A stretch of DNA of 60,222 bases from Planctomycetota bacterium (GTDB lineage: Bacteria > Planctomycetota > Phycisphaerae > Phycisphaerales > Phycisphaeraceae), in assembly GCA_021413865.1 (NCBI GenBank), contig JAIOPN010000044.1:1-60222 (forward strand). Reading direction: 5' to 3'. Shown piece by piece: positions 1 to 60,222 of the stretch (its first letter is position 1; every line of letters starts with the position of its first letter). The translations under genes and the position numbers were made by a program. Under the pieces are notes generated by a model. It saw nothing but the letters and a program-made list of their open reading frames with translations, searched no databases and was not told the DNA's origin.

Positions 1-147
1 CTTCCACTGTGGCGGGCTGAGTTTGTATCCAGAGCCATCAGGTGGCGGATAGAACCCTTCCGCGGGGGAGCCGGGGGTTGGGGGCTGACGGCGAAGCCCC
101 CAATTCGGTCAAACATCACCCACGGAAATCCCAAAAGGACCAAACAA
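1..147. other. No gene recognised; one hairpin
   Basis: No open frame here has a plausible start, composition or family signature. The only structure I see is a 9-bp inverted repeat at 78-86 and 95-103 (TTGGGGGCT / AGCCCCCAA). It may be a terminator of a gene lying outside the window or a small palindromic repeat. Confidence 0.4.
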
Positions 148-174
148 CGAACCCCCGCGCGGGGCGGGGGTTCG
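148..174 (-). terminator. Intrinsic terminator of the small lipoprotein gene
   Basis: An 11-bp perfect stem (CGAACCCCCGC at 148-158 with its complement at 164-174) is followed, on the minus strand, by GTTGTTTGG. It lies 37 bases past the stop of the lipoprotein gene at 211-462 and faces the right way to end its transcript. Confidence 0.7.
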
Positions 175-210
175 ATAAAGTCTGTTGTCTTGGTGAGAGG
201 GCCGGAACGG

Positions 211-462
211 TCACGGCACCGGGTAGCGGCTCAGGCGCAGCGGCCGGTCGATCAGGAGGAACTTGTCCACGTCGTCCCAAAACTGACGGCCGGTGGTATC
301 CATGGAGTGGGCGTGCGTGGTTTTGCTCTGCTCGCGAGTGCTGGCCAAGCCCCCAAGCTCGGGGCTCATGTCTCCACGGACCGAATCACCCGTGATCTTG
401 TTGCTGCAGCCGCCGACGGCCACCGCCACCAGCACCACGCACAGTGTCATCATCTTGTTCAT
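211..462 (-). CDS. Small lipoprotein of unknown function
   Basis: This encodes 83 residues with a short signal peptide ending in the lipobox VGGC, so Cys19 should be lipidated and the mature chain of about 65 residues anchored to a membrane. The start is supported by GGAAAGG a few bases upstream. The mature part is hydrophilic, with no recognisable domain and no further cysteines. It appears to be a single-gene transcript ended by the hairpin at 148-174. The lipoprotein call rests on the visible signal sequence; I do not recognise the function. Confidence 0.75.
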   Translation of the reverse strand: MNKMMTLCVVLVAVAVGGCSNKITGDSVRGDMSPELGGLASTREQSKTTHAHSMDTTGRQFWDDVDKFLLIDRPLRLSRYPVP

Positions 463-551
463 GGGTCCACCTTTCCTTCAGATCGACGTAACATGATCCT
501 CTGGCCGCGTTTGCTTGTCAAACCAAACCGGGCCCCTGACCCTCATTCATT

Positions 552-1172
552 CTAGGGCTGCCCGCCGCAATCAATCCGGTACCCCGGCCTGGTCGGCCGG
601 GGCACCCATTTCCACTCCCGATCGTCCGGGACCCGCGCCCAGAACAGCGTCCCCCCATGCCGCCAGCCGTCCAGCACGATGCCGTCGCTGAAGCCCTTGC
701 CGCGCGGCACGGCCACCAGGCAACTGTGCTCCAGGGGCGTGCCCATCCGCGCGACGGCCCAGACCGGCTCGAAGTCCGCCGTGTGCAGCAGCTCCAGCGC
801 GTCCAGCAGGTCGCGCGTCCAGTGGCAGCAATAGCCGCGCGGCGCCGTGTGCAGCGCCACCCCCATGTTGTGGATCCAGGCGGGCATCGTCTCGCGGTAC
901 TCCTCGCGGAGCTGCAGGCAGCGCACGACCGAGACGTGCGCGATGCGGTAGGAGTCCTTGCTTTTGCGCCCCAGCGCGTCGTTGAGCGCGGCCTCCAGTT
1001 GGCGGACCCGCTCCTGCGTCGGGGCGTCGAGCATCGCCAGCGCCTTCGGGCCGGGCGTGAGCGCCTCGCGCGGCGGGGCGGCGGTGTGGCAACCCGAGAT
1101 GCACAGAATGGCCGTCAACAGGGCGATACGGAGCGGGCGGGGTGTCGGTCTGCCGGGGTGCGGGCGGTGCAT
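552..1172 (-). CDS. Lipoprotein with a possible Cys-His-Asp (transglutaminase/papain-like) core
   Basis: The open frame extends upstream to 1211, but the methionine at 1172 places a normal signal peptide (hydrophobic run ending ISGC) near the N-terminus, so I chose it. The mature protein is about 180 residues. Its C-terminal half contains GYCCHWT, then EHS, then VLDGWRHGG and LFW, which gives Cys, His and Asp in the order and rough spacing seen in transglutaminase-like and NlpC-like thiol folds. That assignment is inference, because I cannot confirm the fold from sequence alone. It is divergent from the sulfatase gene across about 107 bases that probably hold both promoters. Role unknown; it should act outside the cytoplasm. 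Confidence 0.6.
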   Translation of the reverse strand: MHRPHPGRPTPRPLRIALLTAILCISGCHTAAPPREALTPGPKALAMLDAPTQERVRQLEAALNDALGRKSKDSYRIAHVSVVRCLQLREEYRETMPAWIHNMGVALHTAPRGYCCHWTRDLLDALELLHTADFEPVWAVARMGTPLEHSCLVAVPRGKGFSDGIVLDGWRHGGTLFWARVPDDREWKWVPRPTRPGYRIDCGGQP

Positions 1173-1279
1173 GGATGTGACATGGTAGTCCGCCGATGCC
1201 GCTCGTGGCATCCGCCCAGCGCGGTACGATGCCGCTCGCGGCTTAGCGTCCGCCTATTCTCTCTTTTCTTTTTCTAATA

Positions 1280-2797
1280 ATGCCCCGCCCACCCAACATC
1301 CTCTTCATCTGCTCCGACCAGCACCGCGCCGACGCGATGAGCTGCTACGGCAACCCGATCTGCCGCACGCCCAACCTCGACCGCCTCGCCGCCTCCGGCG
1401 TGCTCCTCGAACGCTGCCACTCGCAGAACCCCGTCTGCTGCCCGCAGCGCTGCTCCATCATGACCGGCAGGCTCAGCCGCAACCACGGCCGGCTCACCAA
1501 CGGCGGCTCGCTCCGCACCGACCTGCCCACGCTCCCCTCCATCCTCGCCGCCCACGGCTACCGCACCGCCGCCGTCGGCAAGCTCCACCTCACCTCCCAC
1601 GCCGACGCTATCCCCGCCACGCCCTACTACGGCTTCCAATCCGTCACGCCCCTCGAAGACAGCCGCATCGGCCCCTACCTCGACTGGGTCCTCGAAAAGT
1701 TCCCCGAGCAGGCGGGCTACTCCATCGGCGCTCTCTTCAACCTGCCCACGGACGAAAACTTCTGGCGCGGCAAGCGCGACTTCCGCAAGGAATACCTCGC
1801 CGCCCGCGAGAAATACGTCAAGCCGCTGGAGATCAGCGCGACCTGCAACTGGGGCTTCGGCCACTGGTCCACGCTGCCCGAGGCGGCGCACCAGAACACC
1901 TGGCTCGCCGACCGCGCGATCGAGCAGATCAACGGCGGCGGGCGTGAACAAAACGACAAGCCGCTCTTCCTCTGGCTCGGCTTCGTCGATCCGCACAACC
2001 CCTTCGACCCGCCCGGCCGGTTTCAGAAGATGTACGACCCCGCCGCCATGCCCCCGCCCATCTTCCGCCCCGGCGAAGAGGCCGGCTGGACGCCCCACCA
2101 CCACGCGATGCGGAAATACTTCTCCGTCTTCACCCGGCGCGACTGGCAAACGCTCAAGGCGCTCTACTACGGCTCGGTCACCTTCATGGACGAACAGATC
2201 GGCCGTGTGCTCGACCACGCGCGGCGCACGCTCGACATGGAGAACACGATCGTCGTTTACACCGCCGACCACGGCGAGATCCTGGGCGACCACGGCATCT
2301 GCGGGAAGTCCGCCTACCACTACGACCCCTGCCACCACGTGCCCATGATCCTCCAGTGGGAAGGCCGGTTCGCAGCCGGGGCGCGGCGGGAGACGATCAC
2401 GGAACTCACCGACATCATGCCCACGCTGCTCGACGCCGCGGGCGTCCACACCGACGCGGCGCTGGATGCGCGGTCATTCGCCCCGCTGCTCATGGATGAC
2501 GGCTCGGGCTACACGCCGCGCGGGCACGCCTACATCGAGAGCTACGCCGGCGGCCCGGAGGACCCCACACACTCCCCGCACACCTGGGCCAAGACGATCC
2601 GTACCGACCGCTGGCGCGCGACCTTCTATCCCGACCCGGAGATCGGCGAGTTGTATGACATGCACAACGACCCGGAGGAAACGCACAACCTCTGGCGCGA
2701 CCCGGCGGCGCGGCCGGTCATCGAAGACCACCGCGCGACCCTCATGACGAGGATGATGCTGACCGATTTCCCCGTCGCTTCGCTCAAACCGCGATGA
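1280..2797 (+). CDS. Sulfatase, alkaline phosphatase superfamily
   Basis: At 505 residues this has the usual length of a type I sulfatase. The N-terminus reads PNILFICSDQHRAD, which carries the first metal ligands (Asp13, Gln14). The formylglycine motif C-x-P-x-R is present as C53-C-P-Q-R57, followed by TGR, so Cys53 should be oxidised to formylglycine by a separate maturase. TADHGE with a nearby GDHG supplies the second metal cluster. No signal peptide is visible at the chosen start, so the enzyme may be cytoplasmic or the true start may lie elsewhere. Substrate is unknown; planctomycete sulfatases typically desulfate algal or host glycans. The stop abuts the stop of the converging gene with no gap. 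Confidence 0.93.
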   Translation: MPRPPNILFICSDQHRADAMSCYGNPICRTPNLDRLAASGVLLERCHSQNPVCCPQRCSIMTGRLSRNHGRLTNGGSLRTDLPTLPSILAAHGYRTAAVGKLHLTSHADAIPATPYYGFQSVTPLEDSRIGPYLDWVLEKFPEQAGYSIGALFNLPTDENFWRGKRDFRKEYLAAREKYVKPLEISATCNWGFGHWSTLPEAAHQNTWLADRAIEQINGGGREQNDKPLFLWLGFVDPHNPFDPPGRFQKMYDPAAMPPPIFRPGEEAGWTPHHHAMRKYFSVFTRRDWQTLKALYYGSVTFMDEQIGRVLDHARRTLDMENTIVVYTADHGEILGDHGICGKSAYHYDPCHHVPMILQWEGRFAAGARRETITELTDIMPTLLDAAGVHTDAALDARSFAPLLMDDGSGYTPRGHAYIESYAGGPEDPTHSPHTWAKTIRTDRWRATFYPDPEIGELYDMHNDPEETHNLWRDPAARPVIEDHRATLMTRMMLTDFPVASLKPR

Positions 2798-3751
2798 TCA
2801 CTTCACCGCGGCCGGCGGGGGTTGCAGCACAAGAGTGATCAGAGCGGGGAACATCTTCTGCATCGCCGCGCGGTACGCATCGGCGTCGATGTCGTAGCGG
2901 TTCGGGTACACCGCGTGGAACTCCGGCTGCACGACGACGCCGCGGTCCGACGCGAGGCTGCGCACCATCGCGCCCGTGCCGTACACGTCACGGCTCAGCA
3001 GCCAGACCTTCGAGCCCCGCTCGATCGTCGCGCGCCCGCGGAACACGCTGACCCGGAGGCGCGCCGCGGCGGCGACGTCGGCGTTCAGCTCCTTGAGCAA
3101 CGCGATCGCAACCTCTTCGATCGGCCCGGCGTCCGAGCCGTCCACGCTGCCCAGGCCGCCGCCGGGGCAAACCACCACGCCGTTGGGGTAGCTCATGTCC
3201 GGGTCGGCGCGGTAGGCCGTGTCCATCCCCCTGCTCTGCGCGCCGTCGTACCTCTTGAGCCGGTTGTAAACCTGGCTCGCGCGCATCTCCCGCACCGGGA
3301 CCACGCTCCGCCCGTGCTTCTCCAGCTCCGTGACCAGCATGGCGTACAACTCGTCCGCCATCTGCTTCTCGAACCCGGGCGGGTAGGTGATCGTTTTCCG
3401 CTGGAACGCCTCGAGGCGTAACTGCCTCGCCTTCTTGGGTTCTTCCGTCTGGTCGGGGCTCGCGGGGACCCACGGCGGCGCTTCCCAGGCGGATGTGACG
3501 AACTCGACCTCGAACTGGACGATGGCGACGCGCTTGCCCTCGTGCACGCCCAGGTTCGGCAGCTTGCCCCGGTCCCAGATCGCCGAGTTCACATCGACGC
3601 CGGAGGAACTGCTGGGCACCGAGAGGTCCGCCTCGTGGTACGTGCTCTGCGGCCGCGGGGGCTGGTGACAGCCGGTGAGCAGGCCCATCGACGCCCCGGC
3701 CAGGACGGCCGCCGCAACCGCGTGCACACATGTGTTCATGTTCCATGACAT
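2798..3751 (-). CDS. Lipoprotein of unknown function
   Basis: This encodes 317 residues with a signal peptide and lipobox LLTGC near residue 28. The start at 3751 is preceded by GAGG at good spacing; an in-frame methionine at 3739 is the alternative. After the lipobox come a Ser-rich linker, a strand-like segment (KRVAIVQFEVEF), a helical stretch around ADELYAMLVTELEKHG and later alternating hydrophobic strands. The pattern KxVAIVxF followed by a helix and V-x-V resembles envelope proteins of the CsgG/GNA1162 type, but the match is too weak to name a family. It lies tail to tail with the sulfatase and 37 bases after the DUF2959 gene, so it may be cotranscribed with that gene. Confidence 0.65.
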   Translation of the reverse strand: MSWNMNTCVHAVAAAVLAGASMGLLTGCHQPPRPQSTYHEADLSVPSSSSGVDVNSAIWDRGKLPNLGVHEGKRVAIVQFEVEFVTSAWEAPPWVPASPDQTEEPKKARQLRLEAFQRKTITYPPGFEKQMADELYAMLVTELEKHGRSVVPVREMRASQVYNRLKRYDGAQSRGMDTAYRADPDMSYPNGVVVCPGGGLGSVDGSDAGPIEEVAIALLKELNADVAAAARLRVSVFRGRATIERGSKVWLLSRDVYGTGAMVRSLASDRGVVVQPEFHAVYPNRYDIDADAYRAAMQKMFPALITLVLQPPPAAVK

Positions 3752-3788
3752 CGGGCTAATCCTCGTAAAATCACCCCAAAAATCAGTC

Positions 3789-4466
3789 TTATTTCTTCTC
3801 CGCCTCTTCCTTGCCCATCGCCTCGATGAACGTGTTCGCCTCGTTGATCGACTTCTCCATCTCGCCGATCAGCCGGTCCACATCGCCGCGCAGCGTCGTC
3901 ACCGTCCCCTCCAGCGAGGCCACCGCCTGGGCGTTGAGGTTGTGCTTGAGGAAGAGCACCTGGTCGCGGAAGGCGTCGAGCACCGGCTGCATCCTCGCCT
4001 CGGCCTTCTTCATCGCGCCGATCAACTGCTCGTACCGCCGCTTCGTGTCCCGCAGCTTCTGCTCGCTGCCCCGCCGCAGCTCCTGGTTCTTGTACTCGTC
4101 CAGCTCCTTCTCCCACTCGCCGAACAGATCGGCCGAGACTTTCTCCACCGAGGCGATCCGCTTGCTCACCTGCGCCGCTTCCGACTCGCAGGTCTTGAGG
4201 TCGCCGCTGAGCTTGTCGTACTTGGCGTGCAGCTCGGAGGCGTCCACCTTCACGACCTCGGTGAAGCGCGTGAGCGCGTCCTTGAAGGCCTGCTTCGCCT
4301 CCTCCTGGTCGTCGCGCGCCTCCTTGACGCGCGAGACGAGGATGTCGCGCTTCTCCCAGCCCATCGACTCCATCGCCGAGTAGTACGCCGACGAGCAGCC
4401 CGACGCCGTGGCCATCAGCAGCAGCGCCGCCGTCATCACCCAGCCCCGCGCGATTGCACACTTCAT
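3789..4466 (-). CDS. DUF2959 family lipoprotein
   Basis: The 225-residue product has a signal peptide with lipobox ASGC, then AYYSAMESMGWEKRDILV, the typical opening of DUF2959 proteins. The rest is almost wholly charged, heptad-like helix rich in Lys, Glu and Ala, predicting a long coiled coil in the periplasm. AGGAAG sits eight bases before the ATG. No enzymatic motif is visible. Members are widespread in Planctomycetes and gamma-proteobacteria and have no established role. It is the first gene of a possible two-gene unit with the lipoprotein downstream. Confidence 0.85.
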   Translation of the reverse strand: MKCAIARGWVMTAALLLMATASGCSSAYYSAMESMGWEKRDILVSRVKEARDDQEEAKQAFKDALTRFTEVVKVDASELHAKYDKLSGDLKTCESEAAQVSKRIASVEKVSADLFGEWEKELDEYKNQELRRGSEQKLRDTKRRYEQLIGAMKKAEARMQPVLDAFRDQVLFLKHNLNAQAVASLEGTVTTLRGDVDRLIGEMEKSINEANTFIEAMGKEEAEKK

Positions 4467-4497
4467 GAGATGCTTCCTGTTCGAGACCGCTTCTGAT

Positions 4498-4636
4498 CCC
4501 CTCTCCCTCCGGGAGAGGGTGTCGGCGTCTTCGCCGACGGGTGAGGGGACCTTCGGCCGGATGGGTCTCGCGCACTCGCACGACCCATCCGGCCGGTGAC
4601 CCCCTCACCCCGGCCCTCTCCCGGAGGGAGAGGGGG
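4498..4636. repeat. Interspersed palindromic element, family A copy 1
   Basis: About 140 bases bounded by CCCTCTCCC/GGGAGAGGG hairpins at both ends. Internal palindromes are CGGCGTCTTCGCCG and a GGCCGGATGGGTC pair facing GACCCATCCGGCC. The reverse complement aligns over nearly its whole length with copies at 5963-6101 and 36021-36161. It lies between the divergent DUF2959 and miaE genes. Confidence 0.85.
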
Positions 4637-4675
4637 CATGGCCGGATTGTAGCTGCCGCGCGATACGATGAGGCC

Positions 4676-5323
4676 ATGCCCGCGCGTCAAATCGCAGACA
4701 TCGACTCCCCGCTGTGCAGCCGGACGCCCGACGCCTGGGCGCGGTCCGTCCTGCGCGAGCCTCTCGCGCTCCTCTCCGACCACGCCCACCTGGAAAAGAA
4801 GGCGGCCGCCAACGCGCTGGAGCTGCTCAACCGCTGGCCGGGGTCCAAGACCAACGACGACGACCGCGTCTCTACAAAATGGGTGCGCGTGCTCGCCGCC
4901 ATCGCGCGCGACGAGGCCGAGCACCTGGCGACGGTCGCGCGCATCCTCGCCCAGCGCGGGGGCCGGCTCGTGCGCCTGCACCGCAACCCCTACGCCAACG
5001 ACCTGCGCGGCCTGGTCCGCGCGGGGCGCGGCGACCTCGAGCTGGCCGACCGGCTGATGGTCAGCGCCCTGATCGAGGCCCGCTCCTGCGAGCGCTTCGA
5101 CGTGCTGGCGCGCAACGCCGACGACCCCTCACTCGCCAAGCTCTACCGCGGGCTCTTCGCCTCCGAGCATGGGCACTACCACCAGTTCCTCGACTTGGCG
5201 GCGCTGGTCATCCCCAAAGCGGAACTCGATCAACGATGGGGTGAATTGCTGGATGAGGAGTCACGCATCCTCGCGCGGCAGGAGCCGGGGCCGGGGATGC
5301 ACAGTGGATTTCTTCACCCATAG
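4676..5323 (+). CDS. miaE: tRNA-(ms2io6A) hydroxylase MiaE
   Basis: MiaE is a diiron monooxygenase that hydroxylates the isopentenyl group of ms2i6A37 in tRNAs. The 215-residue product has the family signature DHAHLEKKAAANALELL near residue 35, RDEAEHL (second Glu and ExxH pair), and EARSCERF and SEHGHYHQF carrying the later Glu/His ligands. The open frame runs upstream to 4541, but that part is the translated repeat (it reads PLTPALSRRERG) and should be excluded. The ATG at 4676 sits just after GATGAGG. The stop codon lies inside a perfect 15-bp palindrome. No miaA or miaB lies nearby. Confidence 0.9.
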   Translation: MPARQIADIDSPLCSRTPDAWARSVLREPLALLSDHAHLEKKAAANALELLNRWPGSKTNDDDRVSTKWVRVLAAIARDEAEHLATVARILAQRGGRLVRLHRNPYANDLRGLVRAGRGDLELADRLMVSALIEARSCERFDVLARNADDPSLAKLYRGLFASEHGHYHQFLDLAALVIPKAELDQRWGELLDEESRILARQEPGPGMHSGFLHP

Positions 5324-5349
5324 CCCCCGGCCGAGCCGGGGGCTATGGG
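5317..5349. repeat. Perfect palindrome overlapping the miaE stop codon
   Basis: A 15-bp perfect stem (CCCATAGCCCCCGGC, loop CGA, complement at 5335-5349). The left arm contains the TAG that ends miaE at 5321-5323. No clear U-tract follows, so it resembles an interspersed AGCCCCCGGC/GCCGGGGGCT repeat more than a classical terminator, though it could act as one. Confidence 0.8.
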
Positions 5350-5375
5350 GCGGAATCCCACAAGCGGCGGGGATA

Positions 5376-5894
5376 TCAGGCGTGCAGCACCACGCGGACG
5401 TCAGCGGTCGAGAGACGCTGGTAGATCGTCATCTCGGCGCGGATCGGCCACCAGTCGTACAGGAAAATCTCCATCGGCCGCCACATCGCGACCCAGCCGC
5501 CGATGAGCAGGCTCTCACGCACGATGTCCGTGAGCGTGGTTTTCGACATCGCGCCGATCACGTCGGCCACGCCCACGCAGGCCGCCACGAAGAGCAGCCC
5601 GATGACCAGGCTCCCCCGCCCGCGCCCCAGGAGCTGCCGCAGCCGATGGTGCGCCATCTCCCGGCGGTGCGCAAAATAAGTCCGCACCCCCTCCTCGATG
5701 ATCCGCGCCGGGTCCCCCTCCGCCGGTGAATCTGTCAGATAAACCAGCAGCACAAGAGGCGCGTGACGCGGCAGCTCCCGCGCCCAGCTCACGATGAACT
5801 CCTCGGCGTCGGCGTCGAGGTCCTTCTCGGGAAACGGCGAGGGGTCCATCGAATTGAATAGCTGCCGGACGTTGCGGAGCTTCAGCTCGATCAC
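5376..5894 (-). CDS. Conserved membrane protein of unknown function
   Basis: The frame is open up to 6056, but its upstream part is translated repeat. The GTG at 5894 begins IELKLRNVRQLFNSMDPSPF, which looks like the conserved start of a widespread hypothetical family (inference from pattern memory); a GTG at 5945 is the alternative. The 172-residue product has a soluble N-terminal part with EEFIVSWAREL, then two hydrophobic segments (GSLVIGLLFVAACVGV and a second around ESLLIGGWVAMW), and ends in a short cytoplasmic tail. No catalytic motif is visible. The next gene downstream on this strand is the far lipoprotein region, so it is probably transcribed alone. Confidence 0.65.
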   Translation of the reverse strand: MIELKLRNVRQLFNSMDPSPFPEKDLDADAEEFIVSWARELPRHAPLVLLVYLTDSPAEGDPARIIEEGVRTYFAHRREMAHHRLRQLLGRGRGSLVIGLLFVAACVGVADVIGAMSKTTLTDIVRESLLIGGWVAMWRPMEIFLYDWWPIRAEMTIYQRLSTADVRVVLHA

Positions 5895-5962
5895 GCCCCG
5901 GCCGTGACCGTCTCTCGATGGATTGCGTGTGTCGGTCGTGGCCACCTCACCACGATACCACC

Positions 5963-6101
5963 ACCCTCTCCCCCCGGGAGAGTGCAGGTTGAGGGGATCA
6001 CCGGCCGGATGGGCTGTGCGAGCGCGCAAGACCGTCGTGGCCGAAGGTCCCCTCACCCGTCGGCGAGGACGCCGACACCCTCTCCCGGGGGGGGAGAGGG
6101 A
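5963..6101. repeat. Interspersed palindromic element, family A copy 2
   Basis: Same element as 36021-36161 and in the same orientation, opposite to copy 1. It has outer CCCTCTCC/GGGAGAGGG arms, the GTCGGCGAGGACGCCGAC internal palindrome and a central GCGCGAGACC-like core (here GCGCAAGACC). It separates the membrane protein gene from the PilZ/J-domain gene. Confidence 0.85.
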
Positions 6102-6107
6102 TCAGGT

Positions 6108-6782
6108 TCACATGTGGTGCGCGCCGGTCGCGGCGCGGCGCGTCGTGAGGCGGCGCTGGCTGTCGTACTTCTTGCGGGCCTCGGGGTCGTGGAGCACCTC
6201 GTAGGCGCGCGATATCTCGATGAAGCGCTGCGTCGCCTCGGCGCTCTTGTTGAGGTCCGGGTGGCAGAGCCGGGCCAGCTCGCGGTAGACGTGGTGGATG
6301 CGTTCGGGCGTGGCGTCGGGGTTGAGGCCCAGGGTGCGGTAGTGGTCGGGCAGGCCGAAATCAACGACCGCCGGCGTTTGCGGCGGCGGGGGCGGCGGTC
6401 CGCCCGCCTCCTTGAAGCGGTGCTCACCCGCGGGCACGTACCCGAAGTGCGCCATGGCGAGCATGGCCGACACCTGCCCGGGCGTCGGGTCGATGAAACG
6501 CACCCCCATGTCCCACTCGCGCCAGCCCATGCGCCGGAGCCGGACCACGCGGCCGTACACCGCGACCTGCTGCACGCCCGAGCGCACCCAGAGCGCCAGC
6601 ACGGTGCCGATGCGCACCTTGGGCCGCGCCGCGGTGTGCACGCGCATACCGGCCGCGGAGAGGTCGCTCACGTCCCCTAGCGGCGAGCGCAGATCGTGGA
6701 CGAGGTATCGCTCCGTCCGGCGGTTCTCGCGACCCGCGGCCTGTTTGTTTTGACGCCTCTGTCCGACAGCGAAGGGCCACAT
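6108..6782 (-). CDS. PilZ domain fused to a C-terminal DnaJ domain
   Basis: The 224-residue protein has an N-terminal PilZ domain at about residues 20-112. It carries the c-di-GMP motifs R21-x-x-x-R25 and D40-L-S42-A-A-G45, and the strand ending MGVRFIDP. A proline-rich linker (about 128-137) leads to a J-domain at about 145-208 with DHYRTLGLNPDATPERI, the HPD tripeptide at 174-176 and SRAYEVLHDPEARKKYD. The J-domain should stimulate DnaK ATPase. The PilZ half suggests control by, or sensing of, c-di-GMP. It starts two bases after the stop of the other PilZ gene, so the two are cotranscribed. No signal peptide or membrane segment is seen, so it should be cytosolic. The domain calls are clear; the joint function is inferred. 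Confidence 0.88.
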   Translation of the reverse strand: MWPFAVGQRRQNKQAAGRENRRTERYLVHDLRSPLGDVSDLSAAGMRVHTAARPKVRIGTVLALWVRSGVQQVAVYGRVVRLRRMGWREWDMGVRFIDPTPGQVSAMLAMAHFGYVPAGEHRFKEAGGPPPPPPQTPAVVDFGLPDHYRTLGLNPDATPERIHHVYRELARLCHPDLNKSAEATQRFIEISRAYEVLHDPEARKKYDSQRRLTTRRAATGAHHM

Positions 6783-6784
6783 AA

Positions 6785-7246
6785 TTAGGCGGGCCTGCGG
6801 GGTCCCTGGGGCACGAAAGATTCGGGCCGGACGAAATCGGCCGGGTTGATCGGTTCATCGAAGCGCACGCCGACGTGGAACAGGCCGTCGTCGCTCCCCG
6901 CGCTGCAGGCGACCATGCCGCGGCGGCGGACGAGCTGGTGGTCCAGGTCCAGGAGCGCGATCTGGCAGCGCGTGCCCGGCTGCACGGGCTCGGCGTGGAT
7001 GAAGCCCACGCCCGTGTCGCTCAGGTTGCGCGTGCGGACGAGGTAGCGCTCGCTGTCCTCGCCCGAAGACGTCTCGAGATAAAGGTGCATGATGGCGCGG
7101 TGCGTGGCGCGGCGGCGACGCCGGCGGTCCACCCCGCCGTACGGCTTGCTGTCGGGCGCCGGCGAGGCGAGCACGACCCATTCCTCTTCCGTGATCGCGC
7201 GGCTCTCGACCTTGCGTCGTGCCGGCGGCTTGCGTGTGAAAATCAT
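6785..7246 (-). CDS. PilZ domain protein
   Basis: The 153-residue protein has a single PilZ domain with R46-x-x-x-R50 inside a run of arginines and the N74-L-S76-D-T-G79 motif, then the barrel strand HVGVRFDEP. Both motifs needed to bind c-di-GMP are intact. The first 40 residues are variable and charged. It is the first gene of a two-gene unit with the PilZ/J-domain fusion, with only two bases between stop and start. The output partner is unknown; the partner gene suggests a link to chaperone activity. Confidence 0.85.
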   Translation of the reverse strand: MIFTRKPPARRKVESRAITEEEWVVLASPAPDSKPYGGVDRRRRRRATHRAIMHLYLETSSGEDSERYLVRTRNLSDTGVGFIHAEPVQPGTRCQIALLDLDHQLVRRRGMVACSAGSDDGLFHVGVRFDEPINPADFVRPESFVPQGPRRPA

Positions 7247-7439
7247 CTCGACCTCCCCTTGGACGCCCGATCGGCGCTCTCCGGTGCGTCCTGAATCGGG
7301 CTATTGTCAGTCCGAGGTAACCAGACGATACGGCGAGCCCGCGGACAAGCTTTTTCTGCGAACAACCGATGCACAGAGCCGTCGCAGACGTTACAGACGG
7401 ACCGGGCGCAGCGCGAAGACAGAAATGGGACCTCTGCGT

Positions 7440-7629
7440 TTCTCCCTCTCCCCGGAGGGGGGCTTTGCACAAAAAGTCTTTTCCGGGTGCCACACATCAT
7501 CGTCTTCGTGATGTGTGTCTTCGATTTCACTGTGAAATTGGGCGTCCATGAAGACACACCGCACCTAAGAAGGATGCAGTGTGGCACCCGGGGGATTTTT
7601 TGTGCAAAGCCCCGGAGGGGAGAGGGGAA
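7440..7629. repeat. Nested inverted-repeat element, family B copy 1
   Basis: An imperfect inverted repeat of about 50 bases flanks a core of about 80 bases. The arms contain CTCTCCCC, GGCTTTGCACAAAAA and CGGGTGCCACAC (right arm reversed). The core has a second palindrome, GTGTCTTC (about 7515) with GAAGACAC (about 7549), around TTTCACTGTGAAA. No frame codes for a credible protein. It fills most of the spacer between the VanZ-like gene and the PilZ pair, so it could be a MITE-like element or a long structured leader or tail. Confidence 0.8.
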
Positions 7630-7634
7630 CGCAT

Positions 7635-8786
7635 TCACTTCTTCGCGGCCACCGGCATCGCTGCCGGCGCATCGCCCGGCGCCGCGGCGCGGTTCGACGC
7701 GTCGTAGTTGTGCGCCCTGCGCCTGCGATCGACGCCGACGAACACCTGCTCCTTGCGGCGGCAGCAGGAACGCACCGAGTTCATCATCAGGTACCCCAGG
7801 AAGACCACGCAGACGACGGCGATCATCGCCACCAGCGGCTCGGTCACGTCGGCGCGCCGGCCGGCGGTCGTGGCGCGGACCGCCTCGTTCACGCCCGCCA
7901 GCAGCGCCACCGCCAGCACCATGAAGCCCACGCCGCGCCGCCGCTGGTAGGAGAGGAACTGCAGCGAGAGCAGCATCGCGATGAGCACATACAGGATCAT
8001 CGACCGCGCCAGGTGCGCCAGGGCGATCTCGTACGGGTAGCTGAACTGGTCGTGGAAGGGCATCCAGTTGATCGCGCGCTTGCCGGCGAGCTTGCCCTGG
8101 TCCATGTGCAGCTTGCACCAGACGCCGAACATCGCCAGGTTTAGCACCGTCACCACGATGAGCATGACGGGCTTCTCGCGCTGACGGCTGACGAAATCAC
8201 GGACGCCGAAGGCGGCGTAGGAAATCTTGCAGTAGGCCCAGAAGATCGCGTGGCGGAGCCAGGCGTCGGCGAGCACGGCCGTCAACACACCCGCAATCCC
8301 GCCCGCCGTGTTCATCAGCACGTCGTTGTACGACGCCAGCCGCGAGGTCACCATGCCCTGCGAGCACTCGACCGCCCAGCAGGTGCCCAAGATGAGCAGC
8401 GTCGGCTCGACGATCTGCCGCCACCACGACTTGCCCAGCCGGTGCAGACGCAGGCGCAGGAGCATGCCGATGGGCAGGTAGAGCATCAGGTTGATGACGT
8501 AGTCACCCATGATGCTGCTCTCGCCCACGTTGTTCATCTTGGTGATGGTCGCGCTGTCCCACCACTTGGGGCTCGACGCGGCCAGGTAGCTCCAGTGCAG
8601 CGCCCGCAGGGGCAGGCTCGTGTCGGGCGTGCCGGCGGCGCGGAAGTCGAAGGGCATGAGCGAGCCGTAGATCACGAAGGCGAGCCACGCGACGGCCAGC
8701 AGCAGGTAGTGGCCCGAGGGCAGGGCCGTGCGGTTGATCTCGGCCGCGGGCGCGGCCGCCTTGGATTGAATGGATTGCGACATCAT
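7635..8786 (-). CDS. VanZ-like family membrane protein
   Basis: The 383-residue integral membrane protein contains the VanZ-like pattern: an early helix with VIYGSLMPFDF, then INLMLYLPIGMLLR, ECSQ and SYNDVLMNTAGG, in the usual order. About four further hydrophobic helices form a C-terminal extension beyond the usual VanZ unit, followed by a cytoplasmic Arg-rich tail. I chose the ATG at 8786 because GGGGAGG lies nine bases upstream; an earlier in-frame start at 8804 lacks this. VanZ-like proteins of this size in planctomycetes have no proven role in glycopeptide resistance. It is probably transcribed alone. Confidence 0.8.
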   Translation of the reverse strand: MMSQSIQSKAAAPAAEINRTALPSGHYLLLAVAWLAFVIYGSLMPFDFRAAGTPDTSLPLRALHWSYLAASSPKWWDSATITKMNNVGESSIMGDYVINLMLYLPIGMLLRLRLHRLGKSWWRQIVEPTLLILGTCWAVECSQGMVTSRLASYNDVLMNTAGGIAGVLTAVLADAWLRHAIFWAYCKISYAAFGVRDFVSRQREKPVMLIVVTVLNLAMFGVWCKLHMDQGKLAGKRAINWMPFHDQFSYPYEIALAHLARSMILYVLIAMLLSLQFLSYQRRRGVGFMVLAVALLAGVNEAVRATTAGRRADVTEPLVAMIAVVCVVFLGYLMMNSVRSCCRRKEQVFVGVDRRRRAHNYDASNRAAAPGDAPAAMPVAAKK

Positions 8787-9030
8787 TACTGGAAGCCTCC
8801 CCACCGCGCGGCGTGCATGCTCCGCTGCACCCCGCGCCTCGACAAAATCTCCCGCCGCCCCCCTCCATGGTAGGCCAGCCCTGTTACCGCAAAATCAACG
8901 ATACAGACCGCGCCAAGGCCAATCGGCGCACGCCCCATAATCCCTTTGTCGCGGATACCAGAAAGAGGAAGTTTTGACTCTGGAATCCATGCGGCCGCGA
9001 AAATATTTCCAAACACACCGGTTTTCGGCC

Positions 9031-9115
9031 GGGTGCCACTGGTCGCGTCTTCGAGACCGGTGTCTTTCCGCGTGAAAACCACTGGTCTGCCGAAGATGGC
9101 CGACCAGTGGCACCC
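9031..9115. repeat. Inverted repeat, family B copy 2
   Basis: Perfect 15-bp arms GGGTGCCACTGGTCG (9031-9045) and CGACCAGTGGCACCC (9101-9115), with a further ACCACTGGTCTGC in the core. The GGGTGCCAC terminus is shared with the element at 7440-7629. It lies upstream of the PhyH gene; the rest of 8787-9160 holds no gene I can recognise. Confidence 0.8.
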
Positions 9116-9160
9116 AATCCCATGCGTCCCTCTCCGCTCCCCCGGTACAATTCCTCCACC

Positions 9161-9919
9161 ATGCTCACCGCCGAACAAAAGAAGTTCTACGACGACAACG
9201 GCTACCTCGTCCTGCGCGGCCTCTTCCCCGCCGCTGAGATCGCCGACATGCGCCGCGACCTCTTCGCCACGCTCGCCAAACCCTGGACCGGCTCCAAGCG
9301 GCTGGGCATCGGCTACCAGAAAGACGCCGCCGGCAAGGACCCCGTCAACCCGCTGGGCGCGTCGTTCGTCATGCACTCGCCCGTGATGGGCGACCGCTGG
9401 TTCAAGCTCACGCTCGACTGGCGGCTCGTCGAACCGATGGTCGATCTGCTCGGCCCGGACGTAAACCTGCACGACCAGAAGATGCCCCTCAAGCCGCCCG
9501 GCCACGTCACGAACCAGGGCTGGCACCAGGACTGGGCCTACGAGCAGCACGACGTGCCCGAGCTGGCCGCCATCCTCCTCTACCTCGACGCCACCGCCCC
9601 CGGCGCCGGCGCGACCAAGCTCGCCCCCGGCTCGCACAAGCGCGGCGAAATCCCCCACCTCAAGCCCGACACGCTCGCCATCACCGACGACCTCATCACC
9701 GAGCCCACCGTCCAGCCCAACATGAACCCCGGCGACGCCATCATCATCCACACCCTGCTCGCCCACAGCGTCGGCGACAACCACTCCGCCGAGACCAAGT
9801 CCATGATCGCCCACGTCTATAAATCCGCCCGCGCCATCGACACCCACAACAACACCCGAGTCATGGCCGAGATGCCCGTCGCCCGCGGCGGGAAACCGGC
9901 GATGAAGCTGATGTGGTGA
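9161..9919 (+). CDS. Phytanoyl-CoA dioxygenase (PhyH) family protein
   Basis: PhyH proteins are Fe(II)/2-oxoglutarate-dependent hydroxylases. The 252-residue product shows the metal-binding H122-x-D124 in QGWHQDW and a distal histidine in HTLLAHSVGDN (H202 most likely), with downstream residues suited to 2-oxoglutarate binding. Family texture is clear from the N-terminal FYDDNGYLVLRGL and from KLAPGSHKRG. The ATG at 9161 fits the family start; the longer frame from 9107 runs into the repeat. The substrate cannot be read from sequence. It lies 31 bases before the large hydrolase gene on the same strand and may be cotranscribed with it. Confidence 0.88.
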   Translation: MLTAEQKKFYDDNGYLVLRGLFPAAEIADMRRDLFATLAKPWTGSKRLGIGYQKDAAGKDPVNPLGASFVMHSPVMGDRWFKLTLDWRLVEPMVDLLGPDVNLHDQKMPLKPPGHVTNQGWHQDWAYEQHDVPELAAILLYLDATAPGAGATKLAPGSHKRGEIPHLKPDTLAITDDLITEPTVQPNMNPGDAIIIHTLLAHSVGDNHSAETKSMIAHVYKSARAIDTHNNTRVMAEMPVARGGKPAMKLMW

Positions 9920-9950
9920 GCCCCCGCACCCGGCGAGGTAGCATGATCGC

Positions 9951-11783
9951 ATGCCCCTCGCACCCGCCGATCTCCGCGCCGATGTTGCCGTGTTCGAGAG
10001 CGGCGCAGCGCTCGCCCTGAAATACGAAACCAATCTCCGCCCCGCCGACCTCGCCCTGATCGACCGCGCCCGGCTCGAGGCGCAGCGCCGCCGGGCCGCG
10101 CTGGCGAGCGGCAAACACCCCCGTCTCCCGCGCGCAGGGTCTTTCGTCGCCGGCTACGTCTCCCGCGTGGACGGCTCCGCACAACCCTTCGGCGTCGTCC
10201 TGCCGCGCGATCACGACCCGACGAAACCATCGCGACTCGATGTCGTCCTGCACGGCTCGATGTCCAGCCGCGCCCTGAGCTTCCTCCAATTCATGAGCCG
10301 GTTCGGCGCGTGGGCACGGCCCGGCGACGCAACTCCCGCCGCGCCGCCAAACGACTTCATCGAGCTGCACCCCATGGGCCGGGTCGAGAACTGCTACCGC
10401 TGGGCGGGCGAGGCGGACGTCTTCGAGGCCATCGAGGCGGTCCGCCGGCGGTACAACATCGACCCGCGCCGCATCGTGCTGCGCGGCATGTCGATGGGGG
10501 CATCGGGGACGTGGCACCTCGGGCTCAAATACCCCGACCGCTTCGCCGCGCTGGGGCCGTACTGCGGCTACGTTGATACCTACCGTTTTTCGCACACGCC
10601 CATCGGCTCGTTCGTGCGCGTGAAAAAACTCCGCCCGGTACAGGACCGGGCGCTGCGCATGCTCGACTCGGTGGACTACGCCGCCAACGCCGGGCTGGTG
10701 CCCGCGATCGGCGCGATCGGGGACAAGGATGTTTTCTTCGACGCCCACGTCATCATGGGCCACGCCATGCGCGCCGAGGGGATCGAGATGGTCAACCTCA
10801 TCTCGCCCGGCACCGGCCACGTCATCGACCCCGTCACCCACGCCGAGCAGATGCGCCGCATCGCCCTGCACACCACCGTCGGCGTCGAGCCCCGCCCGCG
10901 CCGCCTCCGCTTCGTCACCTGGACCCTCAAATACCCCGGCAGCCACTGGGTGAAACTGCTCGGCCTCAAACGCCACTACGACCGCGCCGAGATCGACGCC
11001 CACCTCACCGGCGACAACGAGCTCCGCATCGACACGCTCGCCAACATCACGCGCTTCGCCCTGCTGCCCCCGGCCACCGACCACCCGCTGCGCATCACGA
11101 TCGGCAAACAGACGCTCGCCGCCCCCGCGTCACGCGAGGGCGTGGTGCTGGCGTGCGTCAACGGCGAGTGGCGCTGCTCCGGTGGGGCAGGCGTCCCGCC
11201 CCACCGGACCAGCAAGCGCCCCGGCCTGCAAGGCCCGATCGACGACGCCTTTGCTTCCTCATTTCTCTGCGTGCGCGGCACGGGCCGGCCGTGGAACCGC
11301 CGCGTGCATGGCTACGCCCTGGCCGCGCTCGACCGCTTCGCCGACGACTGGGAACGCTACATGCGTGGCCCGCTGCCCGTCATCGACGACACCGCCGTCA
11401 CGCCCGACCACGTCGCCCACCACAACCTGATCCTCTTCGGCGACCCGGGGAGCAACCGCTGGATCAAGCGCGTCCTGCCGCGCCTCCCGATCCACTGGTC
11501 GCCGACGCTGCTGAGCGTCGCCGGCGTGGAGTATGACGCCGCTCACCACACGCCCGCGCTCGTGTACCCCAATCCCCTTCCGACCGCCGGCGACCGCTAC
11601 ATCGTGGTCAATGTGGGCCACAGCTTCGGCCGGCGGGAATTATCCGGCCTCAATTACCTGTTGTTCCCCCGGCTGGGCGACTGGGCGGTGCTCGATACCA
11701 CAAACCCCGACGCCGCGGTGCAGCCTGAGGACCGCGCGGTGCGCGCCGGGTTCTTCGATGAGGCGTGGTGCATTTCGGATTGA
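9951..11783 (+). CDS. Large alpha/beta hydrolase (prolyl oligopeptidase-like esterase)
   Basis: This encodes 610 residues. A nucleophile elbow G-M-S-M-G occurs at about residues 180-185 in VLRGMSMGASGTWHL, followed by the helix typical of poly(3-hydroxybutyrate)-depolymerase-like and prolyl oligopeptidase-like esterases. HVIDPVTH near residue 287 may carry the catalytic histidine. The C-terminal third has a long extension with HHNLILFGDPGSNRW and YIVVNVGHSFG, a pattern seen in some planctomycete multidomain peptidases/esterases. No signal peptide is visible. Residues about 410-420 are encoded by a palindromic repeat (11178-11208) that appears inserted in frame. Specific substrate unknown. Confidence 0.75.
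   Translation: MPLAPADLRADVAVFESGAALALKYETNLRPADLALIDRARLEAQRRRAALASGKHPRLPRAGSFVAGYVSRVDGSAQPFGVVLPRDHDPTKPSRLDVVLHGSMSSRALSFLQFMSRFGAWARPGDATPAAPPNDFIELHPMGRVENCYRWAGEADVFEAIEAVRRRYNIDPRRIVLRGMSMGASGTWHLGLKYPDRFAALGPYCGYVDTYRFSHTPIGSFVRVKKLRPVQDRALRMLDSVDYAANAGLVPAIGAIGDKDVFFDAHVIMGHAMRAEGIEMVNLISPGTGHVIDPVTHAEQMRRIALHTTVGVEPRPRRLRFVTWTLKYPGSHWVKLLGLKRHYDRAEIDAHLTGDNELRIDTLANITRFALLPPATDHPLRITIGKQTLAAPASREGVVLACVNGEWRCSGGAGVPPHRTSKRPGLQGPIDDAFASSFLCVRGTGRPWNRRVHGYALAALDRFADDWERYMRGPLPVIDDTAVTPDHVAHHNLILFGDPGSNRWIKRVLPRLPIHWSPTLLSVAGVEYDAAHHTPALVYPNPLPTAGDRYIVVNVGHSFGRRELSGLNYLLFPRLGDWAVLDTTNPDAAVQPEDRAVRAGFFDEAWCISD
11178..11208. repeat. Palindromic repeat inside a coding sequence, family E
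   Basis: An 11-bp perfect stem (TCCGGTGGGGC / GCCCCACCGGA) around AGGCGTCCC. The core GGTGGGGCAGGCGTCCCGCC is identical to the arm of the intergenic inverted repeat at 23601-23699. It is read in frame as part of the hydrolase (about CSGGAGVPPHRT). Confidence 0.85.
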
Positions 11784-11903
11784 ACCACGGAGACGCGGAG
11801 GGAAGATGAGAACGCGGAGAAGAGATACGAGGAATGAATGATTTGGTCAATAATCCTCCGTGCCTTCTCCGCTATCTCCGTGTCTCTCCGTGCCTCCGTG
11901 GTT
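11783..11903. repeat. Inverted repeat, family G
   Basis: Outer arms AACCACGG and CCGTGGTT flank degenerate tandem copies of CGGAG-type units (for example ACGCGGAGG and, reversed, GGCACGGAGAGACACGGAG). It fills the gap between the hydrolase and cyclase genes. This is the CCACGGAGGCACGGAG-type repeat common in several bacterial phyla. Confidence 0.7.
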
Positions 11904-11929
11904 CTCTTTAGAAAACGAGGGCCTGCCGG

Positions 11930-14128
11930 ATGAAATCGCGCTGGAGCCTTTCGCTGGGGCGGCTGTTCGCGGTGACGCTCGCCGCCCTGGTGGTGCTGCT
12001 GGGCCTGCTCTTCGCCCTGCTCCTGGGCGGCACGCAGCAGTCGATCCTGGAGATCTCCGAGCGCATGCGGCGCACGGCCGCGGGCGAGATCGCCGGCCGG
12101 GTCGAGACCCGACTGCGGAGCGCCGAGGTCGAGATCGACCGCTTCACCACCCGCTTCCGCGCCAGCCTGATCGACACGGGCGACCCCGCCGCCGTCGAGG
12201 CCGCGTTCTACGCCGAGTTCCTCGGCCGGGAAAAGCTCGACGAGCTCTCCTTCACCTGGGCCAGCTCCATCGGCTACGACGACGGGGGCGACATCATGCT
12301 CGCCCCCGGCCGGCGCGGGCAGATCAGCGTTTACCGCGCCCCGGGCGGCAACGCACGGGGCGACGCCCTCACGCTCTTCACGCGGCTCATCACCATCCCC
12401 GACTCGGGCCCGGTCCTGCAGTGCCGCAAACGCCCGCCCGGCGGCGGACTGCTCTCCGCCCCGCTCGAGCGCGAGCTCGAAACGCCCAGCGACCCGACGC
12501 AACACCTCACCTTCAAGACCCCCGCCCGCCGCGATTTCCGGGGCAGGCTGCTCTGGAGCGACCTGCACTGGTCCGAGCAATCCGCCCACATGCCCGAGAG
12601 CGGCCGCGAGGTCGTCGTCACCCTGCAGCGGAGCATCGAAGATTCGGCGGGGCGGTTCATCGGCGTGCTGCGCGTCGGCCTGCTCACCGGTCGCCTCGAC
12701 GAGATCGCCCGCATCCAGCCCTACGACTCGGGCCAACCCGACGCCGACACCGCCGACCCGCACCGCGTCTTCCTCTGCGATGCGCGGGGCAGGCTCGTCA
12801 GCAGCGTCACGCCCGCCGACCACCTCGAAGACTCCGATGGCGACCTGCGCTTCGTTTCGCCCGACGCCCCGCCGCAGGTCGTCGCCGCGCTGCACGCCCC
12901 GGTCCTCGCGGGCGTTGCCGCGGGCCAGCCGCCGCAATCCGTGCGACTCAAGGTCAACGGCACGACCTACCTCGCCACCTTCCAGCCGCTGCAACGCACG
13001 CAGGACTGGATCGTCGCCATCGTCGTGCCCGAGTCCTACTACCTGGGCAACCTCACCGCGACGCGCAACCGGCTGCTCATCGCCTCATTCGCCGTCATGG
13101 CGGTGATCCTCGTCGGCGGCGTGTTCACGCTCCGGCTGGTGCGCGGCGGGCTGACCCGCATCACCGGGCAGGCGGCGGCGATGACGCGCTTCTCCTTCGA
13201 GCCGGCCGAGGCACGCTCCGGGCTGACCGAGGTGCGGCTCGTGCTCGACAGCATCGAGGGGGCCAAGGCCGCGCTCCGCGCCATGAGCCGGTACGTGCCC
13301 ATCGACCTGGTCCGCCAGCTCTACGCCCGCGATGCCGAGCCCAAGCTCGGCGGCGAGCCGCGCGACCTGACCGTGATGTTCACCGACATCCAGGGCTTCA
13401 CCGACCTGGCCGAGCGCTTGCCGCCCGACCGCCTCGCCGAGGCCCTGGGGCTCTACCTCGACGCGATGACCCAGGCGGTGCACGAGAACGGCGGCGTGAT
13501 CGACAAGTTCATCGGCGACGCGGTGATGGCGATGTGGAACGCGCCCAAGCCCGTCGAGGACCACGCCGTGCACGGCTGCGCGGCGGCGCTGGCCTGCCTC
13601 CGCTTCACGGCCGAGCTCTACCGCTCCCCCGCGTGGCACGGCCTGCCCCCGCTGGTGACGCGGATCGGCCTGCACAAGGACCGCGTCCTCGTGGGCCACT
13701 TCGGAGCCCCCAGCCGGATGAACTACACCGCCCTGGGCGACGGCGTGAACACCGCCGCACGCCTGGAGAGCCTGAACCGGTACTACGGCACGATGGCGAT
13801 GGTGACCGCCGCCGTCGAGGCCGAGGCGCGCGGGCGATTCGTCTTCCGCCGCCTCGACCGCGTGGCCGTCAAGGGCAAAACAAAGGGCTTCGAGGTCTTC
13901 GAGCTGATCGGTGAGGTGGGCCAGGTGAACGCGGCCGAGTCGGTGATCCGCAACTACGAGGCCGCGCTGGAGATGTACCGCCGCCGGCAATTCTCCGGGG
14001 CGATCAACCTGCTCAACACCCAGACCGACGACGCCCCTAGCCGCGTGCTGATCGAGCGCTGCGTCGAGTTCCTGCGCGAGCCCCCGCCGGGCGGGTGGGA
14101 CGGCACATGGGTCTTCACGTTGAAATAA
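11930..14128 (+). CDS. Class III adenylate/guanylate cyclase with extracytoplasmic sensor
   Basis: The 732-residue membrane protein has a TM helix at about 12-34, an extracytoplasmic region of about 350 residues (probably Cache/PAS-like), a second TM helix near 383-402, a linker and a cyclase catalytic domain from about 475. Metal-binding aspartates are D486 (TVMFTDIQGFT) and D530 (KFIGDAVMAMW), and NYTALGDGVNTAARLES carries the conserved Asn/Arg transition-state region. A short helical C-terminal region follows. This architecture predicts ligand-regulated cAMP or cGMP synthesis. The ATG lies just downstream of the CGGAG-type repeat. Confidence 0.9.
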   Translation: MKSRWSLSLGRLFAVTLAALVVLLGLLFALLLGGTQQSILEISERMRRTAAGEIAGRVETRLRSAEVEIDRFTTRFRASLIDTGDPAAVEAAFYAEFLGREKLDELSFTWASSIGYDDGGDIMLAPGRRGQISVYRAPGGNARGDALTLFTRLITIPDSGPVLQCRKRPPGGGLLSAPLERELETPSDPTQHLTFKTPARRDFRGRLLWSDLHWSEQSAHMPESGREVVVTLQRSIEDSAGRFIGVLRVGLLTGRLDEIARIQPYDSGQPDADTADPHRVFLCDARGRLVSSVTPADHLEDSDGDLRFVSPDAPPQVVAALHAPVLAGVAAGQPPQSVRLKVNGTTYLATFQPLQRTQDWIVAIVVPESYYLGNLTATRNRLLIASFAVMAVILVGGVFTLRLVRGGLTRITGQAAAMTRFSFEPAEARSGLTEVRLVLDSIEGAKAALRAMSRYVPIDLVRQLYARDAEPKLGGEPRDLTVMFTDIQGFTDLAERLPPDRLAEALGLYLDAMTQAVHENGGVIDKFIGDAVMAMWNAPKPVEDHAVHGCAAALACLRFTAELYRSPAWHGLPPLVTRIGLHKDRVLVGHFGAPSRMNYTALGDGVNTAARLESLNRYYGTMAMVTAAVEAEARGRFVFRRLDRVAVKGKTKGFEVFELIGEVGQVNAAESVIRNYEAALEMYRRRQFSGAINLLNTQTDDAPSRVLIERCVEFLREPPPGGWDGTWVFTLK

Positions 14129-14161
14129 CGCACTCACTCCGGTGGTGTATCCTGTCCGCCG

Positions 14162-14848
14162 ATGGCCCAGAACGCTCCATCCTGGATCGCCAACCTGCGC
14201 GGCGGGTTCATCGTGTTCGACGGGCCCGACGGCGGGGGCAAGAGCACGCAGTTCCGCCGCTTCGCCTCGCTCGTCAGCGCCGCCGGCGTGGGCGTCTGCG
14301 AGGTGCGCGAGCCCGGCGGCACCGAGATCGGCGAGCAGGTCCGCCGCGTGCTGCTCGACCCGCACAACAAGGAAGAGATCGACCTCAACTGCGAGATGCT
14401 CCTCTTCATGGCCAGCCGGGCGCAGCTCGTGGCCCAGCGCATCAGGCCCGCGCGGGCCGAGGGCAGGCTCGTGCTGGCGGACCGCTTCATCAGCTCGACG
14501 CTCGCCTACCAGGGCACGGCCGGGGGGCTCTCGCGCGATGACATCGTCAACGCTGGTAAGATCGCCCTGCGGGACTGCTGGCCCGACCTGGTGGTGATCT
14601 TCGACGTGGACGAGGCGACCGCCTCGGCGCGGATGAACCCCCTGCTCCGCCCGCAGGAGTTCGCCGCCGACAAGGACCGCATCGAGGCCCGCGGCGACGG
14701 CTTCCACAAGCGCGTCCGGCAGGGATACCTGGAGCAGGCGAGACTCGACCCGCAGCACCACGTGGTCATCGACGCCACGCCCGCGCCCGATGAGGTCTTC
14801 ACCCGGTTGGTGAAGGCGATCGGGGAGCGGTTCACGACCCCCCGCTAG
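14162..14848 (+). CDS. tmk: Thymidylate kinase
   Basis: Phosphorylates dTMP to dTDP. The 228-residue product has the P-loop GPDGGGKST at 21-29, REPGGT at 49-54 and the DR motif at 107-108 in LADRFISSTLAYQG, all in the family order. It starts 33 bases after the cyclase and is followed at 19 bases by mgtE, suggesting one transcript through bioD. Confidence 0.93.
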   Translation: MAQNAPSWIANLRGGFIVFDGPDGGGKSTQFRRFASLVSAAGVGVCEVREPGGTEIGEQVRRVLLDPHNKEEIDLNCEMLLFMASRAQLVAQRIRPARAEGRLVLADRFISSTLAYQGTAGGLSRDDIVNAGKIALRDCWPDLVVIFDVDEATASARMNPLLRPQEFAADKDRIEARGDGFHKRVRQGYLEQARLDPQHHVVIDATPAPDEVFTRLVKAIGERFTTPR

Positions 14849-14867
14849 GCCGACCGGAACGCAGCCC

Positions 14868-16277
14868 ATGCCCGACGTACAAGAAGCACACATGCTCGGC
14901 CGGCTGCTGGCGCCCGAGATCGAGGCGATGCTCGAGGCCAAACAGACCCACGAGGCGCGGGCCGCGCTGGTGGACCTGCTCAACCCCGAGATCGCCGACG
15001 TGCTGGTCGAGCTCCCCCCGCACCAGCGCGCGGTGGCGTTCCGCCTGCTGCCGCGCGAGCGCGCCGCCGAGGTGTTCACCTACATCCCCATGGAGGCGCA
15101 GGAGGAACTGCTCAAGGAGCTGAACACCGAGCAGTTGGCGCACCTCTTCGACGAGATGGCGCCCGACGACCGCGCCGAGCTGTTCGACGAGATGCCCGGC
15201 GAGGTGGCGGCCAAGCTGCTGGCGCTGATGAAGCCCGAGGAGCGCAAGCAGACGCAGGCGATCCTGGGCTACCCGGCGCACAGCGTCGGCCGCATCATGA
15301 CGCCGGACTACCTGTCGATCCGCCCGGAGTGGACGGTGACGCAGGCGCTCGAGCACCTCCGCCGGCACGGGCGCGACGCCGAGACCTTCAGCCGCATCTA
15401 CGTCGTGGACGAGCGCGGGCGGCTGCTGGACGACATCCGCATCCGCCAGCTCCTGCTCGTCGAGCCCTCCTCGCCCGTGCGCTCGCTGATGAACGAGCAG
15501 TTCATCACGCTGCACGCGCAGGACGACCGCGAAGCGGCCGTCAAGACGATGGAGCGGTATGACCTGCCCGCGCTGCCGGTGGTGGACCGCGAGGGGATTC
15601 TGGTCGGCATCGTGACGTTCGACGACGTGGCAGACGTGGCCAAAGCCGAGACCACGGAGGACATCCAGAAGATGGGCGCCGTGCAGGCCCTCGAGGAGCC
15701 CTACATCAACGCCTCGATCATGGAGCTGGTGAAGAAGCGCGGCACGTGGCTCTCCATGCTCTTCCTGGGCGAGATGCTCACGGCCTCGGCGATGGCGCAC
15801 TACGAGCACGAGATCGCCCAGGCCGTCGTCCTCTCCCTCTTCATCCCCCTGATCATCTCCAGCGGCGGCAACAGCGGGTCGCAGGCCTCGACGCTCATCA
15901 TCCGCGCCATGGCGGTCGGCGAGATCGAGCTGCGCGACTGGTGGCGTGTGCTCAGCCGCGAGTTGATCTGCGGGGCGGCGCTGGGCCTGCTCCTGGGCGT
16001 GATCGGCCTGATCCGCATTAACCTCTGGTACGCCCTGGGCTGGGGCCACCTCTACGGCGAACACTACGAGCTGATCGCCTTCACCATCGCCGCCTCACTC
16101 ATCGGCGTCGTGCTCTGGGGCTCGATCATGGGCAGCATGCTCCCCTTCCTCCTCCGCGCCGCGAAGCTCGACCCGGCGGTGATCTCCGCCCCGCTGGTCG
16201 CCACGCTCGTGGACGTCACGGGCCTGATCATCTATTTCTCCACCGCCGCGGTCATCCTGCGCGGGACGCTGCTTTGA
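14868..16277 (+). CDS. mgtE: Magnesium transporter MgtE
   Basis: The 469-residue protein has the full MgtE layout: an N-terminal alpha-superhelical domain rich in Glu/Asp (DLLNPEIADVLVELPP...), a tandem CBS pair at about 140-265 (VGRIMTPDYLSI; LPALPVVDREGILVGIVTFDDV) and a C-terminal five-helix membrane domain from about 290. That domain contains the signature GGNSGSQASTLIIRA that lines the Mg2+ pore. The N and CBS domains gate the channel according to cytosolic Mg2+. No Mg riboswitch-sized leader is present, because the gene starts 19 bases after tmk. Confidence 0.95.
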   Translation: MPDVQEAHMLGRLLAPEIEAMLEAKQTHEARAALVDLLNPEIADVLVELPPHQRAVAFRLLPRERAAEVFTYIPMEAQEELLKELNTEQLAHLFDEMAPDDRAELFDEMPGEVAAKLLALMKPEERKQTQAILGYPAHSVGRIMTPDYLSIRPEWTVTQALEHLRRHGRDAETFSRIYVVDERGRLLDDIRIRQLLLVEPSSPVRSLMNEQFITLHAQDDREAAVKTMERYDLPALPVVDREGILVGIVTFDDVADVAKAETTEDIQKMGAVQALEEPYINASIMELVKKRGTWLSMLFLGEMLTASAMAHYEHEIAQAVVLSLFIPLIISSGGNSGSQASTLIIRAMAVGEIELRDWWRVLSRELICGAALGLLLGVIGLIRINLWYALGWGHLYGEHYELIAFTIAASLIGVVLWGSIMGSMLPFLLRAAKLDPAVISAPLVATLVDVTGLIIYFSTAAVILRGTLL

Positions 16278-16284
16278 GACCCGC

Positions 16285-17085
16285 ATGGACACGGCCGCCC
16301 CCACGCTCTTTTCCTCCCCACCGCGCCTGACCAAGCCCGGCCTCTTCATCACCGGCACGGACACCGGCGTGGGCAAGACGGCGGCGGCCTGCGCGGTCGC
16401 GTGGAACCTGCGCCGCGCGGGGATGCGCGTCGGCGTCTGCAAGCCCTTCGCCACCGGCTGCCGGCGCGAGCGCGGCGACCTGGTCAGCGAAGACGCCGAG
16501 GCGCTGGCGCACTTCGCCGATTGCCGGCAATCCCTGGCCGTCATCAACCCGGTGCGCTTCGCGCTGCCCGCCTCCCCCGCGGTGGCGGCGGAGCACGCCC
16601 AACAAGAGGTGGACTTCGACGCCATCGCCCGGTCGCTCACCGAGCTGGACCGCGCCAACGACTGCGTGCTCGTCGAGGGGGTGGGCGGGCTGCTCGTGCC
16701 GATCGATCCGCGCCGGCCCCGGGTGACGGTGCTCGACCTGATCCGGTCGCTGGGTTATCCCGTGGCCGTGGTCTGCCGCGCGACGCTGGGGACGCTCAAC
16801 CACACCGCCATGACGGTGCGGCTGCTCCATGAAGCACATTGCAGCGTGGCGGGGCTGATCGTCAACGGCTACGAGCCCGACGTGGCGAAGGTGACCGATC
16901 CGTCGATGCACACCAACCGGCGGTGGCTGGAGAAGATGAACGGCGTGAAAATCCTGGCGACGGTGCCGGGCGTGCCGGCCGGGGAAATCGCGCCGGAGAA
17001 GGGGCTGCTGCCCCCCGCGATCGTGGAGGCGGTGGGGATGAGCTACTGGCCGGACTTGCTCTCTTCACCATTGGTCAGGGGCTGA
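16285..17085 (+). CDS. bioD: Dethiobiotin synthetase
   Basis: Catalyses ATP- and CO2-dependent closure of the ureido ring of dethiobiotin from 7,8-diaminopelargonate. The 266-residue product has GTDTGVGKT at 24-32, KPFATG (Lys that binds substrate/CO2) and VEGVGGLLVPI, the usual BioD signatures. It begins seven bases after mgtE. The last 43 bases overlap the 3' end of the converging AsmA-like gene. No other biotin gene is nearby, so the locus is a lone bioD. Confidence 0.92.
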   Translation: MDTAAPTLFSSPPRLTKPGLFITGTDTGVGKTAAACAVAWNLRRAGMRVGVCKPFATGCRRERGDLVSEDAEALAHFADCRQSLAVINPVRFALPASPAVAAEHAQQEVDFDAIARSLTELDRANDCVLVEGVGGLLVPIDPRRPRVTVLDLIRSLGYPVAVVCRATLGTLNHTAMTVRLLHEAHCSVAGLIVNGYEPDVAKVTDPSMHTNRRWLEKMNGVKILATVPGVPAGEIAPEKGLLPPAIVEAVGMSYWPDLLSSPLVRG

Positions 17086-20000
17086 ACCGGCGCCGGCTTG
17101 CCCGGGCCGAACACGCCGCGCCACGAGTCGCGCACGCCGGTGAAGCTGCGGAGGCTGGTCTGCGGGTTTTCGAGCGTGCCGGTGACGTGGATGTTGACGA
17201 ACTGGTCCTTGACGCCCGCGACGATCTCGGCGATGGGCCCGAGCTCCACGGGGTTGGGGTTGCGGGTGAAGAGGCTCAGGTCCAGGGCGCGGGTGGAGTA
17301 TTTCATCGTGCCGGTGCCGACGATGTTGAGGCTGGGCGCCTCCATCGTGACGGAATCGAAGCGGACGTTGTCGCCGTCGAGGACGAACTGCGCCGAGGCC
17401 CGGTCGAAGGCGCGCGACGAGGGCCAGGAGAGGTTGAGGACCTGCAGGATGCCCGGCGCGGCGGGGAGCTCGGAGGCGTTGGCGTTGCGGACATCGACCT
17501 GGCCCCGGCCGCTCAGGGCGCGGCGGTCGTTGGGCACGCCCTCGATGTTGAGCTGCGCCGAGAGGACGCCCGTGGGCACGGGCATGGAGCTGGGCTGGGT
17601 CTGCGGGTTCCCCTCCACGGCGGGGCCGAGGTATTTATCGGGGTGCACCACGGGGTCCAGCCGCGCGCCCTGGAGCGTCATGGCCATGTGGTACCTGCCG
17701 CCCTCGGCCAGGTTCACGCCGCCCTCACCCATGAGCTGGCCGTCGTACACCTCGCCGCGCAGCTCGCGGACATCCAGGATCGACGGGTCTGCCGCCGAGG
17801 CGATGCGGACCGACAGCGGGCTGATCAGCCGGCCCACTGCGCGGAGCCGCTGCGCGTCGAGCCGGAGCTCGAGCCGGGGCCACTTCGCCTCTTTCGCGCT
17901 GGTCACGGCGACGTCCAGCCGGCCATTAAGCTCCGTGATCGGCACGCCGAGCGTCGCGCGGGTGTCGGTCAGATCGACCGCGCCGGTGAAGGTCAGCGCG
18001 TCGCCCTCGGCGGCGGGGTTCCAGTGCGCGTGGGCGTCGCGCAGGTGGTACGCGCCGTGCAGTTCGAGGCCCTCGATCACGCGGGCGACATAGGCCGGCA
18101 ACGCGGCGCGGGCGGTGGCGGAGAAATCCTTGTCCCGGGCGTCGAGGGTCATGTCGAGCTCGGGCTTGTCGCCCAGCGCATACACGCCCGAGGCGGTGAG
18201 CCTGCCCGTGTCATACGCCGCGGTGAGCTTGTCGATCGTGACGCGCTCCCGGGTGAGCGAGAGCGTGCCGCCCATGTCGGTCAGGTCGAGCCGTTTGCCG
18301 CGCAGCATCAGGCTCATTTCGTGCGGCCTGGCCGTGAGGCTGAACACGGGCGTGCGGTCGCCCTCCATGTGGTAGTCGATCGCCGTATCGACGGTGCCGG
18401 TCGGCTTGTAGGTGTCGAACAACTGCTTGGCGCGGTCGATGGCGAAGCCGCCGGGCGGGACGAGGTCGAGGACCGGGTCGTCGAGCTTGAGGCCGTCCGC
18501 GGTGGCGTTGATCTGCACGCTGGGCTTGCCGTCGATCCACTTGGCGCTGCCGGTCAGGCCGACTTTCGTCTCGCCATGCACACCCTCGATGGACTCGACC
18601 TGCACGAGCCCGCGGCTGATGACGGCGCGGCCCTTGATGTGTTCGATGGCGTAGCGGCCGTCATAAGGCTGGGCGCGGCCGTCCTCCATCCGGGTGCGGA
18701 TGTGGAAGTCGATGTCGCCCTTTTCGTTGCGGAGGATGACGCCCGAGGCGTCCACCGCGCCGGCGAGGTGGAGGGATTCGAGCCAGCGGTTCTGCGGCTC
18801 GGGGATGGAGGCGATGAGGAAGGCGTCCATCGGCACGCCGACGCCGGCGATCTGGAGGTCGGGCTTGAAGAGGCGGCCGGGGGCGATGTCGGTGACGGCG
18901 CCCGAGAGCTGGCCGGCCGCGCCCGAGAGGCCGTTGGCGCGGATGGACTCGGCCGTGACGCTGTCGGGCTGGATGATGAGCCTGCCCTCGGTCAGGTGCA
19001 GCGGGTAGGGCCAGTGGCGGAAGAGCACGTTGAAGCCCCGGCTCGTGACCAGGATTTTGCTGGAGTATTTCTGCTGCGGCCCCCGGGGGCGGGTCACTTC
19101 CGCCGTCAGCGAAATCCGCCCGCCCAGATCGAACACGGGGATCTCTTTGCGGGTCTTGAGCGCGGCGACACGGGCGTCGATCACCTTGAGCGCCTCGCGG
19201 TCCACCGGCGGGGCCGTCTCGACGGCGCGCCGCCTGGCCCCGAGCGCCGCCAGTTCGTCGGCGTCCGCTTTGGCCTGCTCCGATGTCTGGATCAGGCCCA
19301 TCCCGATCAGCCGCTTGTGCTGGTCAACGTCGATGAACGTGTCGAGAACCTCGCGCTGCTTGGGGTTCAGCGCGTCGCGGAGGAAATGGTCCACCGGGGC
19401 GTCCACGGCCGTGACCGTCATGTTCACCGCCGCGCCGTCGCCGGGCGGCCTGACCGTGCCGCTGACCGTCACCGAGGCGCCGGTCGGCCCCTTGCCGTGC
19501 ATGGAGGCGACGCGGACCTCGTCGTCGTTGAACAGGATCTCGCCCTGCACCTCCTGCAGCGGGTACTCGAACCGCGAGTAAAGGATGTGCGCCTGCACGA
19601 GCTGGACGGAGCCGTTGTAGCTGATGTGGCCGCCGGCGGTCTTGCGCTCGACCAGCACCAGCGCCTTGAACGTGCCGCTGGGGCCGAGCTGCTTAAACCC
19701 GCGCTGCACCGCCTGGGGCAGGGCGAGCAGGTAGTGCGGCTGCTCGGGCAGGACGAGCGGGTCCACGCGGAGCGTGAGGCTGAACGGGGCGTCGGCGCTC
19801 ATGCCGTGGATGCTCCCGTTGAGCACGTAGTTCATCTCCTCGATCTTGCCCACGAGGTTCTCGACGCTGACCTTCTCGCCATTGACGGTGAAGCGGCCCG
19901 AGACGCCGGTCATGCGCGAGCGTGCCTCGCCGTAGGGCAGGGTGATCTGGGCGTTCTTGAGCTCGAGCACGGCGTGCAGGCCGATCGCCGGGTCGGGGTC

Positions 20001-20795
20001 GTAGCCGAAGCTCACCGTCGGGAACGAGCCGGCGGGCTCGAGCAGGTCCCACCACTCGCGCAGGCGGCGCGGCAGGACGTCGCGCTGCGGCTGGTCGAGG
20101 GTGAAGCGGTCGAGCTTGGCGTCCATCGTGCGCCGCAGCACGTCGAAGCTGCCGCTGAGCGCCGGCCCCTCGACCTCGCCCTCGCGCACCTGCCGGAGCA
20201 TGAACTGGTACACGCCGGGGTGGGCCTCGCTGCTGGTCAGGTTCCCGCCGATGGCCATCGTGCCCAGCTCGGTGTATTTACCGGCATCAGACTCGCCGAA
20301 ACGGATCATCCCCTCGCGCACGAATATCTCGGGGATCGACGGCACGCCCCCGCCCTGCTTGGGCAGGGGCTTGAGCCTCTGCACGTTGAACAGCCCGGTC
20401 GTCGCGTCCTCCGTCAGGTAGAGCATGGACCCGATGAACACGACCGACTTGGCGCGGAACTTGCCGCTGAGCAGGCTCCAGACGTCGTGGCGGACGAGGA
20501 CCTCGTCGGCGGAGAAGAGCCGGTCGGCCGCCGGATCGCCGCCCGGCGCGGCCAGGGCGACGCCGTGCAGGTGGATGCTGCCGTCCAGGCCGATGCGCGC
20601 CGAATCGATGTGGACCTGCGTGCCGGTGGCGTTTTCGAGGAGCGACCCGGCCAGGCGTGCCAGCCGCGCCGGCCTCGTGAGCCAGACCCCCGCGCCGACA
20701 ACGCCGGCCAACACCAGAAGCGCAACGACGGCCGCGCGGCGCCGCCAGCCGCGCGCTCGGCCAAACCGTCCGGTGAGATGCCTCAGTGGTGCCAA
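17043..20795 (-). CDS. Large AsmA-like envelope protein
   Basis: The 1250-residue protein has an Arg-rich cytoplasmic start, one TM helix at about 20-40 (AAVVALLVLAGVVGAGVWL) and a very long periplasmic part made of repeated short beta strands. Segments such as IHIDSARIGLDGSIHLHGV and ending in KDQFVNIHVTGTLENPQTSL match AsmA/TamB-type proteins, including the C-terminal AsmA-like region (about 1060-1230) with LDLSLFTRNPNPVELGP. Such proteins form hydrophobic grooves thought to move phospholipids between membranes. A long antisense open frame covers the same DNA, but it is low-complexity and not credible. The two ends of bioD and this gene overlap by 43 bases. Confidence 0.85.
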   Translation of the reverse strand: MAPLRHLTGRFGRARGWRRRAAVVALLVLAGVVGAGVWLTRPARLARLAGSLLENATGTQVHIDSARIGLDGSIHLHGVALAAPGGDPAADRLFSADEVLVRHDVWSLLSGKFRAKSVVFIGSMLYLTEDATTGLFNVQRLKPLPKQGGGVPSIPEIFVREGMIRFGESDAGKYTELGTMAIGGNLTSSEAHPGVYQFMLRQVREGEVEGPALSGSFDVLRRTMDAKLDRFTLDQPQRDVLPRRLREWWDLLEPAGSFPTVSFGYDPDPAIGLHAVLELKNAQITLPYGEARSRMTGVSGRFTVNGEKVSVENLVGKIEEMNYVLNGSIHGMSADAPFSLTLRVDPLVLPEQPHYLLALPQAVQRGFKQLGPSGTFKALVLVERKTAGGHISYNGSVQLVQAHILYSRFEYPLQEVQGEILFNDDEVRVASMHGKGPTGASVTVSGTVRPPGDGAAVNMTVTAVDAPVDHFLRDALNPKQREVLDTFIDVDQHKRLIGMGLIQTSEQAKADADELAALGARRRAVETAPPVDREALKVIDARVAALKTRKEIPVFDLGGRISLTAEVTRPRGPQQKYSSKILVTSRGFNVLFRHWPYPLHLTEGRLIIQPDSVTAESIRANGLSGAAGQLSGAVTDIAPGRLFKPDLQIAGVGVPMDAFLIASIPEPQNRWLESLHLAGAVDASGVILRNEKGDIDFHIRTRMEDGRAQPYDGRYAIEHIKGRAVISRGLVQVESIEGVHGETKVGLTGSAKWIDGKPSVQINATADGLKLDDPVLDLVPPGGFAIDRAKQLFDTYKPTGTVDTAIDYHMEGDRTPVFSLTARPHEMSLMLRGKRLDLTDMGGTLSLTRERVTIDKLTAAYDTGRLTASGVYALGDKPELDMTLDARDKDFSATARAALPAYVARVIEGLELHGAYHLRDAHAHWNPAAEGDALTFTGAVDLTDTRATLGVPITELNGRLDVAVTSAKEAKWPRLELRLDAQRLRAVGRLISPLSVRIASAADPSILDVRELRGEVYDGQLMGEGGVNLAEGGRYHMAMTLQGARLDPVVHPDKYLGPAVEGNPQTQPSSMPVPTGVLSAQLNIEGVPNDRRALSGRGQVDVRNANASELPAAPGILQVLNLSWPSSRAFDRASAQFVLDGDNVRFDSVTMEAPSLNIVGTGTMKYSTRALDLSLFTRNPNPVELGPIAEIVAGVKDQFVNIHVTGTLENPQTSLRSFTGVRDSWRGVFGPGKPAPVQPLTNGEESKSGQ

Positions 20796-20924
20796 AGCGG
20801 GGTCCGTGCGGGATGCGTGGGGGTTACAGCCACGTCATCTTACGCAATGGATCGGCGAATGACGTGCCGCGGATGCGAAGAGAAGAAGCCCCGCATTGGC
20901 ATGACGGGGCTTTGGGGCTCCGCC

Positions 20925-20960
20925 TAAAAAACCACACCCCCGGTGTTTTCACCGGGGGTG
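20925..20960 (-). terminator. Strong intrinsic terminator for a minus-strand transcript
   Basis: A perfect 11-bp stem (CACCCCCGGTG at 20935-20945 and its complement at 20950-20960) is followed on the minus strand by TGGTTTTTTAGG. It lies about 450 bases after the mraZ stop, so it ends either a very long mraZ transcript or a separate small RNA in between. It also isolates the AsmA-like gene from transcription coming from mraZ. Confidence 0.8.
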
Positions 20961-21104
20961 AGGCGGAGGAGAAAGAGCGGGGGTGTTTCTGCGTTGAACT
21001 TCGGAAGACCAGGCGGGGCGCGGGGTTCCGGGAAATCTCTCGGTTCTTCACCCGTTGAATACTACGCACGGGACCGGTGGAGGTTTGGTCCGGGCGCGGT
21101 TTTC

Positions 21105-21400
21105 CGGGAGAAAAAAAGGCCAGCGAAGGCGCCGCCTGGGTGCTCGAGGTTGGCCAGTAGTAACCGGAAAGTGCGGGGCACCCGATCACTGATGCACTGG
21201 CGACCAGGCCTGCCGCGGTTCATCCTTGAACCTAAGCGGGCCGGCACAGGTCGAACGCGGTACGGCATGAATCCGTTCGACCTTCGCTGACATTTCGAGA
21301 TTTTTCGCGGAGTCCCGTGCACCCCCTGATCGGTGCGACCGTTAGTAAACCAACCGACCCGATTCCCTGACGCACTGCCTCGACGATTCCCGACTGAGGA
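21105..21400 (-). ncRNA. Candidate structured RNA downstream of mraZ
   Basis: No credible protein frame exists in 20796-21405. On the minus strand the DNA forms consecutive hairpins: GCACC/GGTGC near 21320-21338; a perfect 9-bp AGGTCGAAC/GTTCGACCT stem at 21249-21284; and GGTTCA-AGGA-TGAACC at 21217-21232, which can extend by CCGC/GCGG pairs. A GCCTGG/CCAGGC long-range pair lies lower, and a TTTTTTT run at 21112-21118 follows. I found no RNase P, tmRNA, SRP or 6S signature. It may be a novel small RNA or the 3' region of the mraZ mRNA. The strand is inferred from the U-tract. Confidence 0.35.
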
Positions 21401-21405
21401 CTTGC

Positions 21406-21906
21406 TTATTGCCGCGGCTCTTCGTTCGCCTTCGGCGGCTTCATCGCGCGCCGCGGGTTCATAAGCATGTTCGGCCGGCGTGCCAGCGATTCCTTCACGT
21501 GTGCGTGCCAGCTCTGGCGGTCCCTGATCTCCACGCGGTCCTTCGCACCGATCAGCACGACGTCCTTGCCCAGACCCGCCATCTCCAGGAGATGATCGGG
21601 CATCCTCACGCGGCCCTGGGCGTCGATCTCGACCTTCCTCGACAGGCTGTACCAGAGCCGCTCGTACTCCAGCACTTCCTCGGGGTCCAGCTCGCTGCGG
21701 TCCAGCTCCGACGCCCGCTGCTCAAACGACTGCTCCGTGTACAGACACAACGACTGCTTCTCGCCCAGCGTTACATAGACCGAAACCGGCGCGTCCCGCA
21801 CCACCCGCTCGGGCCGGGCGTCCCATAACTGGGCTCGGATCTCGGCCGGGATCGCCAGTCGGTTTTTGGCATCGATGGAATGCTCGTAGGTGCCTGTGAA
21901 AACCAA
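21406..21906 (-). CDS. mraZ: MraZ transcriptional regulator
   Basis: MraZ is a double AbrB/SpoVT-fold DNA-binding protein that represses its own promoter. After the start come FTGTYEHSIDAKNRLAIPAEIR (first repeat) and KVEIDAQGRVRMPDHLLEMAG (second repeat), followed by a charged tail. The frame is open to 22026, but I chose the TTG at 21906 because it begins the family N-terminus and GGAAAGG lies seven bases before it; an ATG at 21924 is the alternative. The product is 166 residues, near the usual length. Unusually, no rsmH, ftsI or mur gene follows: mraZ stands alone with its operator. Confidence 0.88.
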   Translation of the reverse strand: MVFTGTYEHSIDAKNRLAIPAEIRAQLWDARPERVVRDAPVSVYVTLGEKQSLCLYTEQSFEQRASELDRSELDPEEVLEYERLWYSLSRKVEIDAQGRVRMPDHLLEMAGLGKDVVLIGAKDRVEIRDRQSWHAHVKESLARRPNMLMNPRRAMKPPKANEEPRQ

Positions 21907-21953
21907 GGGCCAGCCTTTCCGCATCCACGACCGTTCATGGGTTGGGATAATAT

Positions 21954-21968
21954 CCCACTCTTCCCCAC
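21954..21968 (-). promoter_or_regulatory. MraZ operator: two GTGGG boxes 10 bp apart
   Basis: On the minus strand the upstream region reads GTGGGGAAGAGTGGG, two direct GTGGG boxes with a five-base spacer. This is the arrangement described for MraZ autoregulatory sites in other bacteria. It lies about 48 bases before the proposed TTG start. Further G-rich units (TGGGG, TGGGC) lie just upstream at 21994-22007. Confidence 0.75.
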
Positions 21969-22038
21969 AATGCAACACATTTCTGGACCCCCTCCCCAAA
22001 ATGCCCAAAAAACTAAAGAAATCCACAACATTCAGACG

Positions 22039-22047
22039 TTATCCACA
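22039..22047 (+). promoter_or_regulatory. Perfect DnaA box upstream of mraZ
   Basis: TTATCCACA matches the consensus DnaA box exactly. A weaker relative, AAATCCACA, lies 20 bases away at 22018-22026. The surrounding 21995-22050 is markedly AT-richer than the neighbours. A single perfect box argues for transcriptional control or DnaA titration rather than an origin. Confidence 0.55.
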
Positions 22048-22230
22048 AGCACTACCCAGACCCGCCGGGCGCGGCGATGAACGGCGATCCCCCGCGGAGG
22101 GAATCGAAGCGGCGTGCCGGCAATGGGTTGGGTGAATCGACCGCTCGATCGGTGAGGCAGGATTGACGACGCGGACATCGAGCCGTAAAGTTGAAAATCT
22201 TGGCGCACGAAGTCAAAAGCGGCCATCGTT

Positions 22231-22301
22231 TGGGGATTGGTGTAACGGTAGCACGACTGGCTCTGAACCAGTTAGTCTAGGTTCAAATCCTAGATCCCCA
22301 G
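22231..22301 (+). tRNA. tRNA-Gln(CTG)
   Basis: The cloverleaf is complete: acceptor TGGGGAT/ATCCCCA, anticodon stem ACTGG/CCAGT with loop CTCTGAA (anticodon CTG), and T arm CTAGG-TTCAAAT-CCTAG. Discriminator is G; CCA is not encoded. The U1-A72 end is typical of tRNA-Gln. A short T-run follows. Confidence 0.95.
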
Positions 22302-22394
22302 CTTTTCTCCACGTCTCCACCAAAGCCCAGGCATGGCCATGCCTGGGCTTTTGCATTCCGTCATAATCACACGCCCCCCTGCCCGAGACGCACC

Positions 22395-23597
22395 ATGCCC
22401 GACACATCCCTCCATTCCGCGTCGATCGACGATCCGCTCCGCTGGGGCGCCGAGGGCGCGGACCAGGGCAGCGACCCCGACAGCGGCGCGGCCGTCCGCC
22501 GGCTCACCAGTGGGCCGCTGATGAACCACCAGATTTATTGCGAGCAGCCCTACACCTCGCCCGACGGCCGGCGCGTCGCCGTCCTGCGCAGCATGGATTT
22601 CGCCTTCAGCGATTCCTACGCCCTGCTCATCGCCGAGCCCGACACGCTGCGCTCCGTCCGCATCGAGCGCTCCATCCCGCCGCAGGTCGCGCACCACGCC
22701 TGGGGCGAGTGGCTCTACTACGGCACGCACGCGGGCGCTGTCCGCCGTGTCTCGTTTGTGACGCTGGCGAAAGAACCCGTCCTGCCCGACGGCGCGTTCG
22801 CGCCCGCCACGGAAAACCTCGCCTCCATCACGCCCGACGGCCGCACGATCTTCATCGAGAACCTCCACCCCGGCGTCGAGACGCCCGATCGCCAGATCGT
22901 CGCCCTCGACACGCGCAGCGGCGCGCGGCGCGTGATCTTCACCGACCCCGACAACATCAACGGCCACACGCAGTGCGAGCCGACCGACGGCCGGCTGCTC
23001 GCGATGCAACTAGGCATCCATCGCGCAGGCCAACCCGACGCCGTGCCCGTGCATGTGATGGGGATCGACGGCTCGAACATCCAGCCCCTGCCGCTGGGCG
23101 GCGTCCACACCGCCGAATCATCCGGGCACATGGCGTGGATACCCGGAACCGGGCGCATCGCCTGCGCCCTGCAGTGCGACCGCGAGAACCACCGGCACGA
23201 CGCCCGCCACCCGCGCGGCAACCTGGCGATCGTCGGCCCCGGCGACACCGCGCCGAAAATCTTCGCCGCGCCGGACCACGCCTTCTGGCACATCTCCTCG
23301 TCGCGCTGCGGCCGGTACTTCGTCGCCGACGATTTCATGGATTTCAAAGATGATCTTTACGGCCGGACCGGCGTGCAGGGTCCGGTCCGCATCGTCATCG
23401 GCGCCTTCGCCAGCGGCAAATCACGCGTGCTCCTGCGCGACTGCAAAATGCAGGGCATCGCCGGCACCTCGCGCTGGGAACCCGACCCGTACCTCACCGC
23501 GGACAACCGCTACGTGATCTTCAACGCCTCCCCGCTCGGGTCGAACCAGGTCTTCGCGGCGCGGGTGCCGGAGGAGTTTTTGAAGAGCCTCGAATAG
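22395..23597 (+). CDS. Oligogalacturonate lyase-like beta-propeller protein
   Basis: The 400-residue product is built from repeated blade-like units (SPDGRRVAVLRS; TPDGRTIFIENL; ADNRYVIFNASP), consistent with a seven-bladed TolB/PD40-type propeller. The opening RRLTSGPLMNHQIYCEQPYTSPDG and the closing ADNRYVIFNASPLGSNQVF resemble the oligogalacturonate lyase (PL22) family, where His/Gln residues hold a metal. Catalytic residues could not be confirmed, so lyase activity is uncertain. No signal peptide is visible, in line with cytoplasmic action on short oligosaccharides. It stands alone between tRNA-Gln and an inverted repeat. Confidence 0.6.
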   Translation: MPDTSLHSASIDDPLRWGAEGADQGSDPDSGAAVRRLTSGPLMNHQIYCEQPYTSPDGRRVAVLRSMDFAFSDSYALLIAEPDTLRSVRIERSIPPQVAHHAWGEWLYYGTHAGAVRRVSFVTLAKEPVLPDGAFAPATENLASITPDGRTIFIENLHPGVETPDRQIVALDTRSGARRVIFTDPDNINGHTQCEPTDGRLLAMQLGIHRAGQPDAVPVHVMGIDGSNIQPLPLGGVHTAESSGHMAWIPGTGRIACALQCDRENHRHDARHPRGNLAIVGPGDTAPKIFAAPDHAFWHISSSRCGRYFVADDFMDFKDDLYGRTGVQGPVRIVIGAFASGKSRVLLRDCKMQGIAGTSRWEPDPYLTADNRYVIFNASPLGSNQVFAARVPEEFLKSLE

Positions 23598-23600
23598 CGC

Positions 23601-23699
23601 TAATCCGGTGGGGCAGGCGTCCCGCCTGCCGCCGGCCTTCCGAGGCCGGGTCCGGATTCAAAACGAAGAGGCAGGCGGGACGCCTGCCCCACCGGATTA
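23601..23699. repeat. Inverted repeat, family E
   Basis: Perfect 30-bp arms at 23601-23630 and 23670-23699, containing GGTGGGGCAGGCGTCCCGCC, around a 39-base core. It sits between the converging propeller and HD-GYP genes, four bases after one stop and nine before the other. It could act as a bidirectional terminator. The arm core recurs inside the hydrolase gene at 11178-11208. Confidence 0.9.
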
Positions 23700-23708
23700 A
23701 ACCACCGC

Positions 23709-24914
23709 TCAGTAATACGCCGCCTTCGACACGTCTTCCTGCAGCAGCGCCCTCCGCGCGAAATTCAAATCGCTCACGTCCACGCCCTCGTGCTCGATGA
23801 CCATGTGCGTCCGGCTGAGCGTGCCGAGCTCGATCGTCTCGCCCAAGCGCGCGTTGGCGAACGACGACGTGGCCGGGTTGGGGATGATCTGCACCGTCGG
23901 CCTGCACGGGTCCCTGGGGACGTGCTCGATCACCACCGCCCAGCGGCCGTCGCTCAGGCGCACCATCGAGCCGGGCGGGTAGGGCGGCACCACCGCAAAA
24001 AGCGCGCGCACCACGTTGGGGTCGAACCGCCGGAAGAGCGACGGCTGGAGGAACGCCCCGAGCACCGCCACCGCGGGCACCGCCGGCCGCCCGACGGGGA
24101 AACGCATGCGGTCGAACTGCTCGGCGAGGCCGCAGATGCGCGCAAAAACATGGATGCGGTCGCCCGAGAGCACCGGCGCGCTCGACCCGGAGTAGCCCGA
24201 GCCGTCGTAACGCTGGTGGTGGTTGAGCACGACGGTCGCGGCGCTGGGCTCGATGTGGCCGCGGACGATCTCGTAGCCCAGGCTCGGGTGCTCGCGCCAG
24301 GCGGGGTCGGTCTCGTCGCGGGTGTTGTTGTAGCGGGAGCGGATTTGCTTGGAGAGCTTGGGCACGCCCACGTCGTGCATCATCGCCCCCAGGCCCAGGC
24401 TGCTGACCTCCTTGGCGCGGGCCGGGTCGATGTGGGGGCGCTGCTTGACGAGGTAGCCCTCGAGCTTGAGGCCGATGAGCAGGCAGAGGTAGGTGACGGT
24501 GGAGCTGTGACGCATCAGCTCGTCGGCGCCGGAGCCCATGAGGTCGCCCATGAAGAGGGCGGCCTGCGGGTTCTCGATGAGGCGGTTAACCAGCTCGCCG
24601 ATGGCGCGGGTGTATTCGCCGTAGGGCAGGCGGGCGGAGACCTGGCGCTGGGTGTCCTCGAAGGTGCGCGAGACGCTCTCGATGATGCTGGATTGGGCGC
24701 TGATGACGCCGGGGTCCACGATTTTTTCGAGGAAGGAGAGGCTGGGGAAGTTGACCCAGAGGGTGCGGACGCCAAGCTCCCACATGCTCTGGATGGAGCC
24801 GGCGTCGAGCTGGAAGCCGTACTTGAGCAGGATGCGGCGCGGCTGGAGCGGGTGCCGCACGGGCATCGCCAGCGTCATCCCCGGCATCGCTTTGGCTAGA
24901 TCGACACGAAGCAT
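23709..24914 (-). CDS. HD-GYP domain protein (probable c-di-GMP phosphodiesterase)
   Basis: The 401-residue protein begins with about 110 residues resembling the DUF3391-like N-terminal part of HD-GYP proteins (AKAMPGMTLAMPV; KYGFQLDAGSIQSMWELGV). The HD domain follows with H180-D181 in MMHDVGVPKL, HPSLGYEIV, and HHQRYDGSGYS at 232-242, where the usual Pro of GYP is Ser. About 120 further residues follow, including MVRLSDGRWAVVIEH, a pattern common at the C-terminus of this family. Metal ligands look intact, so c-di-GMP hydrolysis is likely. No membrane segment or receiver domain is seen. Confidence 0.85.
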   Translation of the reverse strand: MLRVDLAKAMPGMTLAMPVRHPLQPRRILLKYGFQLDAGSIQSMWELGVRTLWVNFPSLSFLEKIVDPGVISAQSSIIESVSRTFEDTQRQVSARLPYGEYTRAIGELVNRLIENPQAALFMGDLMGSGADELMRHSSTVTYLCLLIGLKLEGYLVKQRPHIDPARAKEVSSLGLGAMMHDVGVPKLSKQIRSRYNNTRDETDPAWREHPSLGYEIVRGHIEPSAATVVLNHHQRYDGSGYSGSSAPVLSGDRIHVFARICGLAEQFDRMRFPVGRPAVPAVAVLGAFLQPSLFRRFDPNVVRALFAVVPPYPPGSMVRLSDGRWAVVIEHVPRDPCRPTVQIIPNPATSSFANARLGETIELGTLSRTHMVIEHEGVDVSDLNFARRALLQEDVSKAAYY

Positions 24915-25051
24915 CCCGCCCTATCCCCTCTGGCCCCGCTTCCTCCACCACAAACTATCGGCGAACCGCGGGCCGGAATTCGGTGAACCGCAAACGCGAC
25001 TTCATGGGCGGGCGGCGCTTCGGGGATGGGGAAGATGGGGGGAGGCCCGGC

Positions 25052-25204
25052 AGGGTGCGTGGAGCGGAGCGCAACGCACCATTGACGCTCCCGCCCTCGC
25101 GGGGCGTGGGAGATTTACCGGCAGCTTAGTGAGGATCGATTGACGTAGAAGGATTTGGCGATCGGTGACGGGAGTGGTGCGTTGCGCTCCGCTGCACACA
25201 CCCT
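25052..25204. repeat. Inverted repeat element, family C copy 1
   Basis: 29-bp terminal arms, AGGGTGCGTGGAGCGGAGCG... and its near-perfect inverse (two mismatches), flank a 95-base core. The core end (TCGGTGACGGGAGT) resembles that of the second copy at 48573-48710. No coding frame. It occupies the spacer between nusG and the HD-GYP gene. Confidence 0.85.
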
Positions 25205-25231
25205 ACGCCGGGATCGCTCACCACGGGAGAA

Positions 25232-25849
25232 CTACTCGTCGGCGCGTTCGATGAGCCAGTGTTCGAGTTCGAGCGGGGTGGAGCGGCCGAAGATGGTGAC
25301 GATGACGCGGACCTTGCCCTGCTGGGGGAGCAGTTCGTCCACGGTGCCTTCCATGTTCTCGAAGGGGCCTTCCTTGATCTTGATGTGGTCGCCCTTCTTG
25401 AACTCCATCTTGACGACGGGGGTTTCCTCGGGCGCCTTGGAGGCGGCGAGCATCTTCTCGACCTCGTGGAGGGGCATGGCGCTGGGGTGGCCGGCGGTGC
25501 CGATGAAGTCGCCCACGCCGGTCGTCTCCTTGATGAGGAAGAAGACGTCCTGGGGGATGCGCTTGTCGTCTTCGAGTTTCATCTCGACGAAGACGTAGCC
25601 GGGGTAGAGCTTCTTGAGGGCGATCTTCTGCTTGCCGGCCTTGATGGTCTTGGTCTTCTCGGTCGGCACCAGGATGCGGTTGACCAGGTGGGTCAGCGCC
25701 TCGATCTTAATCTTGCGGAGCAGGGTGGCGCGGACGGAGTCCTCTTTGTTGGATGCCACGCGGAGGACGAACCAGTCCATGCCCGGGGTGACCAGGGGCT
25801 CATCGCCTGTGATCTGGTCGCTGTGCTCGATGGTCTGTTCTTCGGTCAT
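25232..25849 (-). CDS. nusG: Transcription termination/antitermination protein NusG
   Basis: NusG binds RNA polymerase and couples it to Rho or ribosomes. The 205-residue product has a short acidic extension (1-23), an NGN domain at about 24-130 (WFVLRVASNKEDSVRATL; KLYPGYVFVEM) and a C-terminal KOW domain (KKGDHIKIKEGPFENMEGTV). It follows secE by 29 bases, the usual order. The expected rplK-rplA-rplJ-rplL genes do not follow; a repeat element and the HD-GYP gene come next. Confidence 0.95.
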   Translation of the reverse strand: MTEEQTIEHSDQITGDEPLVTPGMDWFVLRVASNKEDSVRATLLRKIKIEALTHLVNRILVPTEKTKTIKAGKQKIALKKLYPGYVFVEMKLEDDKRIPQDVFFLIKETTGVGDFIGTAGHPSAMPLHEVEKMLAASKAPEETPVVKMEFKKGDHIKIKEGPFENMEGTVDELLPQQGKVRVIVTIFGRSTPLELEHWLIERADE

Positions 25850-25878
25850 GGGGTTTACTCAGCGGTGGGCCGGGCGGA

Positions 25879-26634
25879 TCAGCTCAGGCCCTCGAGGATG
25901 CCGATCTTGGTGAACAACCACGCGAAACCCGCGTCGATCACGAGCAGGAGCAGCGCCATCAGGAACGTGCCGCAGATGACGATCCATGTCGCGCCGACGA
26001 TTTCCTTGCGGCTGGGCCAGTTGACCTTTTTCATCTCCGACTCGGTGGCGATGAAGAAATCCACCACCGCGGGCTTGTTGAAGACCCAGAGGAAGATCGC
26101 GCCGTAAACCGCGAGCATGCCCACCGCGACGCCGGCCTGGATGTAGAGCCGGTTCCGCGCGGCCATGCTCACGAGCGTGATCTTGAGCTCGCCGTCCCGG
26201 ACCTGCGCGGACTGGATGTCGCCGCTGTTCACGTGCGTAACCGGTGCCGTAAAGCCGGCGGGCTTGACGCCCTCCTTGGGCTTATCGGCCGCCTTATTGA
26301 TCGCGTCGGAGAACTGGTCGGGCGTGAGCGTGTAGCTCTTGCCCGCCGCCGCGTCCGCCAGGGTGATCTCGGACGGCACACCCTGGGCGCCCTGCACGAC
26401 CTTGACGTCCTTGACGGCCGTCAGCGACGCGGCGGGATGGTTGGCGGGCCGCGCCCAGGCCTTCACGGCCGTGGCCAGGTCGGCGTAGCTGTAGGTCAGC
26501 GTCTTGTTGCTGCCGATCGTCTCCATCAGCCCCCAGGACCAGGCGACGCTCGACAGCGCGATGGTGCCGAACCCGATCGCCGACATGACGCGGGTCCAGT
26601 AGCCTTGGCCGGGTTTATAGATGGTGAGTGCCAT
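25879..26634 (-). CDS. secE: Preprotein translocase subunit SecE with long N-terminal extension
   Basis: The SecE domain is at the C-terminus, about residues 192-246, with FFIATESEMKKVNWPSRKE and the conserved single TM helix. At 251 residues the protein is far longer than the usual 60-130. The extension has a TM helix at about 15-37, a hydrophilic region of about 120 residues (40-160) and a second TM helix at about 163-186, so three TM helices in all. The extra loop should face the periplasm if the SecE part has its normal topology. It stands between tRNA-Trp and nusG, the conserved context. Confidence 0.92.
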   Translation of the reverse strand: MALTIYKPGQGYWTRVMSAIGFGTIALSSVAWSWGLMETIGSNKTLTYSYADLATAVKAWARPANHPAASLTAVKDVKVVQGAQGVPSEITLADAAAGKSYTLTPDQFSDAINKAADKPKEGVKPAGFTAPVTHVNSGDIQSAQVRDGELKITLVSMAARNRLYIQAGVAVGMLAVYGAIFLWVFNKPAVVDFFIATESEMKKVNWPSRKEIVGATWIVICGTFLMALLLLVIDAGFAWLFTKIGILEGLS

Positions 26635-26696
26635 GGTGAGTCACGGACCGGTGGACTGGGCTGATTCGCCGTGCGTTGAAACCCGCACATCCCAAA

Positions 26697-26769
26697 CACG
26701 GGCGGCAGGAGTTGAACCTGCAACCTGCCGCTTTGGAGACGGCCGCTCTGCCAATTGAGCTACGCCCGT
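26697..26769 (-). tRNA. tRNA-Trp(CCA)
   Basis: Acceptor ACGGGCG/CGCCCGT, D arm GCTC..GAGC, anticodon stem GCCGT/GCGGC with loop CTCCAAA (anticodon CCA) and T arm GCAGG-TTCAACT-CCTGC; discriminator G. Lies between rpmG and secE as in many bacteria. CCA tail is not encoded. Confidence 0.95.
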
Positions 26770-26878
26770 TCGATCACGGGCCGGTCGGCCGTCAGCCCGC
26801 GGCCGTCGTCACGGAGTACGTTGCTTCTCCGCGTCAACGGCCCGAGGCTGGCGGCCGGCGACCCTTCCGATTACCGAA

Positions 26879-27058
26879 TTACTTCCGCTTGATCTTGTGC
26901 AGCGTGTGCTTACGCAGCTTGGGCGAGTACTTCTTCAGGCCCGCCTTGAGCTTCTCTTTAATGCCGCCCTTGACGTTCACGGGCGTGCGGTAATTGAGGT
27001 CGCCGGTCTCGCTGCACTGCAGCCACACGTATTCGACGGCGTCTGATTTCTTGGCCAT
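26879..27058 (-). CDS. rpmG: 50S ribosomal protein L33
   Basis: This short gene encodes 59 residues starting [15 protein letters not shown], then [13 protein letters not shown], with a basic end [16 protein letters not shown]. The SETGDLNY-x-T and [13 protein letters not shown] segments match L33. Only one cysteine (C15) is present, so this is the zinc-free type of L33. It lies 52 bases after the tuf stop and before tRNA-Trp, the conserved position. Confidence 0.93.
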
Positions 27059-27110
27059 TGCAAAGCCCCTAACTTATTCCGCCATCGGCACGAGGCCCAC
27101 GGCGTCTTTC

Positions 27111-28319
<1,209 letters not shown>

Positions 28320-28524
28320 GGCTAGCTAACCTCCGCCTGTGCCGGCGAACCGGCCGACTGATCCGCATCCCGGTCTCGCCTGTCGAGGCCGACGATGCGT
28401 CGATGAAGAACAAACCCTGAATCGTTACGCCCAACGCGGGCGAAACGCGAATGTTACCCGCAAACGACCCGCTCCTTCAACCCGCGGGCCTCTCTCCTCC
28501 GGCTCCCGACCCGACACGCTCAAG

Positions 28525-28596
<72 letters not shown>

Positions 28597-28846
28597 GCAT
28601 CCGTCGGTGGACCCGCCACCGCACGCCCTGCACCGGCAAGAAAGCCCGGCACATGTCCCCGGCACCAACCCTCCGACGCCTTCTCTTTTACGAGCAGCGC
28701 CGCGGGCCATCCACCGACAACAAGGGGCGTCAGATCGGCGTCGCCACCAATCCGCGCCCCTACCTATCGGCCGTTCCATGGCCGTGACACGCCAGCTTTT
28801 CCGCGCCGACGCGAGACAAACAGATTATCACCCGCCGTCGGGCAAG

Positions 28847-29611
28847 TCAAACAACTCCGCCAGACAGGCCTCGCGTGTTGACCATGACGCAGTCGTACTC
28901 GATGACGCAAAGCCGCTTGTCACGGCTGACGGGGAACAGGCCCGTCATCTCAAACCCCTTGCGGTTGAGCGTCGCGATGGACGTCACGTAGTCGGGCATG
29001 CCCTGGTAGATCAGCTTCACCGCGACCTCGGTCTGCAACCCGCGGACGCGGCCCAGCATGTCGCCCGCCCCCTCGAAGACCTGGAGGTCGTACCCCTGCG
29101 TGTCCGCCTTCAGGTAGATGTTCCGGTCGGCCCAGTCCGGCAGGACCTCGCCGATCATCCCGTCCAGCCGCCGCACCCGGACCTGCTCCTGTCGGACCAC
29201 GTAGTTGACGTCCCTGAACAGCGCGGTGGGCGAGTCATCCGGCTTGAGCATGGAGCTGAAGTCGCTGTCTTTCATCACGTTGAGGGTCAGGGTCGTCTCG
29301 GCATCGCCCAGCGCGACGCCGTGAACCTTCCACTTCGCGTCTCCCCCGGCGCGGGCCGTCAGCGCCGACGCATGCGCGCTGATGGGCTCGAATGAGATGA
29401 TGTCGCCCGTGTAGCCGACCTGGGTGCGGAGGAAGTCGTAGTACTGCCCCTCGTTGGCGCCCACGTCCAGCACCGTGTCGATCTTCAGCAGGTCGAAAAC
29501 CTTCCGCAGGTGCAGGACCAGGTCGAGCTTGCGCATCCGCCAGGTCGGGATGACCTCATAGCCCAACGAACGGGCGGTGTTCTGAACGAACTTGATCAGG
29601 CGCGGATTCAT
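28847..29611 (-). CDS. FkbM family methyltransferase
   Basis: The 254-residue product has the SAM-binding motif VLDVGANEGQYYDFLR near residue 47, followed by DIISFEPISA (post-II acidic loop), and the FkbM-typical LKADTQGYDLQVFEGA. Such enzymes O-methylate sugars, lipids or polyketide units. The N-terminal 40 residues form a basic amphipathic helix that may contact membrane or partner. It is divergent from the NFU gene. The acceptor substrate cannot be read from the context, and the gene appears monocistronic. Confidence 0.85.
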   Translation of the reverse strand: MNPRLIKFVQNTARSLGYEVIPTWRMRKLDLVLHLRKVFDLLKIDTVLDVGANEGQYYDFLRTQVGYTGDIISFEPISAHASALTARAGGDAKWKVHGVALGDAETTLTLNVMKDSDFSSMLKPDDSPTALFRDVNYVVRQEQVRVRRLDGMIGEVLPDWADRNIYLKADTQGYDLQVFEGAGDMLGRVRGLQTEVAVKLIYQGMPDYVTSIATLNRKGFEMTGLFPVSRDKRLCVIEYDCVMVNTRGLSGGVV

Positions 29612-29799
29612 CTACCCCCCAACGAAGACGTGGATTTAGATTCGCCGGGCCCGTGGCCCAAACCGCCGGAAGCGCCGACACGGGAGCACGGTATCCCCCC
29701 GCCATGTCCTGTTCAAACAACTGGGGGCTTTGAAATCGGCCTCCCATTGCGTATCATTACCTTGCCCTTCGCTTTGGACGGCATGGACGGCCCGTATTT

Positions 29800-30060
29800 A
29801 TGACCCAAGCCCAGACCACCCCCAATCCCACCAGTCTGTTCGCCCGCGTGCAGCAGGTCATCGAACGCATCCGCCCTGCGGTGCAGTCCGACGGCGGCGA
29901 CGTGGAACTCATCGAGATCACCAAGGAAGGCGTCGCCCGCATCCGCCTGCACGGGGCGTGCGTCGGCTGCCCGTCGAGCAAGATGACCCTCCACATGGGC
30001 ATCGAACGCAACATCCGCGAGAAAATCCCCGAAGTTACCGGGGTGGAACAGGTCCACTAA
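29800..30060 (+). CDS. NifU-like C-terminal domain (NFU) iron-sulfur carrier
   Basis: The 86-residue protein is a single NFU domain. It has VIERIRPAVQSDGGDVELIEI, then GACVGCPSSKMTL, whose C-x-x-C pair binds a 4Fe-4S cluster at the dimer interface, and ends EVTGVEQV. Such proteins carry clusters from the scaffold to target enzymes. No other iron-sulfur assembly gene is near. A hairpin with a T-run follows the stop, so it is transcribed alone. Confidence 0.92.
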   Translation: MTQAQTTPNPTSLFARVQQVIERIRPAVQSDGGDVELIEITKEGVARIRLHGACVGCPSSKMTLHMGIERNIREKIPEVTGVEQVH

Positions 30061-30094
30061 GAACTGAGAAATGGGGTCGGCTGCATCGGCGTCA

Positions 30095-30127
30095 GGGTGG
30101 GCTATCAGACGGTCCGCCCCTTTTTTT
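30095..30127 (+). terminator. Intrinsic terminator after the NFU gene
   Basis: GGGTGGGC pairs with GTCCGCCC (8 bp including two G-T pairs) around a nine-base loop, followed by C and TTTTTTT at 30121-30127. Orientation and distance (35 bases past the stop) fit the NFU gene. Confidence 0.75.
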
Positions 30128-30190
30128 GCGCCCCGCCGACCAACCGACCGACGACTCAGGGGACCTGACGAGAGGCAAGGAGAGCCCGGC

Positions 30191-30457
30191 ATGCTCGCGC
30201 TGACCCGCCGTGTGGGTGAAGAAATCGTGATCGGGGACCCCAAGAAGCCGCTGGGCGTCATCCGCGTCGTGGACATCCACGGCGACAAGGTCCGCCTCTC
30301 CTTCGATTTCCCCCGCGACACGGCGATCAACCGCAAAGAGCTCGCCGACCAGAAAGCCAAGCAGGACGACAACGGCGGCGCGCCCCCCACCACCCCCGGA
30401 AGCCCCGGGAACGGCAGCCCGCCCACCCCACCGCCGCCCACCTCGCCCGCGCCGTAA
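30191..30457 (+). CDS. csrA: CsrA-type RNA-binding regulator with proline-rich tail
   Basis: CsrA binds GGA motifs in mRNA leaders to control translation. The core is residues 1-60: MLALTRRVGEEIVIGD, then GVIRVVDIHGDKVRLSFDFP with the RNA-contacting strand regions intact and DTAINRKEL. After residue 60 comes a tail of about 28 residues made mostly of Pro, Gly and Ser, not found in typical 60-75 residue CsrA. The ATG at 30191 is preceded by AGGAGA; the longer frame from 30071 runs through the terminator and is rejected. No flagellar genes are adjacent, unlike many csrA loci. Confidence 0.88.
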   Translation: MLALTRRVGEEIVIGDPKKPLGVIRVVDIHGDKVRLSFDFPRDTAINRKELADQKAKQDDNGGAPPTTPGSPGNGSPPTPPPPTSPAP

Positions 30458-30475
30458 TCCCGCTCCCTCCCCGCT

Positions 30476-31357
30476 CTAAAAATACCGCCCCCACAGCACA
30501 CGCAACCGTTCGACCTCCGCGCGGTCGATCTTCGACTTGTCCGTCCAGATGGCAAGTTTGAGCGCGTCGTGCGCCGGGCTGGGGCGGCTGCGCAGCTCGG
30601 AGAGATCGCTCAACGCCTCGCGGATCAGGTCGAGGCTGCGCTGCGTCGCCGTCTTGAGGTTGCCGATGATCTCCGCCAGCAGCGCCTGCGGCTGGGCGTC
30701 GGGCGAGTGCGGCCGCCAGCAGTCGTAATCCGTGGGCAGGGAGATCAGCGCGTAGGCGATTTCCGCCTCGCGCGCCAGCCTCGCCTCGGGCATGCAGGTC
30801 ATGCCGATCAGGTCGCCGCCCCACGCCCGGTGCATGTGCGACTCGGCGCGGGTCGAGAAGGCCGGGCCCTCCATGCAGACGTAGGTCCCCTTGGCATGCA
30901 CCTTCAGCGAGCTGAGCCCCGACGCGGCGTTGAGCAGCCACGCCCGCATCACCGGGCAGAACGGCTCAGCCAGCTCCGTGTGCACCGCCGCGCGCTCGTA
31001 GAACGTGTTGCCGCGCTTGTACGTCTTGTCGATCACCTGGTCCGGGATCACCAGCTCGCCCGGGTGGATGTCTTCACGCAGAGACCCCGTCGCGCCCGAG
31101 GCGACGATGTGCGTCACGCCCAGCGACTTGAGCGCGAAGATGTTGGCGCGGTAGGGCACATGCGAGGGGTTGAATATGTGCCCCGGCCCGTGTCGCTGCA
31201 GCAGCGCGATGCGCACCCCGCGCCACGCCGTCACCACGATCGGCCCGCTGGGTTTCCCGAAGGGCGTCTCGATCTCGTGATGCTCCCCCGATTCCCCGCC
31301 CAGCGCGTCACCCAAGCCGCTCCCGCCGATCACCGCGATGAATGGTTCGTTGGCCAT
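30476..31357 (-). CDS. mtnP: S-methyl-5'-thioadenosine phosphorylase / purine nucleoside phosphorylase
   Basis: Cleaves methylthioadenosine (or a purine nucleoside) with phosphate, in methionine/purine salvage. The product of 293 residues starts MANEPFIAVIGGSGLGD, and shows LLQRHGPGHIFNPSHVPYRAN and the MEGPAFSTRAES region with IGMTCMPEARLAREAEI, all typical of the MTAP/PNP-2 family. The open frame extends to 31435 into the palindromic repeat, so I chose the ATG at 31357. The C-terminus (after about 250) is longer and helical. MTA versus other purine substrates cannot be separated by eye. Confidence 0.88.
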   Translation of the reverse strand: MANEPFIAVIGGSGLGDALGGESGEHHEIETPFGKPSGPIVVTAWRGVRIALLQRHGPGHIFNPSHVPYRANIFALKSLGVTHIVASGATGSLREDIHPGELVIPDQVIDKTYKRGNTFYERAAVHTELAEPFCPVMRAWLLNAASGLSSLKVHAKGTYVCMEGPAFSTRAESHMHRAWGGDLIGMTCMPEARLAREAEIAYALISLPTDYDCWRPHSPDAQPQALLAEIIGNLKTATQRSLDLIREALSDLSELRSRPSPAHDALKLAIWTDKSKIDRAEVERLRVLWGRYF

Positions 31358-31390
31358 GTCGGCATGATACTGGCCGAGGCTCCGCGCATG

Positions 31391-31472
31391 GACGAGCCGC
31401 GACCGTGAGGGAGCGGTCTTCTTCTGGCGTGACACGCATCACAGAACCGCTCCCTCACGGTCGCGGCTCGTC
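31391..31472. repeat. Inverted repeat, family F
   Basis: Perfect 27-bp arms at 31391-31417 and 31446-31472, including GCCGCGACCGTGAGGGAGCG, around a 28-base core. It lies between the divergent mtnP and sigma-factor genes, so it may affect both promoters. Similar GACCGTGAGGGAGCGG palindromes are, to my knowledge, common in planctomycete genomes. Confidence 0.9.
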
Positions 31473-31499
31473 CGGAATGAACCACTACCCGTGGTTATC

Positions 31500-32078
31500 A
31501 TGTTGCCCGTGACGACCGAGCAGTTCCGAGATTTAGCCGTCGCGCAGATGGACGCCGTGTACCGCATGGCGTTCCACCTCACGCACCGCCCCGACGACGC
31601 CGCCGACCTCGTTCAGGAGACCTACCTGCGTGCCTTCAAGGCCGAGGCGGGCTTCGAGCTGCGCGAGCGAGGCATCCGGCCCTGGCTCTTCAAGATCCTC
31701 CACAACGCCTTCTACACCCGCATCGAGAAGCAGCGCCGCGAGCCGACGCTCGGCGACGACGCACGCCTCGAGGCGCCGCCCGGCTCCGATTCCGAGGAGG
31801 ACGCCCCCTGCTGGGACCTGGCGACCCTCGACTGGGAGCAGGTGGACGACCGCCTCAAGCACGCCATCGACGGCCTGCACCCCCAGTACCGCGAGGTGCT
31901 GCTCCTCTGGGCCGTCGAGGGTCTCAAGTACCGCGAGATCGCCGACGTGCTCGGCGTGCCGCTGGGCACCATCATGAGCCGGCTCTACCGCGCCCGGGCG
32001 ATCCTCTCCGAAAAGCTGGAGGACCTGGCAAAAGAAAAAGGAATCAGTTCTTCCGAGGCCCAACGAACGGCCCAATAA
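31500..32078 (+). CDS. ECF-type RNA polymerase sigma factor
   Basis: The product has 192 residues. Region 2 shows FHLTHRPDDAADLVQETYLRAFKA, the canonical core-binding helix, and region 4 shows LHPQYREVLLLWAVEGLKYREIADVLGVPLGTIMSRLYRAR, which reads the -35 element. I use the ATG at 31500; a GTG at 31491 is in frame. The linker carries an acidic stretch (about 90-110). A probable anti-sigma factor follows 98 bases later. The C-terminal 20 residues are polar and poorly conserved. Confidence 0.9.
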   Translation: MLPVTTEQFRDLAVAQMDAVYRMAFHLTHRPDDAADLVQETYLRAFKAEAGFELRERGIRPWLFKILHNAFYTRIEKQRREPTLGDDARLEAPPGSDSEEDAPCWDLATLDWEQVDDRLKHAIDGLHPQYREVLLLWAVEGLKYREIADVLGVPLGTIMSRLYRARAILSEKLEDLAKEKGISSSEAQRTAQ

Positions 32079-32176
32079 CCCTAAAATCCCACCCCCGATT
32101 TGTGCGGCGGCGGGAACAAAACACCCGGCTACCCGATTGATTCCATAGGCCCCGCAATGAACCGCCCCAGGCAGAC

Positions 32177-33064
32177 ATGACCCAACCCACCCCCGACAAC
32201 CCGCAAGACACCGCCCCCGGATGCGCCGACATCCCCGAGAACCAGCGGCTGCGCGCCTTCGCCGACGGCGAGCTCACGGGTGAATCGGCGCAGCAGGTCC
32301 GCCAGCGCGTGGCCCAGGACCCAGCCTCCGCCATGGGCGTCATCCACGAGCAGCAGCTCCGCCAGTCGATCGACCGCGTGATGAAGGCGCAAACCCCCGC
32401 GACGCCCGAATCGCTGCGCCGCAAGGTCCTCGAAGCCGGCCGGCCGATCGGGGCCTCACCCGCGGGCACCCTTGCCCGCATCGGGCGCTGGACCCCCCTG
32501 GGGTTGGCCGCCTCGCTCTTCATCGCGGCGCTGATCACCTTCCAGGCCTCGAACCGGTCCGAGCCAAACGGGGTTACGCCCCACGCCGAGGTCACCCCGG
32601 TGCGCGCGATCATCCCCGAGGAGACCGTCAACGCCTTCACGCGCCGCCACGTCGCCTGCTCCCGTTTCATCCAGCGGCTGCACGACGACGTGAAGTTCCC
32701 CACCGACATCCGCGAGATGCCCGGGGCGATGAAGGCCTACCTGGGCTCCCAGCCCTACCCGACGCTCGACCTCTCCTCGCTCGGCTACGAATTCAAGGCC
32801 GCCGGCGAGTGCAGCATCCCCGGAGAGAAGTCGGTCCACCTGATCTATCAGGCCCGCCCCGACACCGGCCGGACCGACTCGATGAGCCTCTGGGTCGAGG
32901 GCGGCGACAATCTCAAGGGCCTTGAACCCGACACCCCCTACCTGATCGGCGGCGACACCGCCCACCCCCTGCTCGTCTGGCGGCACGCGGGGATGAGCTA
33001 TTACCTCACCGGCGACAGCCCCGACTCCATGCAGGCCGCCGCCCAACATCTCACCACGGGGTAA
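32177..33064 (+). CDS. Probable membrane anti-sigma factor
   Basis: The 295-residue protein has a cytoplasmic N-terminal domain of about 90 residues (RLRAFADGELTGESAQQVRQRVA), which looks like an anti-sigma domain without the His-Cys-Cys zinc motif. One TM helix follows at about 105-123 (WTPLGLAASLFIAALITF), then an extracytoplasmic domain of about 170 residues. That domain contains YPTLDLSSLGYEFKAAGECSI and ends with LVWRHAGMSYYLTGDSP, a pattern seen in planctomycete and proteobacterial transmembrane regulators. Position directly after the sigma gene supports the role. The sensed signal is unknown. Confidence 0.75.
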   Translation: MTQPTPDNPQDTAPGCADIPENQRLRAFADGELTGESAQQVRQRVAQDPASAMGVIHEQQLRQSIDRVMKAQTPATPESLRRKVLEAGRPIGASPAGTLARIGRWTPLGLAASLFIAALITFQASNRSEPNGVTPHAEVTPVRAIIPEETVNAFTRRHVACSRFIQRLHDDVKFPTDIREMPGAMKAYLGSQPYPTLDLSSLGYEFKAAGECSIPGEKSVHLIYQARPDTGRTDSMSLWVEGGDNLKGLEPDTPYLIGGDTAHPLLVWRHAGMSYYLTGDSPDSMQAAAQHLTTG

Positions 33065-33340
33065 GGTCTTATTGAATGCCATTCACTCGGTCGGGTGCAA
33101 CCCCCGCCCGGCCGGTGAACCGTATTCCTTATCCTCTATATTCAGCCCATATCCAGCGGTCCGGAGACGGCCGCGGGAGTATCAAATTGTGCTTGTTTTT
33201 TCCCCAGGCCATGGGTATGTTTTTTCTTTGGTTCCTCCCCCTGTTCGCGGTGTAGCGAGTCGGCGCGGGGTCTCCTGACGCGTATCGAGCCCGAAGGATC
33301 ACGTCGGTTTTTGGGAAGTTTCGGGTAAGGATTCACGTCC

Positions 33341-33694
33341 GTGCTTAACATCTACGTTGGGAATCTGCCGTACAACACCACCGACCAGGACCTGCAGCAG
33401 CTCTTCTCCCAGTTCGGGACGATCTCCCGCGTGAGCATCATCAGCGACCGCGAGACCGGCCGCTCCCGCGGCTTCGGTTTTGTCGAGATGGGCAACGACG
33501 AGGAGGGCCGAAAGGCCATCGAGGCGCTCAACGGAACCGAGTTCGGCAGCCGTTCACTGACCGTGAATGAAGCACGTCCGCGTGAGGCGGGCGGTGGCGG
33601 CCGCGGCGGCCCCGGCGGCGGCGGTGGTGGCGGCGGCTACCGTGGGGGTGGTGGCGGAGGTGGCGGCAGCGAGGGCTACCGCGGCAACCGCTGA
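33341..33694 (+). CDS. RRM-type RNA-binding protein with glycine-rich tail
   Basis: The 117-residue protein has one RNA recognition motif. RNP2 is IYVGNL at 4-9, RNP1 is RGFGFVEM, and the helix DQDLQQLFSQFG lies between. After residue 82 the tail is almost only Gly, Arg and Tyr. This layout matches the small cold-inducible RNA-binding proteins of cyanobacteria and other bacteria. The start is GTG, with GGTAAGGA upstream. The 276-base spacer before it holds no other gene and may be a regulated leader. A strong terminator follows. Confidence 0.92.
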   Translation: MLNIYVGNLPYNTTDQDLQQLFSQFGTISRVSIISDRETGRSRGFGFVEMGNDEEGRKAIEALNGTEFGSRSLTVNEARPREAGGGGRGGPGGGGGGGGYRGGGGGGGGSEGYRGNR

Positions 33695-33728
33695 TCCCGA
33701 CAGCCTGAAAAACAATCCGAACACATTC

Positions 33729-33770
33729 CACCCCCGCGCGGCGAACCACACCCCGCGGGGGTGTTTCATT
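33729..33770 (+). terminator. Intrinsic terminator after the RRM gene
   Basis: A 10-bp stem (CACCCCCGCG / CGCGGGGGTG at 33754-33763) is followed by TTTCATTT. It lies 35 bases past the RRM stop. Confidence 0.8.
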
Positions 33771-33776
33771 TCCCCC

Positions 33777-33873
33777 GTTAGCCGTCGGGCTCGCCCGACG
33801 CTCGCCTCCGACCATCGGGGGTGACACGGACAACCCCTCACACCCGCAGCGTCGGCCAAGCCCGACGGCTAAC
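33777..33873. repeat. Inverted repeat, family D copy 1
   Basis: Arms GTTAGCCGTCGGGC... (33777-33802) and ...GCCCGACGGCTAAC (33848-33873) pair almost perfectly, with extra CGACGCT/AGCGTCG pairs, around a 45-base core. Relatives occur at 39479-39524 and 42131-42155. Confidence 0.85.
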
Positions 33874-33920
33874 CCGACAACCCGTATTACAATGAACCCA
33901 CCCTCACGCGAGCACACGAC

Positions 33921-34964
33921 ATGCAAGCCCTCGTCCTCGAAGAAACCAAACGCTTGACCCTCCGCGACATCGACCCGCACGAGACCCTCGGCCCGCGCGA
34001 CGTCCGCATCAAGATCCACACCGTGGGCATCTGCGGCTCCGACGTGCACTACTACCAGCACGGCAAGATCGGCCCCTTCGTCGTCAAGGCCCCCATGATC
34101 CTGGGCCACGAGGCCGCCGGCACGCTCGTCGAGGTCGGCCGTGACGTGAAGCACCTCAAGGTCGGCGACCGCGTCTGCATGGAACCGGGCATCCCCGATC
34201 CGAACTCAAAAGCGTCGCGCCTGGGCATGTACAACCTCGACCCGGCCGTCCGCTTCTGGGCGACGCCGCCGGTGCACGGCATCCTCCGCCCCACCGCCGT
34301 CCACCCCGCCGACTTCACATTCAAGCTGCCCGACAACGTCTCCTTCGCCGAGGGGGCGATGGTCGAGCCGCTGGCGGTCGGCATGCACGCGGCGACCAAG
34401 GCGCAGGTGAAGCCCGGCGACGTCGCCGTCGTCGTCGGCGCGGGGCCGATCGGCATGGTCACCACGCTCGCCGCGCTGGCGGCCGGCTGCGCCCGCGTTT
34501 ACATCGCCGACGTGCAGCAGCCCAAGCTCGACCTGGCGGCCTCGCTCGTGCCCGGCGCGGTCGTGCCGGTGAACGTGAAATCGCAGAACCTCGGCCAAGT
34601 CCTCCGCGACGCGACCGACGGCTGGGGCGCGGACATCGTCTTCGAGGCCTCGGGCAACGAGCGCGCCGCCGCGGGCGTCTTCGACCCACTCGCCCCCGGC
34701 GGCAGGGTCGTCTTCATCGGCATGCCCGGAGCGCCGGTGCCTATCGACATCGTCGCCGCGCAGGTGAAGGAGGCCCGCATCGAAACGATCTTCCGCTACG
34801 CCCACGTTTACCCCCGCGCCCTGGGCCTCATGGGCAGCGGCAAGATCAACCTCAAGCCGCTCATCACCAACCGCTTCGCCTTCAGCGAGTCCGTCAAGGC
34901 CTTCGACTTCGCCTCCAACATGCCAGCCGACGCGGTCAAGGCGCAGATCGAGATGCCGGTGTAA
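33921..34964 (+). CDS. Zinc-type polyol dehydrogenase (sorbitol/xylitol dehydrogenase-like)
   Basis: The 347-residue medium-chain dehydrogenase has catalytic zinc ligands C38 ([10 protein letters not shown]) and H63-E64 (GHEAAG) and a Rossmann motif [12 protein letters not shown] near residue 178. The [15 protein letters not shown] and [17 protein letters not shown] signatures point to the sorbitol/xylitol dehydrogenase branch, which oxidises polyols to ketoses with NAD. The four structural-zinc cysteines usual in alcohol dehydrogenases are absent ([18 protein letters not shown]), as in sorbitol dehydrogenases that lost this site. Neighbouring L-xylulose reductase-like and sugar-acid dehydratase genes suggest pentose or pentitol use. 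Confidence 0.85.
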
Positions 34965-35046
34965 CGTAGGCGTGACCAAGTGCGTGGCGTGATTCGCTCA
35001 ACGACCGTCGTACAATGGTGTCGAGTTGTTCAACGAAAGGAACCCT

Positions 35047-35217
35047 ATGTATCCCATCCTGAGCCTGATCGCCCTGATCGCCTGGATCGTCGGCCTCTAC
35101 AAAATCCTCACCAGCTCAATGGACAGCACGAAAAAAATCCTTTGGGCGCTGATCGTTATTTTCATCCCACTGATCGGGACCATCCTGTTCTTTGTGATCC
35201 GCCCTGACAAAGGCTGA
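35047..35217 (+). CDS. Small PLDc_N-like membrane protein
   Basis: The 56-residue product has two hydrophobic helices (ILSLIALIAWIVGLYKIL and KILWALIVIFIPLIGTILFFVI) joined by a short basic loop. The second helix with its IPLIG-x-ILFFVIRP ending is typical of the phospholipase D N-terminal (PLDc_N) domain found as a stand-alone protein. AAAGGA precedes the ATG at 35047. It lies between two sugar-metabolism genes; a functional link is not evident. Confidence 0.75.
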   Translation: MYPILSLIALIAWIVGLYKILTSSMDSTKKILWALIVIFIPLIGTILFFVIRPDKG

Positions 35218-35256
35218 TCCGCACGGTCCATCCGCGGCGGTTTCGGAGTCGCCTTC

Positions 35257-36012
35257 ATGAACATCCAATTCAGCGGACAGCGTGCGCTCGTCACCGGCGC
35301 GGGCAAGGGCATCGGGCGCGAGATCTGCCTGGAGCTCCACCGCTGCGGCGCCAAGATCGTCGCCGTGTCGCGCACGCCGGGCGACCTGGAGTCGCTGAAA
35401 AAAGAGATCGGCTGCGACACGATCGCGGCGGACCTGGCGGACGCGGCGCAGGCGCAGGCCGCCGCGCAGAAAGCGGTCGCCCTGCCCGGCGGCGTGGACC
35501 TGCTGGTGAACAACGCCGGCATCTCCATCCCGCAGACCTTCATGGAGACCGGCGCGGACGCCTTCGACAAGACCATGGCCGTCAACGTCCGCTCGGCGAT
35601 GATCTTCGCCCAAGTCTTCGCCCGCCACGCGATCGACACGGGCAAGGCCAAATCCCGCCGCTGCGCGATCGTGAACCTCTCCAGCCAGGCCTCCAAGGCC
35701 TCGCTCGCCGACCATGCGGCCTACTGCGCCTCCAAGGGGGCGCTGGACATGCTCAGCGCCGTGATGGCGCTGGAGCTGGGCAAACACCAGATCCGTGTGA
35801 ACTGCGTGAACCCGACGGTGACGCTCACGCCCATGGGCGAGATGGCCTGGGGCGACCCGGCGAAGTCCGGCCCGATGCTCGCCAAGATCCCACTGGGCCG
35901 GTTCGCGTACCCCAAAGACGTCGCCCACGCCGTCGCCTACCTGCTCAGCGACAAGGCCGACATGATCCACGGCGCGACGCTGCCGATCGACGGCGGGTTT
36001 CTGTCGACGTGA
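35257..36012 (+). CDS. Short-chain dehydrogenase, L-xylulose reductase-like
   Basis: The 251-residue SDR has the cofactor motif TGAGKGIG (13-20), NNAGIS, and the catalytic S142/S143, Y156 and K160 (Y-C-A-S-K). VNCVNPTVTLTPMGEMAWGDP and the ending IDGGFL resemble dicarbonyl/L-xylulose reductases (DCXR), where the CVNPTVV-x-T-x-MG region is characteristic. That enzyme interconverts L-xylulose and xylitol with NADPH. A polyol dehydrogenase lies upstream and a sugar-acid dehydratase converges downstream. Substrate assignment is inference. Confidence 0.8.
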   Translation: MNIQFSGQRALVTGAGKGIGREICLELHRCGAKIVAVSRTPGDLESLKKEIGCDTIAADLADAAQAQAAAQKAVALPGGVDLLVNNAGISIPQTFMETGADAFDKTMAVNVRSAMIFAQVFARHAIDTGKAKSRRCAIVNLSSQASKASLADHAAYCASKGALDMLSAVMALELGKHQIRVNCVNPTVTLTPMGEMAWGDPAKSGPMLAKIPLGRFAYPKDVAHAVAYLLSDKADMIHGATLPIDGGFLST

Positions 36013-36020
36013 TTTTCTGA

Positions 36021-36161
36021 CCCCCTCTCCCCCCGGGAGAGGGCCGGGGTGAGGGGATCCCCGGCCACGGAGGGGGGGTGCGGGTGCGCGAGACCCTTGC
36101 GGCCGAAGGTTCCCTCACCCGTCTGCGAGGACGCCGACACCCTCTCCCGGGGGGAGAGGGG
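36021..36161. repeat. Interspersed palindromic element, family A copy 3
   Basis: Full-length copy with CCCCTCTCCCCCCGGGAGAG at one end, GAGGACGCCGACACCCTCTC at the other and a conserved GCGCGAGACCC centre. It fills the gap between the converging reductase and dehydratase genes. Confidence 0.85.
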
Positions 36162-36170
36162 ATACTCCCC

Positions 36171-38135
36171 TCACCCCTTCATCCGTTTCTCGATCGCCTC
36201 CACGTCATACACGCACCCGCCCCACGCGCCGCCGCTCATCGATTGCAGCAGCGCCCAGAGGCGTGTGTCCGCCGGCAGCGCCGGGTCGGCACGCAAATCC
36301 GGCCGTGGTGCGCGCGACGCGAGGAGGCGTGCGCCCGTCGCGGGGTTCTGCTGTGATTCGGGTGTTGCAGAGTCGCCGACCAGATCGACCGTGCCGGTGA
36401 GGTTCACGCGGTCGATCACGATACGGACGCGGTCGCCGTCGAGGAGCTTGCCGATCGGTCCACCGGCGAGCGCCTCGGGGCCGACGTGGCCGATGCAGGC
36501 GCCGGTGGAGACGCCCGAGAACCGCGCGTCGGTCAGCACCGCCACCTGCTTGCCGAACGCCAGGTGCTTGAGCGCACTGGTCACCTGATACGTCTCCTCC
36601 ATCCCCGCGCCCATCGGCCCCCGGCAGATGATCACCACAACGTCGCCCGCCGCGATGCGGTGCTCCTTGATCGCCCGCACCGCGTCACGCTCGGTGATGA
36701 AGACCCGCGCGGGACCGGTGTGGCGATACACGCCGTCCGCGTCAACCACCGAGGGATCGATCGCGGTGCTCTTGATCACCGAGCCGTCGGGCGCGAGGTT
36801 CCCGGTCGGGAATGTGACCGTGCTCGTCAGGCCTTTTGATTTCGCGCGGCCCGGCGCCATGATCACGTCGTCCGGGTCGATGGAGTCGAGTCGCGTGAGC
36901 TGGGCCCGGATGAGCCGGCGGCGCTCGGAGGATTCCCACCAGTCCAGCACGTCGCCCCACGTCTCGCCCGAGGCGGTCATGCAATCCACGTGCAGCAGCC
37001 CCATGCGGCGCAGGTGGAGCATGACCTCGGGCACGCCGCCGGCGAGGAAGACGCGCACCGTCGGGTGGCCGACCGGGCCGTTGGGCAGCGCATCGACGAG
37101 CCGGGGCGTCTGGCGGTTGATGCGCGTCCAGTCCTCCACGCTCGGGCGGCGCAGGCCGGCGGCGTGGGCGATCGCGGGGATGTGCAAGAGGAGGTTCGTC
37201 GACCCGCCGATCGCCGCGTGCACGACCATGGCGTTGTGCAGCGACTCGGGCGTGAGGATGTGCCGCAGCGGGATTTTTCTCTCTTCGAGCCGCATCAGTG
37301 CCCGCGCCGAGCGCGCTGCCATCTCCAGCCAGACCGCCTGGCCGGACGGCGCGAGCGCGGCGTGCGGCACGGTCATGCCCAGCGCCTCGGCCACGACCTG
37401 CGATGTCGCCGCGGTGCCCATGAACTGGCAGCCGCCCCCCGGCGAGGCGCAGGCGTGGCACGCCGCCTCGGCCGCCTCCTCCACCGTGATCATCCCGTGC
37501 GCGAACCGCGCGCCGATCGTCTGCACCTTGCCCGCGTCTTCCCCGTTTGTCGGCGGGAGCGTCACGCCGCCGGGCACGAGCACGCAGGGCAGCTCGGAGC
37601 AGCCCGCCAGCGCCATCATCATCGAGGGCAGCCCCTTGTCGCACGTCGCCACGCCCATCACGCCGCGCCGCGTGGGCAGCGAGCGGATCAGCCGGCGCAG
37701 CACCACAGCCGAGTCGTTGCGGAAGGGCAGGCTGTCCATCATGCCGGGCGTGCCCTGCGTGCGGCCGTCGCAGGGGTCGGTGACGAACCCGGCGAAGGGG
37801 ATTGCGCCGGCCTTGGTGAACTGCCGGGCCGCGGCCTGCATGAGGAGCCCGACCTCCCAGTGGCCGGTGTGGTAGCCCAGCGCGACGGGCTTGCCGTCGT
37901 CGGCGCGGATGCCGCCGGAGGTGCTGAGGATGAGGAACTCCCTGCCGCCGAGCTTGGCCGGGTCCCAGCCCATCCCGGCGTTGAGCGACCAGCCGAACAG
38001 GTCGCCGCTGCTCCAGTTGCGGAGCATCTCCTCGGTGAGCGGCATCGCCCCCGAGGGCCCGGCGGCGCTGGCGCGGATGTCGCCGATCCCCGCGTCGCCG
38101 TCGCCGGAGACGTCGTCGAATGTCACGGTGTTCAT
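36171..38135 (-). CDS. YjhG/YagF family sugar-acid dehydratase (D-xylonate dehydratase-like)
   Basis: The 654-residue protein belongs to the IlvD/EDD superfamily. The start at 38135 gives the YjhG-type N-terminus, with [18 protein letters not shown] and [17 protein letters not shown]. Iron-sulfur and Mg-binding regions include [27 protein letters not shown] and [33 protein letters not shown] near the C-terminus is the family end motif. These enzymes convert D-xylonate (or a similar aldonate) to the 2-keto-3-deoxy acid. The frame upstream to 38252 is not supported. It converges on the reductase gene with the family A repeat between them. Confidence 0.9.
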
Positions 38136-38221
38136 GCGGACATTATGACCGCGCGTGCGCGTCGGTGCATTGACCGAACAAGACGATGGATAGGGAGCGC
38201 AACGCGTCCTGCGCCGGATAA

Positions 38222-38259
38222 CAAAAACGCCGCCGTGCTCCCCTCGGGGCACGGCGGCG
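38222..38259 (-). terminator. Intrinsic terminator of the fibro-slime gene
   Basis: An 11-bp stem (CGCCGCCGTGC / GCACGGCGGCG) with loop TCCCCTCGGG is followed on the minus strand by TTTTTGTT. It lies 36 bases past the stop of the gene at 38296-39210. Confidence 0.85.
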
Positions 38260-38295
38260 GTTATTGCGTAGAGATGAGGTATGAGGGACCGGTGA

Positions 38296-39210
38296 TCAGT
38301 CGTACAGCTTCTCGAGCGGCTTGGCTTCCTGGAGCTGCAGGCTGGTGTCGATGCGGAAGTTCGACTCGGTGACGTGCCGCTCGGCGAAGAAGAAATCGAG
38401 CGTGCAGGCCTTGCCGCTGGTCAGGGCCAGGTCGATGTAGCGGTCGCCGGACTTGATGGGGCAGGTGCCCGTGAGGCCGGCCTGCGTCCACTTGGTGGCG
38501 AGCTGCGAGGCGTAGGTCGAGCTGACGCTCTTGACCAGCGAGCTGGTGGGGAACTGGGTGCTGGCGTTGTAGCTGAAGGCCATGCCGTCGAAGAGGATGA
38601 CGTTGCCCGTCACCGCGGCGTGCACGCCGCCCAGGTCCAGCACCTTGACGCCGTTGATGTACACGAACACGTCGTCGTCACCGGTGAACATGAAGTTCTG
38701 GCCGGGGGTGTAGGTGAACTTGGTGTTCAGCTCGTACGTGAAGGAGAAGTTGCGGACCTTGCCCGCGCTGTCCTTCTGGCTCTGGTTGCCCCAGAGCAGG
38801 CCGTCGATCGGGAAGAAGGCGTTGGTGGAGTAGGAGTACACGCCGCCCTTGGTGGTCTTGCCGTTGCTCAGCGTGATGGCGAAGGGCATGCTCATGTTGA
38901 CGCCCGCCACGTTGTTGTACCACTGGCCGAAGCTCTGGGCGCTGTACATGGAGTTGTTGCTGGGCCGGGTGGTGTTGAAGACGGGTTTGCCGTCGGACCC
39001 GAGCTGGTAGGTGACCATGTCGATGACGTGGCCGAACGTGCCGTGGCCCGACGTGCTGCACGTCTCGAAATCCTGATGCCCGCCGGATTGATCGCCGCGC
39101 TTGAAGTCGCGGACGGTGCCGGTGAGTGTGATGTTGTCGGCCGACGAAATCGACGGGGCAACAATAGCCCCCGCCAGTGCCGCGGCCAAAATGCTCCTGC
39201 CGAGTTTCAT
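38296..39210 (-). CDS. Secreted fibro-slime domain protein
   Basis: The 304-residue product starts at 39210, preceded by AAAGGG, and has a clean signal peptide ([19 protein letters not shown]). The mature part opens with [21 protein letters not shown], which is the fibro-slime domain beginning. It continues with [39 protein letters not shown] (the hallmark acidic loop, probably calcium-binding) and [16 protein letters not shown]. This beta-sandwich domain was first noted in Fibrobacter and slime-mould adhesive proteins. No PEP-CTERM tail is present. Probably exported as a carbohydrate-binding or adhesive protein. Confidence 0.88.
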
Positions 39211-39478
39211 ACGTGACCCTTTCTCGAGTGCTGCTATCGTCCCCGGGACCCGGCCGGCGGACTCCCGCCGTGATACCGGAAACAGTGTGTTCCACCGGTT
39301 ACTTCGCACCGCAAACTTACGATCCGCCTTCAAGACGGGCCACGAAAAGAGATGGTTTAATGGGGTAATCCCGCCCCGCAGCCGTCATAAACGGACCGGC
39401 TCCCAGACGGCGAAAACCGGCCCCGCCCGGCCGTGCCGCGTGGGAAAGATGGGGTGAGTTGAGAGAGGCCCCGCGCGG

Positions 39479-39524
39479 GTTAGCCATCGGCCTCGGCCGA
39501 CGCTGCCCCGGACATCGGGCTAAC
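39479..39524. repeat. Inverted repeat, family D copy 2
   Basis: GTTAGCC (39479-39485) and GGCTAAC (39518-39524) enclose CATCGGCCTCGGCCGACG, itself palindromic. The rest of 39211-39550 is the upstream region of the fibro-slime gene with no other gene visible. Confidence 0.7.
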
Positions 39525-39550
39525 ACACACTCGATAGTCTGAACGCGACC

Positions 39551-41986
39551 CTATTTCTTCTCCACCGCTTGCCCCTTGGGCGAGTAGAGAAACAGCGGGC
39601 CCTGGAAACCCTCGGCCACCTGGATGCGGCTCTGCGACGTGCTGACGCGCACCCCGATCACGTTCCGCCCCGCCTTCACCTGGCCGGTCACGTCGAACTC
39701 CATCACCGCGGGGCGGATGTAGGCCTCCTGGTAAGGCCGGTGGCCGGTGTATTGGCCGTTCGTCCAGACCCACGCCTCGGTGGCGACGATCGGGGCGTAA
39801 ACATGCACGGGCTTGCCGATCGCGGAGGCGGGGACGTCCAGCTCGAAGACGTACCACATGAAGCCGACGTACGGCACGCCGCGCTTGTCGAGCCAGGCGG
39901 GGTCCTGCAGATAGAAGGGCGTGGCGGTGTCGATCGTGCGCCACCGCGCACGGTCGAAGCCGGGGTCGTACCACCGCCCGTATCGGCCCAGGTCGGCGTC
40001 GTCGATGCTGAACTTCACGCTGCGCGGCGCCATCGCGACCAGGTCCCCGGTCTTGCCGGTGGTCATGTCGCGCAGCTTCTCGTAGTGCTCCTTGCGCTGC
40101 GTGAGGTTCCAGTAGTAGGAACCCGAGAAATAAACGCGGTGCGGGTCCTTGGTCTCGGGGATGCTGAAATACCCGCTGATCTTGTTGAGCGCGACGCGCT
40201 GCTCGAACATGTAGTCCGCCTGCTTGATCGCCTCGGGGTAATTCCCGGTGAACTCGGCGCGGTTGAGGGCGAGGTAGCCCCTGAGGTGGTTGAGGATCAG
40301 GCGATCGACGCGCACGCGGGTCTTATATGGCTCCTCGACGGCCGCGGCCTCCGACCGTGCCTCGCATTTCTCCATCTCGTCGATGAGCTTATCGGTATAG
40401 ACGTAAGGAAGGATGCGGTCCTCGTGGCCCAGGAGCGGCGTGCTCTCTAGCGCCTCCTCGATCGCGTCCCAGTACGCCTGCGACGATTTGGCCGCCGGGC
40501 CGTACCAGGTCGTGAAATAATCGTCGAGGATCGCCCCGGAGTCGGCGTTGGCGTTCCAGTAGAGCTTGCCGCGCAGGTAGAACGACGTGATGCCGTGCGC
40601 CATCCAGGGGAACGTCTGCTCGTCCTCGAAGCCGACGATGCCCCACTTTTTCATGAGCGGCGTGTTCCGGGCGATCTTGCGGGTCAGCGGCATGGGCGTC
40701 AGGCCGGTCACCAGCATGGGAAAATTGTAGTTGTAAACAAAGACGCGCTTGCAGATCGCCCCCCAGCGCTGGAGCAACTGGCCCTGCACCTGCTGCTGCC
40801 AGCTTTTCGGGTCGTCGTAGGGGTGCAAAAGGTCCGCCCAGATGGCGGCGAACATCACGCCGACGTTCGGGTTGATCGTCACGCCCTCGGGCGGGAAGGT
40901 GCGGTTGGTGTAGCCGTTGGTGGTGACGATGAACCCGGGGTACTCCTTGTTCACCTCTTCGGTGACCTTGTTAACGAAGCGGAACCACTCCTCGCTGATG
41001 GAGCGTTCGGTGAGCACGCCCTCGCGGCCGACCAGGTCGGTGAAGCCCTGGTTCTGCTCGACGGCGGCCTTGGAGAGGTCGATGGGGATGCCGTCGGCGG
41101 GGGCGAAGCCGAGCGAGTTGAACGCCGGGTTGGTCTCGCGTTCCTTCTTGATGCGGGCCTTGATCTTTTCCGCCACGAGCCCGGGGACGGTGGGGTCGGT
41201 CATGCTGACCATGTTGGGGTCGATGCTGCCGTCGAGCTGGCGGGCGAAGTACTCGGGGTGCGTGGCGATCAGCGCCTTATCGGGCATGTACATGCTGAGG
41301 TAGCCGTCACCGGGGATGCCCAGGATCGCCGAGTGGTCGAGTGTGAGCTTCATGCGCAGCCGCCAGATCGCATCCGCCTCGCGCAGCTCGGGGGCGAGGT
41401 TGCCGTTCCAACTGCGGACGATGAAGCTGGGCCTGTCGCGGAACTCCACGTCCTTGATCTTGATCGTCGTCAGTTTCGGCACGACCTCGCCGAACTCACT
41501 GGGCATATACCAGCGCACGCCCAGGCGGTTGAGCAGCTCGGCGACCGCGAAATAGGTGCCGTTGTACGGCCCCTCGTCGTTACCGGCGAGGATCAGCTTG
41601 TCGCCGTCGGCGATCAGGACGTAGCCCTCCTCGACGCGGTCGGCGGTCAGGCCCGCGGGGATTTTCAGCTTTTTCGGGTCGGCTCTTTTGCTCGCGCCGA
41701 CGAGGATGACCGGGCCGTCGGTCTTGTGGTCCTCGCCCACGATCTCGAGCCTGGCGCCGCTGACCCTCTCGACGTACTTCTGCAAGTCGGTGGCCGCCAG
41801 GAGGATTTTCTGCGCCGGCTCGGGCGTGGAACCGACACCCGGCACATAAGGCTTGGCGGCGAGCGCGGCCGTGGAGATCACGATGGTGGCGTTGGGCCTG
41901 CCCTCCTTGACCGGCGTGATCGCCCTCGCCGGCAGGGCGAACAGCATGATGATGATCGACAATAACGCGGGGGTGAATCGACGCAT
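39551..41986 (-). CDS. Secreted DUF4838 protein (glycoside hydrolase-like)
   Basis: The 811-residue exported protein has a signal peptide (LLSIIIMLFALPARA). It begins with an alpha-glucuronidase/GH20-like N-terminal alpha-beta domain, containing KILLAATDLQKYVERVSGARLEI and GTYFAVAELLNRLGVRWYMP. The central DUF4838 region follows, with SRP-independent signatures such as GVMFAAIWADLLHPYDDP and GFEDEQTFPWMAHGITSFYLRGKLYWN. The last 150 residues form a beta-sandwich like the sugar-binding domain of GH2 enzymes (FELDVPASAIGKPVHVYAP; GRNVIGVRVS). No family member with this layout has an established substrate that I know of. It probably acts on plant or algal polysaccharide outside the cytoplasm. 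Confidence 0.82.
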   Translation of the reverse strand: MRRFTPALLSIIIMLFALPARAITPVKEGRPNATIVISTAALAAKPYVPGVGSTPEPAQKILLAATDLQKYVERVSGARLEIVGEDHKTDGPVILVGASKRADPKKLKIPAGLTADRVEEGYVLIADGDKLILAGNDEGPYNGTYFAVAELLNRLGVRWYMPSEFGEVVPKLTTIKIKDVEFRDRPSFIVRSWNGNLAPELREADAIWRLRMKLTLDHSAILGIPGDGYLSMYMPDKALIATHPEYFARQLDGSIDPNMVSMTDPTVPGLVAEKIKARIKKERETNPAFNSLGFAPADGIPIDLSKAAVEQNQGFTDLVGREGVLTERSISEEWFRFVNKVTEEVNKEYPGFIVTTNGYTNRTFPPEGVTINPNVGVMFAAIWADLLHPYDDPKSWQQQVQGQLLQRWGAICKRVFVYNYNFPMLVTGLTPMPLTRKIARNTPLMKKWGIVGFEDEQTFPWMAHGITSFYLRGKLYWNANADSGAILDDYFTTWYGPAAKSSQAYWDAIEEALESTPLLGHEDRILPYVYTDKLIDEMEKCEARSEAAAVEEPYKTRVRVDRLILNHLRGYLALNRAEFTGNYPEAIKQADYMFEQRVALNKISGYFSIPETKDPHRVYFSGSYYWNLTQRKEHYEKLRDMTTGKTGDLVAMAPRSVKFSIDDADLGRYGRWYDPGFDRARWRTIDTATPFYLQDPAWLDKRGVPYVGFMWYVFELDVPASAIGKPVHVYAPIVATEAWVWTNGQYTGHRPYQEAYIRPAVMEFDVTGQVKAGRNVIGVRVSTSQSRIQVAEGFQGPLFLYSPKGQAVEKK

Positions 41987-42130
41987 GCGGGGAGCCTTTC
42001 CCGTGAGTGGTAGAGGCGTACTTTACCCGTGCGCCGTGGCGTGCGAGGAGGCGTGGAGAATTTGTTGGCCGTCTGCCCCGACCGACGCGGCTCCGCGGCA
42101 ACGGGGACAACACCATGTTTATACGGCATC

Positions 42131-42155
42131 GTCGGCCGCGGCCGACGGCTAACCC
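42131..42155. repeat. Partial family D repeat
   Basis: GTCGGCCGCGGCCGAC is a 16-base palindrome followed by GGCTAACCC, the end of the GTTAGCC...GGCTAAC family. It lies between the pilin-like gene and the DUF4838 gene. Confidence 0.6.
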
Positions 42156-42177
42156 GATCGATGTGGGGGGGATCGTC

Positions 42178-42840
42178 TCAGTCGATCTTACGCGGCATGG
42201 TCGAGGTGATGACGCGGATGACGGAGGTCTTGCCGGCCTCGATGGCGAGGGTGGCGTCGGCGCCGGGGGTGATGGTCAGGTCCATTGTGCCGCGGTCGAG
42301 CACCCAGAGGCCATCGTCGTTCATGCGGCGGAGGCAGAAGAAGGAGGCCGCCGTGACGCCCCCGAGGATGGGCTGGCTGGTCGCCGTGGTGGAGCCGGCG
42401 GGCGTGTTCTTGACCCAGAGCTCCTTGGTGGCGGGGTGGTACTCCACGCGGACCAGGTTGCCCGTCGCGTCGATGAGCTCGATGTAGGGGCTGGTGACGA
42501 TCTGACCGCTGAGCGTGGCGTTGGGGGTGACGGAGGTGTCGGCCGTGAGCGGCCCGTGCGCCGTGCTGGTGCGGATCAGGGTGAGCAGGCGGTTCACGAC
42601 CATGCGCGTGGAGGACTGTGCGGAGGCCTGCTCGGCGGCGTCGGCGTAGGCGCGGAAACTGGCGTCGGTGGCGACCATCGTCGCGGTCAGCAAGAGGGCT
42701 GTGATCGACAGGGCGATGAGCGTCTCAACCAAGCTCAGGCCGCGGGCTCGGACCGGCTTTCGGACGCGGCGGGACCGCGCGCCGTCGCCGGGGGCGGTGG
42801 GCCGTGATCGAGGTGCGGGGCGTGTGGCTGTTCGTTCCAT
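42178..42840 (-). CDS. Pseudopilin-like protein (PulJ/GspJ type N-terminus)
   Basis: The 220-residue protein has a basic leader of about 34 residues followed by G-L-S-L-V-E-T and a hydrophobic helix (LIALSITALLLTATMVAT). This is the prepilin peptidase site and N-terminal helix of type IV pilin-like proteins; Glu at position 5 of the mature chain is present. The C-terminal part is a beta-rich globular domain with no recognised family. It is the last gene of the minus-strand pilus operon. The leader is unusually long, and a shorter start may be used. Confidence 0.8.
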   Translation of the reverse strand: MERTATRPAPRSRPTAPGDGARSRRVRKPVRARGLSLVETLIALSITALLLTATMVATDASFRAYADAAEQASAQSSTRMVVNRLLTLIRTSTAHGPLTADTSVTPNATLSGQIVTSPYIELIDATGNLVRVEYHPATKELWVKNTPAGSTTATSQPILGGVTAASFFCLRRMNDDGLWVLDRGTMDLTITPGADATLAIEAGKTSVIRVITSTMPRKID

Positions 42841-42903
42841 CGTCTTGGTCTTCTGCTGTTTCAGATCGAAAGTCCTAAACCGGCGATTCGGCGTCAGGCA
42901 CGA

Positions 42904-45138
42904 TCACTGCGCGCCGCCCTCGCTGTAGGTCCCGAGGTTTGGGGTGAGCTGTATCGGGCCCAGGATGCCGTCGGGCAGCGGGCGTGTGCCGTTGTAGCGG
43001 ATCTGTATCTTGCCCAGCCCCTGGCCCGAGGCGGGCATCTCCTCTTCCTTGTCGCCCTCGCTGGAGCCGAAGTAGCCCAGCGTCGTGTTGTAGTCCGGGC
43101 TCTCGTTGCCGAGCATGGGGAGCGACCCGGCCGCGGGGGCGAAGGTGGTGAGCAGCGAGCCGTCCACGGTGACCTGTCCGCGCATGTCGATGATGCCGGC
43201 GACGATCGTGCCGGTGAGCTTGACCGTCTCGGTCGAATCGTTGGGGCTGGTGAAGGTGCCCAGCTCGACGGAGTACTGCGGGGCCAGCAGCGTGCTGCGC
43301 TGGAAGAGCGCCTTCTGCGTGTCGGTGAGGCTGGCGGCGTTGGGGTCAAAGACGGTGGTGCCGGTGAAGGCGAGCTTGTTGCGCACCTGTGTGAAATTGG
43401 AGGGGACGTCGGTGACCACGCCGCCCTCGAACTTGCAGTCGTCGAAGCGGATGTTGTTGGCCAGCGGCTTGGTGTCGGTGACGCTCTGGCCGTTGACCAC
43501 GGCCGCCTTGTCGTAGTGTGAATACGAGCCGGTCGCCGGATCGACCATGCCGACGTAGTTGTAGTTGGCGTCCGTGTTGGCCGTGGTGGTCTCGACGAAG
43601 GTGCAGCCGATGAACTTGCAGTTGATGAACAGGGCGTTGGAGCCCTTGGGGATCTTCACGTTGGTGAAGGTCATGTTCTTGTAAACGGGGCGGGTGTACA
43701 TGTCGTAGGGGTGGGCGGCGCCGTAGGGGACGGCCTCGGCGGTGCCGGTCAGGTCCATGCTGGGGGCCGCGGCGCCACCGGGGGAGTTCTGCGCCTGCTG
43801 GGTCGCCTGGGCGGCCAGGTCGCCGGTCGCCAGGGCGCGGTAGGCCGAGACGTCGAAGTCGGAGGCGGCGAGCGTGTAGTTGTCCAGGGCGCTGGACTGG
43901 AAGGCAAGGGCAGACTGGCCCGCGTCGGGCGTAATCAGGCCCTGCACATATTTGAGGTAGTCGCCGCCGGCGGCGCCGTTGTTCCAACTGGAGACGTCGG
44001 TGGAGAGCATGACCTCGCCGCGGATCTTGGCGTAGCGGTCGTTGTCGTCGATCTTGCCGTCGTTGTAGCCGGTGCGGGTCGGATCGCCGAACGTGTCGAT
44101 CAGGCTGAAGATCTGCGCGGCCCGGACGTTCGAGCCCGTGTCCATGTCGGTGGCGTTGATGTAGCCCTTGCTGGCCTTGTCGTAGTGGGCGAGGAAGAAG
44201 TCGTACTCGCTGATGTAGCCGTCGTGGTTGGTGTCGTACTGCGCGGGGTTGGTGATGCCCGCGGTCTGGGTCGAGTTGGAGAGATTGATGCGGTTGTCGC
44301 CCGAGGGGTTGTTGGTCTTGAGCGTGTTGTAGAAGGCGGTGAGCTTCTGATCGAGCGTGGAGTCCAGGCCGAAGAAGTCGCTCTTGATCTGCACGGGGTT
44401 GCCGTTGGCGAGGCTGGTCTCGGTGAACTTCGAGCCGATCGGGCCCTGGATCATGACGTTCTGCCCGATCATCAGGCGGTTCTTGGAGAGGATGGCGTAC
44501 TTGATCTTCTTCTCGAGCCTGAGGTCCATCTGGATGGAGCGGGTGATCTTGTGACCCGCCGGGCCGTCGGCGCACTCGACGCGGATGCGGACCCACGTGT
44601 TGTCCAGCGGCTTGGAGGAAGAGACGGCCGGGACCATCTGGCTGTATGGCGGCCGCTGGTAGTAGGCGGAGCTGTAGTTCTCGCCGGTGAGCGGGTGGGG
44701 CGTGAGCGTGGCGGTGAACTGCGGCTCACCCGGGGCGACCGCGATGGGGCCGATCTTCAGGCTGGTGCCGGTGACGACGGGCTCGGCGATGTTGTGCGGC
44801 TCGTTGGCGAAGGAGGCCGCCAGCGCGGTGCGGACCGATGTCCACAGGGAGGTGGCGGTGGTGCTGTCGATCAGGCCGGACTTGGTCTTGATGGTGGGGG
44901 TGACGAGGTTGATGCGGTAGATCATGAAGCGCAGCCCGGTCTCCGCGCCGGCGAGGGAACGACTGATCTTCATCTGCGAGTCGGCGGTGGTGAGGTTGCC
45001 CTGCGACACGATCGCCATCGCCGCCGCGAGGGAGGAGAAGATCACCAGGAACATCATGGCCAGCACCGCCGCCGCGCCCCGTTGGTGGCGTCGGCCGCGG
45101 CGGTTCCGGCTTTGTTTCGAGTGGATTGCGATCCTCAT
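42904..45138 (-). CDS. PilX-like pilus assembly protein with EF-hand/dockerin-like loops
   Basis: The 744-residue protein starts with a basic leader and a QRGAAAVLAMMFLVIFSSLAA helix, the PilX/PilX_N pattern rather than a standard class III cleavage site. The large C-terminal region includes a canonical EF-hand loop at about 302-313 (DTNHDGYISEYD) and a second calcium-loop-like segment at about 357-367 (GYNDGKIDDND). The spacing resembles dockerin repeats. A region rich in beta strands and filament-like repeats follows (NALFINCKFIGCTFVET; NIRFDDCKFEGG), suggestive of a right-handed beta-helix. It sits between two pilin-like genes in the same operon and is far larger than typical PilX. Confidence 0.78.
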   Translation of the reverse strand: MRIAIHSKQSRNRRGRRHQRGAAAVLAMMFLVIFSSLAAAMAIVSQGNLTTADSQMKISRSLAGAETGLRFMIYRINLVTPTIKTKSGLIDSTTATSLWTSVRTALAASFANEPHNIAEPVVTGTSLKIGPIAVAPGEPQFTATLTPHPLTGENYSSAYYQRPPYSQMVPAVSSSKPLDNTWVRIRVECADGPAGHKITRSIQMDLRLEKKIKYAILSKNRLMIGQNVMIQGPIGSKFTETSLANGNPVQIKSDFFGLDSTLDQKLTAFYNTLKTNNPSGDNRINLSNSTQTAGITNPAQYDTNHDGYISEYDFFLAHYDKASKGYINATDMDTGSNVRAAQIFSLIDTFGDPTRTGYNDGKIDDNDRYAKIRGEVMLSTDVSSWNNGAAGGDYLKYVQGLITPDAGQSALAFQSSALDNYTLAASDFDVSAYRALATGDLAAQATQQAQNSPGGAAAPSMDLTGTAEAVPYGAAHPYDMYTRPVYKNMTFTNVKIPKGSNALFINCKFIGCTFVETTTANTDANYNYVGMVDPATGSYSHYDKAAVVNGQSVTDTKPLANNIRFDDCKFEGGVVTDVPSNFTQVRNKLAFTGTTVFDPNAASLTDTQKALFQRSTLLAPQYSVELGTFTSPNDSTETVKLTGTIVAGIIDMRGQVTVDGSLLTTFAPAAGSLPMLGNESPDYNTTLGYFGSSEGDKEEEMPASGQGLGKIQIRYNGTRPLPDGILGPIQLTPNLGTYSEGGAQ

Positions 45139-45180
45139 GGTCGAACCTTCCGAGCCTCTCAGGCCTGCGATGCCGTTCGT

Positions 45181-45777
45181 TTACTCGCCGACCACCCACG
45201 CGAGCGTGGTCATGACCTCGGGGGCGGGCTTGCCGGGCGCCTGGTAGCGCACCGTGACGGTGACGCGCATCAGGTTCGTCGTGCCCAATGGCTGCGTGAA
45301 CGAGGAGCTGATGTTGTCGGGCAGCACGTTGGCGACCGTGATCAACTGGCTCCAGCCGTTCATGTTCGTGATGCTCTGCCGCAGCGCGTTGACCGGCGGG
45401 TCGAACACGATGCCCGCGCCGTAGCCGCCGGTGACGGGGCCGGCGAAGTCGTCCAGGTCGTCGTAGTCGGTGATGCTGTTCTCGCCGTTCTCCGGGCCCA
45501 TGTTGGCGGCGCCGGTGATCGGGTCGTGCATGGGGAGGGTGAGGGTGAGCTCGCGCAGCTCGTTGGCCAGCAGCATGGCGGTGCCGACGCGCTGCGCCCA
45601 GTCGTTCTTGCGGTGGTACGCCTGCTGCGCGGCGAGGATCGACAGCACGCCGGTGCCGATGATCACGGTCGTCAGCGCCGCCTCGATGAGCGTAAAGCCC
45701 CCGGCGCGGCGGGGACGCCGCCCGTGCCTGCGGGCTTCAGAGCGCGTTTTGCTTTTTCCAACCATGGCGTACCACAT
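45181..45777 (-). CDS. Pilin-like protein (PilV/GspI type)
   Basis: About 198 residues with a basic leader and the classic prepilin site G-G-F-T-L-I-E, followed by the hydrophobic helix AALTTVIIGTGVLSILAAQQA. Glu5 is present. The globular part is about 140 residues with no recognised domain. I use the ATG at 45777; ATG 45765 is equally possible. It follows pilC by about 145 bases and precedes the PilX-like gene by 42. Confidence 0.82.
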   Translation of the reverse strand: MWYAMVGKSKTRSEARRHGRRPRRAGGFTLIEAALTTVIIGTGVLSILAAQQAYHRKNDWAQRVGTAMLLANELRELTLTLPMHDPITGAANMGPENGENSITDYDDLDDFAGPVTGGYGAGIVFDPPVNALRQSITNMNGWSQLITVANVLPDNISSSFTQPLGTTNLMRVTVTVRYQAPGKPAPEVMTTLAWVVGE

Positions 45778-45922
45778 CAACTCTACGATTCACCCGGCAC
45801 AGACCCCCCGCCGCGGACCGGACATATTTTTTCTTCAGCCCGCCCAACCGTTACAACCGCTACACACGCCCCGCGTCACACCCCGGCCGGGCCGCGCCCC
45901 CGCCGCCGCGGCCGCAACACCG

Positions 45923-47149
45923 TCACTTGACCAGCGTCGAGAGCTTGAAGATCGGGAGGATGATCGACATCGCGATGAAGCCGACGATGCCGCCCATGAT
46001 CATGATCATGATCGGCTCGATCATGCTGGTGACGGTCTTGATGGTCTCGCGGAGCTGCTTGGAGTAGAAGGTGCTGACCTCGTCGAGCACCTCGCCGAGC
46101 TTGCCCGATTCCTCGCCGGCGGAAATCATCTGCACGACGCTCTTGGGGAGCAGCGCGCTCTTGTACAGGGGCTGGGCGATCTTCTTGCCGGTCTTCACCG
46201 AGCCGTACACCGCGCGCCACATCTTCTTGAAGAGGCGGTTGCCCGCGATGTCGCCGGTGATGGCGATGGTGTCGAGCATGGGGACGCCGGCGTTGACCAG
46301 CTCGCCCATGGTGTGCAGCGAGCGGCTGATGTAGAGCGCCCGGAACATCTTCTTGAAGATCGGGACGGTCAGCAGCACGCGGTCCCACCACCAGCCGCCG
46401 ACCTCGCTGCGCGTGAAGAAGAAGAAGAAGCCCACGACCGCGGCGATCAGGCCCATGACCACCACGTACCACCACTCCACCATGAACGCGCTGAGCGTCA
46501 TGAGGAACATGGTCGGCCAGGGGAGCGCCGCCTCCTTGCCCGCGAAGACGGCCGCGAACTTGGGCAGCACGAACGTGAGGAGAAAGATGGTGACGCAGAT
46601 CGCCAGGGAGGCGATCACGCCGGGGTAGATCATCGCGCCGATGACCATCTGCCGCGTCTCGATCTGCTGGGCGAGGTAGGCGGCGACGCGGTCGAGCATC
46701 TGGCTGAAGCTGCCGGACATTTCCGAGGCGCGGACCATGTTGACGTAGAGCGGGCCGAACAGCTTGGGGTGCTTGGTGAGCGCCTCGCTGAACTGCTTGC
46801 CCGACTCGACGTCCTGCTTGATCTGCATGAGCACGGCGCGGAAACGGACGTTGTCGGTCTGCTCCGAGATGCCCTCGATGGCGGCGCGCAGCGAGATGCC
46901 GGCGCGGATCATGACGGCGAGCTGCGAGGTGAAGCTCAGCACGTCGCGCTGCGACGGGCCGGTGCCCTGGTTGAGCATCTTGAAGCGGTCGGCCCACGAT
47001 TTTTCCGTGTGCGTGACGGGGACCAGCTGCATGACCTGGTTGCCCTGCGCCCGCAGCGCCGAGGCCGCGGCCATCGCGTTCTCCGCCGCGAGCACGCCCA
47101 CGCTCACCTGGCCGCCGGGCGTCTTCATCTGGTAGCGATAATTGGGCAT
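45923..47149 (-). CDS. pilC: Type IV pilus / type II secretion inner-membrane platform protein
   Basis: The 408-residue product is a PilC/GspF family protein with two T2SSF domains. FTSQLAVMIRAGISLRAAIEGI and a repeat of the motif at SRSLHTMGELVNAGVPMLDTI open each half. TM helices lie near 170-195, 220-245 and at the C-terminus (MIEPIMIMIMGGIVGFIAMSIILPIF). An N-terminal YRYQMKTPGGQ is typical. It forms the cytoplasmic-membrane platform that the ATPase turns. It lies 63 bases after pilT. Confidence 0.93.
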   Translation of the reverse strand: MPNYRYQMKTPGGQVSVGVLAAENAMAAASALRAQGNQVMQLVPVTHTEKSWADRFKMLNQGTGPSQRDVLSFTSQLAVMIRAGISLRAAIEGISEQTDNVRFRAVLMQIKQDVESGKQFSEALTKHPKLFGPLYVNMVRASEMSGSFSQMLDRVAAYLAQQIETRQMVIGAMIYPGVIASLAICVTIFLLTFVLPKFAAVFAGKEAALPWPTMFLMTLSAFMVEWWYVVVMGLIAAVVGFFFFFTRSEVGGWWWDRVLLTVPIFKKMFRALYISRSLHTMGELVNAGVPMLDTIAITGDIAGNRLFKKMWRAVYGSVKTGKKIAQPLYKSALLPKSVVQMISAGEESGKLGEVLDEVSTFYSKQLRETIKTVTSMIEPIMIMIMGGIVGFIAMSIILPIFKLSTLVK

Positions 47150-47212
47150 GGGAAGAAGCCTTTAGCCTGTAGCCGACTCCGATCTCTCTCCAAACCTCCA
47201 CCGCGAACAACA

Positions 47213-48268
47213 TCAGGCCGCCAGCATGCGCTCCAGTTTGTCGGGGAACGCCGCCTGCGCGATCGCGTCCTCGCGGCTGATCATGCCGTTGAAATAGAGC
47301 TCGGCGATCGAGCTGTCGAGGCTGCGCATCCCCAAGGCGCGGTTGGTCTCGATCACGTTGGGGATCTCGAACGCGCGGTTCTCGCGGATCAGGTTGCGCA
47401 CCGCGGGGGTGCACAGCATGGTCTCCACGCCGGGCACCATGCCCTTCTTGTCCACGCGCTTGAACAGCGTCTGGCTCACCACCGCCTGCAGCGTGTTGGC
47501 GAGCATCGAGCGGATCTGGTTCTGCTGGTCCGAGGGGTACATGTCAATGATGCGCTCGACCGTCTGCGAGGCGTTGACGGTGTGCAGCGTGCTGAGCACC
47601 AGGTGGCCCGTCTCGGCGGCGGTGATGGCGGCGGCGGTCGTCTCCAGGTCACGCATCTCACCGACCAGGATGATGTCCGGGTCCTGACGCAGCACGTGCC
47701 GCAGGCCGCTGGCGAAGCTGGGCGTGTCGTCGCCCAGCTCGCGCTGCTCGATGGTGCACTTGTTGCTGACGAGCTTGTATTCGATGGGGTCTTCGAGCGT
47801 GATGATGTGGGCGGGGTAGCGGTCGTTCATCGCCTGGATCATGGCGGCGAGCGTGGTGCTCTTGCCCGAGCCGGTGTCGCCGGTCACGAGGATGAGCCCG
47901 CGCGGCAGGTAGGTCAGGCGGGAGATGACCTCGGGGAGGTTGAGGTCCTTAAGGGGCGGGATCTTTTCCTTGATGCCACGCATCGCGATGGCGATGGTCT
48001 GGCGCTGCATGTGGGCGTTGACGCGGAAGCGGCCCAGGCCGGGGATCTCGTAGGAGAAGTCAACGTCCTTGACCTTTTCAAAGCGGGCGAGCTGGTCCTT
48101 GCTGGCCATGTGCTCGAACATCCGCTTGGCGCTCTCGGGCGTGATGATCGGGTAATCCATGGGCGCCATGGCGGTCTGGGCACGCATCATGGGCGGGTGG
48201 CCCGCGACCAGGTGCACGTCGGATGCGCCGTTCGACAGGGCCGTCTTGAGAATTGTGTCCAGTTCCAT
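47213..48268 (-). CDS. pilT: Type IV pilus retraction-type ATPase PilT
   Basis: The 351-residue hexameric ATPase starts MELDTILKTALSNGASDVHL, the PilT N-terminus. Walker A is GDTGSGKSTT, followed by the Asp box ITLEDPIEYKL, Walker B DIILVGEMRDLET and the His box TGHLVLSTLHTVNA. The frame extends to 48370, but the ATG at 48268 matches family starts. It heads the minus-strand pilus operon. No PilB-type extension ATPase lies in the window. Divergent upstream region 48269-48572 holds no gene I can identify. Confidence 0.94.
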   Translation of the reverse strand: MELDTILKTALSNGASDVHLVAGHPPMMRAQTAMAPMDYPIITPESAKRMFEHMASKDQLARFEKVKDVDFSYEIPGLGRFRVNAHMQRQTIAIAMRGIKEKIPPLKDLNLPEVISRLTYLPRGLILVTGDTGSGKSTTLAAMIQAMNDRYPAHIITLEDPIEYKLVSNKCTIEQRELGDDTPSFASGLRHVLRQDPDIILVGEMRDLETTAAAITAAETGHLVLSTLHTVNASQTVERIIDMYPSDQQNQIRSMLANTLQAVVSQTLFKRVDKKGMVPGVETMLCTPAVRNLIRENRAFEIPNVIETNRALGMRSLDSSIAELYFNGMISREDAIAQAAFPDKLERMLAA

Positions 48269-48572
48269 AGTTCGCCTCATGGCCCCTGTTTTCAGGCACA
48301 ATCGCGAGGGCCGGTGCGGGGCGCACACCCAGACCCGACTCCTCTTATCGTCGCGCCGGGAGGGCGTCATAAGGATGCACCGTGGCCTGTTTCACACGCT
48401 TTTTCCGCCACGCAACCCCGCACCCGGCACGACCGGCATAGATTGCCGCGGGTGCGGAGATTTCTTGCACAACGGGTGTGATAACTATGGCCGGGATGGG
48501 GGTGGTATGAGTCGGGTGAGACCCGCGCGCGACCGGTCCGCATAACCGCCCCACAATGGGGCGGCGCGGCGT

Positions 48573-48710
48573 AGGGTGCGTGGAGCGGAGCGCAACGCAC
48601 CAGTTCCGCGCCCGGCTCACGCCGGACGAGTGGATGTCTTTCAGCTATTTGAAAAAGGTTTGCGAGTGTCGGTGGCGGAGTGGTGCGTTGTGCTCCGCTC
48701 CACGCACCCT
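48573..48710. repeat. Inverted repeat element, family C copy 2
   Basis: 29-bp arms identical to the 25052 element's left arm (AGGGTGCGTGGAGCGGAGCG...) and inverted with one mismatch, around an 80-base core ending TCGGTGGCGGAG as in the other copy. It lies between pilT and a converging PhyH gene. Confidence 0.85.
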
Positions 48711-48716
48711 CCAAGA

Positions 48717-49520
48717 TCACCGGCCTGCCATCGCGGGCGCGAGCGGCGGGTGCGGGAGGTTCAGCGGCCAGAGCTTGAGCCAACCGCCGGTCGCGGTCGG
48801 ATGGGTGCGGGCGCTGACGTAGTGATACTGCAGCGCGCGGCGGCGCTGCTTCGAGCGGTTGTGGTCGGTGAAGTGGAACGCCAGCGAAGAGAAAAGCAGT
48901 GCCGAACCCGCCTTCATGGGCAGTTTGACGATGCGGTCGCGGTAGAGCTCGACGGTGGAGTCGGGGAGCTTCCAGCCGGTCTGGCCCTGGACGTGCTGGA
49001 CGAGGCCGAGCTTGTGCGAGCCGGGAACGACCTCCATGCAGCCGTTGTCGAGCGTGGCGTCATCAATGGCGATCCAGAGGCCGAGCACTTCCTCTTTGGG
49101 CTCGACGTCGAAGTAGGCGACATCCTGGTGCCACTGCTTGGCGATGCCGATCTCCGGCGGTTTGACCAGGGCCATGCTCTGCAACATCTGCGCGCCGGGG
49201 CCGAGCACGTCGTTCAGCAGGGCCACGATGCGCGGGTGCGTCACCTGCGACCAGAAGAACGCGTCGCGCTCGGCGAAGGATTGCAGCTTGCGCAGGCCCA
49301 GCTCGCGCTGCTCGGCGGTCTTGCCCGAGGTGTCGAACGCCCGCTCGAAATCGATGTGCAGCCCCGTGGGGTGTTTGCCCTTCTCGTCGGCCTCGCGCAC
49401 GAGCCGCGTGAAGCCGTCGCGCGTCTGCGTCACCTCTTCGGTGCTCAGGAGATTGGGCACGACGAGGTAGCCATCTTCACGAAAATGCGTCACTTGTTCG
49501 TCGGTCAGTGTCTTGGGCAT
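48717..49520 (-). CDS. Phytanoyl-CoA dioxygenase (PhyH) family protein
   Basis: The 267-residue product begins DEQVTHFREDGYLVVPNLLS, the usual PhyH opening, and has H-x-D in KQWHQDVAYF, then GCMEVVPGSHKLG and a distal His in SSLAFHFTDHNRS. All three metal ligands are present, so it should be a functional Fe(II)/2-oxoglutarate hydroxylase. It shares little beyond family features with the PhyH at 9161-9919, so it is not a recent duplicate. It is followed, in the same direction, by no gene; the BNR gene lies upstream by 74 bases and may be cotranscribed. Confidence 0.88.
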   Translation of the reverse strand: MPKTLTDEQVTHFREDGYLVVPNLLSTEEVTQTRDGFTRLVREADEKGKHPTGLHIDFERAFDTSGKTAEQRELGLRKLQSFAERDAFFWSQVTHPRIVALLNDVLGPGAQMLQSMALVKPPEIGIAKQWHQDVAYFDVEPKEEVLGLWIAIDDATLDNGCMEVVPGSHKLGLVQHVQGQTGWKLPDSTVELYRDRIVKLPMKAGSALLFSSLAFHFTDHNRSKQRRRALQYHYVSARTHPTATGGWLKLWPLNLPHPPLAPAMAGR

Positions 49521-49594
49521 GGGGATTCTCCAGTATTCAGAAATCGAAGACCCCGACCCTTCGCGGACTCAGGATCGGGCTTGGCTTGAATGAT

Positions 49595-50854
49595 TCACGC
49601 CTCGTCCAGCATTACACAATACGCCTCTGTGGTGGTCGTGGGTGCGCAGCCCACGCCCGGAACGCCGTGGGTGTAGAGGATGGTCGGACGCTCGACGGGG
49701 TGGAAGACGCCGGGGCGGGTGACGTTGGGGAGCCAGTTCGCGCTCGCGGGGTCGGGCGTGCTCACCTGTTTGCAGTGCCAGGATTTCCCCGCATCCGCGG
49801 AGCAGAGGTGGAAGACCTCGCAGGAGGGGTGGCCCCACGCGGTCTCGAGTGACAGGCCCGCGACCTGGCTCATCGGTTGGGTGGTGCAGACAACGTGGAT
49901 GCGGTCGCGCGTGTCGATCATCATCGTCGTATCGACGGCGACCAGTCCGGCGGGCAGGCTTGTCGAGACGTCGGTCGTCTCCCATTTCGCACCGCTCCAG
50001 CGCGAGAGCCATATTTCACGCGACTCGGGCGACGGCTGGTTGGTCAGCGCCCAGAGCGAGCCCCGGGAATCCACCGCCAGCCCGCACATATAAACGTACC
50101 GCCCGAACGGCGGCACGGCGAAGCGGTCGTCATACAGCGCCGGCGTCACGACGGCGCGGCCGGCCATGTCGGTCCACGTCAGGCCGCGATCGGTGGAGCG
50201 CACCACCGTCACGCCGTACGACAGCCCCTCGACAGGCTTGAGGTGCGTACCGGAGTTGTAGAAGTGGGCGCCGTAATAGAGCGTGCCGTCGCCGCCGCAG
50301 ATGAGCGTCGAGCCGGTGTGTGTGTACTGCGGCGGGATGTTCTGATGGAAGATGGCTTTGGCCGTGGTCCACGCACCGTCGGCCTTCTGGAGCTGGAACA
50401 TGGCGGGCATGGGCTCCTCGCCGCCGCGGTAGCCGATGGCGTCGCAGTCCCACGGGGTGTGGGTGACGCTGGCGTAGGTGGCGTCGTAGCCGAAGTCCTG
50501 CGCATTTTCCCAGGCGTCGATGGAGTTGGGCTGGGTCGCGCGCTGGTGTTTGAAGCGGGACTGGTTCCAGTTGGTGTCCCAGCAGTGCGGACCGTAGGTG
50601 ACGCGGAGGTGGCGGTCACGGCCGAGGGTGAAGGCGGGCGAGGTGTGGTTGTCGCTGCCCGTACCGACATGCTGGGTTGGGCCCCAGGTCTTGGTGGCGT
50701 GGTCGTAGGTGCGGGCGCGGACCTCGGCGATCGCGTCGAGCCAGCAGACGTGCGTCTTGCCGTCAAGCGTGATGCTCTTGTTGCTGAAGGCGTAGGAGGT
50801 CGCGCGGGTCGAGCCGGCGTCGCTGAGGCGGAACGGGGCGGAGTAACGGAACAT
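49595..50854 (-). CDS. BNR-repeat beta-propeller protein
   Basis: The 419-residue product carries repeated Asp-box/BNR-like blades: ACGG-type turns as in STLICGGDGTLYYGAHFYNSGT, VVRSTDRGLTWTDMAG (a full BNR S-x-D-x-G-x-x-W) and LCSADAGKSWHCKQV. A BNR-4-type layout with GPHCWDTNWNQSRF resembles planctomycete and Bacteroidota sialidase- or ulvan-lyase-related proteins. No signal peptide is seen. Catalytic residues cannot be assigned. It is divergent from the heparinase-like gene across about 60 bases, so both may serve one polysaccharide. Confidence 0.75.
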   Translation of the reverse strand: MFRYSAPFRLSDAGSTRATSYAFSNKSITLDGKTHVCWLDAIAEVRARTYDHATKTWGPTQHVGTGSDNHTSPAFTLGRDRHLRVTYGPHCWDTNWNQSRFKHQRATQPNSIDAWENAQDFGYDATYASVTHTPWDCDAIGYRGGEEPMPAMFQLQKADGAWTTAKAIFHQNIPPQYTHTGSTLICGGDGTLYYGAHFYNSGTHLKPVEGLSYGVTVVRSTDRGLTWTDMAGRAVVTPALYDDRFAVPPFGRYVYMCGLAVDSRGSLWALTNQPSPESREIWLSRWSGAKWETTDVSTSLPAGLVAVDTTMMIDTRDRIHVVCTTQPMSQVAGLSLETAWGHPSCEVFHLCSADAGKSWHCKQVSTPDPASANWLPNVTRPGVFHPVERPTILYTHGVPGVGCAPTTTTEAYCVMLDEA

Positions 50855-50915
50855 GGGTCTACCCTCGGGAAATGTGGCCTAACAGGGTACCATGCCCGCC
50901 ACGAAGGAGACCACC

Positions 50916-52787
50916 ATGACCGCCACCGTCACAACCATCGAAACGCCGGGCGTCGTCACGGGCACAAGCCCGCTCGAACACGAATTGATCGGCGTACACC
51001 CACGGCTGCATCTGCGCGGCGACTGGTGGGCGGCGACGCGCGCCAAGCTCGCTGAGCCGCAGTGGGCGAGCCTCTGGGCGCGCCTCAAACACGTCGCCGA
51101 CCAGAACGTCCCGCAGAACGCCCCCGCGAAATACAACAGCGACCGCGGCCTGGGCTCACGGCTGCCGATCCTGGCGATGGCGTACAAACTCGGCGGCGAC
51201 CCGCGCCACCTCGAAACCATCCGCAAGCAGATCGCCGTCCAGTGCCCTCAGCCCAAGTGGGACACCGGCCTGGGCGGCGGGCACATGCTCTACGGCTTCG
51301 CGATGGTGTACGACTGGCTCTTCGACGACCTGAGCGCAGAGGAGCGCGCCGCCGTCCGCGACGCGTTGCACCGGCAAGGCAAGGCGATGTACGACTCGCT
51401 GAACGACCCGGGCGCGTGGAAGACCACGGTTTACACCTGCAACCATTTCCCCGTCATGCTCGCGGGATTGGCCGCGGCCGGCGGGGCGCTCTACGGCGAG
51501 GTCGCGGGTGTCGCGGCGTGGCTGCGGCTGAGCGCGGAAAAAGCGAGGCTCGCCACGCAGGCGCTGGGCCCCGACGGCGCGTCGCAGGAAGGCCTGGGCT
51601 ACGGGCAGTATTACCTGGAGTTCTACCTCGCCCTGCTCGACATGCTGCGCGGGATGGTCGGCGTGGACCTCTTCCTCGACAACGAGTTCCTCCGCAACGC
51701 GTCGCGGTTCCACATTTATTCCACGCAGCCGCGCGACACATGGACCGAGCCGGCGTGGCTCATCTGCCTGGGCGACGGCGTGCGCTACTCGTGGTATGGC
51801 CCGGACAACATGCTGCGTCTCCTCGCGGCGGAATACCGCGACGGCGCGGCGCAGTGGTTCGCCAACGAGACGCATAATTCCGGCGTGACGCGCGACACCG
51901 CCACGCATCAATCCCTGCTCTGGTACGACCCGACCGTTCCCCCCATCCCCCCTTCCGCGCTGCCGACGCTGCACCACTTCAAGGACCAGGACCTGGTGCT
52001 CGGCCGGTCCGGCTGGCACGGGCGCGAGAACGTTTACGCCTTCAAGTGCGGGCCGAACGCCGGCCACCACGCGCTGCGCCACTACAACCACGACATCGGC
52101 GGCGGGCACATGCACCCGGATGCCGGGCACCTGGTGATCTTCGCGCACGGCGACGTCCTGCTCGCCGAGGACGGCTACTCCTTCAAGACCACCGCGTTTC
52201 ACAACACGGTTTTGGTCAACGGCATCGGGCAGACCGGCGAGGGGCACGCGTGGTTCGAGGACACGGAGCTGCGCCGGCAGAAGCGCGGGCCGCGGATTAT
52301 CAGCGTGGAGCACACGCCGGCGATGGACGACATCCTCGCCGACGTCGGGCCGGCGTATGAACTGAGCGCGGGGCTGACGCGGTTCACGCGCCGCGTGCGA
52401 TTCCTCAAGCCGTCCACATGGATCGTGGTCGATGAACTGGAGACGCGTGAGCCGGCGACATTCGAGGTCTATTGGCACTCGGACTTTCCGTTCACCTCCG
52501 ACGGCGACGGGAGCTTCACCGTGCGCGGGACCCGTGGGGCGATGCGCGTGACCACACTCTCCCCCGCCGGGGTGAAGACGCGCACTTTTCAACAGGCGGT
52601 CAACCATCCCGATGGCCCCCTGACCGCGATGAAAGAGGTGCTGACATTCTCCAACGCACAGCCGGCGAAGGCGGTGCGGTTTGTGACCGTGCTGGAGACG
52701 CGCGCCGCGTCGGACGCGGCGGGACCGGCGGTGCGCATGAGCGACGCGAAGACGGTGCGTGTCAACGGGGTGGATGTGGCGGTGTGA
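50916..52787 (+). CDS. Heparinase II/III family polysaccharide lyase-like protein
   Basis: I chose the ATG at 50916 because AAGGAG lies six bases upstream. The 623-residue product has an N-terminal (alpha/alpha)-barrel part (PRLHLRGDWWAATRAKL; AYKLGGDPRHLETIRKQIA; YGFAMVYDWLFDDLSAEER) and a C-terminal beta-sandwich (HYNHDIGGGHMHPDAGHLVIFAHGD, DGYSFKTTAFHNTVLVNGIGQ). HNTVLVNG and the DAGHLVIF region are typical of the heparinase II/III C-terminal domain. No signal peptide is visible at this start. Acts on uronic-acid polysaccharides if active; the particular substrate is unknown. Confidence 0.85.
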   Translation: MTATVTTIETPGVVTGTSPLEHELIGVHPRLHLRGDWWAATRAKLAEPQWASLWARLKHVADQNVPQNAPAKYNSDRGLGSRLPILAMAYKLGGDPRHLETIRKQIAVQCPQPKWDTGLGGGHMLYGFAMVYDWLFDDLSAEERAAVRDALHRQGKAMYDSLNDPGAWKTTVYTCNHFPVMLAGLAAAGGALYGEVAGVAAWLRLSAEKARLATQALGPDGASQEGLGYGQYYLEFYLALLDMLRGMVGVDLFLDNEFLRNASRFHIYSTQPRDTWTEPAWLICLGDGVRYSWYGPDNMLRLLAAEYRDGAAQWFANETHNSGVTRDTATHQSLLWYDPTVPPIPPSALPTLHHFKDQDLVLGRSGWHGRENVYAFKCGPNAGHHALRHYNHDIGGGHMHPDAGHLVIFAHGDVLLAEDGYSFKTTAFHNTVLVNGIGQTGEGHAWFEDTELRRQKRGPRIISVEHTPAMDDILADVGPAYELSAGLTRFTRRVRFLKPSTWIVVDELETREPATFEVYWHSDFPFTSDGDGSFTVRGTRGAMRVTTLSPAGVKTRTFQQAVNHPDGPLTAMKEVLTFSNAQPAKAVRFVTVLETRAASDAAGPAVRMSDAKTVRVNGVDVAV

Positions 52788-52800
52788 TGTGTTCCGGCGC

Positions 52801-52836
52801 AAAAAAAACCGGGTCCTCGGAAAACCGAGGACCCGG
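52801..52836 (-). terminator. Strong terminator of the FeeM-like gene
   Basis: Perfect 12-bp stem CCGGGTCCTCGG / CCGAGGACCCGG with an AAAA loop, flanked on the plus-strand 5' side by eight A residues that become a U-tract for minus-strand transcription. It lies 36 bases past the stop of the gene at 52872. It may also help end the converging heparinase-like transcript. Confidence 0.85.
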
Positions 52837-52871
52837 CGTAGGGGGTCTGTTTTATTGCCGCGGCGTGATCG

Positions 52872-53828
52872 TCACGCCACCGCGGCGCTCCACGAGGAAC
52901 CGCCCAGGAGAACCTGGTGGTACACCTGCAGGCCCCAGCGCTGCTGGATGGCGTCCTGCACGGCCTGGCTGCAGCGGGTGAGCATGCCGCTCTGGGAGAC
53001 GAAGAGCTCGCGGAGCAGGGCCGGGTCGCGGAAGCGCATCGAGGCGATGCGGCTGGAGAGTTTGGTGTAGCCGAAGTGCGGGTTGGAGTGCAGGAACCAG
53101 TCGCACAGGAAGGCATCGTCGCCAAGAGCGTCGTCGGTCTCCTTGATGCGCGCCGGGCCCTGCTCTAGGTTGAGTCGTTTGCCCTCGACGACGTCGTGGG
53201 TGGCCTTGTCGTAGCAGCGCTCGTCGCCCCAGGACTCGAAGGAGAGCAGGTGCTCAAAGAACGCGCAGTGACCGGGGCTGATGGAGACGAAGAAGTCAGT
53301 CAACCCGATGTTGACTGCGTGGGCGTAGGCGCAGCGCGTCAGCTCGAGGAACACGGCGGAGTTGCGGTACTCGTCGGTGACCACCAGGTTGGTGATCTCA
53401 CCCACGCGACGGTTCTGAGAGCGGAGGGCCTCTAGCTCCTTGCTGAAGACTTTGTCCGAGGGCAGGCCGATGTCCTGCGAGTCGGGAACGACGCTCATGA
53501 CGGCGACCACGCGGCCATCGACCTTAGCGACGAAGGTCGCCATCTCGGGCAGGGCCTCGAACTCACGGACCCGCACGCCGCCGGGCTGGGGCTGGATGTA
53601 ATTCTTCTGAACGAAGACGTCGTGGACAAGCCGGTAGGCCTGGGTCAGGTCGTTAAGACTGATGGCTTGGAAAATGCGGATGTCACCGCTGGCGGTGAGC
53701 AGGCCGGCCTGTTTGAAGCGTGCGACGCGGCGGCGGATCTTGCCCGCCTGACGCTCATCATAGACGGGTGTAACTGCAACCTGAACGGCCTCACTCACGG
53801 TGCTCTGCATGGTTCCGGCTGAGATCAT
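52872..53828 (-). CDS. FeeM-like N-acyltransferase (GNAT fold)
   Basis: The 318-residue product starts at 53828, where AGGAG lies eight bases upstream; the frame open to 54182 is not supported. Residues 50-200 show the FeeM/N-acyl amino acid synthase pattern: FQAISLNDLTQAYRLVHDVFVQKNYIQP, AKVDGRVVAVMSVVPDS, GEITNLVVTDEYRNSAVFLEL and DFFVSISPGHCAFFEHLL. FeeM-type enzymes join an acyl-ACP or acyl-CoA to an amino acid amine. The region 200-318 is an extra conserved block (DVVEGKRLNLEQG). Context: divergent from an adenylate-forming enzyme that could supply the acyl group. No N-terminal signal; cytosolic. Function inferred from fold and partner. Confidence 0.75.
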   Translation of the reverse strand: MISAGTMQSTVSEAVQVAVTPVYDERQAGKIRRRVARFKQAGLLTASGDIRIFQAISLNDLTQAYRLVHDVFVQKNYIQPQPGGVRVREFEALPEMATFVAKVDGRVVAVMSVVPDSQDIGLPSDKVFSKELEALRSQNRRVGEITNLVVTDEYRNSAVFLELTRCAYAHAVNIGLTDFFVSISPGHCAFFEHLLSFESWGDERCYDKATHDVVEGKRLNLEQGPARIKETDDALGDDAFLCDWFLHSNPHFGYTKLSSRIASMRFRDPALLRELFVSQSGMLTRCSQAVQDAIQQRWGLQVYHQVLLGGSSWSAAVA

Positions 53829-54169
53829 TCGTCTGGCTCCTCGTTGAGACCGCAGACCCCTGGGTCGTTTGGCCCGAACACCACAACCATGCAAAATGTC
53901 AGCAATGAAAGCCAAGTACAATCTCCACCAATCTCCGACCAGATTTTTCAGTTGCGGTTTGTAGCGGTGGGGTAAGCGTCTCGCGTGGGCTCCAGGCGTT
54001 GTTCCCGCGGGTTGCCGCCAGGTCCGTGGGTATCGGATCCGGTGCGGATCAAACGCGGCGGGTTTTTCTCGGACGTGCCACACTTTAGCCAAGTTCACGG
54101 TTTTGTTCAACAGGAATTCCACTATCCGCGCGATATTTAGCCGAAAGCCAATCGCAGGAGCGCATTCCC
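53829..54169. promoter_or_regulatory. Divergent promoter region, FeeM-like and ligase genes
   Basis: The 341-base spacer between two divergent genes holds no credible frame. The stretch 54080-54130 is AT-richer (TTTAGCCAAGTTCACGGTTTTGTT on either strand) and is the likeliest promoter zone; I could not fix -35/-10 elements. The GTGGGGTAAGCGTCTCGCG near 53969 is a degraded relative of the family E repeat. Confidence 0.4.
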
Positions 54170-55603
54170 ATGGGCAAGTCACCTCGTACGTCCTCTGGTT
54201 ATCGAACAGCAGTGCGTTCAGAGGCCAAGAATTCCGCCATTCTTCTGGCTGAGACCCCTCCCGGCATGATCGCTGCCGCCTCCGAACAGGCTGCGTTGCT
54301 GGCCTTTACGCAGGCCTCCGAGCGTGTCCCCGCGTACCGAAAGATCCTCGCAGCCAAAGGAATTGATGTCGGTAACGTAGTTTCAATCCGGGACTTCGAG
54401 AACAAGGTCCCGCTGCTCAACAAAGCCCTGCTGTTCGGCTCGTACGACTTGCCGTCGCTGTGCGTCAATGGATCGCTCGAAGACGCCGCCGCCGTTTACA
54501 CCAGCTCCGGGTTCTCCAGCACCTTCTCTTGGGGCGTCGAGACCGCCAGCGACGAGGAAAAGCTACGGTTCGGCCTCGACTTGCTTCTTGAGACCTATTT
54601 CTCCGCCACAGAGCACCGCACCCTGCTGATCAACGCCCTGCCCATGGGTGTGAAGGTGCCGGCCCGACTGCCCATCGTGCTGGACACCGGCCCGCGGGCG
54701 GATTCCTGCCTGGCGGCCGTGAAGACGATCGGGCCCCATGTGGACCAGATCCTCCTCGTGGGTGAGCACCCGTTCCTCAAAAAACTCGCAGAAGATGGGG
54801 CCACGGATCCCGCGGTGAACTGGCCGTCGAGGCGTGTTTTCGTCATCACCGGGGGGGAGTGGATCGCATGCGGCTACCCGGCTTACCTCGGGAAGCTCCT
54901 GGGCCAGGACCCGGACAACCACATCAAGCTCAGTCTGGGCGTTTCCGAGATCGGGCTAAACGTCGGCATCGAGACGCCCGATGCACGGCACATCCGCCGT
55001 TTGCTCCATGCCGACCCCGCGCTCTCCCACGCGTTGCTGGGCGACGCCCCGTTCACCCCCGTTGTCACGCAGTACATGCCGGACCGCTTGTTCATCGAGT
55101 CTCCCGAGATCGGTGGCGTCCCACGCCTAGTGGTGACGACGCTCGACCTGGAGCGACGGCTGCCGCTGGTGCGCTACTGCACCGAAGACTGGGCGCGGGT
55201 GATCCCGTTCGTCGAGATGTGCGAGACGCTCACGAAAATGGGCCACGGCGACAAGCTGCCCCGCACCCCCCTGCCATTCATCGCGATGTTCGGCCGGGGC
55301 AAGTCGCTTGCGGTCGGCGAGGCGCGCATCTATCCCGAGCAGATCAAGGAACTCTTCTACGCAGACCCCAATCTTGCCGGTGCGATCACCGGCGACTTCC
55401 GAATGGAAGCGTCGGACGGCCAACTGCGGCTACGCGTCCAACTGCGACGGGAGGCCGAGTCGAACACGGCTACGGCGGGAAAACTCGAATCCGCGATCGT
55501 TTCATCGCTGCACATCCCCGCCCGCGTGACGAGCGTGCCCTACGCCGGCTTTGTCGAGGGGCTGGACGTGGGATACCAGCGGAAGTTCCGCTACCTGCCG
55601 TAA
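54170..55603 (+). CDS. PaaK-like adenylate-forming ligase (acyl activation)
   Basis: The 477-residue product resembles phenylacetate-CoA ligase-type enzymes. VPAYRKIL (53-60) is the family opening, SSGFSS (112-117) stands where the SSGTTG ATP loop should be, and GVSEIGLNVG, VRYCTEDWARVIPF and FGRGKSLAVGEARIYPEQIKELF follow in the usual order. The end GYQRKFRYL may supply the late lysine. The phosphate loop is altered, so activity is uncertain. It may load an acyl acid onto CoA for the divergent FeeM-like enzyme. It ends 11 bases before the stop of the converging cyclase gene. Confidence 0.75.
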   Translation: MGKSPRTSSGYRTAVRSEAKNSAILLAETPPGMIAAASEQAALLAFTQASERVPAYRKILAAKGIDVGNVVSIRDFENKVPLLNKALLFGSYDLPSLCVNGSLEDAAAVYTSSGFSSTFSWGVETASDEEKLRFGLDLLLETYFSATEHRTLLINALPMGVKVPARLPIVLDTGPRADSCLAAVKTIGPHVDQILLVGEHPFLKKLAEDGATDPAVNWPSRRVFVITGGEWIACGYPAYLGKLLGQDPDNHIKLSLGVSEIGLNVGIETPDARHIRRLLHADPALSHALLGDAPFTPVVTQYMPDRLFIESPEIGGVPRLVVTTLDLERRLPLVRYCTEDWARVIPFVEMCETLTKMGHGDKLPRTPLPFIAMFGRGKSLAVGEARIYPEQIKELFYADPNLAGAITGDFRMEASDGQLRLRVQLRREAESNTATAGKLESAIVSSLHIPARVTSVPYAGFVEGLDVGYQRKFRYLP

Positions 55604-55614
55604 GCGGGGCGGTC

Positions 55615-57249
55615 TTACTTGTCTTCGAGGATGATTTCTCCCGCGAAATCCGCGGGGGGGAGCCCGTTGATATAGGCCGTGCTCCTGTTTCTGTAGATTG
55701 ACGTGAGCATGGAGGAGCCGAACTCGGATTCGATTTTGGGGATCACGACGAGACATTCGGCAAACTTCATCTCCTGGAACTTACCGACCAGTTCCGCGGC
55801 CATCTCGCAGCGCCGGTTGAGGTCCTCCGTAGCCTGGGCGATCTCGCACAGAGGCTCATAGACCATGACGCCGATGGTTTTTCCGTACAAGCGGAGCCGA
55901 CCGATGGGGCAGAGCAGGAATTCCGACCCGACAAGCTCCGCGGTGCGGTCGCTGACGAGAACGCGCGTGCCGAAGTGCTTATTGGCTGACTCTAAACGCG
56001 ACGCCATGTTGACGCGGTCGCCGATCACGGTGTAGTCACTCGCATCCTCGGGGCCGGCGTCACCCACGACGACGGCGCCCGTTGAAACCCCGGCGCGCAT
56101 GGAGACGGGCGTGAGGAACCGCTGCTTGAGCTTGCGATTAAACTCCTCCATTTTCTTTTGCATCTGGAGCGCCGATCGCACCGCATCGGTGTGGTGGTGC
56201 GGGTTGTCAACCGGTGCACCGTAAAAGCACATGATGCCATCGCCCATGAATCGCCCTACGCAGCCGCGGTTGGTCCGTATCACGGGGACCATGAGGCGCC
56301 GGAAGGAACTGACGATCTCGACGATGCCTTCGCCCAGGCTTTCAGTAAGTCTTGTAAATCCCGAGAGGTCGGTGAACAGGATCGACATCTCGCGGGTCTG
56401 GCCATCGAACCGCGTCTGATCGGGGTGTTCGAGAACGTAATAGACGAGCGCGGGATCGACGTAGCTCTGGAAGCGGCGGCGCAGGGCTTCCTGCTCCTGC
56501 TGCGCCCGACGGTACTCCTCACCCAGACCGATGCCCAGAACGAGCATCGCCATGGTGAACAACGCGGGGCTCGTGGCAGGCCCGGTGAAATTTGCGGCCC
56601 CCATGACAATGTCAACGATGCCCCCCAAAGCGAATATCGCCAGACCCAGGCGGATGACCCCCGCCGGGAGCAGACCGCGCGAGCGGCGAGCGCCCGGCTG
56701 GCTCTGCATCCATAACAGGGTCTGGAGATAGATATGGGTCGCCGTCCAGACGATCCCGAATACGACGGCGACCGCCATCGCGTCCGGGGCCCACGGGACT
56801 TGTGAGTCCCAACTGCTGGTCGGCGCGGCGGGCGTTGCACGCGGAGAGATGAGCCCGGGAAGAAAGAAATTCAGCGTCAGGGGGATGCCCAGAAGATACA
56901 ACATAACGATCCGCCGCCTGAGCCACGCGTGGGCGTGCGAATACAGGAGAACAAAGTGTCCCGTAAAAAACAGCATCCACAATGCGTTGATGTATGCGGC
57001 CCTGATGTACCACACGGCGTAGCGCGCGTGTTCCGGGTGCGCGGCGGGGTCGCTGCCGGCGGGGGTCAGGTTGTCGAAGAAAAACATCAGCACGCAGTGG
57101 ATGACGATCGGGACCGTCGTCAGGGTGAATAACAGATCGACGCGCCTGCGCGTCACCCGCAGGTATCGGTGAAAGAACACGAGGCAGGCGGTTGCCGAGA
57201 TGACAACTGACACCAGATCAATGATTGAGAACGCGTTTATGGAAATCAC
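55615..57249 (-). CDS. Membrane class III adenylate/guanylate cyclase
   Basis: The 544-residue protein has seven predicted TM helices in residues 8-245 (for example DLVSVVISATACLVFFH, INALWMLFFTGHFVLLY, IVMLYLLGIPLTLNFFLPG and AIFALGGIVDIVMGAANF), then a helical linker and a cyclase domain from about 285. Metal ligands are D294 (FTDLSGFT) and D337 (GRFMGDGIMCFYG); YTVIGDRVNMASRLES follows. The sensor is a multi-helix membrane domain of no recognised family, unlike the Cache-type cyclase at 11930-14128. Its C-terminal 80 residues extend past the catalytic core. Converges on the ligase gene. Confidence 0.9.
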   Translation of the reverse strand: MISINAFSIIDLVSVVISATACLVFFHRYLRVTRRRVDLLFTLTTVPIVIHCVLMFFFDNLTPAGSDPAAHPEHARYAVWYIRAAYINALWMLFFTGHFVLLYSHAHAWLRRRIVMLYLLGIPLTLNFFLPGLISPRATPAAPTSSWDSQVPWAPDAMAVAVVFGIVWTATHIYLQTLLWMQSQPGARRSRGLLPAGVIRLGLAIFALGGIVDIVMGAANFTGPATSPALFTMAMLVLGIGLGEEYRRAQQEQEALRRRFQSYVDPALVYYVLEHPDQTRFDGQTREMSILFTDLSGFTRLTESLGEGIVEIVSSFRRLMVPVIRTNRGCVGRFMGDGIMCFYGAPVDNPHHHTDAVRSALQMQKKMEEFNRKLKQRFLTPVSMRAGVSTGAVVVGDAGPEDASDYTVIGDRVNMASRLESANKHFGTRVLVSDRTAELVGSEFLLCPIGRLRLYGKTIGVMVYEPLCEIAQATEDLNRRCEMAAELVGKFQEMKFAECLVVIPKIESEFGSSMLTSIYRNRSTAYINGLPPADFAGEIILEDK

Positions 57250-57363
57250 GGCGAATGCCTCTATGCCGTCCCGCCGGCGATGGGACGTGAAATACAGCAG
57301 ATATCGTGCGGCTCACGCGCCAGGTCCGCGAATCGGCGGGGATTCAGCGGAGAGGCCCGACCA

Positions 57364-58419
57364 TCAGAAGGCGATGCTCAGCGAGACCGTGAAGGTCTGC
57401 GCCGGGCCGAATTCCGAGCGGATCTCGGGGAACATGTTGTACTGGTAGGCGAAGTCGAGGCTGACGCGGTCGCCCAGAGAGACGCCGAAGCCGGTGGTGC
57501 CGGAGACCGTGCCCTCGGTGTCGATCACCACACCGCCGCGGAGGAAAAGGATTTTCTCGATCAGGGCGTGGTCCACACCCGCGCCGAAGCGGTGGACCCA
57601 GAGGGTGCCCGTGTCGTTGAAGAAGACGCCGCCCTGGTAATCAAAATAGAAGTCGCAGCCCTTGGCGTACTCCCACGCGATGCCGGGGCGCAGGAGGAAC
57701 TGGTGGGTGGTGTCGTTGATGTGCTGCGTGCCGATGCCCAGGCCGAAGATGTCACGGATTTCCGTGCGGGAGGGGGCGAAGGCGTAATCAAACACGACGC
57801 CGGTCCGGACCTTCTCGAACGTCTGGTGGACGGCGCCGAGGCGGAACCCGTAGGTCTCGCTGTTGGTCCGCGCCAGTTCGGTGTCGGAAATGTCAAACTT
57901 GGTTTGGGAAGAGGTGAAGTTGAAATTGGCGCCGATGGCCAGGTCAGGGGAGATCATCTTGCCCCACTGGATCTGACCGTAGTCGGCATCGAACCCGAAC
58001 TGGGTGCCGGTGCTGTCGTCCTCCTCGTTGCTGCGGATCTGGGCGGCGGCAGGGAGAAAGACGCCCCAATCACCGGCGTCGAGGGTCACCGCCTCGCTAA
58101 CGACGTACAGGTCCGTGCCCTCCTGGAAGGTGATGGCTGTGAACTGCGGCGCAAAACCGTTTTTGAATTGTTTGTCCTGCGGCCACGCGGCGGAAGCGGG
58201 GTTGACAGAGCTGGACCATTCGCTGGCCGCCTGGGCGTTGCCACCCGCGGCGACGTCGGCGTACGAGGAAAAGCGGCTGATCGCGGCGGGAAAGCGGAGC
58301 GTAAAGTCGTGCCCGCCAAAGTCCTCTGCCGGCGCGGATGCGACGATGGCGATCGTGAGGAATACCGCGCACCAAGACAAAAGTTTCGCTCGCGTGATCG
58401 GCGACGTGTGTGATTTCAT
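57364..58419 (-). CDS. Outer-membrane beta-barrel protein, FadL/PorV-like
   Basis: The 351-residue product starts at 58419 with a signal peptide (LLSWCAVFLTIAIVASAPA). The mature chain is made of alternating amphipathic strands (GANFNFTSSQTKFDI; TGVVFDYAFAPSRTEI; DFAYQYNMF) and ends with Phe (VSLSIAF), a usual outer-membrane barrel signal. SSSVNPASAAW near the start resembles the N-terminal NPA motif of FadL/TodX-type fatty acid channels. Export of acyl products from the neighbouring genes is one possibility. The FadL link is inference. Confidence 0.7.
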   Translation of the reverse strand: MKSHTSPITRAKLLSWCAVFLTIAIVASAPAEDFGGHDFTLRFPAAISRFSSYADVAAGGNAQAASEWSSSVNPASAAWPQDKQFKNGFAPQFTAITFQEGTDLYVVSEAVTLDAGDWGVFLPAAAQIRSNEEDDSTGTQFGFDADYGQIQWGKMISPDLAIGANFNFTSSQTKFDISDTELARTNSETYGFRLGAVHQTFEKVRTGVVFDYAFAPSRTEIRDIFGLGIGTQHINDTTHQFLLRPGIAWEYAKGCDFYFDYQGGVFFNDTGTLWVHRFGAGVDHALIEKILFLRGGVVIDTEGTVSGTTGFGVSLGDRVSLDFAYQYNMFPEIRSEFGPAQTFTVSLSIAF

Positions 58420-58560
58420 TGGCAGGACCCCGAAACAACCATGGTTTCCACGCCACATGGCGAGGAGCGTTGAATGGCTCGCTGCTTATAGCACATCGGT
58501 TCGAGCGGCTCAAGCATTCTTGCACGGGGCCGCTCTTGAGCGAATGGGGGATTAAATAGG

Positions 58561-58588
58561 AAGGGCCGTCTCTTGCGAGACGGCCCTT
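58561..58588 (-). terminator. Terminator of the PEP-CTERM gene
   Basis: A perfect 12-bp stem (AAGGGCCGTCTC / GAGACGGCCCTT) with loop TTGC lies 30 bases past the stop of the PEP-CTERM gene. The following minus-strand bases CCTATTTAATC are A/T-rich but lack a pure U-run. Confidence 0.75.
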
Positions 58589-58617
58589 TCGTTGTTGAAC
58601 AAGTCAGTCGAAGGGAC

Positions 58618-59646
58618 TCAGGCCTTGCGGCGACGGGTCGCCGAGAGGGCCAGGGCACCCAAGGCCATCAGGCCGGAAGCGGCGGTGATGGGCTCGGGAA
58701 CGGGGGAGACCAACTTCACGCGAACGGGGTCGTTGCTGCGAACGAGCCAGTCGGTGTTGGGGACAACGTTGGGGAAGGTCTCGAAGGTCACATAGGCATC
58801 AGCGGGCTTGTAGTTGAGACCAGCGGCGATGTTAGCGGCGTAGGCCGGGTCGAAGCCCAGGACACCGGCAGAGCCATCGAACACGTTGCTGTCAACCGCA
58901 GCGCCCCAGAGGCCGCCAGTCGACTCGAGGTAAGCCACGCCGTTGCCCTTGTTCTCGCTCGGACGGAAGGTGCTGAGGAACTCGGCGTCAGCGCCACCGG
59001 CAGCGGTGGTGATGTTGATGTGCCCACCGATGGAAACCATACGCAGGAGCAACTCGCCGTCGGTGACGGTGGTGTACTTATCGACCGCAGTACGGCCAGC
59101 GCTACCGGCCAGAATGCTGAAAGGATCGGTGGTGGTGGGGCTGAGGTAAACTTCCAGAACCATGCCGGCGCCGTTAACCACCTGGAAGTCGGTGGTCTTG
59201 TCGAGATAGTAGTCCTGAATGCTGTGGAACATGACGGTCATCTCGTAGCTCGTACCGCCGTGGGTTTCGCCATCGGTATAAAGCTTGTTGATCGCAGAGT
59301 CCTCGATGGAGGTAACTTTGGCGATACCCCAGCCGTCCTCAGTGGCGGGAATCGCACCGGTGGCCGCCTGCTGAAGAAGGCCGTTCAGCGTAGTTGTACC
59401 GCTGGCAACCTTGGGGTCCGCAGACGTGGAGCCGAAACCGCCATAAATCGCATGCTCACCAGGAGTGCTGCTGTTGAGTGTCTCGCTGTAGACCGAACCC
59501 ATGTCAACGTTGGCATACTTGAACTCGACGAAGCCGATGCCTGTGTAGAGCTTGTTCAAGATTTCGTCAGAGGCCGTGGACGCCATGGCGAACGACGGCA
59601 GAACGGCCACGCCGCTCAGCGCCAGAACTGAAAGAAACTTCTTCAT
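58618..59646 (-). CDS. PEP-CTERM sorting-domain secreted protein
   Basis: The 342-residue product has a signal peptide (FLSVLALSGVAVLPSFAMA) and a C-terminal sorting tail: VPEP, a hydrophobic helix (ITAASGLMALGALALSA) and the basic end TRRRKA. This is the PEP-CTERM signal handled by an exosortase, which is not encoded in this window. AGGAGATAAGG just precedes the ATG. The central region is a beta-rich, Ser/Thr/Ala/Gly-rich domain with no other family match. It should be anchored or released at the cell surface. Confidence 0.88.
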   Translation of the reverse strand: MKKFLSVLALSGVAVLPSFAMASTASDEILNKLYTGIGFVEFKYANVDMGSVYSETLNSSTPGEHAIYGGFGSTSADPKVASGTTTLNGLLQQAATGAIPATEDGWGIAKVTSIEDSAINKLYTDGETHGGTSYEMTVMFHSIQDYYLDKTTDFQVVNGAGMVLEVYLSPTTTDPFSILAGSAGRTAVDKYTTVTDGELLLRMVSIGGHINITTAAGGADAEFLSTFRPSENKGNGVAYLESTGGLWGAAVDSNVFDGSAGVLGFDPAYAANIAAGLNYKPADAYVTFETFPNVVPNTDWLVRSNDPVRVKLVSPVPEPITAASGLMALGALALSATRRRKA

Positions 59647-60222
59647 ACCTTATCTCCTGCTTCCTGGGTCCACACCCCAAACTCTTTTCCCAACGCGTGG
59701 ACCTGCACGGTGGGAACTTGTTCCGCAAGGCAAGCACGAGCTTGCCCACATGAATTCAGACGCAACTTGGCTGACGACTCTTCCTCCTCCGAGGAGATGC
59801 CGCCCCCATTACATGACAGCCCTAAGATAACGGCCTCCCACCACTGATGCAAGTCCTATATTCACGATTTTTTCGTGACTTTTACTCTTCAACGAATTTT
59901 TCTATCTCTTGTGTTTACCTATGTCCCCAGACCATCTGAGCTTCTCAAAATTACCCATATCCCCATGCGGTTTCATGCCTATGCGGATCGCTCACCCGCA
60001 GCGTTCGCTATCAAAAGGTGGCTTGCTCTGCGATGGAGACGGAATCGACTCGTCAGGCGACACTGAACTCTTTGTGAATACACTAGAGCATCCCCAACGC
60101 ATGCGTAGCGCGTACGGCGCATGTTCGGTATTGCGCTCTTGAGGTTGCCGCGTTAGATTCGCTCCACGCCCGGGTTTGAACGGGTGATGGAGCCAGGGAT
60201 GGGCGCATCGTATTCGCAGGAC
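59647..60222. other. No gene recognised
   Basis: The leading part is the upstream region of the PEP-CTERM gene. From about 59850 to 59960 it is AT-rich, with a TCACGA/TCGTGA hairpin around a T-run at 59862-59878. After that no frame has convincing composition. A short palindrome-like segment near 60100-60123 (ATGCGTAGCGCGTACGGCGCAT) is the only other structure I see. Confidence 0.5.

Follow-up and report, generated by a model that had tools for sequence, protein, structure and literature searches.

Which genes belong together in a planctomycete locus where a putative acyltransferase and a putative acyl-activating enzyme lie back to back, and what might they make? The stretch of DNA analyzed (here called the window; 60,222 nucleotides) contains five genes that a reading of the sequence alone (the sequence-only reading) had combined into one system: a FeeM-like GNAT enzyme, a PaaK-like ligase, a membrane cyclase, an outer membrane barrel as an exit route, and a PEP-CTERM protein. 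At the positions given below, each of the five genes has an uninterrupted reading frame.

The first gene (FeeM1; positions 52872 to 53828, minus strand) encodes a predicted FeeM-type N-acyl amino acid synthase of 318 residues. The Pfam FeeM model scored 130 bits (cut-off, 27; E value of 8.6e-38), whereas the plain GNAT models PF13444 and PF00583 reached E values of 0.005 and 0.009 at best, below their cut-offs; the GNAT is FeeM-like, as had been proposed, and not a plain acetyltransferase. The FeeM1 proteins of three related genomes (G045, G057, and G428) also passed the Pfam FeeM cut-off. The open frame of FeeM1 extends upstream as far as a GTG at position 54182; the ATG at 53828 is the likelier start because GAGGAG lies 8 nt upstream of it. 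FeeM1 is strongly diverged. Against the PDB, the FeeM1 profile gave a single match at an E value of ≤1, to FeeM itself (2g0b; E value of 1.3e-5). Glu144 of FeeM1 aligns with the FeeM active-site Glu, which is counted as index 96 of chain 2g0b_A and which we take to be Glu95, assuming an offset of one. This position is invariant in the six aligned FeeM1 and FeeM2 sequences (FeeM2 is the second synthase described below). In the synthase Nas354, exchange of Glu103 abolishes activity (PMC4897644). FeeM1 is followed by a strong hairpin of the terminator type (13 bp, with a loop of 4 bases and a T-run; 52808 to 52837, minus strand).

The ligase gene (54170 to 55603, plus strand; 477 residues) starts at an ATG that AGGAG precedes by 9 nt. 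The two starts are 341 bp apart, and the genes are divergently transcribed, as had been read from the sequence. The region between them (53829 to 54169) presumably serves as the promoter region for both, and G+C falls to 0.59 across it, with nothing sharp in composition near the pair. A scan for the sigma-70 consensus over positions 50800 to 60222, this region included, gave no match.

The identity of the ligase, described previously as a PaaK-like adenylating enzyme, was weakly indicated by the single sequence and became clear from its family. No Pfam model, those for AMP-binding domains included, matched the window ligase at an E value of ≤1, and the sole contact among eight relatives was that of the G057 protein with AMP-binding_C_2 (13.4 bits; cut-off, 25). 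The single sequence matched TIGR02155 with an E value of 1.9e-6; at 26.7 bits versus an NCBIfam equivalog cut-off of 646.3, the enzyme is not a phenylacetate-CoA ligase proper. The ligase family profile matched the PaaK structures 2y4o (E value of 5.1e-18) and 4r1l (1.5e-17), and at an E value of ≤0.01 it recovered PaaK, LuxE, 2-hydroxyisobutyryl-CoA synthetase, and AjiA1/PaaK-like ligases. The motifs of the superfamily (SSG P-loop, SE, RYxxxD, GR, and C-terminal Lys) are complete in the window ligase and its three orthologues; some remoter members of the family have Asp in place of the SE glutamate.

Structure prediction of the pair, as the sequence-only reading had suggested, succeeded for one partner. 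The FeeM1 model, built from a two-row alignment, had a mean pLDDT of 42 and was too poor to use. The ligase model (pLDDT of 62.8) adopted the PaaK fold, matching PaaK1 in Foldseek with an E value of 5.2e-16, with a TM-score of only 0.39; TM-scores by query length were low throughout the 28 best Foldseek matches (0.32 to 0.43). Superposition on PaaK1 (2y4n_B) gave a Z score of 15.7 and a root mean square deviation of 8.8 over 360 aligned residues. By profile, motifs, and predicted fold, the ligase is a PaaK-like member of the adenylate-forming (ANL) superfamily. It belongs to a family of adenylate-forming enzymes that standard annotation overlooks, and the window locus offers a handle on them.

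The distribution of the two genes was compared among 400 genomes of the order, the ligase and FeeM1 scans being taken as one sample because their counts of genomes and genera are equal (the single-sequence scans of the phylum were treated likewise). The FeeM1 clade and the ligase clade occur in the same four genomes (G000, which is the genome of the window, G045, G057, and G428), and the genes are adjacent in each. In the three relatives they form an operon in the order FeeM2-FeeM1-ligase, in which 40, 54, and 67 bp separate FeeM1 from the ligase gene. FeeM1 profile scores were 550 to 594 bits in the four carriers and at most 63 bits elsewhere, a gap that, like that for the ligase, is partly by construction since all four carriers contributed to the FeeM1 profile and three of them to the ligase profile; single-sequence searches for both proteins agreed with the profiles. 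The scans scored at most the three best ligase candidates and the five best FeeM1 candidates per genome, so weak further copies may have been missed. A scan of genome contigs with one peptide pattern matched 38 stretches, 3 of which encode a relative.

The four carriers formed one clade both in the FeeM1 tree (support of 100/100) and in the ligase tree (100/99), with the same branching order. The ligase clade rests on the tree and on BLAST, not on the profile score, because a paralogue in the window's genome, itself a row of the profile, scored 531 bits while the true clade member of G428 scored 480. With the window's own genome left out and kinship ignored, the probability of such co-occurrence by chance is 1e-7; three of the four carriers belong to one family, so the number of independent carrier lineages is about two. 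That all five genes are mere neighbors with separate jobs is very improbable as a whole. This reading fits the cyclase and the barrel within the limits of the tests, and a hairpin separates the PEP-CTERM gene from the barrel gene. It is very unlikely for FeeM1 and the ligase, which share their 4 carriers among the 400 genomes and lie side by side in each, and unlikely for the PEP-CTERM family (see below).

Their distribution and trees show that FeeM1 and the ligase have been inherited as a unit. The proposal that their homologues would co-occur held for this orthologous clade, whose close homologues were never found apart and whose GNAT is FeeM-like, and the system claim stands for it; it did not hold for FeeM in general. 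FeeM1 matched 24 of 392 genomes of the phylum at 1e-10, and only two of these (G000 and G045) also matched the ligase. Nor is the ligase family tied to FeeM chemistry, since a FeeM search of six genomes that contain other members of it (G131, G148, G293, G446, G467, and G685) gave no match.

A second synthase, absent from the account given by the sequence-only reading, accompanies the pair. Each of the four carrier genomes has two FeeM genes above the Pfam cut-off; FeeM2 adjoins FeeM1 in the three relatives and is unlinked in the window's genome, in which a third match scored 20.8 bits, below the cut-off of 27. The alignment shows the active-site Glu conserved in FeeM2 as in FeeM1. The FeeM2 proteins of the four genomes did not form one clade in the FeeM tree (17 of 33 inner forks were open, and the bootstrap was not settled), and thus the tree gives no common FeeM2 origin. 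Ahead of FeeM2 in G045 and G057 lies a gene for a protein of 388 to 389 residues that Pfam assigns to Aminotran_1_2. It was rejected as a core partner and is at most accessory, because NCBIfam finds the G045 copy BioF-like (435 bits; cut-off, 426) and neither the relatives' locus L078 nor the window has a homologue; it may serve plain biotin synthesis. In G057, an ECF sigma factor gene lies two genes behind the ligase gene (L044:6923-7480).

The PEP-CTERM surface protein (58618 to 59646, minus strand; 342 residues) was also linked to the set by its distribution, in agreement with the earlier grouping. Its start resembles a signal peptide, and its tail consists of VPEP, a hydrophobic stretch, and RRR; it scored 20.6 bits against PF07589 (cut-off, 20.7). 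The gene lies 3.0 kb from the ligase gene, and a 12-bp terminator-like hairpin behind it (58561 to 58588, minus strand) suggests that it is transcribed alone. A search of 211 genomes of the order found homologues in three, all of them pair carriers and the window's included (probability by chance of 1.4e-4, with the window's own genome left out and kinship ignored), and the link persisted when both ends were trimmed. The PEP-tailed frames gathered comprised 35 distinct ones, all drawn from loci fetched for FeeM, the ligase, or this PEP-CTERM family and not from whole genomes. In G428, the sole family match lies 178 bp from the ligase gene; in G387, which also has a single match, a ligase homologue is 2.8 kb away from it; in G057, all three matches lie away from the pair locus. 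G045, searched singly, had no homologue, and a second match in the window's genome spans the tail only (query residues 314 to 342).

The idea that PEP-CTERM tails in general are concentrated around FeeM genes was considered and rejected. The tails were no more frequent within 2.5 kb of FeeM (8 of 105 genes) than beyond (17 of 211; P = 0.63), as counted in 21 of 22 loci, the gene picker having chosen no FeeM frame in the remaining one (L120). By these counts, the link of FeeM and the ligase is with one PEP-CTERM protein family only. An exosortase was found in all five genomes inspected; in the window's genome, the exosortase genes are on contigs C47 and C5, apart from the contig of the pair.

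The two remaining genes fared differently. The class III adenylate/guanylate cyclase (55615 to 57249, minus strand; PF00211, E value of 2.4e-19) had been proposed as a control element and the barrel (57364 to 58458, minus strand) as an exit route for the product; neither role was borne out. When each was used as a single-sequence profile, neither had a match among the genes selected at the three relatives' loci (L043, L044, and L078; 18 to 20 kb each). The cyclase matched 23 of 51 genomes of the family at 1e-40, with all matches outside the window starting no earlier than residue 153 of the query and belonging to frames of 652 to 1,052 residues. The barrel is of the DUF481 (25 bits; cut-off, 21.1) or OMP_b-brl (24 bits; cut-off, 28.7) type, and nothing in the PDB matched it better than an E value of 0.0047. 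That it is a barrel was upheld, but its likeness to FadL or PorV is unconfirmed because no such model matched at an E value of ≤1. Both genes were rejected as parts of the system and are probably mere neighbors.

These results are consistent with a small biosynthetic module that makes an N-acylated amino compound, which would work with the PEP-CTERM matrix protein, a reading to which we assign a probability of roughly 0.5. The ligase would use ATP to convert a carboxylic acid to an acyl-AMP and would then pass the acyl group on as a thioester, either of CoA or of a carrier protein. FeeM1 and FeeM2 would transfer the acyl group to an amino acid or amine at its amino group, and the amphiphilic product would reach the cell surface and act there with the exosortase-sorted matrix protein of one rare family. 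The comparison behind this scheme comprises FeeM1 and the ligase in all four carriers, a second FeeM in four of four, and the PEP-CTERM family in three of four; a single shared pathway, the order of its steps, and the role at the surface are what we infer from it. FeeM-type synthases do not as a rule require a ligase of their own, because one of them can live on E. coli acyl-ACP (PMC4897644).

The ligase might instead act after FeeM, activating the carboxyl of the N-acyl amino acid for oxazolone cyclization or coupling to a second amine. This is unlikely, although it has precedents: in tryptazolone synthesis, an N-acyl amino acid is cyclized with ATP (PMC12856293), and TyzB acts likewise for tyrazolones (PMC12479983). 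Other members of the ligase family do adjoin enzymes of such pathways, namely, a nitroreductase in G446 and on contig C36 of the window's genome, ThiF plus nitroreductase in G293, and ThiF in G387. However, ThiF and nitroreductase profiles found neither enzyme near the pair in a selection of genes from the window and the three orthologous loci, and the paralogues of C36 and G446 form a separate clade in the ligase tree. A related, distinctly unlikely scheme is a relay free of nonribosomal peptide synthetases, in which FeeM2 would make an N-acyl amino acid, the ligase would activate its carboxyl, and FeeM1 would add a second amine, yielding lipodipeptide-like products that would be paired with a single dedicated family of surface proteins sorted by exosortase. 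In this scheme, FeeM1 would take an N-acyl-aminoacyl donor; we know of no other synthase of its family that does so.

It is quite improbable that the ligase itself makes the amide, with FeeM1 acylating something else or the same lipid again. The GH3-like enzyme OlsH makes N-acyl ornithine in the planctomycete Singulisphaera acidiphila, with a partner, OlsI, of the alpha/beta-hydrolase fold class (PMC12493201), and in G057 a gene for a hydrolase of that class lies 430 bp behind the ligase gene; amide bond synthetases of the superfamily were among the lower fold matches of the ligase model (Z score of 8.7). Against this, the ligase profile recovered neither GH3 enzymes nor amide synthetases at an E value of ≤0.01, the Pfam GH3 models reached no E value of 1 for any of nine ligases, and the hydrolase gene is present at only one of four loci. 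We give as little credence to an acyl- or aryl-amide signal, akin to the LuxI quorum signals, under control of the adjoining cyclase. The near structural neighbors of the FeeM relative TyzA include both FeeM and an acyl-homoserine lactone synthase (PMC10404671), and the divergent arrangement of FeeM1 and the ligase would suit a signal, but no cyclase of this kind was found beside the pair in the other carriers, and no LuxR-type regulator was found among eight window proteins or the genes chosen at the relatives' loci.

The module proposed here, an N-acylated product working with a matrix protein, shares features with several known systems. That no system with this exact set had been described was correct in part: the link of FeeM to PEP-CTERM proteins is in print, whereas a literature search found no account of such a PaaK-like ligase paired with FeeM (the word "ligase" is absent from the main text of PMC7293339). 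The FeeM/ligase pathway thus seems undescribed, and that the pair travels together, often with the same rare surface protein, points to a small-molecule pathway. It is a compact and rare case, in which one synthase clade is accompanied by another synthase, by a ligase family that Pfam does not model, and by a single PEP-CTERM family that, within the 211 genomes, was found only in these carriers. The carrier strain ZRK34 has a complete genome, which opens the FeeM/PEP-CTERM link to gene deletion, metabolomics, and matrix analysis. The natural-product ligases AjiA1, NatL2, and ClxA have the same fold as the window ligase (Z scores of 15.1, 15.0, and 11.9), but are only 14 to 19% identical to it and, to our knowledge, are not paired with FeeM. 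In the fee cluster, adenylate-forming enzymes supply FeeM by way of a carrier protein (PMC6331615), whereas the ligase here is of the PaaK type.

A FeeM-type synthase is also the hallmark of the stieleriacine/nasY clusters of Stieleria (PMC7293339 and PMC12479983) and of tyz/trz of Mycobacterium tuberculosis (PMC10404671 and PMC12856293). The S. maiorica stieleriacine cluster has several synthases, as do the FeeM2-FeeM1 operons of the three relatives, and it contains a PEP-CTERM gene, Mal15_37300, as the window does; the link of FeeM to PEP-CTERM is left there for future study (PMC7293339). Those clusters carry a ThiF-like cyclase and a nitroreductase, and membership in them was rejected, as our own profiles, run on selected genes of the window, L043, L044, and L078, found neither beside the pair; the PaaK-like ligase stands there instead. 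FeeM-type synthases were linked to PEP-CTERM/exosortase systems by Craig, Cherry, and Brady (2011, J Bacteriol, as cited in PMC7293339 and PMC4897644), who are reported to have described synthase genes adjoining sorting-system genes. The window fits this pattern in that its locus encodes a PEP-CTERM protein and its genome an exosortase. It differs in that the link is with one PEP-CTERM family, the exosortase genes are on other contigs, and the ligase always accompanies FeeM1.

The window is contig C9 of an assembly that totals 4.37 Mb over 67 contigs. The GNAT gene (52872-53828, minus strand; 318 aa), here FeeM1, had been called FeeM-like from the sequence, and this was borne out by the Pfam model FeeM, N-acyl amino acid synthase, which matched at 130 bits, far above the cut-off of 27. 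When the FeeM1 family profile was compared with solved structures, FeeM (2g0b; E = 1.3e-5) was the only match at E ≤ 1. Glu144 of FeeM1 pairs in the alignment with a glutamate of FeeM that other work assigns to the active site and whose exchange inactivated a relative, according to PMC4897644. A hairpin scan placed a strong terminator-like hairpin 3' of FeeM1, between it and a convergent gene for a heparinase II/III-like protein with DUF4962 (50892-52787, plus strand), past which lie BNR and phytanoyl-CoA dioxygenase genes.

The PaaK-like gene (54170-55603, plus strand; 477 aa), here the ligase, diverges from FeeM1 across a gap of 341 bp. Pfam searches gave no match for the window ligase and none above any cut-off for eight of its relatives; its assignment as PaaK-like comes from the family profile, the motifs, and the fold. 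Against solved structures, the profile matched phenylacetate-CoA ligases (E = 5e-18) and LuxE (E = 1.2e-5). A structural model of middling quality (four-row alignment; pLDDT, 62.8) aligned best with PaaK1 (Z = 15.7; rmsd, 8.8 over 360 residues), with low TM-scores (0.39 in the best row of the fold search). The adenylate-forming motif positions, including the C-terminal lysine, are present in the window ligase and its three orthologues. Judging from structure titles, aryl acids are the substrates of several of the nearest solved ligases (PaaK1, NatL2, and ClxA), and a 2-hydroxyisobutyryl-CoA ligase is also among them.

FeeM1 and the ligase form one unit. A search of 61 genomes, G000 (the genome of the window) and 60 relatives, matched the ligase in three (G000, G045, and G057), always with a close homologue of FeeM1 next to it. 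Run over 400 order genomes, the ligase profile scored 729 bits in G045, 723 in G057, 661 in G000, and 480 in G428; a paralogue in the window genome, itself a row of the search profile, scored 531, and the next match scored 307, with the others lower. In the ligase tree, the four carriers' ligases form one clade (100/99), separate from that paralogue. With the FeeM1 profile, these four genomes reached 550 to 594 bits and nothing else in the 400 exceeded 63, and FeeM1 sits on a long branch split from 32 other FeeM rows (100/100). The sequence-only reading had suggested a search for conserved co-occurrence; both clades fall in the same four of 400 genomes. The branching order is equal in the two trees: G000, then G428, then G045 with G057. 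In a draw of 392 genomes across the phylum, single queries matched 6 genomes (ligase) and 24 (FeeM1, at 1e-10); G000 and G045 alone were on both lists, and the third-best genome for FeeM1 scored 103 bits. Three of the four carriers belong to one family; the FeeM genes of further members of that family in the draws (e.g., G041 and G432) are all different ones.

In the carrier ZRK34, FeeM1 shares 50% and the ligase 42% identity with the window proteins. Each carrier has two FeeM genes above the cut-off. In G045, G057, and G428, the second (FeeM2), FeeM1, and the ligase follow in this order on one strand, with 40 to 67 bp between FeeM1 and the ligase; in the window genome, FeeM2 is on contig C62, beside PEP carboxykinase and FHA genes. 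Directly ahead of FeeM2 in G045 (L043:11788-12954) and G057 (L044:12801-13970) is a BioF-like gene (70% identical between the two), which may serve either biotin synthesis or, as an alpha-oxoamine synthase, the pathway. An alpha/beta-hydrolase gene (430 bp off) and an ECF sigma factor gene lie 3' of the G057 ligase on its strand (L044:6923-8515). Tandem arrays of two or three FeeM genes were seen in relatives that have no close relative of the ligase: G004 (L109:8275-11416), G041 (L016), G018 (L026), and G022 (L115). Next to FeeM in G027 (L110:6347-9310) and G022 (L115:1392-5643) is a TrzS/PRK14851-type fusion of ThiF and nitroreductase; these loci are putative trz-like oxazolone clusters in close relatives.

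The cyclase (55615-57249) and the barrel (57364-58458) had been placed in the same system, but the genes selected around the three other pair copies include no homologue of either. The closest cyclases in the family align only with residue 153 onward of the window cyclase, as parts of longer frames, and the FadL/PorV-like label for the barrel was not borne out, with no match to FadL or PorV. As far as tested, both genes would lie outside the system.

The PEP-CTERM protein (58618-59646) has homologues by the pair or by a ligase relative in other genomes: 178 bp from the ligase in G428 and 2.8 kb from a ligase homologue in G387, from another part of the phylum, each the sole match to this family in its genome at E ≤ 0.001. 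At 1e-6, the family was found in 3 of 211 order genomes (G000, G057, and G428). The three G057 matches are distant from the pair; two are in one 7503-aa open frame that holds the family domain twice (L090 and L092; G057:C1:4557836-4559380), likely a giant surface protein. A search of G045 at E ≤ 0.001 gave no match. Similarity persisted after signal and tail were trimmed, and among 36 tailed frames (35 distinct) from the loci of FeeM, the ligase, or this family, only these relatives matched at E ≤ 10, so the association is with the window protein's family; a general link with PEP-CTERM tails was rejected. Tailed genes with VPLP- or IPIP-type tails also lie 111 and 480 bp from other FeeM genes in G432 (L119:6602-8727) and G010 (L122:2264-4512), respectively. 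Past the G428 PEP-CTERM gene are UDP-sugar dehydrogenase, glycosyltransferase, and heparinase genes (L078:12251-16697), an exopolysaccharide-like stretch.

Other members of the ligase family have different neighbors. The window genome's paralogue (contig C36; L046:8030-10643) is paired, in an operon-like arrangement, with a nitroreductase gene of the Acg/Rv3131 type, and the same pair, with overlapping frames, is in G446 (L079:7009-9490). G387 (L051:5102-13415) carries on one strand the PEP-CTERM homologue, a B12-binding radical SAM enzyme, the ligase, an amidohydrolase, ThiF, and a beta-eliminating lyase, a putative different pathway around a relative of the window ligase. In G293 (L053:1-3085), a ligase truncated by the contig end, ThiF, and a nitroreductase are consecutive; no FeeM was found in this genome, which is 80% complete.

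FeeM enzymes transfer an acyl group to an amino acid. Earlier reports give the donor as acyl-CoA for TyzA (PMC10404671); for FeeM, adenylate-forming enzymes charge a carrier protein, from which the synthase draws its acyl groups (PMC6331615). The presence of a dedicated ligase suggests that the acid is one not supplied activated by primary metabolism, perhaps an aryl or unusual fatty acid, for example. The second FeeM may perform a second acylation or a relay. A surface link would follow the known tie of such synthases to exopolysaccharide and the PEP-CTERM sorting system, which has also been described in S. maiorica (PMC7293339). Alternatively, the ligase may activate an N-acyl amino acid, since other branches of its family adjoin genes for nitroreductase or ThiF, enzyme types that oxazolone pathways employ (TrzS is Rv1355c; PMC12856293).

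FeeM synthases, multi-synthase planctomycete clusters, and the PEP-CTERM link are already published (PMC12479983 and PMC7293339). Within Phycisphaerae, Mucisphaera is described as carrying one N-acyl amino acid synthase (PMC8882080). In the literature excerpts retrieved, no such pair was found for FeeM or N-acyl amino acid synthases with AMP-, PaaK-like, or adenylating ligases, for N-acyl amino acids with Phycisphaerae or PEP-CTERM, or for exosortase with adenylate-forming enzymes. One planctomycete makes N-acyl ornithine by means of the GH3-like ligase OlsH (PMC12493201); in the Pfam searches, the ligases described here matched no GH3 model. The pair belongs with the FeeM synthase clusters.
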